Shown: positions 1 to 64,000 of the stretch, one piece after another
Layout: each line of letters opens with the position of its first letter
How positions within the stretch are numbered: position 1 is the stretch's first letter
Source: Ampullaceana balthica
Lineage: Eukaryota > Mollusca > Gastropoda > Lymnaeidae
Length of the DNA: 64,000 nt
Reading direction: 5' to 3'
Assembly: GCA_944989445.1 (NCBI GenBank)
Contig: CALYLW010000011.1
Coordinates: forward strand, 3,005,501-3,069,500
Notes under the pieces: model-generated
Database searches by the model: none
What the model saw: the letters and a program-made list of their open reading frames with translations, nothing else
Told to the model about the DNA's origin: nothing
Position numbers and translations under genes: made by a program

Positions 1-756
1 TGTTACACAAAGTTTCAAACGCACAGACCCTTTCTGTTACTTCAAGGATCCCGCAAAAGCCATTACAACTCCCCGCCCACAATGCCCCCTTACCATCTCC
101 CCCATCCGACGCACCTTGTGCAACCACCAACCCCTTAGACGCCGCATGGCATCGCCGCGACCTTCCACCAAATGATGCATTAATAAATGGCGCCGGCGAT
201 CTTTTCACCATCTCCCCGACCCCCGGCTAGTGGTCTGATCGGGTCCTGGTGGTACAATAGATCCAATGAACCCTACCTTCACAGAGGGGGGAGTCTATTA
301 AAGTCCGTGCGGTCTTATTAAGCGAATGGCGGTAAGTGACTTTGATTCTGCCCCCTGAGTGGCGAGGATTGACTCATGCCTTGTGTGTTTAAGCATTCAT
401 CGTTACAAGGTCTTCTCCAATTTACTCTGACTCCTTTTTGAGACACCCCCTCCCTTCTTATTCAACCCTTACTCCTTTTCTAAAGAAGGCATTTTCTCAT
501 TAGGATCTGTTATTTGTCTTTTGTAGTGTTGTTATCTGTATCTTGTTATCTGTGATCATTTGGAACGGCGCCGTTTGGATCTCAGAGTCTCTTTAATGAT
601 GTTACACTTCCTCGTAATGCTGTGTGACTGTGTGTGTACCTTTTAATTTGAGGGCGTTTAGTGGTGGGCAAGAGATGAAAGAGACAGTTTGTTGTCACAG
701 CTATAGGGAGCACCGTTTTTCTTTACGGATTTTAGTGATTGTTATATCCAGCCACC
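1..756. other. Unassigned unique sequence
   Basis: Mixed-composition sequence with no tandem repeat, transposon end, RNA gene or convincing open frame that I can see. Confidence 0.5.
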
Positions 757-1089
757 GTGATAGTGGACAGTCTAACTGACATGATTCATCCACCTAACAG
801 GGAACTGTCCAGAAGACGTGATATGTTAACAAAGTCTAATACTAGTCTCCCTATTGAACAACGTGTGATAGTGGACAGTCTAACTGACATGATTCATCCA
901 CCTAACAGGGGACTGTCCAGAAGTCGTAATATGTTAACAAAGTCCAATACTAGTCTCCCTATTGAACAACGTGTGATAGTGGACAGTCTAACTGACATGA
1001 TTCATCCACCTAACAGGGGACTGTCCAGAAGTCGTGATGTGTTAATAAAGTCTAATACTAGTCTCCCTATTGAACAACGTGTGATAGTG
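757..1089 (+). repeat. 108-bp tandem repeat, three copies
   Basis: Units start at 757, 865 and 973 with GTGATAGTGGACAGTC and a fourth partial start lies at 1081. Copies differ by a few substitutions only. The unit is 36 codons long, so a 153-codon plus-strand frame (739-1200) stays open across it and repeats a hydrophilic peptide containing DMIHPPNR. I do not recognise the peptide and see no flanking gene structure, so I treat it as a minisatellite. A repeat-bearing exon is a less likely alternative. Confidence 0.8.
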
Positions 1090-1386
1090 TACCGTGCAGT
1101 AGGAAAGCCAGTTAAGGAAAATTACCAAAAACGAAAAGGGATGAGTGTACCGTATAGTTATGGGAGTATTGGGAGAAGGACAGGGGGGAGTTACTGGTGA
1201 AACACATATTTAAAACGGTTAATTAAAAGCATGAAATATAAATAGTCATGAACTAACAAAGCTCAATATCTAACCCTATATTTATTTTTTCAAATTAAAG
1301 CTCAATTGTGTTTAGGGACCATTTGTTGTTTTAGAATGAGGTTTCTGCAAAAAGATTTTTGACGGTCCAACAGTTTAAATATATTT

Positions 1387-2151
1387 TTAACCACGTTTTT
1401 ATTAACTCACTTTCGTTCCTGTTTGTGTGTCTGTCAACAATTTTTCAAATCTGCCAACGTAAAATTAAACCACTTCTGATGGTCCTAGAGATATCAAAAT
1501 TTTACCACAGATAGATCTTGGATGACAATGCATTGTATCAACATTTCAGATCGATCGAATGTACCGTTATTAAATTATTGAACTTTTTAGTTTATCTATA
1601 TATAAGCATATGTATTATCCGTCTGCTCTTGTTTACATTACATTCACGTGGCGAGTTCACACCAACCCCGACCACATCAACCATGTTTAACATCAAGGGA
1701 GATCAGTCATTTCCAGTCTGTAAATGTTTGTCGGGCAATGCGTATTATATTTGAACATAATCAATACTTCAAAACTGACCGTAGCATACACTTAGACTAA
1801 AAAGAATAAAATAAATAGAAGTAAAAAAAGATTTTAAAAACCACGTTTTTATAAGCGGACTAAAAAGAAGAAAATAATTTAAAACTTATAAGTTCAAGTA
1901 ATTTAATTTAATATGACTAAAAACGTTTGGCGGGTGTGTGGTATAAAAATTAAAGATTTATAATTTAGAAGGCAAAAGAGAGATCTATATATATATATAA
2001 AAAAGTGAGAGAATGAATGAACTGCATATATTAAACCTCATAAGCGCCCGCCCCACGTTTTTAGTCATATGAAATTAAATTACTTGAACTTAAAAGTTTT
2101 AAATTATTTTCTTCTTTTTAGTCTGCTTATAAAAGCGTGGTTTTTAAAAAT
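1387..2151 (+). mobile_element. Composite palindromic element, copy A
   Basis: The element opens with TTAACCACGTTTTTATTAA and closes with the opposite orientation, AAAGCGTGGTTTTTAAA, so it has inverted termini. It has two parts. About 1395-1820 is a non-palindromic part shared with copies at 6060-6815 and (reversed) 48313-49532. About 1830-2151 is a near-perfect inverted repeat whose arms carry GGACTAAAAAGAAGAAAATA and its complement around a short centre. No coding capacity is visible. It resembles a MITE or foldback element, and its superfamily is unknown to me. Confidence 0.7.
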
Positions 2152-4603
2152 CTTTTTTTTTACTTATATTTATTTGAAATAACTCCGTTTTCTAAATCTT
2201 ACAAAATATACGATCACTGATTTCTTTTCTAAATTGAAAAATATTGTAGTCTTTATTATATTAATACAATTGAGCCGTTAAGTGTTTCCTCTATCGCATG
2301 CATTGGATACTTAAGTTTTATTTTTAGCACATATATAGGCTACTGCGAATTGACAATGCCTGCTAATATGAAATATTGAAGATATTCCTAAAGCATTTTG
2401 TTTATAGACAAATTATGATACTTCACTTGTTCTTCCCCCATTTTTCAACCACTTTAGCTAAGCGGTCCTTGGTCCTTGAAGGTTTGAGCATAACTCCTTG
2501 ACTCTGTCCTACCACGAGTTGCCCCGACGCCGGTACTATAGACACCCGTCAAAGGATCGGGACAAAGTTAAATGGACAAACCGCGGGTCACTTGTCGCTA
2601 CTTGGAGGTCAATACCAGCTCGTCATAATGTCGACGTTGAAACTACACCACTCGGAATGAGGTCGAATCTCCGCTAATCCGCCTCATTGAAGATGTCGGT
2701 TCATCGTAAGAGAAATCCGCTCATCTGTTTAATGGGTCAATATTCAACAAAACACGATGGGTCACTCAAGGACCCGGTATAGGTTAACCACAACAGTTAA
2801 GTCCCCTATACGACTGACCCCTCAAACGCTTGACGTTGGTCACTTTAGGCCCACTTGAGACCTTTAGGAGTTTGTCTAAGTCCAATCTTAGGTCATTCAT
2901 TCTATGCAACTTGTCCGTCCACACATGACATCAGAGCGACAACATCACGGTGCAAGCTTAGAGAGCGGAGTCGACGGAAAAACGGGGTGAACTTTGTAAT
3001 TTCAGATCGTTTTAACACGCTTTCTTTGTCTTAATATGAGATGTATCCTAAAACTGTTTAAGTTATAATCTCAGAAGTCGAGCTTTAACATGATGTTACT
3101 TTATGGAATAATTGAAATGATTGATTTAAAAAAGGGATTTTTTTTTCTCTTAAATTTCCTCTCTTCTCCCTTTCTTTTTTTCCCCCCTTATATCAGCACT
3201 TGTTCTTTCTTTCTCTTTCTCTATTTATATCTTTTTCTCCGTACATCTTCTTATTTTCATTTTAAGAAATTTAGACCTTTGATTATGAAATTGACTGTTT
3301 TAAAACTTAACAATCGACTCCCTTTCCCCACTTTAAAAAAAAATCAGTAAATGCACCAAGCACAAAACATATTGCTCATTTATAGGGTATGAGGATTTTT
3401 TTTTAAGTGCATGACAAGGAAATGACGTTCATATCTACCTGAAGTGCACGTGTTAGCCCCTACTCCTCTTACCAACAAAATAGTTTGAAATATTCCACAC
3501 CCCTTCACCCCCCCCCCTATCCACCGCCCTGGGTGCTGAGTTTCTCACCTTTAACATTGCGTCTTCCCACCACAAGATTCTTCCTAACAGCTAAAGCTTC
3601 GCCTTGATCTACTGTTGGCTACAACGGTCCAACCATTTTTACGTCGGTTTTCTTTCATAAAATGTAACTTCATTATAATGTAGTTCCTAAAAAAATGCCT
3701 CTGTGGACACGAGTATTAACTTTTACGAGGGCGAGTCTCCAGTGTTTCAATGGACGGTGTAAGCAGGAAATGAGGCAATAAATTCAAAAAGGAATACGTT
3801 TTATTGCGGTACACACCCTTTGATGGGCTCGAAATGAAACCACCGTGTACACGTCTAATTAAGCGGGCCGGTCCACCACTAAATCAAGACCGGATTAAAA
3901 GCCGGGACACTAGGTGACGTTCAGTGGGGCTTTTCTTGGGCCCCTGTCGGAGAACCGCCTCGTTCTGGGATTAGATAACGGCGCGCTGGAGTGTTTGAGC
4001 CAAGCACACACGAGCGAAATCATAGATAGATTTTAAAAAAATATATTTCTTTTCGTATCTTTGTGTGTGTGATGAAACTAGAAGAAGAAGAAGAAGTGGC
4101 GGATCCAGAAAACGTGTTTATAGAAGTGATTTATTTATTTATTGTTTTATGAGTTGGAAAGTAGCTCTAATCATATATATCTGGCTTTCTACATTCAGTA
4201 CTACAGTTTGTCCTGATCAAACCCGATGAAGGTTTATGGAATTCTCTGTTGTTGATCGTAATCCTCATCTTCGTGTAGGCCTATCTCTGTTAGGTTATAT
4301 ACACACACACATAATTCCTGGAGCTTATTTAAAAAAAAATTAAGTCGGATAAAGAGGGATTCGAGTTCTTATCTTCAATTATACTTTTTTTAAAATTAAA
4401 AACTATTTATTAATTCAAAACGAGCCGATCGAATACTTTTTGAGATAACATTCCAAAATTATATAAACTGTTTATAAAACTTATCATAAATATTTTGATT
4501 TGATATATATATATTTATAAGCTTTTCAAATCATAATATTTATATTTTTTAAAGATTTATTTTTTTTAAAACTAGCTTGTAGCTTTTTATTGTGCCCGCG
4601 TTT
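2152..4603. other. Unassigned sequence
   Basis: The stretch 2460-3030 has balanced composition but no usable open frame. 3090-3350 is T-rich. A short GAA run lies at 4081-4096. 4370-4600 is strongly AT-rich. I see no gene or element here. Confidence 0.45.
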
Positions 4604-4869
4604 TTCCTTATCTTATCTTATCTTATCTATACAGACGCTCCTTCTATGCAGAAGATAGTTGCGTCCACAACAGATGATCTGTTGGCAAGTGATGCAGCAT
4701 TCACAGGCCACGGCTTTGTGGGTTCCACGCATTACCCAGCCGCCTAACTACATGTAGTGTTAGGTACCCATTCGGAGCGGGGTGAACAAACCCTTGCCTT
4801 CACACGGATTCGAACCCGTGACAATCGGTACGACAGTCCAGTGCGCTGCCACTAGACCACCGCGTCACC
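4604..4869 (-). mobile_element. tRNA-derived SINE, family 1
   Basis: On the minus strand the head reads like a tRNA: an A-box-like TGGTCTAGTGGCAGCGC (near 4843-4859) and a B box GGTTCGAATCC (4806-4816) at normal spacing. About 190 bp of unrelated body follow, then a tail of repeated ATAAG units (4607-4627). Head, body and short-motif tail together are the standard SINE layout, transcribed by RNA polymerase III and moved by a partner LINE. I could not find a clear target-site duplication. Confidence 0.8.
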
Positions 4870-5365
4870 TTAGAATAACTGTTAATTTGAAATGCAAGTT
4901 CAGTTTTTATATACATAATCACCATATGCCAGCTTATTTTCTATGCATCGCGGCATGATTGTAGGGCACGATGTGTATTAAAGGTGCCCTTATCTAACAA
5001 AACATTATGTTATAAATTGTGATAATCGTTTTTAAAAAATTACTTAAATAATAAAAAGACAAATCACGTAAGAGTCTCCTGTTTAAACAATCTTAAAGTA
5101 AATTATTATTTGACAGCTTATATTTTTTAAAGCTAATGTTTGCCTTGCACTTTAATTCTAAAAAATAACGTTTTCAGATTTGCTAATAAAAAATAATAAT
5201 AAAAGACAGTAAATTATTTCAATTGTAATATCTGTTTCGGGTAGTCAGCTATTTTGTTGTTATAAGGTGCTAGAAAAATATATTCTTTTGATAGTAATAA
5301 GTTTGAAAGAAGTTTGTCATATTTAGAAATAGTTGCTTTATATGGAGATTAAAATATCTTTTTTT
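4870..5365. other. AT-rich unassigned sequence
   Basis: AT-rich sequence with no repeat unit or gene that I can identify. Confidence 0.45.
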
Positions 5366-5606
5366 AAATGTTATTATTATTATTTTTTGTGTGCCCCATA
5401 ACCTGGGGGTCGTGTTCTAATGTTTCCATTAGAACTTTCTCGGGGCTTGGTAGAACTTGGCGGCGCCCATCTCCTCTCCATGTCAGCGGCGGACTTTTTA
5501 GCGATAGCCATTCATCAACATTTTTATTTTGGCTTTTAACGTGGGCTCGATCCCACGCCCCACAGCTTGTGAGGCGAGCGCACTATCGACTTCGCTATCC
5601 AACAGC
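5366..5606 (-). mobile_element. tRNA-derived SINE, family 2
   Basis: On the minus strand an A-box-like TAGCGAAGTCGATAGTGCGC (5578-5597) and a B box GGGATCGAGCCC (5543-5554) form a tRNA-like head. About 150 bp of body and a tail of AAT units (about 5366-5385) follow. Body and tail differ from the SINE at 4604-4869, so this is a second family. A 147-codon plus-strand frame across the region is an overlap artefact. Confidence 0.7.
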
Positions 5607-5837
5607 CAACATATCTTTAGATGTTATGAATTTAATAAATCAGTTGCGTCTTCACAATACTGTAAAAAAAACATTGGTTTCGAGATCAGTTCCTTTTATT
5701 GGAACCTTGAAACATGTTAGTATCTTAGTTTGCTTGACATGTCCTATATATGCTCGACATTATTTTCATCTTAATACAAATTTCATGCTTACGTCGCTGG
5801 TATGTCATTAAAACACGATTTGTTCACATGAAGCCAC

Positions 5838-6033
5838 GCAGTCAACGCTAAGTTATAAAACATCCATCTGTGGAACATCCTTTTGTGGAACACCGTATTG
5901 TGAAACACCCTTTTGTGGAATACCCTTTTGTTAAATATCCTTTGTGGAATACCATGTTTTGGGACACCGTTTAATAGAGCACTATTTTATGGAACACCAT
6001 GTTGTGGAATACTCTTTAGTGGAGCATGCATTT
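5838..6033 (+). repeat. Degenerate 16-17-bp minisatellite
   Basis: About twelve diverged units built around TTTTGTGGAACACC. They vary in length and sequence, which suggests an old array. Confidence 0.65.
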
Positions 6034-6059
6034 CTGTAAGCCTCATGCTGTTTTTTTTA

Positions 6060-6815
6060 TTACCACGTTTTTATTAACGTGCTTCCGTTCTGTTGCACAA
6101 TTTTCAAATTTTACAACGTAAACTTAAACCACTTCTGATGGTCCTAGAGATTTCAAAATTTTACCACATATAAATCTTGGATGAATATGCATTATTTCAA
6201 AATTTCAGAACTATCGAAATTACCGTAATTAAATTAATGCATTTTTAGTTTATCTCTATTTAGCATCTGTATCCGTCTGCTATTGTTGACATCCACGTGC
6301 CACCGGAGTTCACCCCAGCCATCTATGACCACATCCCCGTGTTTAACAACAAGGCGAGTTAGTCACCTTCAGTCTGTAAATGTTTGTCGCGCGATGCGTA
6401 TTATATTGAACATAATCAATACATGTACTTCAATAATCAATAATCAAAAGAAAGCGACAAAATTCACCATAGAATACACTTAGACTAAAAAGAATAAAAT
6501 AAACAGAGGTAAAAAAAAATTTTTTAAAACACGTTTTTATAAGTGGACCAAAAAGAAGAAAATAATTTAAAACTCATAAATTCAAGCACTTTCATTTAAA
6601 TGACTAAAAACGTGGGGCGGGCGCTTATAAGGTTTTACATATGCAGCTCACTCATTCTCTCACTTATAGATCTCTCTTTTGTCTTCTAAATTATAAATCT
6701 TTAATTTTATACCAAACACCCGCCCAACGTTTTTAGTCACATTAAATCAAACTTATAAGTTTTAAATTATTTTCTTCTTTTTAGTCCACTTGTGAAAACG
6801 TGGTTTTTAAAAATC
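6060..6815 (+). mobile_element. Composite palindromic element, copy B
   Basis: Same organisation and orientation as copy A at 1387: TTACCACGTTTTTATTAA at the left, a shared roughly 440-bp part, then a palindromic part (about 6525-6815) ending in AACGTGGTTTTTAAAAATC. A short sequence CAGAGGTAAAAAAA lies on both sides of the palindromic part (6505 and 6817), possibly a target duplication of that half. No coding capacity. Confidence 0.7.
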
Positions 6816-7311
6816 AGAGGTAAAAAAATTTAAAAATTATTACTTGGTGAATTTTCATTGCTACACACCACCTTGCTGATCGCACCCTCGTACCTCTACA
6901 CATTGTGCCCCAACCCCCCTTGTATGTGTGACCATCGACAGGCACACCACTTTGTGAAGCATACCGATGGACACTGTTTTATATCTGTCGACACCACCCT
7001 TCCCTCGCCCACAAATCCCCATGTTTATTCCAGACTGCTCGTCCCGTCGCCTCCACCTTACCCCTTCCCAACCACCTCTGAAGGAAATTCACCCCCAACC
7101 CCATCTCCGCCGTCGTTATCATCAAGTTTGTAGAGCTGGACATCGAGGGACTCTGTGATGAAGGAAAGGAAAAGGTTTTTGTTGACGAGTCACGAGTGTG
7201 AGGATGACTAAGTCAACACGGCGGATGTTATTATTATTATTAGATCAAACACCAAGTGACCATACAGCAGCAGCAAAAATAAAATAAAAATAAATCAAAT
7301 AAAACATTAGT
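6816..7311. other. Unassigned sequence
   Basis: C-rich stretch at 6880-7100 with short overlapping frames that do not look like protein, then a few TTA and CAG triplets at 7228-7275. No gene seen. Confidence 0.4.
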
Positions 7312-7673
7312 CCTCGAAGGTAAAGTTTACCTAACTAGTGTGTCATGCCTCGAAGGTAAAGTTTACCTAACTAGTGTGTCATGCCTCGAAGGTAAAGTTT
7401 ACCTAACTAGTGTGTCATGCCTCGAAGGTAAAGTTTACCTAACTAGTGTGTCATGCCTCGAAGGTAAAGTTTACCTAACTAGTGTGTCATGCCTCGAAGG
7501 TAAAGTTTACCTAACTAGTGTGTCATGCCTCGAAGGTAAAGTTTACCTAACTAGTGTGTCATGCCTCGAAGGTAAAGTTTACCTAACTAGTGTGTCATGC
7601 CTCGAAGGTAAAGTTTACCTAACTAGTGTGTCATGCCTCGAAGGTAAAGTTTACCTAACTAGTGTGTCATGCT
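7312..7673 (+). repeat. 36-bp minisatellite, ten near-identical units
   Basis: Units start every 36 bp from 7312 with CCTCGAAGGTAAAG. Each unit contains the perfect inverted repeat AGGTAAA-G-TTTACCT, so the array is a string of ten potential hairpins. Unit length divisible by three keeps a plus-strand frame (7340-7675) open. That frame is not evidence of a gene. Confidence 0.95.
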
Positions 7674-8222
7674 GATAAAGCTGATGTCATAGATTAGTTG
7701 CAAATCTTTAACTTCGTGTCCGAATAAGATGTACGAACTTAAAGGAGTTATTAGCGTTACTTTCCAGAATAGAGACTTATGAATCGCAGTAGTGTGTGTT
7801 TGCGTGACGTTATATCACGGAATCGTAAACCGAATTTTTCATGGGTCATAATTATGCTAGTGATAACCATGACCCCTTTCCCCGCCTCATCCAAAATATT
7901 TTTAAAAAATAAATGTTCGTACTGTTCCCAAAAAAGCACTTGTTTAAAAATATACCAAACATTAACTTCACAATGCCAAAGCATGGCGTTACCGTTGCTT
8001 ATTTCTGGGGAGCTTTTAATTTATTTAAATATTGTTTTAAACAAAAAATGTTGGCACGTTGATTAGAGGCATTTTAATATGAAGGTTTCGCCGGTATGTT
8101 GAACGTAAGGTTTTATAAGCTAAGACATGGGCATGCATCGTAAACGTTATCCCGATAATGTTCTCTCCCTTGGGTGCACGTGACAAAGTGGAGCCAGCGC
8201 CGGTGCCTTGATGGGGGTAAGG
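7674..8222. other. Unassigned sequence
   Basis: Ordinary AT-rich sequence. Frames on both strands at 7757-8066 overlap and neither looks like a recognised protein. Confidence 0.4.
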
Positions 8223-9195
8223 GTAAACTAATGGGTGGAGCGGTGCTAGACATAACGTTGGTAGTACATTGGTGGATATACGGGTGGAGCAGTGCTGGAC
8301 ATAACGTTTGTAGTGCATTAGTGGATATACGGGTGGAGCAGTGCTGGACATCACGTTTGTAGTGCATTAGTGGATATACGGGTGGAGCAGTGCTGGACAT
8401 AACGTTGGTAGTACATTAGTGGATATACTGGTGGAGCGGTGGTAGACATAACGTTGGTAGTACATTAGTGGATATACGGGTGGAGCTATGGTAGACCTAA
8501 TGTTGGTTATGCATTTGTGGATATACGGGTGGAGCAGTGCTGGACATAACGTTAGTAGTACATTAGTGGATATACTGGTGGAGCGGTGGTAGACATAACG
8601 TTGGTAGTACATTAGTGGATATACGGGTGGAGCTATGGTAGACCTAATGTTGGTTATGCATTTGTGGATATACGGGTGGAGCAGTGCTGGACATAACGTT
8701 AGTAGTACATTAGTGGATATACTGGTGGAGCGGTGGTAGACATAACGTTGGTAGTACATTAGTGGATATACGGGTGGAGCTATGGTAGACCTAATGTTGG
8801 TTATGCATTTGTGGATATACGGGTGGAGCAGTGCTGGACATAACGTTAGTAGTACATTAGTGGATATACTGGTGGAGAGATGCTAGACATAACGTTGGTA
8901 GGACATTAGTGGATATACGGGTGGAGTGGTGGTAGACATAACGTTGGTAGGACATTAGTGGATATACGGGTGGAGCGGTGGTAGACATAACGTTGGTAGG
9001 ACATTAGTGGATATACGGGTGGAGTGGTGGTAGACATAACGTTGGTAGGACATTAGTGGATATATGGGTGGATTGGTGCTAGATATAACGTTAGTAGTAC
9101 ATTAGTGGATATACGAGTGGATTGTTGCTAGATATAATGTTTATGGTACATTGGTGGATATACAGTTTGATCATTGGTAGATATAACGTCGTGAA
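8223..9195 (+). repeat. 49-bp minisatellite with higher-order block
   Basis: About twenty units beginning GTGGATATACGGGTGGAG (for example 8272, 8321, 8370). Between 8419 and 8860 three distinguishable unit types recur in fixed order, giving three copies of a 147-bp higher-order unit. Units at the right edge (9080-9195) are more diverged, as expected at an array margin. Confidence 0.9.
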
Positions 9196-9964
9196 CAAAT
9201 CTAACATTTTGTTTGAAAACGGTTTGGTGTTTTTTTATAATGTTTGACAATTCGATGTGCAAGAAGAATTTAAATATCAGGATTATAAATATTATATAGG
9301 TAGCCATAATGTATTAAGCAATGTTTTAAATAGCAATTTTATAAATGGAAATAATAAATATATAGCTATCTTTTAATTACAAATAGTGTAAATTGAAAAA
9401 AAAATTATTGTTTAATTAGCAATATGGTAACATGCGATGGTAAAAGAAAATCTGGTTTAAATAACAATAATGCAAACGTCAAAGCATCAACTGTGTAAAT
9501 ATCAATTATATAAAAATCAGTAGTGAAAATAAGTAACTGAAAGGGACACAACGTTAAGGTTTAAGACGCGTTAAATTTGATAGAATTAAGTACATTTTTA
9601 AGTTATCATACCCATCGACAAACTAAACTTTAAAATCGTAAAAAATCCCACGCCCTCATTTAAAAAAAACCAAACAAAACTAATGTATTATGAAATTATA
9701 TTGTTATCAGTTTTACAAATTCCCCTCACTCAACCAAAAAAACAACAACAAAAAAACAAACAAACAAAGAAACAAAGTACAACAAAAAAGAAACACATAT
9801 GTAAGTATCAAAGAAGAATTTAAGATCCACAAAACAGCAATTGCGCTTTTAAGTCTGTGGTATAAATAGGGTATTAGATTTTTTTTAAAATTGTTACCAC
9901 TGTGCTTTAGTTATCAATATAATATAGATTCTTACTTTGACATTATGTTATCTATACATATAAT
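9196..9964. other. AT-rich unassigned sequence
   Basis: AT-rich sequence with A-rich runs at 9664-9790. No gene or repeat family identified. Confidence 0.45.
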
Positions 9965-10300
9965 TCACCAGAACAAGCACAAGATGAGTGCACATATGCA
10001 TGACGAATGACCCTCGCTAGGGTCGGCCAATCACCGTTTATTGTTGGAAAGGTAGGGTGGTGGACGGTGGGTGACAAGTAGCTAACCGCAGTGTGCATGT
10101 CTCGAGACCAACAATGCGTCAGTGGTCCCCCCCCCGACGTTCATTCGCGTTGTTCTGATTTCTTGGTGATGTAGTTTGTGCCCGTTCTCTCCCCCCCACC
10201 CCGTTCTTTCCCCCCGATCTTTGCACTATCTATGAGCAAGTCTGCGGCGTATGCTACACCGCGGGTGCGGCGTTCGCTACGCCGCGGGTTTCATCTTGTT
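9965..10300 (+). mobile_element. Helitron-like dispersed repeat, copy 1
   Basis: Shares blocks with 38645-38740 and 38935-39205: ATGACGAATGACCCTCGCT near the left, GGTCGGCCAATCACCGTTTA, GTGCCCGTTCTCTC, CTTTGCACTATCTATGA, and a GC-rich terminal hairpin built from GCGGCGT and ACGCCGC (two versions, 10242-10292). A GC hairpin just inside the 3' end is typical of Helitrons. This copy lacks a clear CTAG end, so the class is an inference. Confidence 0.5.
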
Positions 10301-10389
10301 TAATGTTTAAACAGTTTTGAACATGTTCCATTTCCCAGAAGACCCCAGTCCCTTTAAACATTGTAACAAGATCCGAGATTCTCTGATGT

Positions 10390-10890
10390 TGACTCTGTTT
10401 GTTTAGGTTATCCGGAGGATACTCCTCTCTCGTCCTCTCGTTACCAAGTCTCCACAGAGCCAGGTCTTATCCGAGACTTGCTCGTTGTTCTCCTCCACTG
10501 CAAACATCCAGTGCCTCATCTTCTATCGCCGTGATGACAGCTCGAGGGGAGCGCTTCTCACCCACCTGTTCGACTCCAGGAAGACGGACTTACGAATCTC
10601 CGGGCTCTGATTGGTCTGCACTTCCGGTTTGTGGCGGGCACCAGATAGAAAGACCGTGTCCGATCATTGGAACTGACCCCGGGGTCAGCTCGGCAATCTG
10701 TCTGGCGGTGGTTCTGGATTATTTCCCATTTTTTTCGCGCTGTCGGTCAGCCGTCTGCACCGATACGGTTCGTCTACAGCAATGTGTCTGGCTGGAGCCA
10801 TGGGCGGAAAAAATTTGTCAACAATATTGGCATTCCATGAAAATAAGGAGATGAAGTGGCCCTTTGATTTTAACTGACTCAAACGTCACA
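10390..10890. promoter_or_regulatory. GC-rich stretch with promoter-type motifs
   Basis: Composition rises well above the AT-rich surroundings. Seen directly: an inverted CCAAT box ATTGG (10610-10614), an ETS-type site ACTTCCGGT (10620-10628) ten bases on, and a perfect 16-bp palindrome CTGACCCCGGGGTCAG (10673-10688) made of two everted nuclear-receptor-like half-sites. A CCAAT box close to an ETS site is common in TATA-less promoters. Open frames of 151 codons (plus) and 65 codons (minus) overlap and do not resemble protein. Promoter or enhancer function is an inference from motifs only. Confidence 0.3.
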
Positions 10891-13800
10891 GAAAGCTCTT
10901 GGGATGTCTTAGGGGTCAAGAAACAGTTGATAGAACCTACGGTGGAGTAAAAAAAATAATAATAGAAAAACAGAACTTATGAAAGTTTCAAACGACATCA
11001 GAATTTATGAATTCAAATGCTGATTTTATTTTTTAAAAAGGGGGTAGCAGGGGGACATCTTAACTGTTATACACTGTTAAGTTGTTTAGATTTTATTTTG
11101 AGACTTTTTTATGTTTAGTAGTTTTACAGTAATTAAAGCTGAAGGCAATTGAAAAAAAATAATTTTTTTTAAATGTAAAAAAGTGGTTTTCACACTTGGT
11201 TTTCTTTAAAGGAAATTTTCTTGTGTAAAATAAACGAATGGTCGGCAATATGAGATCGGATATTTATCATTTCCTACTTTGATGATGGCATGTTTCCTGA
11301 AACTCCCAAACAAAATGGCTTTAATCATCAACAAAGGAATTAACGTTGTCAGTTGGAAAACTGTTTCTTTATAATGAATACTACCAAAGTAACGTTTCTT
11401 TCATTTAAGCAGCATACGATGTTTTAATGTTACGAAAACTTGACAAAGGGCATTCGTTGGGTCCTAGACCTGCCAATGTCCAAGACACGTGCGCTTCTAA
11501 GACTTTATCTCAAGGTGTTTTAGAAAAACAACTTTTGTCTCTGCAGTCATTGACAACTACAAACAGACCTAGTGGCGAAATTATTTTCAGGGATATATCA
11601 AATTATGATTATTTTACCATGTAAAGAAGTTACATTAATTTATAAAATTTTTCTTTCAGCAGTTGGATAACGTTCATCTGTAGAGATGTTGTACTGGCAT
11701 TGTTTAAGGTAAACGATACTCACTATCCAGCTGGCTGAACTGGTAACTTACGTATTTATAGGGTAACGTAGGGAAACATAGTCATCCAAACTGGCCAGTT
11801 TTCTGTTTAAAAAACAAAAACAAAAGGAAAATCACGACTGCAAAGAAACCGACTCACACAAGCAACCATGAGCAGGGGTTGCCGGGAACACAAGCCAGCG
11901 TCTGTGCCGTGCAGTAAAAGACGGTTAGTTTGAGAGTAAGTCGCCCCTATACCGTCACCGACAGCTGCTTTACACGTCATCACCTGTCGGAGATGACATC
12001 GAATGACATAAGTGTGCCGGTATCAAAGTCGGGGAGGGTAGGGTGAAGAGGGTATTAACCCATACTTGGCAGATGCCATGCGCTATGATGAGACTCCGCC
12101 TAATTTTCTTTAATGCTGAAGTAATACTGTGCACTTCGAGTCAATAAGGTTCTGTTTTTTTTTCTTTCAAATTCTTCCATCGACGGAAAATAAAATCCTT
12201 TGTTTGTTTTTTTTCTTTCTTTTTCTCAATGATATCGCACTCTACTCACCCCGCACCAAAAGCCGGATCTTAAACCACCAAACTGTTCATTACTCTGTCG
12301 AGCCCAGTGTGGGTATCGAGACAAAGGATTGTAAAATATTTTTTCGACTCTGGGTAAACATATACGATTACGTCTCATCGTGGATACAAACGATAATTGA
12401 CGCAACTGTTATTCCTATCTTTTGTATTTATTGGGATATTTAGTTTTCACTGACTAAAATTCCATGGAGTCTTCAACGTTCTCGAATAACTTTCGTCTCT
12501 CCGAGACCAGTTTTGAGACCGCCAGCTCGCCGACCAAGGTCATGACAGTAATAGACTTTCTGTCAGGACGCAGCGGTGCTTTCAGCTGATAAGGGAGATG
12601 AATCCGGCTGTACATGCAGCTCTAATGACTTCTTGGGACCATGAGGTCACGCACGCCAAACACCGAATCTGAACAGGACGCCATTGATTTGTGTACTTTT
12701 CTCTTGTTTCTGCGCTATTTTTCGTCCCGTCGTCCTGATTCTAAAATGTCGGGTCTCGAGATCACTGCCCCGCGTGATAGTTCGGAATTAATTCGCGATC
12801 GGATCGTGCGATTAAATCGCGCATCGCGAATTCTAAGATCGTCAGATAGGCTTTTATTTGGGGGCGAGCCCGTGGTCTTAGCACGCTCGGCGCTGTTCTT
12901 AGCAACGGGGTACTCGTAGTTTGTTTATTTATTTACTTAAACTCGTAATGAGATAGTGGTATTTGTCCGCACGATTGTTCTGTAGTGCTATGAGTCCTGT
13001 CTTCCTGTCACAAGTTTTGCCATGTGGCTTGAGATGGGGGACTAGATAGAGCTGATGAGGGCATACACAAGTTTACAGCGATAAAGGAAGGGGTCGAATG
13101 TTGAGTGGAGGATGTTAATGCTATAATCAAATAGAGCAAATTGAACTCATGCCATTTAAGACAAGTCCTCAAATTTGGTTGATAGACGATTGAGATTAAA
13201 ACATACGCTATAAATATGATTGTGTATTTCAAAAGCGATCAAAAGTATTTTCCCCTTCCAATTTAATAACTAGATATTGCAGTATGAGAAATATTTTTTT
13301 TTAAAGACTGCTGAAACGAAGAAGGAGTTTGGAAAAATTAATAAGATGGTACGGGTTATTTCTTATTTTTTCCTTTCAATGTCAAGAATCACATAATAAG
13401 ATCATAATCATTGTTAATACATGTCTGCATATGGTCCCATTGAACTATTCATTGTTGTTGGTTTGGGGGGGGGGATTTGCAGTCTCCCAGCAATGGCACT
13501 GCAACACAAAGGAGGCTTTCATCACAATTAGGTATATGGTCTCCTTTGTTTTCACCTAGAGTTTTCAGTAACTGCTGTCATCTCTTATTGTACTCCGCCA
13601 TCTTTTTTTGAGTTCATTTCATTAAAGCTTCTGGTTGTCCACTCTCTTTATAGCAATATTTTTTAAAATTTTGATGAGATCATCTGTTCAACTGTTTGAT
13701 GATAAACTATGTTTTTGTCATCGTTACATTCACACCCTAACAAGCAGTAAGATCATGTTTTTATCTGGTTAATCAACGCTTTTACGATAGCTCTTCTATT

Positions 13801-14111
13801 TCTTTAGGGATACGCTATAATATGTTGTCTTTTGTATACCACGTACTGTAATGACTTGCTACATGAGAATGATTTGATTGGAGTCAAGGAAGCTTTCAAA
13901 TGATGGCAAGAAGTTGAAGAAACAAACTCAGCGTTGTGTTTTCAAACAAATTTAAAATTTTCACTCCCTAGGAAAAATCATGTTATTCCTACCAGGATAT
14001 CAAAAAATTCAAAAGTCTTTCAAGTTTCATTCCTCAAAAAGCTAAGACTTAGATGGTTAATTTGATTCTCTGCGTGAATACGCCTTCTTGTCAAGGTAAG
14101 CACGTTAAATT
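10891..14111. other. Unassigned, mostly AT-rich sequence
   Basis: No tandem array or transposon end seen. 12480-12910 is GC-richer and contains the palindrome listed separately. Open frames of 65 to 104 codons look like chance frames. Confidence 0.4.
12790..12832. repeat. CpG-rich 43-bp imperfect palindrome
   Basis: Outer arms AATTCGCGAT (12790-12799) and ATCGCGAATT (12823-12832) are perfectly complementary. Inside them GTGCGATT and AATCGCGC pair with one mismatch. It could form a cruciform or be a dimeric factor-binding site. Its CpG density is striking in this AT-rich window. Confidence 0.7.
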
Positions 14112-14400
14112 GAAAATAACAAGCTACCCCTGGTAAAATAACAAGCTATCCCTGGTAAAATAACAAGCTATCCCTGGTAAAATAACAAGCTATCCCTGGT
14201 AAAATAACAAGCTATCCCTGGTTAAATAACAAGCTATCCCTGGTTAAATAACAAGCTATCCCTGGTAAAGTAAAAAGCTATCCCTGGTAAAATAACAAGA
14301 TATCCCTGGTAAAATAACAAACTATCCCTGGTAAAATAACTAGCTATCCCTGGTAAAATAACAAGCTATCCCTGGTAAAATAACAAGCTCTCCCTGGTCA
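14112..14400 (+). repeat. 22-bp minisatellite, about 13 units
   Basis: Units of the form AACAAGCTATCCCTGGTAAA repeat every 22 bp with scattered substitutions. Confidence 0.9.
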
Positions 14401-15264
14401 AATCTTGGCATTGACAATGAAACATCACTTTAAAATTGAAAACTGGATACAAAAGCGCACACATATTCTCCTCTATTTTCGCTTTTAATCACTTAATCCA
14501 GGTAGCATATCCACAAATGAACGTCCCATTCCCCTGCTAAGCTTTTCGGTGGCCTACACCGGAAACACATCAGGAGTAACCCGGCCCGTGTCTCGAGACT
14601 GCCAACTGAACGTTGCATTGTCACAAGCTCAGTGAATGAAATCACAACAATGCCCGAGGGTGGTGCGTTTAACAGCCATTCTTCCCCAGTCGGCGTCCAT
14701 CCCTACCTACCTCAGAGTTGGATTCTATGATACACCACACCTCAAGTGCACCCCACGTGGAAATTCCTCTAAATGTGTCCACCCCTTTAATAACATCCCC
14801 CCTCCAGGTCCGACAATTTCTTTCTCCCTCACGTCCACCCATGGCCTCCGCTTAACTGGCACGGAAATAACAGGCCGCGCCTGGTATGTTTCATCATGTA
14901 TCATTATACAGGGCTGATCTACCCGTGCTCCACCGCGACCCCGGCTTTAAGTGACTGACAGGCACGGTCATTTTCTTAAATCCCCTGCGGTCATTTCTTC
15001 TGTCGTGTCCGGAACGACCGATCTGGCCCGCCCTCTCAACTTAAACGCGACCAGTTATCGGAAACGGGTGACCGTTGCCGCCACGAAACGGGTCGTAAAG
15101 GCCCCGTTATTTAGCGGAAACGGAAGGGTCGAGAGGAGAGAAGTGTGAACCAGGTTTGATAACATTCGTGGACGCGCCATCTCGTTCCCGTGTCACCTCA
15201 GTGCTCTGTCAGTCTAACGGGCTCACTTCCGGTGTCTTTGGCTGCCAACACTGTCAGCTCGTGG
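14401..15264. other. Unassigned sequence
   Basis: Moderately GC-rich between 14500 and 15250, with chance-length frames only. No repeat or RNA gene identified. Confidence 0.4.
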
Positions 15265-15440
15265 ACAGTTGAGATGATTTGTTGATACTAGTCAACCTTG
15301 ATAACGAGTCGGAATCAAGACAGTTGAGTTGTTGATACTAGTATTATTAGTCACCCGTTGATAATGTGGCGGAATAAGACAGTTGATTTGTTAATACTAG
15401 TCACTTGTCAGCAGCCATTGATAAAGTTAAGGAATAACAC
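15265..15440 (+). repeat. Degenerate 56-60-bp tandem repeat, three units
   Basis: Units begin CAGTTGA at 15265, 15321 and 15380 and share TTGTTGATACTAGTCA and TTGATAA blocks. Substantial divergence between units. Confidence 0.6.
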
Positions 15441-18151
15441 AAAAAATGTACTGGCATTCAACGGTATTGTCCCTATGATATAATTCATCCCGTTAACCTC
15501 TAGTCTGTTTTTTTTATTTCTTTTAATGTAAAACTTATTGTAAATGTTCTTATATTTTTATTTCACGATTCCGTATAATCGTCTAATTTTATATCAGCCA
15601 ATCACTGAAACGAATTAAATTCATAATGCAAAAAATTTCCTATTATGTTTTAATGCTATTATTATTAATTTTTTTAAATAAATGATGCATTAATTCGATA
15701 TCATAAGTGTCTTATTTTTAGCCTTATTTTTGGAATCTGTTTTATATTTCTAATATGCTTTTTTAATGACTATATTAACATAGAGCAAAATATGGTGCTA
15801 ATCAGCCGATTGAAAACAAATCATTTGAGGAGTTCACTTTAAAAACCTATTGCAAGTGACTTTTAAGGGTTTATGAGAATAGGGCATTTATAGTTGAGCG
15901 ACTTAGCAGATTTTACTAGTGTTTTAATATTTTTGATATTTTTAACATTAAAATACAGCCTTTTTATTGGGTTTTAAATGACCAAGCCAAAATATACTGT
16001 AGAGTTTTACCATTTAAATCAGAAAAAGTCCGAAATTCATTTTCCCGGCAAAATCGACTTAGTAGGTTTTGCAAATGGACTCTTCATTTTACCAACTAAC
16101 TTTGCATTTCTTCCATACAAATATTATTGCACAAAATTCGATTGGTATGTTCTGTTTAAGGAAATATCTTCCATGGTTAACCGGGATTCGACCCGGCTAG
16201 TGGATTGTTTCGGTTAATATCATGACAGTATCCATCAGCAAATCTACCCGTTGGTTGGCTGTGAAGTGCTTAGTACTCTGCGCCCTGTCACTAGTCAGAC
16301 AATAAATATTCTTTCAACTTTTCTTTAGCACAATACCTAGTCAACATCTCACACTTTAGACATTAGTGTCGAATCTTTCTCCATCGGTTCTTTCTAACTC
16401 ACCGACTTGGAAAATGTTGATGATTGGCGTCACAGTTTAACGAGATCATAATGTTCTCGAATCGGGGGAAAATAAAGACCAAAAGTGAATTTGTTGTAAA
16501 AATCCTTATTGTTATATCCATTAATCACTCCGTTTGGTCGCTTCCGAAAATTCGTAACCCTTTCTTCAATTCTAAGAATTCATATTTTATACGCTTCTTT
16601 TTCAAAGTTTGAATGGCAATTGACACAATGCTGTGATTTACTTTGATGGTTTACCAAAGGCGTAGTTAGGGTTAATTCTGTGGGGTCTTGCTTTTGACGC
16701 ACCCTTCACGATAAAATCTCTGCAGTTGCCCAAAAAATTACCCCCCCCCCAAACATCTCCCCATTACAGAAGGAAAATATCCCCGCGGCGGATTCACCTC
16801 ATCTGCACCCCTTCTAATGTCTTTTATGGGCAATGCTAGGTTGTTTTGTTTTTTTTAACGTGCCCTAGTAATATAGGCTACTTATTGACCTATTTGATTA
16901 TTTATAGGTAACCAGATTTAAGCCCAAAGATTTAAACAGGAAACGCATTTTATTTTTAAAAATTGACAAATTTAATTTTTATCACTTTATTTATTTAATT
17001 TATTTTTTTTTAAGTTAACGCTTAATTTATAGATAAATATTATCATTGAATTATTAAAATAACCTAGAAATAGAGTGGTTGAATTTGCTTTTTCATTGAC
17101 ATACTGTTTGCTACCTGATCACAAGTGTCAATATAATACTAGATTATACGAAGTGATATATTTACTATCGTCTTCGACCATGTCATAATCACCCAAATAT
17201 GTTCAAATAATTGATTCCAAGACCATCTGACCCTGTAAACAACAACTCGACCGGAAATAAAAACAGTCGTGATTGAATTCACTAGACAAATAAGTGACCC
17301 TCCTTTGTTCCTGTCGTCGGTACTCTTAACGGGTGTTGCGCAATCTGCGAGGACACGGAGGCTTTGGCTAAATGTTTACACTTGACCCGCCCCTCCCACA
17401 CTGGACACACTCGGACACACACAGGGTACGCAAATCATGACAAAAACTTTCAATCTACCCCGTATACTCATCAAAGTCTCTATCACCCCCAGGTAATTCA
17501 TTTTCAAATTGCTGCTTGACAATTGAGAAGTCCGCAAAATTATAATAATATCTTTTCTATGTCCTGAGGACCAAGCGTGATCAATGTTTTGACCATTTTT
17601 ACTCCAATGTATTGTTAGCTCATTGAAGGATTTGCGCTGTTCTGTGAAGAGAAAAGTGAAATTGGCTGAAATAGGCTTAGTTAACTTGAACTGTATAGAG
17701 GACAGGAGACAGTAAAAACAAATATGTCAAATGTTGATTTCTCAACGGTTTCTTTTGAAAGCTTGTTCCAGTTACGGATTGTCATTTGCGTGAAAGAGCA
17801 GCTCCTGTTACTAATGGCAACCCTTCTTTGGTTATTAGATCCCAGTCGTCTGCTTTCTCAACCAATTGCCACCTGGTGTGTAATTGCTTGTTGTCTTCGC
17901 GAAATATCTCTTGATTTGTTCTTATTTATTTCTCAAGACAACTCGGTTCAGATCGAGGCGTTGAATTGTTTCGTCTGCCGAAATCATGCAATCATATTGG
18001 CTTGTTGGCTTATCTGAGACTTCTATACATTTTAGAGGCTACATTTCAGTTCAACGTGAGCATATCAAGCGCTAGAAATGTGAACAATTTAATTGGAGAC
18101 CCAAACTTTACGACAAGAGTCAGGAATAACCATCTTTCATAGGATGTTGAC
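15441..18151. other. Unassigned AT-rich sequence
   Basis: AT-rich without tandem structure. A 97-codon hydrophobic frame at 17724-18017 is not recognisable and I do not call it a gene. Confidence 0.4.
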
Positions 18152-18246
<95 letters not shown>

Positions 18247-18285
18247 GAGAGACAGAGAGACAGAGAGACAGAGAGACAGAGACAG
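18152..18285. repeat. GA microsatellite with GACA edge
   Basis: Nearly pure GA dinucleotides from about 18158 to 18240, then GAGACA-type units to 18285. Arg-Glu and Ser-Leu open frames across it are artefacts. Confidence 0.95.
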
Positions 18286-19498
18286 TTGTTTGCACATACT
18301 AGGAGAAAAAAAACTAAATGATTATCATATGCGATGTTCTGAGTTACAAATTGAACACTGACAATAACACCAGACGGTACACTGTCACTAATCATCCCGT
18401 CCCAGCCCGCCCCTTACCGCTCTCCCCTGTGACAGTCGAATCACGGCCTCACAAAACACTGGCATTATTAGTGACCGGCCAGGTCCTAACAATGATAATC
18501 ACCATCCCTGGTCAGTCACGCATCCACACCCTCGCACGGACGCGCACACACACACACACAACTTAACGGGGGACAGGTCGGGCTCATCTTGACAGGGAAA
18601 TCGATCACGTGATTGTTCAACAAAGACCCCAAGAAAATCTGTTGTATGCTCCCGCCCCCTCCCATAGCCGTCTCATCTGTGTCCAGTATTGTTGTATTGC
18701 CGTAGAATGACTGGCGCTACTTGTCCTTGAAGAACTAAACTATAAGCTAATATATATATATTTTAAATTGATGTCTGGTTGAACTGGGTTGTGTCGTATA
18801 TTCAGAATGACCAGCTTGTCTTATATAGGGAGAAAGAAATGCACGTAAAATTCCAAGTCTATCCTACATATTTAAAAAAGTATCACTAACGTCTCTTCGG
18901 TGTGAAGTTTGTTTGTTTGTGTGCTGATTTGGTGTCGATAACCATAAGAGCTAAAAGAAACATGCTTTTTATATTTTAATTCCACCCACCTCCAACAATG
19001 TAATGAATTATAACCAAAAACAAAAAAGTGGCTAAATTTTTATTTTTGTGTGTTTATAATGTAATGGTTGGCTGAAACGATAGGGAAACCACGCGTTATT
19101 TGTTTTAGAGTGATGAAAACATTGATCAGGAACACACATTTTGTTTTTGACGAATTTTATGAAAATGTGTTGTTCAGATTTGCTACTACGATAGTTTCAT
19201 GAGTATCTATTCCAAAACTTTTTAGAATTTAATAAGAGACCAGTGCACAACGACATTTCCATCTACCGTTAGGCTCAGGTACTTCCTTTCCCGAGTGAGC
19301 ACGTGACACGCGAGCTGGCGCATCTCTATTTGTGTTAGAGGCCATTAAATAATTGATGGTGTCATAAGTAACATTTATTAAACTTACTCGTCGAAAATCG
19401 AAATAACAATGGAATGTCTTCTTTATATGACATCTTTTAACCAGCATCGCAAACAGGCAAGTGCATTGACATTATTTGGTTCAAGTGATGAGCGGGTC
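18286..19498. other. Unassigned sequence
   Basis: A short CA run lies at 18545-18561. Otherwise ordinary sequence without a recognisable feature. Confidence 0.4.
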
Positions 19499-19506
19499 TT
19501 ATAGAG

Positions 19507-19691
19507 CAGTGCTTCTCAAAGTGGTGGTCCGCGGACCGGTGCCGGTCCGTGGGCCATCCGCTGCCGGTCCGCAGATGTTCTCAAAAAAGGACAGAAAAAA
19601 TTGTCAGTGCAGGGAAAATAGTGCACCGGTCCCTGGTGCAATGGAAAAAATTCCTGCAGGTCCACCATACTAAAAAGTTTGAGAAGCACTG
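19507..19691. mobile_element. hAT-type MITE, 185 bp, intact
   Basis: Terminal inverted repeats are perfect for 14 bp: CAGTGCTTCTCAAA at the left and TTTGAGAAGCACTG at the right. It is flanked by a perfect 8-bp direct repeat TTATAGAG (19499-19506 and 19692-19699), the target duplication length of hAT transposons. The interior has GC-rich inverted CGGTCCG motifs and no transposase, so it is non-autonomous and must have moved using a related element elsewhere. Confidence 0.93.
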
Positions 19692-19829
19692 TTATAGAGT
19701 ATAGACGATATAACCAGCCGGGCTGAACAATTGTTCACATAGCTTTAGATTGTCTCAGCTGAAGTTTCTGATACTTTAGTGGATGTTTGGTTTTCAGGTG
19801 ATATGTAAATGAAGTGTTAGAACCATGGT

Positions 19830-19875
19830 AACAATGTTCCCTTTAAGCAGCGTGGCTGCAAAGCGTGGCGTCGGT
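19830..19875 (+). mobile_element. Truncated hAT-like terminus
   Basis: CAATGTTCCCTTTAAGC and the following GTGGCTGC block match the left end of the complete MITE at 50313-50502. The copy breaks off at the TA microsatellite, so only the first 40 or so bases survive. Confidence 0.5.

Positions 19876-19878
<3 letters not shown>

Positions 19879-19954
<76 letters not shown>
19879..19954. repeat. TA microsatellite
   Basis: About 75 bp of alternating AT with one phase break near 19917. Confidence 0.95.
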
Positions 19955-19957
<3 letters not shown>

Positions 19958-20324
19958 TAGTTGATCGAACCAAACTCTTGCAAATGACAAAACTCATTGC
20001 TCCAGTAGCCAGTCCTTACGTCACAATTATACAACATTTGGGCCAATCACAAATCAGTACGTCCATACAGAACAGCCCGACCATTTTCCTTGTCATGACA
20101 ATTAACGTGCTCAAAGTTCTTTGTTTCCCTTCAGTTCTAACTGCTAACGCTTTGAAGCTTCAAATTAGAGGTCTGGCGTGATGTCATTGATGTTCTCAAT
20201 TCTCACAAAGCTGCTGACCCACTGTTGACGGTTCTCACCCCCCCTAACCCCACTCCCACCCACCAATTGAAGTCTAATAGGTCCACCTCTTCCTCCTTTC
20301 TTAACTTATAACCTTTATATAAAG

Positions 20325-20487
20325 TTTAAATCGAGCAAATATGAAAGAAAATACAGACAAAAATCTTTAACGGAACACATCAGGGAACACGACAAAGAAA
20401 ACAGCTGGGACGGCTACATGGAATTAATTAATAGTGCAACGGAACAAAGTAAATTACAGAAAACACCTCCTGGAAAACATTGTTTAG
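20325..20487 (+). CDS. Possible internal coding exon, unidentified protein
   Basis: A 163-bp stretch is open in one plus frame and reads as varied, hydrophilic, protein-like sequence, including HIREHDKENSWDGYMELIN. It is preceded by a pyrimidine-rich tract (20285-20301), branch-point-like TTAAC and an AG at 20323-20324. It is followed by TTTAG then GTAAAC (GT at 20488), a good donor. The phase would be 0 in and 1 out. The frame stays open to a TAA at 20500, beyond the donor. I do not recognise the protein and see no partner exons nearby, which would fit a gene with large introns. A chance frame or a pseudogene fragment is also possible. Confidence 0.35.
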
Positions 20488-20501
20488 GTAAACTTTTCTA
20501 A

Positions 20502-22435
20502 TAATATTTCTCCCTCTGGGTATAAGCGAATTTAAAAGAGATTATCGACAAAAGACTTAATTTTTAACAAATGTTGTGTAAAATAATTAATACAATATGG
20601 ACATATTTTATTTTGAATTATAATTTCTGGCTTCTCGCGAGGCGTCTCAGTTATATAATATCAGGCATGTAAATACAAAATTAATGGCGTCTCTTTAGTT
20701 TAAAATATCATTGTTGTTGTTTTTTAGATTGTCATCCAAGGATTAACTTTCCCAAAAACAAATTTCGATACTTAATGTGTATATTATTAAGTGTTATCTC
20801 AAGCACTATGTTATAAGTATTAATAATTTTTTTAGGTCCTCATTCCTGATATCTTTTTTGAATTTTTGAAAAATGATCATGTGCATGCCCTTAGAGATAT
20901 GTAACCCAATCATTTGATTTGGGGCTGCAATGCTCTTTTGTGTATCAATAGTGCATTTATAGTTAGAATGGCTAGTATAGAGAAAGCGATTCGTGACACT
21001 TCTCTTGAAATTGTCATATCAATTATGAATGATTAAATGAATAAATTATGCTACTAGTACTACATAGCACTAAGATTGTCCGTGCTATTGACATGTCTAT
21101 ACACATGCTCGTTGTACTCCGATGTTAAAATAAACTATACCATCAACTACAAGAAAAGAACAAAAAAACAGTGTGACTTTAAAGATAAAATGTTTGTGGA
21201 TAAGATCAATTACTGTAAGACCTAGCTGGAAACGTCCATTGTGGCGGAACTACAGAGATGGCAATGAAATGATTGTCAGTTTCTTGGAAATTGTATTCTG
21301 TCATCGAATAAGACTCACGTCAGCCTATATATCTTCTATATCTCCTATCCATCTTTTAACCATGAATATTTATCATAATAGTTGCAGAATCGTTCACTAC
21401 CTTTTTTAGCAGAGTGCCAAACTCAACCTCATCTGACTCTTTCATAATATCGTGATTTTTTTCATGTACAAATTTTAATGCGTGTTTTATAATTGTATTA
21501 TTTTTTTCTTTTCCGTGAGCTCCGACTAAATCCGTCAGCACTCACACCTCCTAGATCGCGTTGAGGTGGCAACACGCCCCTTCACAGACCGGCCCCCGGA
21601 CTCCCACGAATTAGAGATTTTTTGTATGTTCACCTGGTAATTAAATAGAGTGCGCCCCTTTCATTATAAAAAATGGCTTCCCTTTTCCCGTGTGTTTCGT
21701 CCGGTCGCCTGTCGTCTGCATGTCTGGTGGTCGACTTGTAGGTCGTTGGTCCTGCATTACGTGTGAGTGACAGGCTAACACCAGCGCTCCGGTGGTCCCT
21801 GCGACCCCTTGGCACCTACACTGGTCTCTACACCTTTGTTGGCGCGTTTCATCTGACAACCTTTGATGGTGGGGGCTTGTAAGCCCTGAACTGGATTTCT
21901 GATTGACTAATCTTGACTTGTGTGGTACCAAAGCCTCCAACGTATTAAAATGGACCAACTACTCTATTCAATTTTTCATGTTTCATGACAGTTGGTAGTT
22001 AGCTGCCCTTTCAAGCCCCATTGACACCTTACCATTTGCGTGTTACGTTGAGTTTTGGCCCAACATTATCTATTGGCGGATTAATCCATTCCTAATCGCA
22101 TAGAACCACGACATCCTCCTCTATCTACTTAGGCAAATAGTGCCGAAGAGAGCTGAAGAGCTCCCCGGTAACCTTGGGAACGACGACACTAATAGCATTT
22201 TGACTATAAGCAGACTAACGCTTTAGCCCTGTTGCTTTATACCTTACAACAAAAAGTATCTCCAATGTGGCTAGACGAGAACTGGTAAATTTAAATAACA
22301 TGTGTACTTATCAAATAGCATCGTAACTATTTGTAAAAAAATATATATATCTTTGGTGCCAGTAATGTTGTTGTTGTTCTGGTTGCTTTGTTTATGTGGC
22401 ATTGTTTATGGGATATACTTTAGTATTTAAATACT
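20502..22435. other. Unassigned sequence
   Basis: AT-rich sequence; 21540-21960 is GC-richer with overlapping minus-strand frames (21630-21958) that do not resemble protein. No repeat family identified. Confidence 0.4.
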
Positions 22436-22504
22436 AACTAGCAGACCCGTCGTGCGTTGCAACGATCTCAGTAAAAAGGAATGCATATAGATACAAAAGA
22501 AATA

Positions 22505-23450
22505 ACATTAAGGGTCCCCGGGCCCAGCAGTTTAACTTATGACGTTCGAAAATCTGTTCATTTGAATCAATTTCATAACAAATGCATTTATCTATATTTT
22601 TTTTCAATATTGTGTATGAGTTCGAATCGGGAGTACAATATTAAAAGTTTAGTAAAAAAAGACATTTAGGGCCCCCATTAGGAAATGGACATTAGGAGTT
22701 CAGTGCCATATATTAATTTAATATAGGCTGTTAAGTTTTTACATACCAAGTTTGGTCAAAATCCATTTTTTTCTCATTATTTAACAATTAAACTAATTTT
22801 TATATAGCGAATATAAAAATGACATTTGGGGCCCCCGACCCATTCGATTTAAGATGTAAATTTCAAAATGCTGTTCATTTTAATTATGTGTCATCATGGA
22901 TATACTTCTAAAGATTGTTAAAAATAGAATGACAAATAATATCTCAAACATGTACGAAAAAAGACATTTGGGGCCCCGGCCCTGAACAATTGGACATTAG
23001 AAGTGCAGTGCCCTTTTTTATTTTAATGTGGGCTACCAAGTTTTTATATACAAAGTTTGGTTAAGATCCATTCATTTACTCAGTAGCTAACGCATAAACT
23101 AATTTTTATACAGCTCAAATAAGCACAAAACGACATTAATGGCCCCAGGGCCCATTTAGTGCAAGATGTCAAGTTCAAAACACCTGTTAATTTCAATCAA
23201 TTTCATAGTAGATATATTTATCTATATTTCTCAAGATCTTTAATAATTAAATGGGAATGAAATCTTAAATGTTTGTAAAAAAAGACATTTTGGGCCCCCA
23301 GCCCCGAAGAAATGAATATTAGGAAATAAGTGCCCTATAGTATTTAAATATTTGCTACCAAGTTGTTATATACAAAGTTTGGTTAAGATCCATCAATCTA
23401 CCTAATAGCTAACGCTTAAACTAATTTTAATATAGCTCATATACAAGCCC
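22505..23450 (+). repeat. Degenerate tandem repeat of about 315 bp, three units
   Basis: Each unit carries two GGGCCCC-type blocks preceded by GACATTT and the sequence AAGTTTGGTTAAGATCCAT or a variant, and ends AAACTAATTTTTATATAGC. Corresponding blocks lie near 22512, 22832 and 23142. Divergence is high but the order of landmarks is preserved. Confidence 0.65.
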
Positions 23451-24490
23451 AAAACAAGTAATAAAATCTCGAATACGTATTTAAACGGCATTTCCAATAA
23501 AGAATTTGCGATTTCTTTAACAAGGAGCTTTGCATCGTATGACATTAAAAGTCATTTTCAAATCACTAATTTTGAAAGTAAACAAAAATTCTCGTCATAT
23601 CCCCTCACGCTACATCACACCAAGAATGTGTCAATATAATGCGCACCACGCAACAATAAACAACATAATAGCCCAAGTGACAGGTTGGAGTATGTGTCCG
23701 TAACGCTATGACGTCATTTTTAAGCTTATATTTAAATATATATACAAGTATAAGGCGCGCATCAGGAGGTGTGCAAAATTCTAAAAATTCTAAACTATTC
23801 TTTAAAAAAATATATGACGTAATACTTTTAGCTTATATTTTAATTTTGGAAAAGAGAGCGATGTAAAAAGAGGATTTGTAATTATAAAATACTTTGTGCA
23901 CATTTCAGTAAGTTTAATCTATCGTATTTATCAATGGGCTTTTTACCCCAAAAAAAATTGGGCGCCTTAGGCGCCATACAGCCCAAGTGGGCGCCGTAGG
24001 CGCCCTAAATCCCATAGTCTAACATAAGCATGCACAAAGCGGGAAAACCCCAGTAACTATCATTCTAGATTACAATAAAAGTAATTTAAAATCAATAATT
24101 TTGAAACTAAACAAAACAATTGCTTTAAAAAATTTCTTCTAAAATTTCGGGAGTTGAACGAAATTAGATTTTTGAAAAATGACGTCTGCAACATTGTTCT
24201 AAATATTATTAGCTATTGTTTGACGTTCGTTTCAACCCGATAGATGTTATGGTTGGCGAGAAATTTACAAAATACTGATATTTTTCGGGTTTTTGGATTT
24301 TCCAGGAAATTCAGTAAACCTTTTCTGTATTTTGTTGGCCATTGCACATCCTTGGGACCTCCTTAGTATATTTGCAAAATACCCGAACCCTCTATCTTGT
24401 ATGGTTCAGGAGGAGTTGCATTGTCAAGCTTGACAGACATTTCGAATCTATAAATGCAATTTTTGCAAGGGAAATTGCGTTAAAAATCAT
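23450..24490 (+). repeat. Dispersed repeat, copy 1 (inverted copy at 32845)
   Basis: Shares long blocks with the reverse complement of 32845-33565, for example CACGCTACATCACACCAAGA, CACAAAGCGGGAAAA, GATAGATGTTATGGTTG and GGTTCAGGAGGAGTTGCAT. About 365 bp at 23653-24015 are present only here. That extra piece contains two short hairpins of GGCGCC motifs and is bordered by direct repeats AGCCCAAGTG, so it may be an insertion. Confidence 0.75.
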
Positions 24491-24672
24491 ATTATGGGCC
24501 CCTGGCGCCCCATGAGTGTTAAATTTTGCAAAAAAAAATTGCCAGTGACCATCCCAAGAGCGTACTCAAAAGTCTCCAAAAGTTTCATGGCGATCGGATG
24601 AATTTTTTAGTCAGCTATAAAGGACATACATACATACATACATACTTTGATTTTTATATATATATATAGATA

Positions 24673-25951
24673 AATAAGATATAGTTTAGAGTCTTTTTCC
24701 TTGTATTTGTGACGCATTTCTTGGTGATATCACCTAGAAATTTTAGATGTGTTCTTTCTTGAACTATGTTTAAATATGACTTGGGTCATGCTATGTTTTA
24801 ACTACCACTACCAACTCCTTCCCTGATACAGTAATCGAAATCACTATGACATCATGAGACACGGGTTAAGGGGCTTCCCCAATGTAATTGATTCTTAAAA
24901 GGGGCCCTGCGTTTTAAAAGGATTGACAACAACTGTTCTTTATTCAATACTGATGATTCAAGACACTGCTATAAGAGGAGGGTTTAAATAAGTTCTTGCC
25001 TATAGGATGTTGTTCGTTGGAGGAGAGACTGGTGAATGGGTCTCAGCAGATAGCCACCACCGTATAGTTAGCTAGAAGAAGGTGACCACTTGAAGGTAAA
25101 TAGAAGTGCATTATATGGTAAGAATATGTATAGGGAATGTTCGGTAACAGAATCAAGAAATCGTTGTCTTAATTCAGAGATATTGGTGCCAACTAAAGTA
25201 AATAGAATGGACAGAATACTATAGTCTCTCCATATTTTACAAGGCAAATCCAACTGTTCTGAAAGTTATCGTTGCATTTTACTATCATCGAATCGTTTTT
25301 ATTCTGCATTCTTTTTAGTTTTCCATATATACTCATTGTTATAATAGTTAACCCTACCTTCACATTATCTGTCCCCATCCACCCCTAAACGTTCCCGACC
25401 AAACTCGCTCTTATTTTTTTTTCAAAGTTATCCGTGTCTAGAGGTTTTCCTCTATCGATCCTGCATTGCTCGCCTGCCCTACACAATCACTCTAGACCGA
25501 TTAATCAAGATAAACCCCGCCCCTCTTCCATCGTCTTATTGGCTACCGATGGTGGCCAGGCTTATTTTTAGGGACCTCCATAGTTCATTCTTATCGATTA
25601 ATATATTTTACCTTCATCCCAGATGAAGTATATGTTGAGTGCTTGCTGTATATGTGACCAAATGACATAGATATAGAGTTTTTGATTACGTATGTGTTCA
25701 AATGACATATATGTTGATTGTTTAACGTTGTATGTGAACAAATGACGTGTTGAGAAGTGAGTTTGGTTAAGATACACATCAATGAGTCGTGCTTCTTATT
25801 CGATATATCTGACTTCTATCATAATTGCCATTCTTTGCGTTATTTTGTCGTTGCTCCATTTAATACCACTTCCACTTCTTTCATTTCAATGCCTTCCAAC
25901 CATACGTCTTCGTTTCCTTCCTTCTTTCCTTCTCTTCCAACATCCTTAACA

Positions 25952-25952
<1 letters not shown>
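24673..25952. other. Unassigned sequence
   Basis: No repeat or gene seen. 25510-25560 holds CCCCGCCCC and an inverted CCAAT box (TATTGGC) about 20 bp apart. This is suggestive of, but too little for, a promoter call. Confidence 0.35.
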
Positions 25953-26043
<91 letters not shown>

Positions 26044-26054
26044 ACTCTCTCTCC
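25953..26054. repeat. CT microsatellite
   Basis: About 80 bp of CT dinucleotides followed by an imperfect edge. Open frames on both strands across it are artefacts. Confidence 0.95.
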
Positions 26055-26104
26055 CTCCATTTTTTAAATCTCCCATAATGTCTCACTTTTCTGCCTGCCT
26101 ACAT

Positions 26105-26490
26105 CTATTTAGTTCTTCCTTCCATACTTCACCCATCTCTTTAGAACTTCCTGCCATACTCCACCCATCTCTTTAGTACTTCCTTCCATACTTCACCCAT
26201 CTCTTTAGTACTTCCTTCCATACTCCACCCATCTCTTTAGTACTTCCTTCCATACTTCACCCATCTCTTTAGTACTTCCTTCCATACTTCACCCATCTAT
26301 TTAGTTCTTCCTTCCATACCTCACCCATCTCTTTAGTACTTCCTTCCATACTTCACCCATCTCTTAAGTACTTCATTCCATACTTCACCCATCTCTTTAG
26401 TACTTCCTTCCATACTTCACCCATTTCTTTAGTACTTCCTTCCATACTTCACCCATCTCTTTAGTACTTCCTTCCATACTTCACCCATAT
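26105..26490 (+). repeat. 32-bp minisatellite, about 12 units
   Basis: Units contain CTTCCTTCCATACTTCACCC and CATCTCTTTAGTA and repeat every 32 bp with a few substitutions. Confidence 0.92.
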
Positions 26491-26817
26491 CTGCACAGTT
26501 TGCATTACCTCACCTTGTCCTTTACTTTCTTACTTTATCTCTTGGATTCTAACCCTCCCCCTCTTTGTATCCACCCCTCTCTATGTGTTATTCCCTCAAA
26601 GTCATAATCCAACACTCGTCCCCGTCTTCCCTTATTATTTAATTTGTCTGAAAGAAAAAAGGTTACATTTTTTTTTCTTTATTCATTTCTTTATTTATTA
26701 TTATTTTTTTTTGTTGCTGGTTTGAAAGAATAAACACGCACGTTAAGCCGTAAATAAACATTCAAATAGTAGTCGAGCTTTTACTAAATATGAGACATTC
26801 GCTTTGGGAGGTAGAAC
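26491..26817. other. Unassigned T-rich sequence
   Basis: Pyrimidine-rich then AT-rich, lying downstream of the decayed coding sequence on the minus strand. No feature seen. Confidence 0.4.
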
Positions 26818-28168
26818 TTAAGCTCCAATGACCTGCCTTACAATATCATTGGCCAGCCTTATCATAAAGGCATTACAGTATTCTTCAACATGTTTAGTGC
26901 TCCTGGTCTGTCAGTATCCCTAATAGCTGCAGAGCATTCGGTTAGTAGCTGTGACATCTTCTCCTCAGCCATACATGGCAGCCCTCTACTGGTGTCCAGT
27001 TTGCGAAAAGAACTTTGTGTTAATGCTCAATCCTCTTTTTGGAAATGATGGACATGGCAGTTGGTTTCAATTCTCACAATAGTTTGCTTCTACTAGACAT
27101 TTTCATGTTCCGGTCAAGTTCTCGACCCGTGGTTTCATGAGCCCAGCCTATAAGCCAAGGATCTTTAAAATGATCTTCGAGCCACGTTTTTACTCCCATC
27201 TGAATCATTGGGTGCTCAGTTTGCTGCCGGGCTGCACCATATTTGGCTAAAAGTTCAGCTCTTTCCTGTTATGGTACTTCGTGGTCCGTGATAATTCTGT
27301 AGAGCCACTTTTCCCTCACTTGGCAATATGTCTTCTAATTTCTTCAGAGTTTCATTGAAAGTTTTCGTCAGTGAAGAGCTCAAACTTCTAGTTGGAAGCT
27401 CCAGTCGGTGAAGACTTTGACTATTTAGATGTCCATTCTCTTTGCTATAGGCATCGGCGCACTTCTTTTATCGTATCTATTGGTCGATACTGCTCCACAC
27501 TAGCCAGATAGTTCTACGTTGTCTGGTCCATTCTCGGGTATTCAATTAGCATGCCATTCCCACTTCTTCATTCTGTGGAAATTGAGCTGTGTGTATAGAC
27601 TAATCAGGCCGTTACCATTACCCGCGATAGTTCTCAGGGCTTCTTTATTCTAAAGCTCACCTGGACTATTTTTGCTAAACGCAAAAAAATTGTCCGTGAC
27701 ACGCGTATATGAAGGAGTATAGGCAGCACTCACATGTGCCCAGCGCACTGATCCATTACAATCTTTACACTATTTTGGGTATCAGGACTGATTTCTCTAG
27801 CTCGTCGACCGCACCCGTGAAGGAGCGTTTGTCTTTAGTCTTGGCCCATCGTTTTTACATTTGAAAGCAGAAGTCTTGTCGTTCTATTGTACCGTATCTT
27901 TAAACCGTTGTCACTGGTGTTACCGCTGACGGCACCGTTCGGCGTTGGCGGTGCTACGCTTGCCCAGACTTTCACGGCTGCTTTTGTTGTGGTGTATATG
28001 TACGTAGCGGACCATATACACGTCTGAGAGCTTGATTTTGTAATCTAGGTCCCCGAGCTGGATTAGAAGACTGTAAACAATGTTGATTACAAGATTGGAT
28101 ACATACACACTGACTTAGCCGTCTTACCTAAGTTTATTCTCAAGTTTTCTAGCTAGGCTCCGCTTCAT
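26818..28168 (-). pseudogene. Decayed single-exon coding sequence, ~450 codons, unidentified
   Basis: Reading the minus strand from an ATG at 28168-28166 to a TAA at 26820-26818 gives protein-like sequence throughout, but it jumps among all three frames about nine times. It also meets in-frame stops at 28126, 28117, 27652, 27516, 27271 and 27029. Good patches include PTPNGAVSGNTSDNGLKIR (near 27950), LISLYTQLNFHRMKKWEW (near 27600), KTWLEDHFKDPWLIGWAHE (near 27175) and MIRLANDIVRQVIGA just before the last stop. Each neighbouring patch begins close to where the previous one fails, as expected of one ancestral frame broken by small indels. I recognise no family. There are no introns in it, and repeats lie on both sides. 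Candidates are an old transposon protein, an endogenised viral gene such as a nucleoprotein-sized frame, or a retrocopy. Coding ancestry is fairly likely; identity is open. Confidence 0.6.
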
Positions 28169-28970
28169 TCAATTACAATTATAAGAACTGTGTTTCAAAT
28201 TGATTGAATTTGTTAATATATATGTTTATTTTCTTTCTTTATTTTATTCAAACATAGAGATTAAATTTTACTGGGGGAAAAAAAAGGGGGGGGGGTTAAA
28301 CGATTTTCGGCTATTAGGGCCTTCCTATCTTTTTGAAAAGAGTGCCCTATTCCATTAGGTAAAGGTATTTTGGTAGACGGATTAAAATAGTTAACTAAAA
28401 TCTTATACTTTAATACTTACCGTACCTAAAGGATTTTAAATTTTTTAAAATTATTTTTTAAATTAAAAAAAAATAATAATAATAATTTTTTTATTTTATT
28501 TTGTAAAGAGTGTAAGGAAAAACGGCATTACTATCGCGGTTTTCGACATCTTACACTTATAAATAACTTATTTCATCAACAGTAATGACTAATTGGATTA
28601 GTAATGGCAAAATTAGAGAACAAAGATGTCTATTTTATATTTAATACCTTACAATAAATAAAAAGTCTTTAGTGTTAAAATATAACAATAACCAAAATTG
28701 TTGTTAATAATGATTCAAAAACTTTCTTTAAAATTTTAGTACACCGACTCAGCCTTTATTTCCTTTTCGAGATGAACAAACTTAAACAGTATTTCGTCAT
28801 TGATATTTGCCATCGGACGTCAATGAAATTCGCACACACAACAGCATAAACTTTATCAGTTTTATTTTCTTGTACACGGAGTATAGGAGGGAGTATAATC
28901 ATCGTGCAAAAAAAAATAATTTAAAAAAATAAAATAAATAAATAATAAAAAATAAAAAATAAAAATAGAA
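28169..28970. other. AT-rich unassigned sequence
   Basis: Strongly AT-rich with AATAA-type low-complexity runs at 28440-28500 and 28915-28970. No feature seen. Confidence 0.45.
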
Positions 28971-29135
28971 ATCAAGATTCTAACAAATCTCGACAATCCT
29001 CGGAGGACCGAGGCGAAGTGACCCTAGATGTAATATAAATATGGAAAGATTCTTGTTTGAGGCCCCCACTAATGATGAGACTAATCGGAGGCCCTTGGCG
29101 GCTGCCTAGTTTGCCCATGCCTAAAGCCGGCCCTG
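28971..29135 (-). mobile_element. Probable DNA-transposon terminus, hAT-like
   Basis: On the minus strand the sequence starts CAGGGCCGGCTTTAGGCAT at 29135. This style of terminus (CAGGGCCGG with GGC-rich interior) is common among animal hAT-type MITEs. The opposite inverted end and a target duplication were not found, so the left boundary is arbitrary. Confidence 0.45.
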
Positions 29136-29329
29136 CTGTTATATACGAATATACGAGAAACTTTAGGGTACCTCATTCCCGCTTTATTGAAATCATATCC
29201 TCGTTTGTAAACAATAAAACATCATCGTATTATCTACCCAAAGCAGCATATAATTTCGTCTTTTCTAATAAATATTATGTTGAAGAAAGAAAAAAAAGCA
29301 ATGAGTCAATTAATTATTTAACACCGACC

Positions 29330-29394
29330 GCAGAACATGCAAAATTTAAACGCGGGCCGCATTTTACCCGCGGGCCGAACTTTGGACTCCTTTG
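29330..29394 (-). mobile_element. Probable hAT-like terminus fragment
   Basis: On the minus strand it begins CAAAGGAGTCCAAAGTTCGG and continues into GGCCCGCGGGTAAAATGCGG, a pattern seen at the ends of many hAT-type elements. No matching second end was located. Confidence 0.4.
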
Positions 29395-30747
29395 TATTAA
29401 TTCATAATATACTTATTTAGTAATTTGGTGAACATAACATATAAAATTGGAAAATAAATTCAGTTAGTTACAGCTTTTAAAAAAATAATAAATAATTACG
29501 TTTACTTACAAATTAAGACGGAAACATTATTTACCCTTATTTATAAATTAAAAAACAGTTAATTTGTATCGCTTAATTTTTAAAAAAAAATAATAAAATA
29601 AATAATTGAGAATATGTTTTTTTATCATACCATGGTTATTTCGCTGAAGAACCAAGACAAAGGGTTGAGATTATGTGCTGCCCCCACCCCCTCTCACAAA
29701 TAAACACAATCCCCAGACACGAGCTCTCTTACCGTCCCCCGTCCACTCACACATATGCATGCACAAACGTCATCTGCAAACACCCTGGCCAGATATTTGA
29801 TTAGCAATCATATTATATAAATAAATAACGAAGCAAATGTGCCAAGTAGTTATGCCCGATGTTATTTCTTCCTATGTAACAGATGCCACACAGTTGCTGC
29901 TCGGGGCCATATAAGACAACATCCCGCCCCCCCCCTTTCCAGCCAAAGCCTTGTCAACTGAATCTGTGTGCTCAATAAATCTTCAGCTACTGGGGCCTGA
30001 CGTGGGGTGGGGGTGTAGGGAAGGGGAAAATCGCATCTTTTTTTTAAAAGGACAATAAACCGCCTTTTAAGAGTCGTGCAGAATTTGTGCGCAACTAAAT
30101 AAAACAACGTGAAACATTAACGTTACTATTCACATTGTGACATCATTATACACTACTTTTATATTCTCCTCATAAAGTTAGATTTTAAGTAAACATAAAC
30201 ATGAATGAAATACGTTGAAATCATTTCGCATCGATTACCTTTGGGTGAATCGATACCCGGATTCGTAGTTGCCTTTTTTTTTCAACGTTGCGCCGACTCC
30301 ACGTCCCACGTGGTGTGTCACAACCAAATCACGTTGTTTATTGTGTTTTTAGCCACTGGGTCGGGTCTGTTGTACATGGTAAAAAAGAAATGGCATAGAC
30401 GCGTGTCTACATTCTCGGGAGCTCGCATTGTGATGAGAGCAGATCAAGTTTTGGCGTTGTTCATTGTCTTGCAGGAATTCAGCCAATATGCCTTAAAATC
30501 TGGGAGAAGACCAACTCAATAAATTTGGATCTAGTTTCCGCGCATGTTAAGGGTAAAATCCTTGTTTTTTTTGTTCCTTGTAATCAGTTGGACGCATGTT
30601 GAGTTCGGGGCTTTAGAGAGAAATGTTCCATTGAATCTTTGACCACTGAAGGAGAATGAAAGAGAATCTAATAGCCCTGAAATAAAAATTATTTAATAAA
30701 TGTTTTTGTACATACTGCCGTCTTGTAGATGGACTTTTCGTACTTTA
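29395..30747. other. Unassigned sequence
   Basis: AT-rich with no identified repeat. A 105-codon frame at 30205-30522 is not recognisable. Confidence 0.4.
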
Positions 30748-30811
30748 ACAAATACGCTCGCACGCACACACGCACGCACGCACACTCGCACGCGCGCGCG
30801 CACACACACAC
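30748..30811. repeat. Alternating CA/CG tract
   Basis: About 60 bp of CACG, CGCG and CACA alternation, with a pure CG core near 30790-30800. Alternating purine-pyrimidine DNA of this kind can adopt left-handed form. Confidence 0.85.
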
Positions 30812-31089
30812 AAACCATGTACATGGATTCGTTAAGTACTTAGCATATATTGCATCCCACAGCCCCATGAAATTCTGGATAAAAGGATGAGGACGAGGAA
30901 ATTGCAAAATTTTAACACATGCTTAGAATCAAAGCATGAACACTCAGTGGTATGACATTACGCAGGTCTACTTTGAGAAGGAATGGGATATGTCCTTTGG
31001 ATAAGGTTTCAGAATTTCGCACCACTAATTTGACTTTTGTTTCGAATCGTTTGCTAATTTCATAAACCTACAACATCAAAACTTCAGGC

Positions 31090-31765
31090 ACAAATTGTCT
31101 TCCTATCCAGCCTGTACTCAGTACCTCTGGTCCTCAACTTACCCGTCACTACATCCAACCAAAATTCCATCAGGTCATCAATAAACCCAACAATCCACCC
31201 GGCACTTATCCAACCGGCTCTTAATCCCCCAAAATATCCACTTACACACTCGGCACTTAATATATCCAAAAATCCACATGGCAATCCACCCACTCGGCCC
31301 TCAAACAACCAGGCCATCAATCCATCCAACAATCCACCCGGCACTTAATGCACCCGGCTCTCAATCCACCAAATAATCCAGTAACCGGCACAAACTCGAT
31401 ATGGCCCTAAATCCACCCGACACAATCACCCAACAATCCACCTGACCCTCAATCCACCCAACAATCTTTATGGCATTCAATCCTCCCAACAATCCACCTT
31501 GACACAATCCACCCAACAATCCACCTTGCCCTCAATCCAACCAACAATCCACCATCACACACTCCACTCAACAATCCACCTGGCCCTCAATCCAACCAAC
31601 ATTCCACCATCACACAAACAACCCAACAATCCGCCTGGCACTCAATCCACCCAACAATCCACCTGGCACTCAATCCACCCAAGAATCCATCCGGCCCTCC
31701 ATCCCCCAATCAAATCACCCGGCACTCAGTTCACATGGCGCCCAAGCCTTCCAATAATCCAGCGT
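31090..31765 (+). repeat. Degenerate 28-bp minisatellite
   Basis: Units consist of CAATCCACCCAACAATCCAC plus CTGGCACT and repeat every 28 bp (clear at 31624, 31652 and 31680), diverging to the left. The half-unit CAATCCACC recurs throughout, suggesting growth from a shorter motif. Confidence 0.85.
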
Positions 31766-32844
31766 GCACTCAATGCCTTCTGCTTAAAGGACGGCTCTCG
31801 AAGGTGCATTGTGGGGGTTTTAAAACCATAATATATCACATAAGCAGGTGCTTTGGAGACTGTAGTATCTCCCCCTCCTCCAGTCTATTTGCTGGTGTTA
31901 GAGTAATGCCTTAGCCCCTGGAGTGGTCGTATCCCGGACCTAACAATGGAGGTGAGGAACCAGGCGAGTGTGTAGTTTACAAGACTTACAGATTAGTTTG
32001 CCGGGGAAATGAAATGTGATGGACAGTCTCAATAAACTACGACAAAAAAACAGAGCATCCAGTCTTGTATGTGCCAGTCTCTCTCATCACAAGTTAACTG
32101 AGGTGTATATTAAACTCATTTTTAAGAAGGCTGTGTCAATGCGTAATGTTGTATAGACAATTCAATAAAAAAATTTAAATCCTTATGCCTTTTGTTATTC
32201 TACTGCGCATCTTTACTCATAGTTAGTGGATGTGTAAGGTTAAAGATTAATGACGAATGTAACTGTAAAGTTGAAGATGTGAAACACCGAATTAAAGCTG
32301 ATACAAACAGTTTTACCCTTGTAGGAGTCCGACATGAAAGCAATAAAGGTTAAATAAAATAAGCTAAAATATATATTTTTCTAAATTCAAGGAAATATTG
32401 CATTTAAAGGGAATTAAGTGAGTAAGAAAGGAATCTATGAATTATATCATCAATAATTATTTATTAAAATAATTTATTAATTTTAATTAATGACTTTTAA
32501 TTTCTTTTCTAAGATAATCATTGCTTTGTTATACTAACGCAGATATAATATATTTGTACTACACTAAATAGTCTTGGACCTCACGTCATATCAAACTATA
32601 TAAACAAATAAATTCGTTTGTCTATAGAGCTTCAAAGGCCAGACCCTGTGAGGTACACATACACGTGTGAATGTCCCGAAAGGGTACCTAAAAATGTATG
32701 TGATGCCCCAGGCAGCGCAGTCTGACAATTAAGTTATAGCAGCACGTGCCCCCCCTCCCACAACCCCCTCCCCCCAAAAAATTATTAATAATAAAAAAAA
32801 TAATAACTAAAATAGATAAATATATTTTAGGGTTGCTGAAAATA
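31766..32844. other. Unassigned sequence
   Basis: AT-rich, no identified gene or repeat. Confidence 0.4.
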
Positions 32845-33565
32845 TAAATATAATAAATTCTTTTTTAAAGCAATTTCCCATGGGATAAATTGCGTTTATA
32901 TATTTGAAATGTCTGTAGAGCTGGTACATGCAACTCCTCCTGAACCATACCAGATAGAGGGGTCGGGTCTTTTGCAAATATGTTAAGGGGGTCTCAAGGA
33001 TGTGCAACGGCCAAAAAATACCGAAAAAGCTTACTGGATTTCCTGTAAAAAACAAAAAATTAATATTTAAAAAAAAATAATTTAAAAAAAATATTTAAAA
33101 AAAACAGTATTTTGTCAATTTCTCGACAACCATAACATCTATCGAGTTGAAATAAACGGCAAACGATAACTAATAATATTTAGAACAATGCTAAAGAAGG
33201 AATTTTTGAAAAATGTCTTTTCGTTCGACTCCCTTAATTTTAGCAGCAATTTTTGAAAGCAATTGTTTTGTTTAGTTTCAAAATTATTGAATTGAAATGA
33301 CTTTTAATTTAATCTAGAATTATAGTTTATGGGTTTTTCCCGCTTTGTGAGTGCTAATGTTAGACTGTGCACTGTGCGTGGTGCGCATTATATTGACACA
33401 TTCTTGGTGTGATGTAGCGTGAGGGGATATGATGTCATGTTTTGTTTAGTTTCTGAATATTTGAAATGACTTTTAATGTAATTTAGAATAATTTCACTCG
33501 GAAAGTCTTTTTTGGAAATTGTGTTTAAATACCCATTCGAGTTTTTATTACTTGTTTTTTAGTAA
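32845..33565 (-). repeat. Dispersed repeat, copy 2 (inverted copy of 23450-24490)
   Basis: The reverse complement follows copy 1 block by block from the AAACAAGTAATAAAA start to the GGTTCAGGAGGAGTTGCAT region. It lacks the 365-bp piece found in copy 1. Together the copies form a long inverted pair about 8.4 kb apart. An 82-codon minus frame here is incidental. Confidence 0.75.
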
Positions 33566-33895
33566 AGTACCCATGAATGAGTGACCTCTACGAGATACAA
33601 GTCTGACCTATAGCTGCACCTATGGCTTATATATTAAATTTTAAATAAAATTGTAGGTCTAAAGAAACAATTAATTAATGTAGATGGTTAAATACACGTA
33701 GTATGACATAGATCGATTGCAATTCTATATTTCTAATTTCTAAGACACTTGTCACGAGATGAGACTGTGCGTTTGACGTTTTGCTTCCTTCGATGAGAGA
33801 ACTTTAGATTAAAATATAAAAACTGATGTTTTAAAAAAAAATCATCGTCTTACCAAACTCATGGAACCTTTAATCATCAAATAATTTTTAAAAAA

Positions 33896-34457
33896 ACAAC
33901 CCGTAAAAACAAAGTTTTTGACTATAAATCCCTTATATATGAGACATAACTAACAGTATTGATTATTTTCAAACGCGACAAACATTTACAGACTGAATCT
34001 GTCTTAACTGAACTTTGCTTCATAACCCTGGGGGTGGGAGGTGGGGGTGGGGGGAGAGGGGAAAAGTCTGGTCACCGATCGCTTGACCGAGCTCAGCGTG
34101 ACACATAAAATGTAAACAAAAGCACACCGGTATAACTTCGATGGGTCGCGTCAACGCGTCAATTCAAACTCTTACGTGGAAAAAAAACAATAACAAACAG
34201 TGAATTTGAATTACATACGTTATAAAAGGATAAACTAAAAATGCATTAATTTAATTACGGTACGTTCGATCGATCTGAAATTTTGATACGATGCATTGTT
34301 AGGTGAGACGGGTCCGTGTGCCAAATTTCAGCTCGATCGGATCACGGGAAGTGGGTCATTTTTTACTTTTGTTTTTCCGCCCGCCCAAGACAGAGAGAGA
34401 TGACGACAGAACGACTGAGAGACAGAGACGGCGGTGAAGTTAATATAAGGGATTTAA
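33896..34457 (+). mobile_element. MITE-like element N, copy 1 (about 560 bp)
   Basis: About nine-tenths identical by eye to 48359-48904. It carries ATAAATCCCTTATAT near the left end and the complementary TAATATAAGGGATTTA at the right end. The middle has a G-rich GGGGTGGG stretch and a TTACGGTACGTTCGATCGAT block that also occurs, diverged, in the composite elements. No open frame of note. Confidence 0.75.
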
Positions 34458-35463
34458 TAATAAATGACTCTGCCATGTCACCGTTCCGCTAATCTTCTAC
34501 TACCTAAGGGAATGAACTCCAACAAAGATCAGTGCTCTCAGCACACCAATTTTTAAGTGGATATGGATCTATTATAATTAACATGAAATGATGTTTTAGC
34601 AAGCGCTCTTACTTCTGGCATCCAGGGCCTCCCCTTCACACCCCCTCCCCAGGATGACATGACCTTTGAGGTGACCTGACTTTAAGAGTCTCAAGACTTG
34701 TCAGTGGTAATGTCTGACGTGAAGTGTGACGCCTGTCAATAGATTTGTTGGATGCCAAGCGCGGCAATCTGTTCGACTCCGAAACCATTTAAAACAATAG
34801 TTCAACACCAATGTTATGTTGACCTTGCTACCCCCGCCTTAATGTGTGCGGTATCCAATCCTGGTGCTCGGTACTGGACCGGTAGGTGAAAAACTCATCG
34901 CTATTCAAACCTTACATTTTTTCGTCACTTCCTGCGCGGACGTTGGTGTGCTGGTGTAACGTGTTGGTGTGCTGACACCCGCTCGTTTATGGCTGCTATC
35001 TTCGGTAGTGCACAGTTGTTGCGCCGTCCACACCCCCGCCACCACCTCATCTGTATAGATGTGCAAATCAGTGGAACAATTGTTGTAACTCCATTCCTTT
35101 CGAGGCCATCCACTGTGTCCTCCATTAAACCATTGTGGTTTTCTGGACGTGCGACTCTATCCCTGACGTCTGGATATGTGCTCCATGTCAACAAAGGTAA
35201 TGATCGTTTCAATTTCTCAAGAACTTTCAGTACTGTCAACAACATGACACCATAAGCGGTCGAATGCCTTTCACGTGCGATTTGAATCAGTATCATTTCA
35301 ATTGGACGATATATGTTTGTTCTTTTTTGAACGATTTCTGTATTCTTTTTTGAGTATATATACATCTCCATGCCTATTGCCTCTTTGACTTTGCCCGTGT
35401 GATGTCCAGCCCACGGTCAGCTGTAATGTATTGTATAATATATTCTGAGGAGAATCCGTGGCT
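34458..35463. other. Unassigned sequence with a weak open frame
   Basis: Moderately GC-rich, 34600-35260. A 148-codon minus-strand frame (34925-35371) and an 88-codon plus frame overlap. I recognise neither and there is no splice or promoter context, so I do not call a gene. Confidence 0.35.
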
Positions 35464-36499
<1,036 letters not shown>

Positions 36500-36507
36500 C
36501 TCTAGAA

Positions 36508-36587
36508 CAGCGGTTCCCAGCCTGTGGGTCGCGATCCCACAAAGTTAAGAAATGGGTCGCCATCCCAAAAAAGTTTGGGGACCACTG
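36508..36587. mobile_element. hAT-type MITE, 80 bp
   Basis: Ends are CAGCGGTTCCCAGCCT and, on the other strand, CAGTGGTCCCCAAACT. It is flanked by a perfect 8-bp direct repeat CTCTAGAA (36500-36507 and 36588-36595). Target length, CAG start and CCCA motif fit the hAT superfamily. At 80 bp it is little more than two termini. Confidence 0.9.
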
Positions 36588-36595
36588 CTCTAGAA

Positions 36596-37544
36596 TCCAA
36601 CAATCATGTCAAGCAAGAATGTCTACCTTTCCATTCATTTGGCTAGTTTTGACCGTGTATAATCATTTCTGTAGGGCTCTCTTATCAGATTAAACTCCCT
36701 AAGATGTAACTTTTTAACAAAGAAACTCGTTGTTACAAGCTCGTTTATGAACGGCCATCTTTTGATGAAAAGGTTATTGATTTCTCGCTAAAAATGTGTA
36801 AAAAAAGAATAAGTTGATGATTTGTGTAAATTTCCATAAAATGTGTTGGCAAAACTGGGTCGAATATTGAAAGACTATTGAAAGAGTATCAACTAGACAT
36901 ATAGCAGAAATGAATCCGACAAGAAGGAAATCAAAGATAAAGGGACGTATCTCTACGATTGCTATGATTTAATAATGGTTTCATTGTATCTATAAAAAAA
37001 AATACTTGTTTTGATTTCAAACATTGGAGTAAACGATAACCTCAAAAATGGATTAAGTATAGAGTGCTGATTTATACCTAACAATTATACAGTATAAAGC
37101 GTAATTGATTACACCTAGCAAGGATACAGCAGAAGCAGTATAGCCGAGGCTTGAAAAACGATTTTTCTATTTAAAAAAAAGAGACATAGCAACCTTCCAC
37201 TGTTTTTTATAAAGGCATTTTCAAAGAGTGAATAAAAGAAATGTATAAGCATATATCACGTATGCAAACTCCACGCTCTTGTACGTGTACTGACAAGTCA
37301 CTTACATTTTAATACTTCCCTGGTTGCGAAATGTAATCGTTAGATTCTAATTGTTTACTTTCTTTCTTTCTTTGTTCTTCCACGGGAAAATATGCAAAGA
37401 GAATTGTAAAAGTTTTAAACCACATATTCATAAATCACCTCATGTGTCTTTCCCACTAGGCTGAGCTAGTCACAGGGGAGTCCAGCATAAGTATATACTG
37501 TCTGTTTTACTGAAGTGGGTTTATAACGGATGTCCGCATTATGG
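36596..37544. other. Unassigned AT-rich sequence
   Basis: No gene or repeat family identified. Confidence 0.4.
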
Positions 37545-37740
37545 CACTGCCAGTGGCTATATCACGACACGGTAGAGGGCCTTTCATGACAAAGTTTTTG
37601 TCACACCAGTGTGTTTATCACGATACAGTAGAGGGCCTTTCATGACAAAGTTATTGTCACGCCAGTGCCTATATCACGACAAAGTCAAAGTGTGTGTGTG
37701 TGGGGGGGGGGTCTTTCATGATAAATCTGTGTCATGCCAG
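37545..37740 (+). repeat. 56-bp tandem repeat, two and a half units
   Basis: ATCACGACACGGTAGAGGGC and CATGACAAAG blocks recur at 37561, 37617 and, partially, 37673, with GTCAC-CAGTG linkers. Confidence 0.75.
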
Positions 37741-38644
37741 TGTGCCTCTCATTAAGGTGCATGTATTTATTATGACACTGGATTTTAAAGATGTTTGATT
37801 TGAGAAGCGCACAAACGTGACAGCCACAAGGAAGAAATGATACAATTTATTTTTAATTATTTTTTAAATCAATTGTGTTGAAGATTTTAATTATAACCAC
37901 CAAGCCAACTCTACACCATGTGCACACAAACGGTCATCACTACAAACTTACTTATATATGATCTTATTTATAAAATAATGCTTATTTTAGAAAAGTGGCC
38001 ACATGTGCATGTATCAATATTACTGATGATAGTTTAGAGAGTGTCTTCGCTTTACATGCAGACGATTATGGGCGTGCACGATGGAAATCTTTTCAAAATT
38101 CAATGGCATGTTAGAAAAAAAAAGGGGGGGGGGAGACGAAGTGAGATTGTGAGAGAGACATAGAGAAGGAAGAGAGGGAAGAGTGATATAAAGAGAGACA
38201 GATAACCGGAGGGAGGGAAAGATAGAAGAAAGTTTATGAGCATCGATATGATTTTTAGCTTAAAAGATTTAGAAGATTATTTACAATTGTAGAAGTAATA
38301 ACAGAAGTGTAGAACATAACAATATGTTCTTATCGCCTTCCCGTCTTCCTCTATTTACTTTATTCTTTACACACTGTGTGTTTTGGGGTGAACGGGGAAA
38401 ACTTATCTTGAAACTGACCCAGATATTTACAGAGCACATCGGTCGCTAGTGAAACTTTCCTTGGTCGGTCAATGTTGGAAACTTGGACATTGGCAGAAAA
38501 TGGTATGTTGTTTAAAGAAGCCTGCATTTCTAATAAATTTACCCTTTTATGCAAGGTTATTTATTATTTGTAGAGCTCATTATTATTTTTGTTCGATAAA
38601 TATAGAAAAATGAATCGATTACATTTCGATTAATTATAAAAATA
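37741..38644. other. Unassigned sequence
   Basis: Purine-rich GA-type stretch at 38120-38230. No other feature seen. Confidence 0.4.
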
Positions 38645-38740
38645 TATATTTCACCAAAACGAGTATGTGCAAATGAGCATGACGAATGACCCTCGCTGGG
38701 GTCGACCGATCGCTGTTGGCAAGCGTAGTGAAATGAAAAG
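38645..38740 (+). mobile_element. Helitron-like repeat, left-part fragment
   Basis: ATGACGAATGACCCTCGCT and the following GGGTCGACCGATCGCTGTT match the left part of the copy at 9965-10300. Confidence 0.5.
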
Positions 38741-38811
38741 AAGAAAAAAAAGGGGGGGGGCAACAATTTTTCTTACGGTAACTAACGTTGTTCCTTCTCA
38801 GAATAACATAT

Positions 38812-38883
38812 GATTCGTAGTGTATTGGTTATCACGTCTGCCTTGAACGTGGAAAGTCCTGGGTTCAAGCCACAGCGGGAACA
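38812..38883 (+). pseudogene. Degenerate tRNA-Val-like sequence
   Basis: CGTAGTGTATTGGTTATCAC matches the D-arm side of animal tRNA-Val, and GGGTTCAAGCC is a B box. A T run (38884-38889) follows the 3' end and could act as a pol III terminator. The acceptor stem has three mismatches, the T stem one, and the anticodon loop reads CTTGAAC instead of a valine loop. It is therefore a tRNA-derived pseudogene or a SINE head rather than a working tRNA. Confidence 0.6.
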
Positions 38884-38934
38884 TTTTTTTATATTTTAAA
38901 AATGTTTTTTTCTGCCCGTTCTTTCCCCCCTTTT

Positions 38935-39205
38935 TTGCGAACATGACTAACCCTCACTATGGTCAGCCAATCAGAGTTTATGGCTGGAAAGGGATGGTAC
39001 TAAAGGGTTGGGGGGCAGGTATCAACAACCGCAGTGCACATATCTCCAAGTTTACACGCTCCCCCCCCCCATTACTTCGTGCTGCTGTTTGTGCCCGTTC
39101 TCTCTCCCCCTCGTTCTTTGTCTTTGCACTATCTATGATGAGTAAGTCTGCGGCGTAATAATGCTACGCCGCGGGTCGTATCTAGTATTTTATATAACAC
39201 ATATA
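38935..39205 (+). mobile_element. Helitron-like 3' end
   Basis: Shares blocks with 9965-10300, then ends in a hairpin with 8-bp arms GCGGCGTA and TACGCCGC (about 39150-39172). The CTAG motif lies about ten bases further on. Helitrons end in CTRR a short distance after a terminal hairpin, so this fits. No RepHel coding sequence is present. Confidence 0.5.
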
Positions 39206-39943
39206 TAGATCCCGTTAAATCGTCATTCATTATTTGCGAAATCGGTTAGGTCGCGGTAATTCCATGACTCCCAATTATTGTGACGTAACACAGCAAATTC
39301 GCTCTGCTATGCAAGAAATAAGGAATAAAAACTTTTTTGTTTACGCATGCGCGTCTAAATAAATAATAGTAATACGAGGGAAGAATGTGTAAGTAATTAA
39401 AAATATAACATAATTAATAAATAGAAAAAAATAAATAAAAGTATTCTTAAATGATAATTTTTTTAATGATTAATCAATTAATTAAACGTTAATTTCCGCA
39501 GCCCTAATTATTTGTTATCAATTATCATTAATTATTTGTTGGTCCTTGAGGCATTGTTTCTTTGCCTTCCAATACTTCCAACATTGGCATTAAACACGCT
39601 GCTAACATTTCCCTCAGAATTATGTGGAACTGGACATTGGCCTATCCATGATAATAAATAGGCCCATCACTTTGAGTTAACAATTTCATTTACTGAAGTT
39701 ATTCGGATCAGCGCACTGGTCTAAATGGAGGTGACTATGGACGACACATGCGCGTGTTTATCCATGCATTATCCAGTTGGCGCCCTATCACACGACTCCC
39801 ACTCCCACCCTCAACAGATCTTCTATTTCAAATATGGGATGTGATAAGTTTAAATCTTGGCGCCCTTCGTGTGTTGGTGACTTAGTTTTAATTTTTGGTA
39901 TTGTAACTCCCACCGTTCTGTTGTATTTTTGTGTGTGGTGCCC
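39206..39943. other. Unassigned sequence
   Basis: AT-rich flank of the long minisatellite. No feature seen. Confidence 0.4.
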
Positions 39944-42900
39944 CGAACCTTATGTTGCTGTATAATGTGGTCCATACCATCAACCTTATGTTGGTGTATA
40001 ATGTGGTCCATACCATCAACCTTATGTTGCTGTATAATGTGGTCCATACCATCAACCTTATGTTGCTGTATAATGTGGTCCATACCATCAACCTTATGTT
40101 GGTGTATAATGTGGTCCATACCATCAACCTTATGTTGCTGTATAATGTGGTCCATACCATCAACCTTATGTTGCTGTATAATGTGGTCCATACCATCAAC
40201 CTTATGTTGCTGTATAATGTGGTCCATACCATCAACCTTATGTTGCTGTATAATGTGGTCCATACCATCAACCTTATGTTGCTGTATAATGTGGTCCATA
40301 CCATCAACCTTATGTTGCTGTATAATGTGGTCCATACCATCAACCTTATGTTGCTGTATAATGTGGTCCATACCATCAACCTTATGTTGCTGTATAATGT
40401 GGTCCATACCATCAACCTTATGTTGCTGTATAATGTGGTCCATACCATCAACCTTATGTTGCTGTATAATGTGGTCCATACCATCAACCTTATGTTGCTG
40501 TATAATGTGGTCCATACCATCAACCTTATGTTGCTGTATAATGTGGTCCATACCATCAACCTTATGTTGCTGTATAATGTGGTCCATACCATCAACCTTA
40601 TGTTGCTGTATAATGTGGTCCATACCATCAACCTTATGTTGGTGTATAATGTGGTCCATACCATCAACCTTATGTTGCTGTATAATGTGGTCCATACCAT
40701 CAACCTTATGTTGCTGTATAATGTGGTCCATACCATCAACCTTATGTTGCTGTATAATGTGGTCCATACCATCAACCTTATGTTGCTGTATAATGTGGTC
40801 CATACCATCAACCTTATGTTGCTGTATAATGTGGTCCATACCATCAACCTTATGTTGCTGTATAATGTGGTCCATACCATCAACCTTATGTTGCTGTATA
40901 ATGTGGTCCATACCATCAACCTTATGTTGCTGTATAATGTGGTCCATACCATCAACCTTATGTTGCTGTATAATGTGGTCCATACCATCAACCTTATGTT
41001 GCTGTATAATGTGGTCCATACCATCAACCTTATGTTGCTGTATAATGTGGTCCATACCATCAACCTTATGTTGCTGTATAATGTGGTCCATACCATCAAC
41101 CTTATGTTGCTGTATAATGTGGTCCATACCATCAACCTTATGTTGCTGTATAATGTGGTCCATACCATCAACCTTATGTTGCTGTATAATGTGGTCCATA
41201 CCATCAACCTTATGTTGCTGTATAATGTGGTCCATACCATCAACCTTATGTTGCTGTATAATGTGGTCCATACCATCAACCTTATGTTGCTGTATAATGT
41301 GGTCCATACCATCAACCTTATGTTGCTGTATAATGTGGTCCATACCATCAACCTTATGTTGCTGTATAATGTGGTCCATACCATCAACCTTATGTTGCTG
41401 TATAATGTGGTCCATACCATCAACCTTATGTTGCTGTATAATGTGGTCCATACCATCAACCTTATGTTGCTGTATAATGTGGTCCATACCATCAACCTTA
41501 TGTTGCTGTATAATGTGGTCCATACCATCAACCTTATGTTGCTGTATAATGTGGTCCATACCATCAACCTTATGTTGCTGTATAATGTGGTCCATACCAT
41601 CAACCTTATGTTGCTGTATAATGTGGTCCATACCATCAACCTTATGTTGCTGTATAATGTGGTCCATACCATCAACCTTATGTTGCTGTATAATGTGGTC
41701 CATACCATCAACCTTATGTTGCTGTATAATGTGGTCCATACCATCAACCTTATGTTGCTGTATAATGTGGTCCATACCATCAACCTTATGTTGCTGTATA
41801 ATGTGGTCCATACCATCAACCTTATGTTGCTGTATAATGTGGTCCATACCATCAACCTTATGTTGCTGTATAATGTGGTCCATACCATCAACCTTATGTT
41901 GCTGTATAATGTGGTCCATACCATCAACCTTATGTTGCTGTATAATGTGGTCCATACCATCAACCTTATGTTGCTGTATAATGTGGTCCATACCATCAAC
42001 CTTATGTTGCTGTATAATGTGGTCCATACCATCAACCTTATGTTGCTGTATAATGTGGTCCATACCATCAACCTTATGTTGCTGTATAATGTGGTCCATA
42101 CCATCAACCTTATGTTGCTGTATAATGTGGTCCATACCATCAACCTTATGTTGCTGTATAATGTGGTCCATACCATCAACCTTATGTTGCTGTATAATGT
42201 GGTCCATACCATCAACCTTATGTTGCTGTATAATGTGGTCCATACCATCAACCTTATGTTGGTGTATAATGTGGTCCATACCATCAACCTTATGTTGCTG
42301 TATAATGTGGTCCATACCATCAACCTTATGTTGCTGTATAATGTGGTCCATACCATCAACCTTATGTTGCTGTATAATGTGGTCCATACCATCAACCTTA
42401 TGTTGCTGTATAATGTGGTCCATACCATCAACCTTATGTTGCTGTATAATGTGGTCCATACCATCAACCTTATGTTGCTGTATAATGTGGTCCATACCAT
42501 CAACCTTATGTTGGTGTATAATGTGGTCCATACCATCAACCTTATGTTGCTGTATAATGTGGTCCATACCATCAACCTTATGTTGCTGTATAATGTGGTC
42601 CATACCATCAACCTTATGTTGCTGTATAATGTGGTCCATACCATCAACCTTATGTTGGTGTATAATGTGGTCCATACCATCAACCTTATGTTGCTGTATA
42701 ATGTGGTCCATACCATCAACCTTATGTTGCTGTATAATGTGGTCCATACCATCAACCTTATGTTGGTGTATAATGTGGTCCATACCATCAACCTTATGTT
42801 GCTGTATAATGTGGTCCATACCATCAACCTTATGTTGCTGTATAATGTGGTCCATACCATCAACCTTATGTTGCTGTATAATGTGGTCCATACCATCAAC

Positions 42901-45059
42901 CTTATGTTGCTGTATAATGTGGTCCATACCATCAACCTTATGTTGCTGTATAATGTGGTCCATACCATCAACCTTATGTTGCTGTATAATGTGGTCCATA
43001 CCATCAACCTTATGTTGCTGTATAATGTGGTCCATACCATCAACCTTATGTTGCTGTATAATGTGGTCCATACCATCAACCTTATGTTGGTGTATAATGT
43101 GGTCCATACCATCAACCTTATGTTGCTGTATAATGTGGTCCATACCATCAACCTTATGTTGCTGTATAATGTGGTCCATACCATCAACCTTATGTTGGTG
43201 TATAATGTGGTCCATACCATCAACCTTATGTTGGTGTATAATGTGGTCCATACCATCAACCTTATGTTGGTGTATAATGTGGTCCATACCATCAACCTTA
43301 TGTTGCTGTATAATGTGGTCCATACCATCAACCTTATGTTGCTGTATAATGTGGTCCATACCATCAACCTTATGTTGGTGTATAATGTGGTCCATACCAT
43401 CAACCTTATGTTGCTGTATAATGTGGTCCATACCATCAACCTTATGTTGGTGTATAATGTGGTCCATACCATCAACCTTATGTTGCTGTATAATGTGGTC
43501 CATACCATCAACCTTATGTTGCTGTATAATGTGGTCCATACCATCAACCTTATGTTGGTGTATAATGTGGTCCATACCATCAACCTTATGTTGGTGTATA
43601 ATGTGGTCCATACCATCAACCTTATGTTGCTGTATAATGTGGTCCATACCATCAACCTTATGTTGCTGTATAATGTGGTCCATACCATCAACCTTATGTT
43701 GGTGTATAATGTGGTCCATACCATCAACCTTATGTTGCTGTATAATGTGGTCCATACCATCAACCTTATGTTGCTGTATAATGTGGTCCATACCATCAAC
43801 CTTATGTTGCTGTATAATGTGGTCCATACCATCAACCTTATGTTGCTGTATAATGTGGTCCATACCATCAACCTTATGTTGCTGTATAATGTGGTCCATA
43901 CCATCAACCTTATGTTGCTGTATAATGTGGTCCATACCATCAACCTTATGTTGGTGTATAATGTGGTCCATACCATCAACCTTATGTTGCTGTATAATGT
44001 GGTCCATACCATCAACCTTATGTTGCTGTATAATGTGGTCCATACCATCAACCTTATGTTGGTGTATAATGTGGTCCATACCATCAACCTTATGTTGCTG
44101 TATAATGTGGTCCATACCATCAACCTTATGTTGGTGTATAATGTGGTCCATACCATCAACCTTATGTTGCTGTATAATGTGGTCCATACCATCAACCTTA
44201 TGTTGCTGTATAATGTGGTCCATACCATCAACCTTATGTTGCTGTATAATGTGGTCCATACCATCAACCTTATGTTGCTGTATAATGTGGTCCATACCAT
44301 CAACCTTATGTTGCTGTATAATGTGGTCCATACCATCAACCTTATGTTGCTGTATAATGTGGTCCATACCATCAACCTTATGTTGCTGTATAATGTGGTC
44401 CATACCATCAACCTTATGTTGCTGTATAATGTGGTCCATACCATCAACCTTATGTTGCTGTATAATGTGGTCCATACCATCAACCTTATGTTGCTGTATA
44501 ATGTGGTCCATACCATCAACCTTATGTTGGTGTATAATGTGGTCCATACCATCAACCTTATGTTGGTGTATAATGTGGTCCATACCATCAACCTTATGTT
44601 GCTGTATAATGTGGTCCATACCATCAACCTTATGTTGCTGTATAATGTGGTCCATACCATCAACCTTATGTTGCTGTATAATGTGGTCCATACCATCAAC
44701 CTTATGTTGCTGTATAATGTGGTCCATACCATCAACCTTATGTTGGTGTATAATGTGGTCCATACCATCAACCTTATGTTGGTGTATAATGTGGTCCATA
44801 CCATCAACCTTATGTTGGTGTATAATGTGGTCCATACCATCAACCTTATGTTGGTGTATAATGTGGTCCATACCATCAACCTTATGTTGGTGTATAATGT
44901 GGTCCATACCATCAACCTTATGTTGGTGTATAATGTGGTCCATACCATCAACCTTATGTTGGTGTATAATGTGGTCCATACCATCAACCTTATGTTGCTG
45001 TATAATGTGGTCCATACCATCAACCTTATGTTGCTGTATAATGTGGTCCATACCATCAA
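39944..45059. repeat. 36-bp minisatellite of 142 units, 5.1 kb
   Basis: The unit contains TTATGTTGCTGTATAATG and GGTCCATACCATCAACC. The units seem to differ only at one position (39958 plus multiples of 36), which is C in 114 units and G in 28. G units are numbers 2, 5, 20, 65, 72, 76, 79, 88, 91-93, 96, 98, 101, 102, 105, 112, 115, 117, 128, 129 and 134-140 counted from the left. Units 21-64 are all C. Because 36 is divisible by three and the unit lacks stops in four frames, four overlapping frames of more than 1,700 codons exist. None has gene context. The near-identity points to very recent or ongoing expansion. Confidence 0.98.
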
Positions 45060-46038
45060 ATTCTTTGAAGCGCCTTTTCTTACATCAATGTTTGTAACGC
45101 CCCTAACCCAGTGTGGAGGTTTATGGTGCCCCTAGCCCCTAACTCATGTGATTATTTTGGCGGTCTACCATCTTGTCCTTATTTCCTCTCCCCCCCACCC
45201 AGCCCGCCCCCCCCCCAACCTTTTAAAAATTGATGATGGTCAATGTTAATTTTTAGTATTTTTTCTTTAATTTTAAATTTTATTAGATTTTTTTTTAAGG
45301 GATGAAAAAAATATTGTTGTGGTCTACGTTTATAACTGATTGAATCAATGAAAAACGCCTCAGACTCGGTGCGTCTCTAATTATAAATTAAATGCAAACA
45401 TCCTTATTACGCTTTTGTATGAAGTCACCAGTAGATGGTGAGCTGTAACTGGCTCCCTTAAGAAATCCACTAATTGAACGACGCATCTGAGACCTGCAAA
45501 TGGTGGCTTTAATTTTAATGGAACTTTTGAGGTCAGCGTCAGAGTCTACAAACATTAAAAGAAAAATATATATTAAAATTAAAACTGTGATAAACTTAAT
45601 AGCAGAATATAAAATTAGTATTTATAAAATTATAAAGAAGTGGGTAATTTGATGCTGCTTTGTGGTATAAGAATTACAAGCACATATAATTGCAGATAGG
45701 TTATCGTGAGTTTACCTTTGCATAATCACTGCAAAATAAAAAACCTAAATATTTTAAACAGAACGGCTGGATTTTTACATAACAAAATGTCGCAAATAAT
45801 TTTATTTCTAATGTCAGCACGTTTTACCGAGGGCTTATCGACATAGATGCCCACTTAAAACTTAAACAATACAACATTGATTTGTTTTTTTTAATATTGC
45901 ATCTTGCTATGGTAGTAGAATGTTTTGTGGTGTCCACATAGTCTAAAAAGCCCATCTTAATTATTTCAGAAGTAGTCAAGAAGAATCTTGCCCTTATCGT
46001 CGTTAACTAAGACTTGATATTTTAAATTTTGTATACCT
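45060..46038. other. Unassigned AT-rich sequence
   Basis: C-rich run at 45188-45220, otherwise AT-rich. No feature seen. Confidence 0.4.
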
Positions 46039-46170
46039 GTCATTAGTGTCATTAGTGTCATTAGTGTCATTAGTGTCATTAGTGTCATTAGTGTCATTAG
46101 TGTCATTAGTGTCATTAGTGTCATTAGTGTCATTAGTGTCATTAGTGTCATTAGTGTCATTAGTGTCATT
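46039..46170 (+). repeat. 9-bp minisatellite, about 14.7 units
   Basis: Perfect tandem repetition of GTCATTAGT. The minus-strand Met-Thr-Leu frame is a by-product. Confidence 0.97.
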
Positions 46171-46369
46171 ACCACCGTTCAAATAACAAAGAAGTCGGCG
46201 CAGTTCTTTTTTAAATTAAAAAAAATAAAATTCTTTATATTTTTATTAGAATAATTTATTTGGAGTGGAGTGTTTTACAAGTTGATTGATAACTTCTTTG
46301 TTTCACAATGTGGACTTACTTTTTAGTTGCCAACAACCGCAATCACTGATTTTACATCATCTCTGACAT

Positions 46370-47790
46370 TTAACCTTGAATGACATTAACCCATCGCTGA
46401 CATTAACCCATCGCTGAAGTTACCCATCCCTGACAATTACTCATCACTGACATTAACCAATTGCTGACATTAACCCATTGCTGACATTAACCCAGCATTG
46501 CTGACATTAACCCATTGCTGACATTAACCCATTGGTGACATAAACCCATTGCTGACATTAACCCAGCATTGCTGACATTAACCCAGCATTGCTGACATTA
46601 ACCCAGCATTGCTGACATTAACCGATTGCTGACATTAACCCATTGGTGACATAAACCCATTGCTGACATTAACCCAGCATTGCTGACATTAACCAATTGC
46701 TGACATTAACCCATTGCTAACATTAACCTATTGCTGACATTAACCCATTGCTGACATTAACCCAGCATTGCTGACATTAAGCCAGCATTGCTGACATTAA
46801 CCCATTGCTGACATTAACCCATTGGTGACATAAACCCATTGCTGACATTAACCCAGCATTGCTGACATTAACCGATTGCTGACATTAACCCATTGCTGAC
46901 ATTAACCCATTGCTGACATTAACCCATTGCTGACATTAACCCAGCATTGCTGACATTAACCGATTGCTGACATTAACCCATTGGTGACATAAACCCATTG
47001 CTGACATTAACCCAGCATTGCTGACATTAACCGATTGCTGACATTAACCCATTGGTGACATAAACCCATTGCTGACATTAACCCAGCATTGCTGTCATTA
47101 ACCGATTGCTGACATTAACCCATTGCTGACATTAACCCATTGCTGACATTAACCCATAGCTGACATTAACACAACATTGCTGACATTAACCCATTGCTGA
47201 CATTAACCCAGCATTGTTGACATTAACCCATTGCTGACATTAACCCAGCATTGCTGACAATAACCCAGCATTGCTGACATTAACCCAGCATTGTTGACAT
47301 TAACCCATTGCTGACATCAACCCAGCATTGCTGACAATAACCCAGCATTGCTGACATTAACCCAGCATTGTTGACATTAACCCATTGCTGACATTAACCC
47401 AGCATTGCTGACATTAACCCATTGCTGACATTAACCCATTGCTGACATTAACCCAGCATTGTTGACATTAACCCATTGCTGACATTAACCCAGCATTGCT
47501 GACATTAACCCATTGCTGACATTAACCCATTGCTGACATTAACCAATTGCTGACATTAACCCGTTGCTGACATTAACCCATTGCTGACATTAACCCATTG
47601 CTGACATTAACCCAGCATTGCTGACATTAACCCATTGCTGACATTAACCCATTGCTGACATTAACCCAGCATTGCTGACATATACCCATTGCTGACATTA
47701 ACCCGTTGCTGACATTAACCCATTGCTGACATTAACCCATTGCTGACATTAACCCAGCATTGCTGACATTAACCCATTGCTGACATATAA
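46370..47790 (+). repeat. Mixed 17/20-bp minisatellite, 1.4 kb
   Basis: Two interchangeable unit types share TGACATTAACCCA: a 17-bp form ending TTGC and a 20-bp form ending GCATTGC. They alternate in irregular order with blocks of recurring order, plus rare variants such as CATTGGTGACATAAACC. Confidence 0.95.
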
Positions 47791-48312
47791 CACATCTTTT
47801 TAGCATTATCATTTAGATTTCTGTTCTGTGTATTATTAACAAAGATAATCTCTTTTCTCCCTTTAAATGATAGATGTCTTATCTGATCTGCCTATTAATT
47901 TTGGGAATAGAAAACTTGAGTGCATTGATTTTGATACTCGGACTAGTAGTTTGTTTTTAAAATCATTTTAATTCTTGATTTTTTTTATAGGTCTTATGTA
48001 AAAACGCAAAAGATACAAAGAATAGAAAACTTTTAGTCTTTTTAAAAAAAAAGAAAATGAATTTTGATTCAGAAGTCATCTTCAAAAAATTACTTTTACA
48101 ATAAATGAAATCTCCAAGTTTAAGGGCCAATAAAAAAAAATAATTTTAAATATTTTTTAAAAACCCAACCAAGACGCCAATTCTTTATTTTAGGGAGAAC
48201 TAATCAGTAGCTGCAATTTGAGTTGGAGATATAACATGTTGTCTTAGGTGCTTTAGAAAAAGAAATAATGTAGGTAACAATCACTTGTAAAAATAATTAA
48301 AGGTAAAAAATG
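47791..48312. other. AT-rich unassigned sequence
   Basis: No feature seen. Confidence 0.4.
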
Positions 48313-49532
48313 ATTTTTAAAAACTACGTTTTTATAAGTGGACTAAAAGAAGAAAATAAAACAAACCCGTAAAAACAAGGAATTTGACCATAATTTCCTT
48401 ATATATGAGACATAACTAACAGTTTTGATTATTTTCAAACGCGACAAACATTTACAGACTGAATCTGTCTTAACTCAACTTTGCTTCATAACCCTGGGGG
48501 TGGGGGTGGGAGAGGGGAAAAGTCTGGTCACCGATCGCTTGACCAAGCTCAGCATGACACGTAAAATGTAAACAAAAGCACGCTGGTACTTCGATGGGTC
48601 GCGTCAACGCGTGACTGAACAATCCCGTGAAAAAAAACAATAACAAACAGTGAATTTGAATTACATACGTTATATAAGGATAAACTAAAAATTCATAAAT
48701 TTAATTACGGTACGTTCGATCGATCTGAAATTTTCATACGATGCATTGTTAGGTGAGACGCGTCCGTGTGCCAAATTTCAGCTCGATCGGATTACGGAAA
48801 GTGGGTCATTTTTTACTTTTCTTTTTCCGCCCGCCCAAGACAGAGATGACGACAGAACGACAGAGAGACAGAGACGGCGGTGAAGTTAATATAAGGGATT
48901 TAATAATTTAAAACTTATAAATTCAAGTACATTCATTTAAAGTGACTAAAACGAGGGATTGATGGTTATGAGGTTTAACATATGCAGTTCACTCATTCTC
49001 TCACTTATAGATCTCTCTTGCCTTCTAAATTATAAATCTGTAATTATTATACCAAACACCCGCCCCACTTTTTAGTCATATTAAATCAAAGTACTTGAAT
49101 TTATAAGTTTTTAAATTATGTTCTTCTTTTTAGTCCACTTATAAACAACATGGTTTTTAAAAATCATTTCTTACCTTTAAAAATCATTTCTTACCTTTAT
49201 TTTTTAAATTATTTTTAGTCCACTTATAGTTATAGCAACCTGTTTTTTTTTAAAATATATTTTTACCTCTATTTATTTTAACAGCAAACGGATACAGATG
49301 CTTATATAGAGATAAACTAAAAAATGCATTAATTTAATAACGGTACATTTCATCCATCTGACATTTTGATACAATGCTTTGTCAGCCAAGATCTATCTGG
49401 TAAAATTTTCAGCTCTCTATATGGCCATTAGAAGTGGTTTAATTTTATGTTGGAAATTTTGAAAAATTGCCGACAAGGACGAAAACAATGCGGACAGACT
49501 TGAACGGAAGCAAGTTAATAAAAACGTGGTAA
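48313..49532 (-). mobile_element. Composite palindromic element, copy C, interrupted
   Basis: Reverse orientation relative to copies A (1387) and B (6060). The palindromic part comes first, beginning TTTTTAAAAACTACGTTTTT, and the non-palindromic part ends AATAAAAACGTGGTAA. It is interrupted at 48359-48904 by element N. After the palindrome a short segment (AAAAATCATTTCTTACCTTT) is duplicated, so this copy has rearranged slightly. Confidence 0.7.
48359..48904 (+). mobile_element. MITE-like element N, copy 2, nested
   Basis: Near-identical to 33896-34457. It splits the GAAGAAAATAATTTAAAAC sequence that is continuous in copies A and B. AATAA appears on both sides of the insert, a probable 4-5-bp target duplication. 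This gives a clear order of events: composite element first, element N later. Confidence 0.8.
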
Positions 49533-49820
49533 TAATATAACCAGTTTGTGTAATTAATTAATGAATTATTTTTTTTTAAGAAGCCTATTTATTATTTAAA
49601 TTATTTAAAAATTATCATTATATTGTTTATTGATTTTTTTTAAAGACAAGCGTTGTTACATCATGAACTATTGGCAATTTCTTTTTGTAACGAGCAACAA
49701 AGTCCGTCGAAGGACGTTCCGCCACCGTTCGGTGGCATGTTGTAACTCCCCTGCAACAGCCGTCTCCAACGGCATACATGTGCATCACGTCAAAAATACT
49801 ATTCATTATAGTTAAAATAA

Positions 49821-49856
49821 ATAACTCGTAAAAACAGAGCTTTTGACTATAAATCC
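49821..49856 (+). mobile_element. Element N, left-end fragment
   Basis: CGTAAAAACAGAGCTTTTGA followed by CTATAAATCCC matches the first 35 bases of element N and then diverges. Confidence 0.5.
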
Positions 49857-49895
49857 CAACGCGCATAGCTCAAAATAAAGTCTTGGAAGATTGCC

Positions 49896-50720
49896 ACTCG
49901 ACTACCGTGACCAGGGACCTAGGCATTCCTTCACTACCAGGGAACTAGGCATGTGTCTACTACCGGGGGCCTAGGCATGAGTCTACTATCAGGGATCTAG
50001 GCATGTGTCTACTACCAGGGACCTAGACATGTGTCCACTACCAGAGACCTAGACATGTGTCCACTACCAGAGACCTAGACATGTGTCCACTACCAGGGAC
50101 CTGGGCATGCGACCGCTACCAGGGTCTTTGGCATGCGTCCACTACCACGGACTTTGGCGTGCTTCCACTACCAGGAACCTAGGCATGTATTCAATACGAG
50201 GAACATTGTCTTATACTTATGTCCAGTAAACCAGGGACTTAGACATGTGTCTACTACCACTACCAGGGCCCTAGGCATGCGTCTACTACCAGGGAAATAG
50301 GTATGTGTCAACCAATGTCCCCTTTAAGCTGTGTGACTGCGTGACCACGCAGATATCTGACCGATGCCGCGCAGCAGTTTATAACTACTGCGCAGCAAAC
50401 TTAGTAAAATATTGCAACAAAAAAAATGGATGCCACGCAACTCTGCACACGATTTTTTATTTTACTTTGCACACGTACCAACGAATCTTACAGGGAAAAT
50501 TGGTGTCCACTACCAGGGACCTAGGAATGTTTCCACTACCAGGTCTACCAGGGACTTTGGGATGCGTCCACTACAAGAGACATTGTCTTATGTCTTATGT
50601 CCACTTAACTAGGGACTTAGCCTTAGGCATGTGTCTACTACCAGGGAACTAGGCATGTGTGAAATAAGTCCTATACCAGGGACCTATAAAATAGGCAAAT
50701 GTCCACTACCATTGCCTGTG
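49896..50720 (+). repeat. 26-bp minisatellite, diverged and interrupted
   Basis: Units of GTGTCCACTACCAGAGACCT plus AGACAT repeat every 26 bp (clear at 50041 and 50067), with many variants. The array is split by a MITE at 50313-50502. Confidence 0.88.
50313..50502. mobile_element. hAT-like MITE, 190 bp, inside a minisatellite
   Basis: Left end CAATGTCCCCTTTAAG and, on the other strand, right end CAATTTTCCCTGTAAG are imperfect inverted repeats. The flanking 8-mers GTGTCAAC (50305-50312) and GTGTCCAC (50503-50510) match at seven of eight positions, and both are part of the 26-bp minisatellite unit. The interior has CTGCGCAG-type inverted motifs. No transposase. Confidence 0.8.
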
Positions 50721-51159
50721 GATTAGGTAATGTGTCCTCACAGCACAGTCTTCATTTTAAGTATATGATAATGTCATGTCACATTATAGTATATTAATTT
50801 TTTGTTTCCACAGCAAAAGAAACTTAGCCAGCTACACAACGTTCAAACAATTTGTAACTGAAAGTCCCTATCTCTGATTTAATACTCGCCATACGATCCC
50901 AATTTCTACCACGGGCCGGCTGAGTCAGACTGTCTATTAGTCTATTTATTTAAAATAATAACAATATTATTTTAAATAAGGATGTTTTCACTAGGCATCT
51001 TCATAGTCACTATTACATATATTTTTAAAAAGGGATTTTTTTTAAAAAAGACCAAACTATTCTACAATATGCCAGTCTTTTCCATAGCCTTTGGAACAAA
51101 AACGATTTCTGTCAGTATTCTCTCAACTCTGCCCTGACCCTTAGAATTGTGATGAAAAT
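50721..51159. other. Unassigned AT-rich sequence
   Basis: No feature seen. Confidence 0.4.
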
Positions 51160-51240
51160 CCCGCGAATGCCATTGGTTTCGCTAAGGACACTTGTCTCCG
51201 CCTCCTCACCCTTCCGGTGGGCGGGGACTGTAAGCTACTC
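51160..51240 (+). promoter_or_regulatory. Promoter-like motif cluster
   Basis: Within 60 bp lie an inverted CCAAT box (CATTGG, near 51172), CTTCCGGTG (ETS type, 51211-51219) and GGGCGGGG (Sp1/KLF type, 51219-51226). Such clusters mark TATA-less promoters in animals. There is no confirmed gene beside it, so function is only suggested. Confidence 0.25.
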
Positions 51241-52819
51241 AGACGAGTCCAAAATGACAAGAGGGGGTTAAAGATTTGGCAAGGTTTTGACAAGCGCGAG
51301 TCCAGGAACCCCGATAAAGCTTGGATAGGGTGTGAAAACGGTCTCGGCAACTCCACGGGGGTAGATTACAAAACGGAGGGCGGGTGGAGCTTAGGGTGCC
51401 AAAGTTTTAAATCGTATGGCCGGAGGTGAGCACACAAAAAATATGGGGGCGGGGGAAAGGAGGTTATTTAGGTAGATCAAAACTTACTTCATGGATAGAT
51501 ACGGGCGAGGGTTGCCTTTCAGCCTATTATCGCACGGGAGAAGGACTAAAAACGTTTTTTCGTCTGTCTCGCCACGAGATGGGTTCAGGTGAAGCCAGTT
51601 TGGAATGAGAGAAGTCGATCTCAGAAGTGAAAGAAAATCTATTTACATATGATTATCTTTGTTCAATTCCCCTCGTCCCTCTCTGTTTCCAACTGCAATT
51701 AAAAACCAAATGAACTTTCCACCCTCTTTTTTTTTGTTAGTGGAAAGTAACTGGGTTCTGTTACCAACCTCGTCTTTTCAAGTTGTATTTCTTGGTGAGA
51801 CATGACAATAACAACACATCTTGTTGGAAGGGAGGTAAGTCAGATAGACACATCCTGAGGGTTGAGGCGGCTGGTGTTCTCAGCATTATACGCTCCCAAA
51901 CTTTACATCCGCTCTGATAGAGATTAAAGTATACTGCCCTGCCCTATGATAATATTTGTTGTCAGATGTTAAAGTTTCAATTATAAATATCTAAACTCAA
52001 AATGTGTACATGTATACCACAACCTTTCGCCATGTACGTCATGACGTCATGTTACACCTTCTGAGAGACGACATACGATATCAAAATTTTGACACAAACT
52101 TTCCTGTGGAGAAAACATTACATTGGCTCAAGCTAAATTGATTATTGCGTTACCAGCAGTCAGATTACACAGGGACGAAACACAGTCACACTCACACAGT
52201 CAAAGAGACCTGATTTTCCATAATAATAGTTGAGCCGTGCTATAATGACTGCTCACCTTAGTCTGCTAACAAGGTCAAACTTCATACCCATCCAGATTCA
52301 GTCATTTAGTAAACATCCTGCTATTTAGTCATTATAACTTCCATACTCCTGCAGTTATACCCCATCATTCGAATTTAACCAGCATCCTTTACAATTGTTA
52401 CCATCAAGTAAGCAGCGTTAGTCATAATCTTTCTATGTCACCACTATGCACATTTAGTCAAAAAATAAACTTAAGCCATTATTTTGTTAACATTATAATA
52501 ATTATACCTATATTTTTATTATTCATGACAGGATTTAGGAGTCCGTTTGTGAATTTTGGGCAATGATTTTTGTAAACAAATAATTTTTACGTTAAATGGC
52601 AAAATAAACATCATTTTCCATCCAAGCCTGGTCTCCTAATCCAATATCTTTCCCCCCTCACCCCAGTTTTAATACCACCCATTCATGTTAAAGCTTATTT
52701 CCACACATCACGTAAACAATCATTTATAAACATTAATATCATCCTTCGTTTTCACCAGCAATTTCCCGTTATGATTTTTTAAAACCAATTTCTTCCACCC
52801 AATATTTAAACCCATAATT
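51241..52819. other. Unassigned sequence
   Basis: 51240-51620 is GC-richer with chance frames. The rest is AT-rich. No feature seen. Confidence 0.4.
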
Positions 52820-53230
52820 TCCATCCCATCATTTCCACCCATCACTTCCATCCCATCATTTCCACCCATCACTTCCATCCCATCATTTCCACCCATCACT
52901 TCCATCCCATCATTTCCACCCATCACTTCCATCCCATCATTTCCACCCATCACTTCCATCCCATCATTTCCACCCATCACTTCCATCCCATCATTTCCAC
53001 CCATCACTTCCATCCCATCATTTCCACCCATCACTTCCATCCCATCATTTCCACCCATCACTTCCATCCCATCATTTCCACCCATCACTTCCATCCCATC
53101 ATTTCCACCCATCACTTCCATCCCATCATTTCCACCCATCACTTCCATCCCATCACTTCCACCCATCACTTCCATCCCATCATTTCCACCCATCACTTCC
53201 ATCCCATCTTTTCCACCCATCACTTCCATC
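52820..53230 (+). repeat. 27-bp minisatellite, about 15 units
   Basis: Units of TCCATCCCATCATTTCCACC plus CATCACT repeat every 27 bp almost perfectly. The 195-codon minus-strand frame (52720-53307) repeating MEVMGGNDG arises from this. Confidence 0.95.
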
Positions 53231-54174
53231 CTCATCTCATCAACTTTGTTTCCACCACGGGACTGACTTGTGTTTTTAATTCGCCTCCCGAACCTGTGAA
53301 ATTCCACACCGAAATTTCGTTCAGGGCTGCGCTTTCTCAGCCCCGGCCACTTGGCGCCAACAAGAATTCTTTATTGCCTCCTATTTAGTCAGCCATCTTC
53401 CCATCTCCCGTCCTTTTCCATCGTTCCCTCGTTCTTTTTTTTTCTTCTTCTTCTTTCCCATTATTATCCCAAGATTACTTCGTCGTCTCCACTTACCTCC
53501 TCTTGTCTGCTCAAACAAGTAACGAAAATACAAGCGTGCATTCCATTTCCCCGCCTTTAAGCTGAGTTTTTCTTGAAATTAACTTTCAAAACAGGTCTGC
53601 GGAGTCGAACAGTTTTTTTAGGACACTCTCGGAGTCGTAGGAAATCGATTCCAATTCAGAAATAAAATGTATATATATTTATATATATATATATATATAT
53701 ATCATCATTAAATTCAGCCATTACATTTGAGTTGAATAACGTTATGTCATGACGTCACATTCATGAATTGGTCGATTTGTCCCGGTGACGGTGTCGCTAA
53801 ATCTAGTTACGATTCCTTGTATTGACAGATTACTATAAGCTTTGATTTTTTTTTAAGTTCCTCCTGTCAAAATGAACACGAAGATTGAAAAAGGGGGGTG
53901 AGGTGGGGTGGCAGTTTGGTGGTAAGAGCCGGAGGGTCATGTCCGGACCTCCTAATAGATTCTTACGTGTCCTTGTTTTCACTCCTGAGCGATTTGTGTT
54001 TTTGGACGGCAAACGATACGTCTGCTCAAAACACGAGCGCGTGGGGTATGATTAGTAGGGCTAATATTGGTCTACACATTCCTACACACAACTCTTCTGG
54101 TTACATCTTGGCTATTGACACAACTTTTTTCTGTTCAATTTTTGTTCGGTGGAATCCTTGGGATTATTCAAGAA

Positions 54175-54226
<52 letters not shown>

Positions 54227-55454
54227 ACTCTCTCTCCATCTCCGTCATTTATTCGTCTCTCTCACTCATTCGCTTTAGTTAAAACAATTTTTTTAAAAAT
54301 ATTTTTTTCTCTTTAAATAAAGAAAAAAAAGTAAGATTATTAAAGTAGTTCTTAAAAAGGGACGAGTCTCATGCCCATGACGTGGCTTAAAATTGCACAT
54401 CAACATAAAAGTGAGCATGTGTTTCTTTGTTTGGTTGTTTCTTTATAAAGTTGATCCTGTATAAATAAGGTGAGACCAAGTGAACCATACCACTCATACT
54501 CATATTGTCCATCAGACAAAATTGCAGTCCCGTTTAATTTTAAAAAAATATATATATATTATTTAATTTTGGGACCTTGTTAAAAAACACACAATGCTCG
54601 TTAAAAAGGACTGAGGAACAGGTGGGACAACATGAACATGATGCCCTCATTAATCTCTTCATCGCTCCAAATCATGATCTAAGTTTACATGGTGTTTACC
54701 AAGTGGTTAATTGCCATTCAATTACCTGTTTTTCTTCTTTTATAAGGATTGATAATTTTAACTCTAACTCTGATATAGACTGCGGGCTACCTACTATAAA
54801 GTTTAGCGTCCAGTTTCACAACACGCCTAGTGGTCTCTTGAAAGCTATGATATATCTACCGATAATCTCCCTTTGAACAGTCTTGGCGAAATAACGAGTT
54901 GGGCATTCAAAGGTTAATCGAGGAATGTTTCTTCTTTTTGTGACAGTATAATAAGTAAAATCAAGTCGCAATGTTAATCACTTATTACCAGGGACTCTCA
55001 CACTATCGCGTCTTGGTCGGTTGTCTCTTTTTCCTGACATAATTCAAACACTTGCGTTGTAACTGCTTGCGGAAGAAGGAGAAGATAATCTATTTAAAGA
55101 CAATTTGAACACAGTCGTCTCTAGAGTTAAGGCGGCTTGTGGGCTCTCAACGCCCAAGTTGAAGAACAGATACTTTCTAATGCTTGGATTATCTTTGATT
55201 TTTATGTTATAATAAAAAGCACATGTCTGTAGCTTGGGGATAATACAACATAAGACAACATTGTTTGATACAGTTTTAGACAAGGTGGTGAAAAAAAAAG
55301 GGTTGGTAATAATGAATGCTCCCACAAGGTTCATGATGTCTATTGTCTATAAATGTCTATTGTCTATAGTATCAGTGATAGAAAGTAAGAGGGATTGCTT
55401 CAAGACGCTCAAAACTAGAAGAGTTGAAGCTCATGTCATATGTGTATCTCCCAT
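53231..55454. other. Unassigned sequence with short microsatellites
   Basis: Contains a TA run (53671-53702) and a CT run (54178-54238). A 99-codon frame at 54577-54876 is not recognisable. No gene called. Confidence 0.4.
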
Positions 55455-56395
55455 CTCTCTGAATGTCCTATAGCTCACCTTATGTCACACGTCTATCTCC
55501 CATATCTCTAAATGTTCTAGCTTACCTCATTTCACATGTGTATCTGCATCTTTCTGAACGTCATAGCTTACCTCATGTCACATGTGTATCTGCATCTTTC
55601 TGAACGTCATAGCTTACCTCATGTCACGTGTATATATCCTATCTATCTTAGTGTCATAGCTTACCTCATGTCACGTGTATATATCCTATCTATCTTAGTA
55701 TCATAGCTTACCTCATGTCACATGTACATATCCTATCTATCTGAACGTCATAGCTTACCTCATGTCACGTGTATATATCCTATCTATCTTGGTGTCATAG
55801 CTTACCTCATGTCACATGTACATATCCTATCTTAGTGTCATAGCTTACCTCATGTCACGTGTATATATCCTATCTATCTTAGTGTCATAGCTTACCTCAT
55901 GTCACATGTACATATCCTATCTATCTTAGTGTCAAAGCTTACCTCATGTCACATGTACATATCCTATCTATCTTAGTGTCATAGCTTACCTCATGTCACA
56001 TGTACATATCATATCTATCTTAGTGTCATAGCTTACCTCATGTCACGTGTATATATCCTATCTATCTTAGTATCATAGCTTACCTCATGTCACATGTACA
56101 TATCCTATCTATCTGAACGTCATAGCTTACCTCATGTCACGTGTATATATCCTATCTATCTTGGTGTCATAGCTTACCTCATGTCACATGTACATATCCT
56201 ATCTTAGTGTCATAGCTTACCTCATGTCACGTGTATATATCCTATCTATCTTAGTGTCATAGCTTACCTCATGTCACATGTACATTTCCTATCTATCTTA
56301 GTGTCATAGCTTACCTCATCTCACGTGTACATATCCTATCTATCTGAACGTCATAGCTTACCTCATGTCACGTGTGTAGCTCTCATCTCTTTGTT
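55455..56395 (+). repeat. 47-bp minisatellite with internal duplication
   Basis: About twenty units with CATAGCTTACCTCATGTCAC and a variable GTGTATATATCC or ATGTACATATCC part. A multi-unit block recurs about 372 bp downstream (compare the GGTGTCATAG variants at 55791 and 56163). Confidence 0.93.
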
Positions 56396-57167
56396 GTGTA
56401 TTTATCTCAGTGAGTTACGCCCTGTCACCTCAGCACTCCTCCCATCTGTCCCCGATATGTCTCTCGCCCGCCCCCCTCCTCCCCACCCCGTCTTTGCTAA
56501 CCCCCGACATCCCATTTAGATTTCTATCTACCAGCTTCCTCCTCGTCACGGGCTTTAGGGGGGCAGGAGGCGCGGGGTAGGGGGCGCAGAGGCGGGGGTC
56601 TTATCCATTTCCATTTCATTTTGTGGGGAAATCTAACACCTTTCCTTCCCTGCGTCCAAACACTGCGTCAGGGTTTCTCCCGGTCCACTGTCAGATTTCT
56701 TGTCTAACTAACGTTCGATGGCTTCAGACACCCCCCCCCCGGTCCTTCCTCCTCTCCACCAGTCACACCCCTACCCAAGTGCTTTAGGAATTGTCCTATT
56801 CATGTAAGTTGATGAGTTTGTAGAGGAATCTGTTAGCCAGGTTGTATGTTAGCATATAAGCGCTGGGCTACTACATAAGTGATACCACCAATAGGTTTGT
56901 GTGTTTGCATACACCACGCTGGGTTACTACATAAGTGATAGCACCTATAGGTTTGTGTGTGGTGTCATCGATAATTAAATTCATCAATAAAGACCAAAGC
57001 GTGTTAGACAAACGTGGCACCTCTGCTTTAATAGTATGTGTGAGCGGGGTGTGTGAATGTGCGGGGGTGTGAGTGTGGCATTGTGTATTTGCCCTTTAAT
57101 CATATCCATTTTTTAAAAAAAGCACGTGATTTTGCCACACGTGTTAACCGATGGGACTGGATTTGGT
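56396..57167. other. Unassigned sequence
   Basis: C-rich and G-rich runs at 56455-56620 and 56728-56760. Two similar TACATAAGTGAT segments lie at 56872 and 56932. No gene seen. Confidence 0.4.
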
Positions 57168-58312
57168 GATGACCTACCAGCAAGATGTGCAGTGACACCA
57201 CAGAGATGACCTACCAGCAAGATGTGCAGTGACACCACAGAGATGACCTACCAGCAAGATGTGCAGTGACACCCCAGAGCTGACCTACCAGCAAGATGTG
57301 AAGTGACTCACTACGGAGATGATCTACCAGCAAGATGTGAAGTGACTCACTACGGAGATGATCTACCAGCAAGATGTGCAGTGACACCACAGAGATGACC
57401 TACCAGCAAGATGTGCAGTGACACCACAGAGATGACCTACCAGCAAGATGTGCAGTGACTCACTACGGAGATGACCTACCATCAAGATGTGCAGTGACTC
57501 ACTACGGAGATGACCTAGCTGCAAGATGTACAGTGATACCACAGAGATGACCTACCAGCAAGATGTGCAGTTACACGACAGAGATGACCTACCAGCAAGA
57601 TATGCAGTGACTCACTACGGAGATGACCTAGCAGCTTAATGTGCAGTGACTGACCACGGAGATGACCTACCAGCAAGATGTGCAGTGACTTACCACGGAG
57701 ATGGCCTATACCAGCAAGAAGTGCAGTGACTGACCACGGGGATGACCTACCAGCAAGATGTGCAGTGACTGACCACGGAGATGACCTACCAGCAAGAAGT
57801 GCAGTGACTGACCATGGAGATGACCTACCAGCAAGAAGTGCAGTGACTGACCACGGAGATGGCCTATACCAGCAAGAAGTGCAGTGACTGACCACGGAGA
57901 TGACCTACCAGCAAGATGTGCAGTGACTGACCACGGAGATGACCTACCAGCAAGATGTGCAGTGACTGACCACGGAGATGACCTATACCAGCAAGATGTG
58001 CAGTGACTGACCACGGAGATGACCTACCAGCAAGATGTGCAGTGACTGACCACGGAGATGACCTACCAGCAAGATGTGCATTGACTGACCACGGAGATGG
58101 CCTATACCAGCAAGATGTGCAGTGACTGACCAGGGAGATGACCTACCAACAAGAAGTGCAGTGACTGACCACGGAGATGACCTACCAGCAAGATGTGCAG
58201 TGACTTACCACGGAGATGGCCTATACCAGCAAGAAGTGCAGTGACTGACCACGGAGAAGACCTACCAGCAAGATGTGCAGTGACTGACCACGGAGATGAC
58301 CTACCAGCAAGA
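57168..58312 (+). repeat. 39-bp minisatellite, about 29 units
   Basis: Units of GACCTACCAGCAAGATGTGC plus AGTGACTGACCACGGAGAT repeat every 39 bp, with a 42-bp variant carrying CCTATACC. Several overlapping frames on both strands are by-products of the unit length. Confidence 0.95.
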
Positions 58313-58895
58313 TGTGCCTCCACGGAGGACATATATGACTTGGGGCACCTGACGAGCATTTATTCGATGTGAATGTGTTTCCACACCAAAGGGAACATGG
58401 CGAAATTTCCACTGGATTTGAATAGTTTGATTGACTTGGGATTGACAAGAGTTGAAATAATATCTAATTTAAATTCTATTTAAAACATTTGGGGATTGAA
58501 ATGTGTTTAAATCATAACCGAAAAATAATCGTTAAACCATGTATTGTTTATTACTGACGAATATTTGAATTATGTTTGACTGAAGAATATTGAATTATGT
58601 GACTTAAAAATATATGAATATGTGTGACTAAAATTTTTTTGAATTATATGTTATTAAAGATTGTTTTGATTATGTGGGTCAAACGTTTGTGCTAATTTTA
58701 TTATGTAACAGTTGATGCTATCCTAAAGGACATGCATATGTTAAATGTGAATAAAACCAAAGGATCACGGCAATGAGTATAGGCATAGGACTTTTCATTA
58801 AAGTTTACTGTATCGCGAGATCGCTCGGTAAGTCACAATATAACAATACTATACAACAGTTGATTTCTTAAAGCTATCTTTTTCTATTATTCAAC

Positions 58896-58898
<3 letters not shown>
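58313..58898. other. Unassigned AT-rich sequence
   Basis: No feature seen. Confidence 0.4.

Positions 58899-58969
<71 letters not shown>
58899..58969. repeat. TA microsatellite
   Basis: About 70 bp of uninterrupted TA. Confidence 0.97.
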
Positions 58970-58971
<2 letters not shown>

Positions 58972-59858
58972 ATAAATTAAAACATTGTTAGGCAAGTAAA
59001 GAAATTGGTAACTAGAGGCTTACATTTTCAAAACTTTCTCTAGTATAGATAAGTATTTAAGGCTATAGAACAGATAAGTGTATAACCTAGTGGCCAGTGG
59101 CCTTACGGAAAAAAACATAAGATACGCACACGTACACACACATAAACATACATATAAATGTAGATAGAAACTGAAATGACTCGTTACACTTACATATGAT
59201 CAACCAAGACGAAATGACATGACAGATGTAATACACTATAGTGTGTGATCTACTGACCCCATGTATGTAATTGTGGGGAATTAACTGCACATCAAGGTAT
59301 AGATGCATGATGCTGATGATAGGTAACAGGTCGGTCGGTCGGTCTGTCGGTCGGTCACATCGACGAACTTTTGGGGCTTAACAATGTATTTTTTTTTGAA
59401 GTGTTAATATGTCCCTAATGTGATGCCGTGTCATAGGAGTGTTATGAGAGTGTTAACATAAACTAATTATGATTCCTGTAAAGATAAACTTTGTTACAAG
59501 AAGACATGTTTGGCCATGCAGGTAACTTTAGTTGATGGGAAGTTCACGCATCAGCGCCACCGTCATTGTTTGCCGTGTTATCTAATTTTATATTATATTT
59601 TAAACGCATATTCTATATATAGAAGATTATCTTTGGTTTTTTTAATTATTTATTATCCCTTAAAACGTTAAGCTCTTCTCCCTGTTTATTTAAAGTTTGT
59701 GAGTCATATCATACTGGCTGTCTTCAGCCCTGACCTTACAATGGTCAATGGTCTTGTTTGTATACAAAATGTGCACATCTCATTATGATCATGGCATTCA
59801 TCTTCAAGTATACCAGCTCAGACTCAACTCTTTTATTTCTCAATTGTTTTTACTGCTG
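58970..59858. other. Unassigned sequence
   Basis: A GGTC tetranucleotide run lies at 59329-59357. Otherwise no feature seen. Confidence 0.4.
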
Positions 59859-59953
59859 GTTGTAAGCCGGAGAAGGTGTCCTGTTGTAAGCCGGAGAAGG
59901 TGTCTTGTAAGCCGGAGAAGGTGTCTTGTTGTAAGCCGGAGAAGGTGTCTTGC
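59859..59953 (+). repeat. 21-24-bp minisatellite, four units
   Basis: TGTAAGCCGGAGAAGGTGTC repeated four times with a TTG linker that is sometimes missing. Confidence 0.92.
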
Positions 59954-60104
59954 CGACACATTGGTTATTTTGTTGAGTCTGTTTCTCCTGTTTCCCCATA
60001 CTTATACTTCATACCTGTTTGAACTGCTGGCTTTGTTAGAGCACCGATTCCTTTTGTAATGATTGTCTCGGACTAATTGATAAGCAACCAAATCATCCTC
60101 ACCT

Positions 60105-60345
60105 AAGCAGCGAGGACTCGTTTCCTGAGAGTAAGAGGACTTTTCTCCTGAGAGGACTTGTCTCTTCGTGAGAGTGAGAGGACATTTCACCTGAGAGGAC
60201 TTGTCTCTTGGGAGTGAGAGGGCTTTTCTCCTGAGGGCTCTTGTCTACTGAGAGGAACTGCCTCCTGAGATCCAGGGGACTTATCTCCTGAAAGTTAAAG
60301 GACTTGTATCCTGGCAGTGAGGGGGATTTATCTTCTGAGATTACT
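60105..60345 (+). repeat. Degenerate repeat of CTCCTGAGAGGACTT
   Basis: Roughly 25-30-bp units built on CTCCTGAGAGGACTTGTCTC and GTGAGAGGAC, with many substitutions. Confidence 0.65.
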
Positions 60346-60999
60346 TACTTCATAATTTGAGACCCATATACACACATTCATTTGTGAGTGTCTAACCCGG
60401 TATAGTTGGTCAAATTGAATGACCATGACTACGTCACGACCGATGACGTCATCCGTGATGTATGCACAGCTTGAAGTAGAACGAGCTAACAAAAATCTTC
60501 ACCATCGTTTGGTTGCGTTGTTTGAGTGTTTGTCTTTCTCGGTGTTTGCTTGCTATCAAGCCATATGATCTCACTGTTCAAATTTTCTAACATGTCTCGT
60601 ATCGGTTTGTCATGGCATTGGTGCTTGGAGCAGAAAACAAATATAGAAACATATTTTTTAATGAGCAGGATAAGTTATTTGTCTTATCAATTAGTGGAGT
60701 CTCCCCCGGGTGATGGTTCTGTAAAATAACAAGGTCCCTGCGGGCCGTGTATAAAGCTGTTAAAAAGCCGGAGGAATTGCACATAACCAAGGCAACATGT
60801 GCAAGATGCCGATAATTTAACTAGGCTGTATAGAGAAGAGAGTGCAGCATTATCGTCGTATCGTACTGCCGATGAGAAACTAGTCAACAAGACAGAAACA
60901 CCAGTTGGTAGAGTCAAAACCCCTTTTTTAAAGGCAGGTGAATATCAAAAATAGGGAATTCTCCACAGTTGCAACGTCTCTTCTCTGCTCTGTCAATGG
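60346..60999. other. Unassigned sequence
   Basis: No feature seen beyond a CRE-type TGACGTCA at 60444-60451. Confidence 0.4.
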
Positions 61000-61906
61000 C
61001 GGGTGTTTCTGAAAACGAGAGTCCCCCCTCCCCTTGTCACACGCTCTCGTCTGCCCTGCTTCCAAACTCCACCAGCTCTGACATATAACGCGCGAAGTAG
61101 GCGTGGCCCACGTCCCCCATGCTGACACCGGAGTCAACTCGTCCGGCCCTGGCACGGGCTGACAGCTCATTTATTATCGCGGGGCAGGGGAGAAGCTCGG
61201 CTGATTGACAGATTTAGTAGCCCAATCCACGAGTCACGTCACGGGCCCCTGTTGTCAGAGTGTGCTCGTGTTGACGGCTGGCCGAGCGGAGATGGAGGGC
61301 TGGAAACAGGGCTGACAGTTTTGGGGGCCTCTTCTCTGACAGCTTTTTGGATTTGTTTGTACACGAGGTATCTACTCCGTCGAGACGTACGACGTACGAC
61401 CAACGGTGACCACTGTTGCGCAACGGCCCACTGGACCTCGGCTGGCCCCGCGAATTCGTCCACCAATGACGGCATAACGGCTTTACTCGAACAGTTCCGA
61501 CCGACTGACGGACGAAACAACGATCGTCCCAGTGAAAGCCCGGGATCAGGGGAGATATCTATCCGTGTCTCTTCTCTCACTCACTCCATGTCGGAGGTAG
61601 CTACTGGCCCTGCCACGATCAACTAGCCATGTCTTCTAGTCTCGGGTAGGTGTAAAGGCAGGCCTCACGCACTGCCAACTGACACATTGTCAGTGTTAAG
61701 GAAAAATTTCATCGGAGTGAGTAGCCGCTGTGTTATTTCCATGCTGGATTGTAACCATGTCCATGGATTTACATTCGCTCAATGGATTACAGCAAGTGTT
61801 GCATTAATGTAGTAGATCGGTCATTGCGGCCGTCGTTGTGTTGTGATGATTTCAACAGTTGTTACTCAGACCCCGTGTGTTTAGACCCGCTAAGTTTACT
61901 GTAAGT
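61000..61906 (+). promoter_or_regulatory. GC-rich regulatory-like stretch, possible 5' exon
   Basis: A CpG-containing, GC-richer island in AT-rich surroundings. Seen directly: TGATTGACAG (61202-61211), the known PBX-PREP/MEIS composite site; three more TGACAG cores at 61160, 61313 and 61337; TTTATTA next to the first; and CCAATC and CACGTCAC near 61220-61240. A consensus splice donor GTAAGT lies at 61901-61906, so the stretch could hold a non-coding first exon. The two overlapping 113- and 124-codon frames (61239-61626) are opposite-strand shadows in GC-rich DNA and not recognisable. Confidence 0.35.
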
Positions 61907-63372
61907 AGAAATTTTAGACTGTTCCGATGTCATATCTGTGACAACTCTAGCGGTGTTATTGTTGTGTGGGTTATCACCGTTGGTAGTGCTAGTGTCACTA
62001 GTGTTCAGTAGTAATAGTTTTTCTTTCTCCCGTGTATTGTGCGGTTGGCCCTGTTGGTAGTGCTAGTCACTAGTACCAGTTGTAGCAAGAATTCAGTAGT
62101 TGCGGTTCACTCTGAGTCGTGGTTCCTAACGATATTTTTAAGGTGTAATGTTTTTTGTTGTTTGTTTCGCTCGTCTATATATAAAAATAAAAATAAAAAA
62201 TGCCGTAGTTATTAATTTAACTGTAATAAAAGCTAATGTTTGGGTAATTTGTGGTACACATTTTAAAAATTATAATTATACATTTTTACTTATAGAAAAA
62301 TTAGGGATTATTCCTAATAACAGTTAAAATGACTCAACATGATGTCATCATTGTCAGTTACAAACTAACATTAAAAATATGATCGGAATACTCAAATCTT
62401 CTTAAACTCCCGGCATCGCTTCATTATTTGGTTATAATTTGATAGTTCTGTTTTTTTTAATACGAAATTTTTTTTAAGGGGAGGAAGGGGCGGGGGGGGG
62501 GTCCGTCTCGCTCGGCGGACAATTTTTTATTACAATCTGCGTGTCACCTCCCTTCTGTGTGCTGCTACGGGGAATTTGAGATCTAAACAAAAAGTATTTT
62601 GATAACTTCCCAGAATGCATTAGGCCCTACAGAATATCATCATAACCGCTGAAATACAAAACCTGTAGATGTCAGAGCACGTCACGGTCACCGCTGTAAA
62701 GATGTTTTCTTTTCTGTCAGATCCATTGGTGGAAGTTCCGTACTAATATATGGAGAAAAATTGTATTTACTTTTTCTGGTCTAAGTTTGAGATATTCACA
62801 AAGTACCCGTGAGACAATAACTGGTGCGACCACAATAAGGAGAGCTGTGTGGCAGGCAAAGTCGATAACTGAAACATTATATTACAAAACCATAGCATTA
62901 TAGGCAGATGATATCTCATTGACGAAATTGAGATTATCCTGTCATGTAGATGTATACATTTAAATATTTTATTTCTTTGAAATTTAAGAAGACATCTATA
63001 CTTTAAAAATATTGAAAGTTTTAGATCAACATAATGTAGAGATGTATATCAATTTTTTATTTTTTTTAATTTGAAATTTACATCCACACATCAACACATT
63101 TTTATAACTTATCCCTCGATGGTATTTGAGATTTAGACAAAAATGCAATATTTACCAATCCTTTTAGATAATCTTATCAAGCTTTAGCTGCAGTCAATAA
63201 ATGTAATGACAGGGCCCGTGCCTCTCTTCTCTTCTCTTCTCTCCTCTTCTGTGTGAGTAGCATGTTAGTTTGTGCACACAACTCAAATAGAAACATAATT
63301 CCACTGACTCTAAATTGTAATTTCAAGTTATCGCACATTTTAAGACTCTAGATTTCTATCGTTTATTGGAAG
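61907..63372. other. Unassigned sequence
   Basis: AT-rich apart from a short G-rich run at 62476-62502. A weakly repeated GTTGGTAGTGCTAGT motif occurs just before and within this stretch (61979 and 62053). No gene seen. Confidence 0.4.
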
Positions 63373-63650
63373 CGGAAGTACATAGAGTTGTGTCCCTACA
63401 TAGAACTCATCTAACCATCGGAAGTACATAGAGTTGTGTCCCTACATAGAACTCATCTAACCATCGGAAGTACATAGAGTTGTGTCCCTACATAGAACTC
63501 ATCTAACCATCGGAAGTACATAGAGTTGTGTCCCTACATAGAACTCATCTAACCATCGGAAGTACATAGAGTTGTGTCCCTACATAGAACTCATCTAACC
63601 ATCGGAAGTACATAGAGTTGTGTCCCTACATAGAACTCATCTAACCATCA
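63373..63650 (+). repeat. 46-bp minisatellite, six identical units
   Basis: Units beginning CGGAAGTACATAGAGTTGTG repeat exactly every 46 bp, with no visible differences. Confidence 0.96.
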
Positions 63651-64000
63651 TAATAGAAACTCGGTTTGGAAGACAATAAATTAAACATGGAATTAAAATC
63701 AGATAAAAAGTTCCATGAAAGCTGATGGAAATTATTTAAAACTTAAATCTAGAGGATGGTGGCAATGGTTATCTTTTTGGAATACTATGCGGCATATAAT
63801 GCGAAAATGTTAGGTTTTTATTAGGTTTTTAAACTATATTTTTCGGATTTTATTCATAGTTGTTTCCTTTTTAATGTTAAATTGAATAATCAACTTTTAT
63901 TTCAAGCCCGTAAATTAATATAAAAAAAAATTTAGTATGTGAATATATTTTTAAAAAATATGCATCTTCTTCAATAGAAAAAAATTAATAAATAAAATAA
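63651..64000. other. AT-rich unassigned sequence
   Basis: No feature seen up to the window end. Confidence 0.4.

What the first reader, a model, noticed from the sequence alone, without database searches (positions are those of the whole stretch)
26818..28168. Shattered ~450-codon coding sequence hidden on the minus strand
Ordinary ORF calling misses it because it changes frame about nine times and has at least six in-frame stops. Yet protein-like patches follow one another in order from an ATG at 28168 to a stop at 26818, each starting where the last fails. It is intron-free, flanked by repeats and about the size of a transposon protein or a viral nucleoprotein. I do not recognise the family, so it could be an endogenised viral gene, an undescribed element or a retrocopy.
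Basis: partly seen in the sequence, partly recalled or inferred. Interest (0 to 1): 0.75.

Follow-up and report, generated by a model that had tools for sequence, protein, structure and literature searches.

The report
Decayed tail of a LINE retrotransposon
The hidden broken gene is real but ordinary: it is the worn-out last third of a common type of jumping gene (a LINE retrotransposon), and better-preserved copies of the same kind sit elsewhere in the same genome.

Summary
On the minus strand, about 28161-26783, lies the decayed 3' part of a non-LTR retrotransposon (LINE). It aligns to residues 842-1303 of a 1303-residue ORF2 that is open elsewhere in the same genome (endonuclease, reverse transcriptase, RNase H, zinc-binding tail). 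A frameshift-tolerant alignment scores 601; 100 shuffles and 92 other window segments reach at most 83. It needs 5-15 frame changes and 10-12 stops depending on settings. The fragment is most likely an old insertion truncated at its 5' end by target-primed reverse transcription, then left to decay; that step is inferred. The window copy shows no target-site duplication, and only 2 of 7 truncated relatives checked do. Its last ~274 aligned bases are 67% identical to young copies. The read-through gives no significant Pfam match of its own. LINE clade and host species were not settled.

The parts
26783..28161 (-). decayed LINE copy lacking its 5' two thirds: last ~462 residues of ORF2 plus the 3' untranslated end
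   Evidence: frameshift-tolerant alignment to L009 / L031 ORF2, score 601-608 with loose penalties; with stricter penalties it covers 28046-26827; 3' end alignment
28047..28161 (-). remnant just downstream of the RT core (ORF2 residues ~842-879); the weakest part
   Evidence: protein-level score 38 for 28047-28168, reached by 2 of 500 shuffles; no support at DNA level (score 122, reached by 79 of 200 shuffles)
27726..28046 (-). region between RT and RNase H (ORF2 residues 880-983)
   Evidence: tblastn 43% identity
27233..27604 (-). RNase H domain remnant (ORF2 residues ~1023-1158); the first Asp of the active site is replaced and the Glu falls at a frame change, while the middle Asp and the His remain
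   Evidence: alignment; domain boundaries from the Pfam RNase_H hit on relatives; assignment of the active-site residues is from recall, the D-E-D-H/R-D pattern is quoted in a passage of PMC4640811
26925..27067 (-). zinc-binding (zf-RVT-like) tail remnant; one Cys and the His of the CxxC...H...C pattern are gone
   Evidence: alignment; zf-RVT match on relatives
26818..26820 (-). TAA stop, in the homologous place of the relatives' ORF2 stop
   Evidence: GGA GCT TAA in the window against AGA GTC TAA in relatives
26783..26817 (-). short 3' untranslated end closing with CATATTTAGT
   Evidence: 8 of 16 relatives printed side by side carry the same ten bases at that place, the other 8 diverge at or before them; blastn of the 3' end

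Best explanation
It is a dead copy of a non-LTR retrotransposon (LINE) of the RNase H-bearing kind, consisting of the 3' third only. Most likely an active relative's RNA was copied at a nicked target site starting from its 3' end, copying stopped after about 1.4 kb, and the fragment has since collected frameshifts, stops and substitutions without selection. Shown: homology, strand, homologous stop and 3' end, no detectable element sequence upstream, relatives with complete ORF2 in the same genome. Inferred: insertion by target-primed reverse transcription with 5' truncation (I put that step at about 0.8), and absence of function now. The confidence given is for the identity as a dead LINE ORF2 fragment.
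For: tblastn E = 1.4e-37 in ordered collinear patches. Alignment score 601 against a chance maximum of 83. More distant proteins from public collections hit it too: of 4 tried out of 15 found, P0002 at E = 2.5e-6, P0003 at 2.2e-5, P0004 at 0.003, P0013 not at E <= 1. Relatives with complete ORF2 of 1303 and 1301 residues with endonuclease, RT and RNase H domains. 74 matches of the L009 protein in the genome with only 72 of 17577 candidates scored. Same terminal ten bases as 8 of 16 relatives. Several relatives start at different points inside the element but share the 3' end, e.g. L010, L011, L016, L020, L023, L024. 6 of 11 copies checked have direct repeats of 11-19 bases at both ends. No element signal in 28169-28290 and 28291-28412 (417 and 407 of 500 shuffles reach the scores), nor out to 32900 (scores 37-43, like the opposite strand and a control stretch; no shuffles).
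Against: The window's own read-through has no significant Pfam match (best E 0.41), so the domain assignment rests on relatives. No convincing target-site duplication at the window copy (longest shared strings 7 and 6 bases). Of the 11 relatives checked for direct repeats, 5 have none, and among the 7 that are truncated at the 5' end only 2 (L010, L011) have one; no shuffle control was run for these repeats and 2-9 of their bases overlap the end of the element. The 28047-28161 stretch is supported at protein level only.
Confidence: 0.97

Rival explanations
1. Same identity, different history: the fragment is what a deletion or other rearrangement left of a longer LINE copy, not a 5' truncation during insertion.
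For: No target-site duplication is recognisable at the window copy; only 2 of 7 truncated relatives checked have one. One relative, L014, shows an internal deletion joining its 5' leader to its 3' part.
Against: At least six relatives begin at different internal points with shared 3' ends, the pattern recalled as usual for LINEs; no upstream ORF2 piece elsewhere in the window by tblastn.
Confidence: 0.2
2. An endogenised viral gene (for example a nucleoprotein) of unknown family.
Against: Collinear homology to the C-terminal third of a LINE ORF2 whose complete relatives have endonuclease, RT and RNase H. No dedicated search of viral proteins was run.
Confidence: 0.005
3. A chance chain of protein-like patches with no coding origin.
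For: 5-15 frame changes are needed, so the freedom to fit is large.
Against: Score 601 against at most 83 in 100 shuffles and 92 other segments; DNA-level matches in the genome at E down to 4.4e-27 apart from itself.
Confidence: 0.005

Closest known systems
[quoted passage not shown] passages seen)
   Same: ORF2 order endonuclease - RT - RNase H - zinc-binding tail in the relatives; some copies truncated at the 5' end, some with target-site duplications
   Different: The window copy is a dead C-terminal third. The clade was not assigned: no library of named LINEs was at hand. [quoted passage not shown]
Ingi and Nimb LINEs of molluscs (PMC11203168 and PMC10294476; passages seen)
   Same: I-superfamily LINEs; the only hit that bears an animal's name is a Plakobranchus ocellatus (sea slug) RT-like protein, 37% identical over 32% of the query
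   Different: The host was not shown to be a mollusc, and no tree with named Ingi or Nimb references was built.

Membership tests
non-LTR retrotransposon (LINE) | ORF2 with reverse transcriptase | tested here: met
   RVT_1 E = 1e-34 and 3.8e-32 in two relatives with complete ORF2; the window copy itself begins downstream of the RT core
non-LTR retrotransposon (LINE) | apurinic-type endonuclease upstream of RT | tested here: met
   Exo_endo_phos_2 E = 3.8e-15 and 4.3e-16 in the same relatives; not present in the window copy
non-LTR retrotransposon (LINE) | shared 3' end and variable 5' truncation | tested here: met
   3' ends (8 of 16 share the last ten bases with the window), 5' ends at different points
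non-LTR retrotransposon (LINE) | no long terminal repeats | not tested
   no separate search for terminal repeats was made
non-LTR retrotransposon (LINE) | target-site duplication | tested here: inconclusive
   6 of 11 relatives checked (out of 25 loci) show 11-19 base direct repeats; the window copy shows none convincing
I group (RNase H-bearing) | RNase H domain downstream of RT | tested here: met
   RNase_H E = 1.9e-8 and 2.6e-11 in relatives; the window copy aligns across that domain, though its read-through gives no Pfam hit
I group (RNase H-bearing) | RT phylogeny within the I group | not tested
   no named reference LINE sequences available
endogenous viral element | homology to a viral protein | not tested
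   no dedicated virus search was run; the homology found is to LINE ORF2

The most novel reading that the evidence does not exclude
The window copy is a relic of an older subfamily, now represented only by decayed fragments such as L002, of a LINE that seems to do without an ORF1: full-length copies look about 4.3 kb long with a ~342-base leader and a single ORF.
Probability: 0.3. Interest if true: 0.15.

Novelty: new member of a known kind. Interest (0 to 1): 0.07.

Why it matters
Mainly as a calibration: a reader without tools saw a real coding fossil through many frameshifts, and the answer is a decayed LINE. For the genome it is one more old repeat to mask before gene prediction. Many copies of the same element keep open frames and are 97-100% alike, which suggests recent activity of the family; whether any copy is active was not tested.

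Tried and rejected
Pfam scan of the window's read-through with X at stops: nothing significant, best E 0.41. Solved structures with the relative L009: two RNase H entries at E 0.0053 and 0.0057 only. Extension of the element beyond 28161: no signal. The segment 60796-62146 (+), which scored 83, got no tblastn match at E <= 1. Viral-gene and chance readings were rejected on the homology; a host-gene retrocopy likewise. The clade was left open: Pfam does not separate LINE clades and no named references were at hand.

Papers: the listings were seen; of PMC11203168, PMC4640811 and PMC10294476 only the passages shown. No claim is made that this element is absent from print.

Full report
Observation. 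The minus strand of 26818-28168 holds ordered protein-like patches in changing frames. They are not chance. A search of the window's own genome (1.1 Gb, 3363 contigs) with this DNA gave 48 matches at E <= 0.001, the window itself included, with only 40 of 201 candidates scored; the other 47 are 65-83% identical over parts of the query. Several of those places carry long open frames. tblastn of one relative's protein (L009, 614 residues) against the 64-kb window gives E = 1.4e-37 here, in three collinear pieces; its matches elsewhere in the window have E of 1.9 or more. A frameshift-tolerant alignment scores 601; 100 dinucleotide shuffles reach at most 83, the reversed sequence 71, the opposite strand 49, and 92 other window segments of the same length, both strands, at most 83 (94 scored, 2 overlapping the target set aside).

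Identity. The relatives are LINEs. Two copies have complete open frames of 1303 (L031) and 1301 (L033) residues with Exo_endo_phos_2, Exo_endo_phos, RVT_1 and RNase_H above Pfam's cut-offs and zf-RVT slightly below. With loose penalties the fragment aligns to residues 842-1303 of the L031 protein, with stricter ones to 880-1301: the part after the RT core, the RNase H domain and the zinc-binding tail. Of four more distant proteins tried (from 15 found), three hit the fragment: P0002 at E = 2.5e-6, P0003 at 2.2e-5, P0004 at 0.003; P0013 did not. The window's own read-through, with X at stops, has no significant Pfam match (best E 0.41), so the domain names rest on its relatives.

Ends. Homology runs to about 28161 at protein level (2 of 500 shuffles reach the score for 28047-28168) and is not seen beyond: 28169-28290 and 28291-28412 are at chance (417 and 407 of 500). 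DNA-level comparison does not support the stretch upstream of about 28046 (79 of 200 shuffles reach the score). Further upstream lie other repeats, among them a high-copy one at about 29032-29137.

Damage. Depending on penalties and reference, 5-15 frame changes and 10-12 stops; the last frame change of the alignment is probably an artefact. Of the RNase H active-site pattern (residue roles recalled; D-E-D-H/R-D is quoted in a passage of PMC4640811) the first Asp is replaced and the Glu falls at a frame change; of the CxxC...H...C tail one Cys and the His are gone. Over the last 269-274 aligned bases the copy is 67-68% identical to five copies of the young family and its L035 branch, 57% to two copies of the second family, and 67-68% to five other fragments (over 264-276 aligned bases); in the tree it pairs weakly with L002 (support 0.78).

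Mechanism. In relatives the 5' start varies while the 3' end is shared. I checked 11 of the 25 loci for direct repeats at the two ends: 6 have 11-19 bases (L010, L011, L014, L031, L032, L035), of which 2-9 overlap the end of the element; 5 have none (L012, L016, L020, L023, L024; the boundaries used for L012 and L024 are doubtful). All 3 copies with a full-length outline (L031, L032, L035) have them, but only 2 of the 7 truncated ones; no shuffle control was run. Direct repeats with 5' truncation are what target-primed reverse transcription leaves (recalled). The window copy is most simply such an insertion, but it shows no target-site duplication, so a deletion within a longer copy stays open.

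Comparison with the known. [quoted passage not shown] In a bivalve-centred survey Nimb and Ingi are the only I-superfamily clades across molluscs apart from an unknown one (PMC10294476, passage). The host was not identified and no RT tree with named references was built, so the clade stays open.

Verdict. A good observation of an ordinary thing: an old, dead LINE fragment.

Noticed in passing
window 39946-45059: A 36-base satellite, 142 copies, 99% matches, with spurious open frames of 1722-1734 aa, two on each strand.
   Followed up: no
window 29032-29137: A repeat of about 105 bases upstream of the LINE fragment; most of the listed best matches are 92-96% identical (40 of 2045 candidates scored).
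   Followed up: no
window 28555-28846: Another dispersed repeat, about 290 bases at 73% identity, three matches listed.
   Followed up: no
window 26102-26492: A 32-base minisatellite of 12 copies about 290 bases from the LINE 3' end.
   Followed up: no
L017, L018, L022, L025: Some LINE copies carry tandem 54-base repeats inside ORF2, between endonuclease and RT; three of these copies are listed with open frames of 1113 (L022), 932 (L025) and 921 (place of L018) residues.
   Followed up: no
L031 1960-6251 in reverse-complement coordinates; also L032, L035: The full-length element looks about 4.3 kb long with a ~342-base leader, too short for a usual ORF1; these 3 copies have 12-13 base direct repeats at their ends.
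   Followed up: partly
P0002: A LINE-like protein filed under a Gammaproteobacteria MAG, probably eukaryotic contamination (the reading is mine).
   Followed up: no
window 38816-38877 (+): A borderline Rfam tRNA match (30 bits, cut-off 29) that ARAGORN does not report; possibly a tRNA-derived repeat.
   Followed up: no
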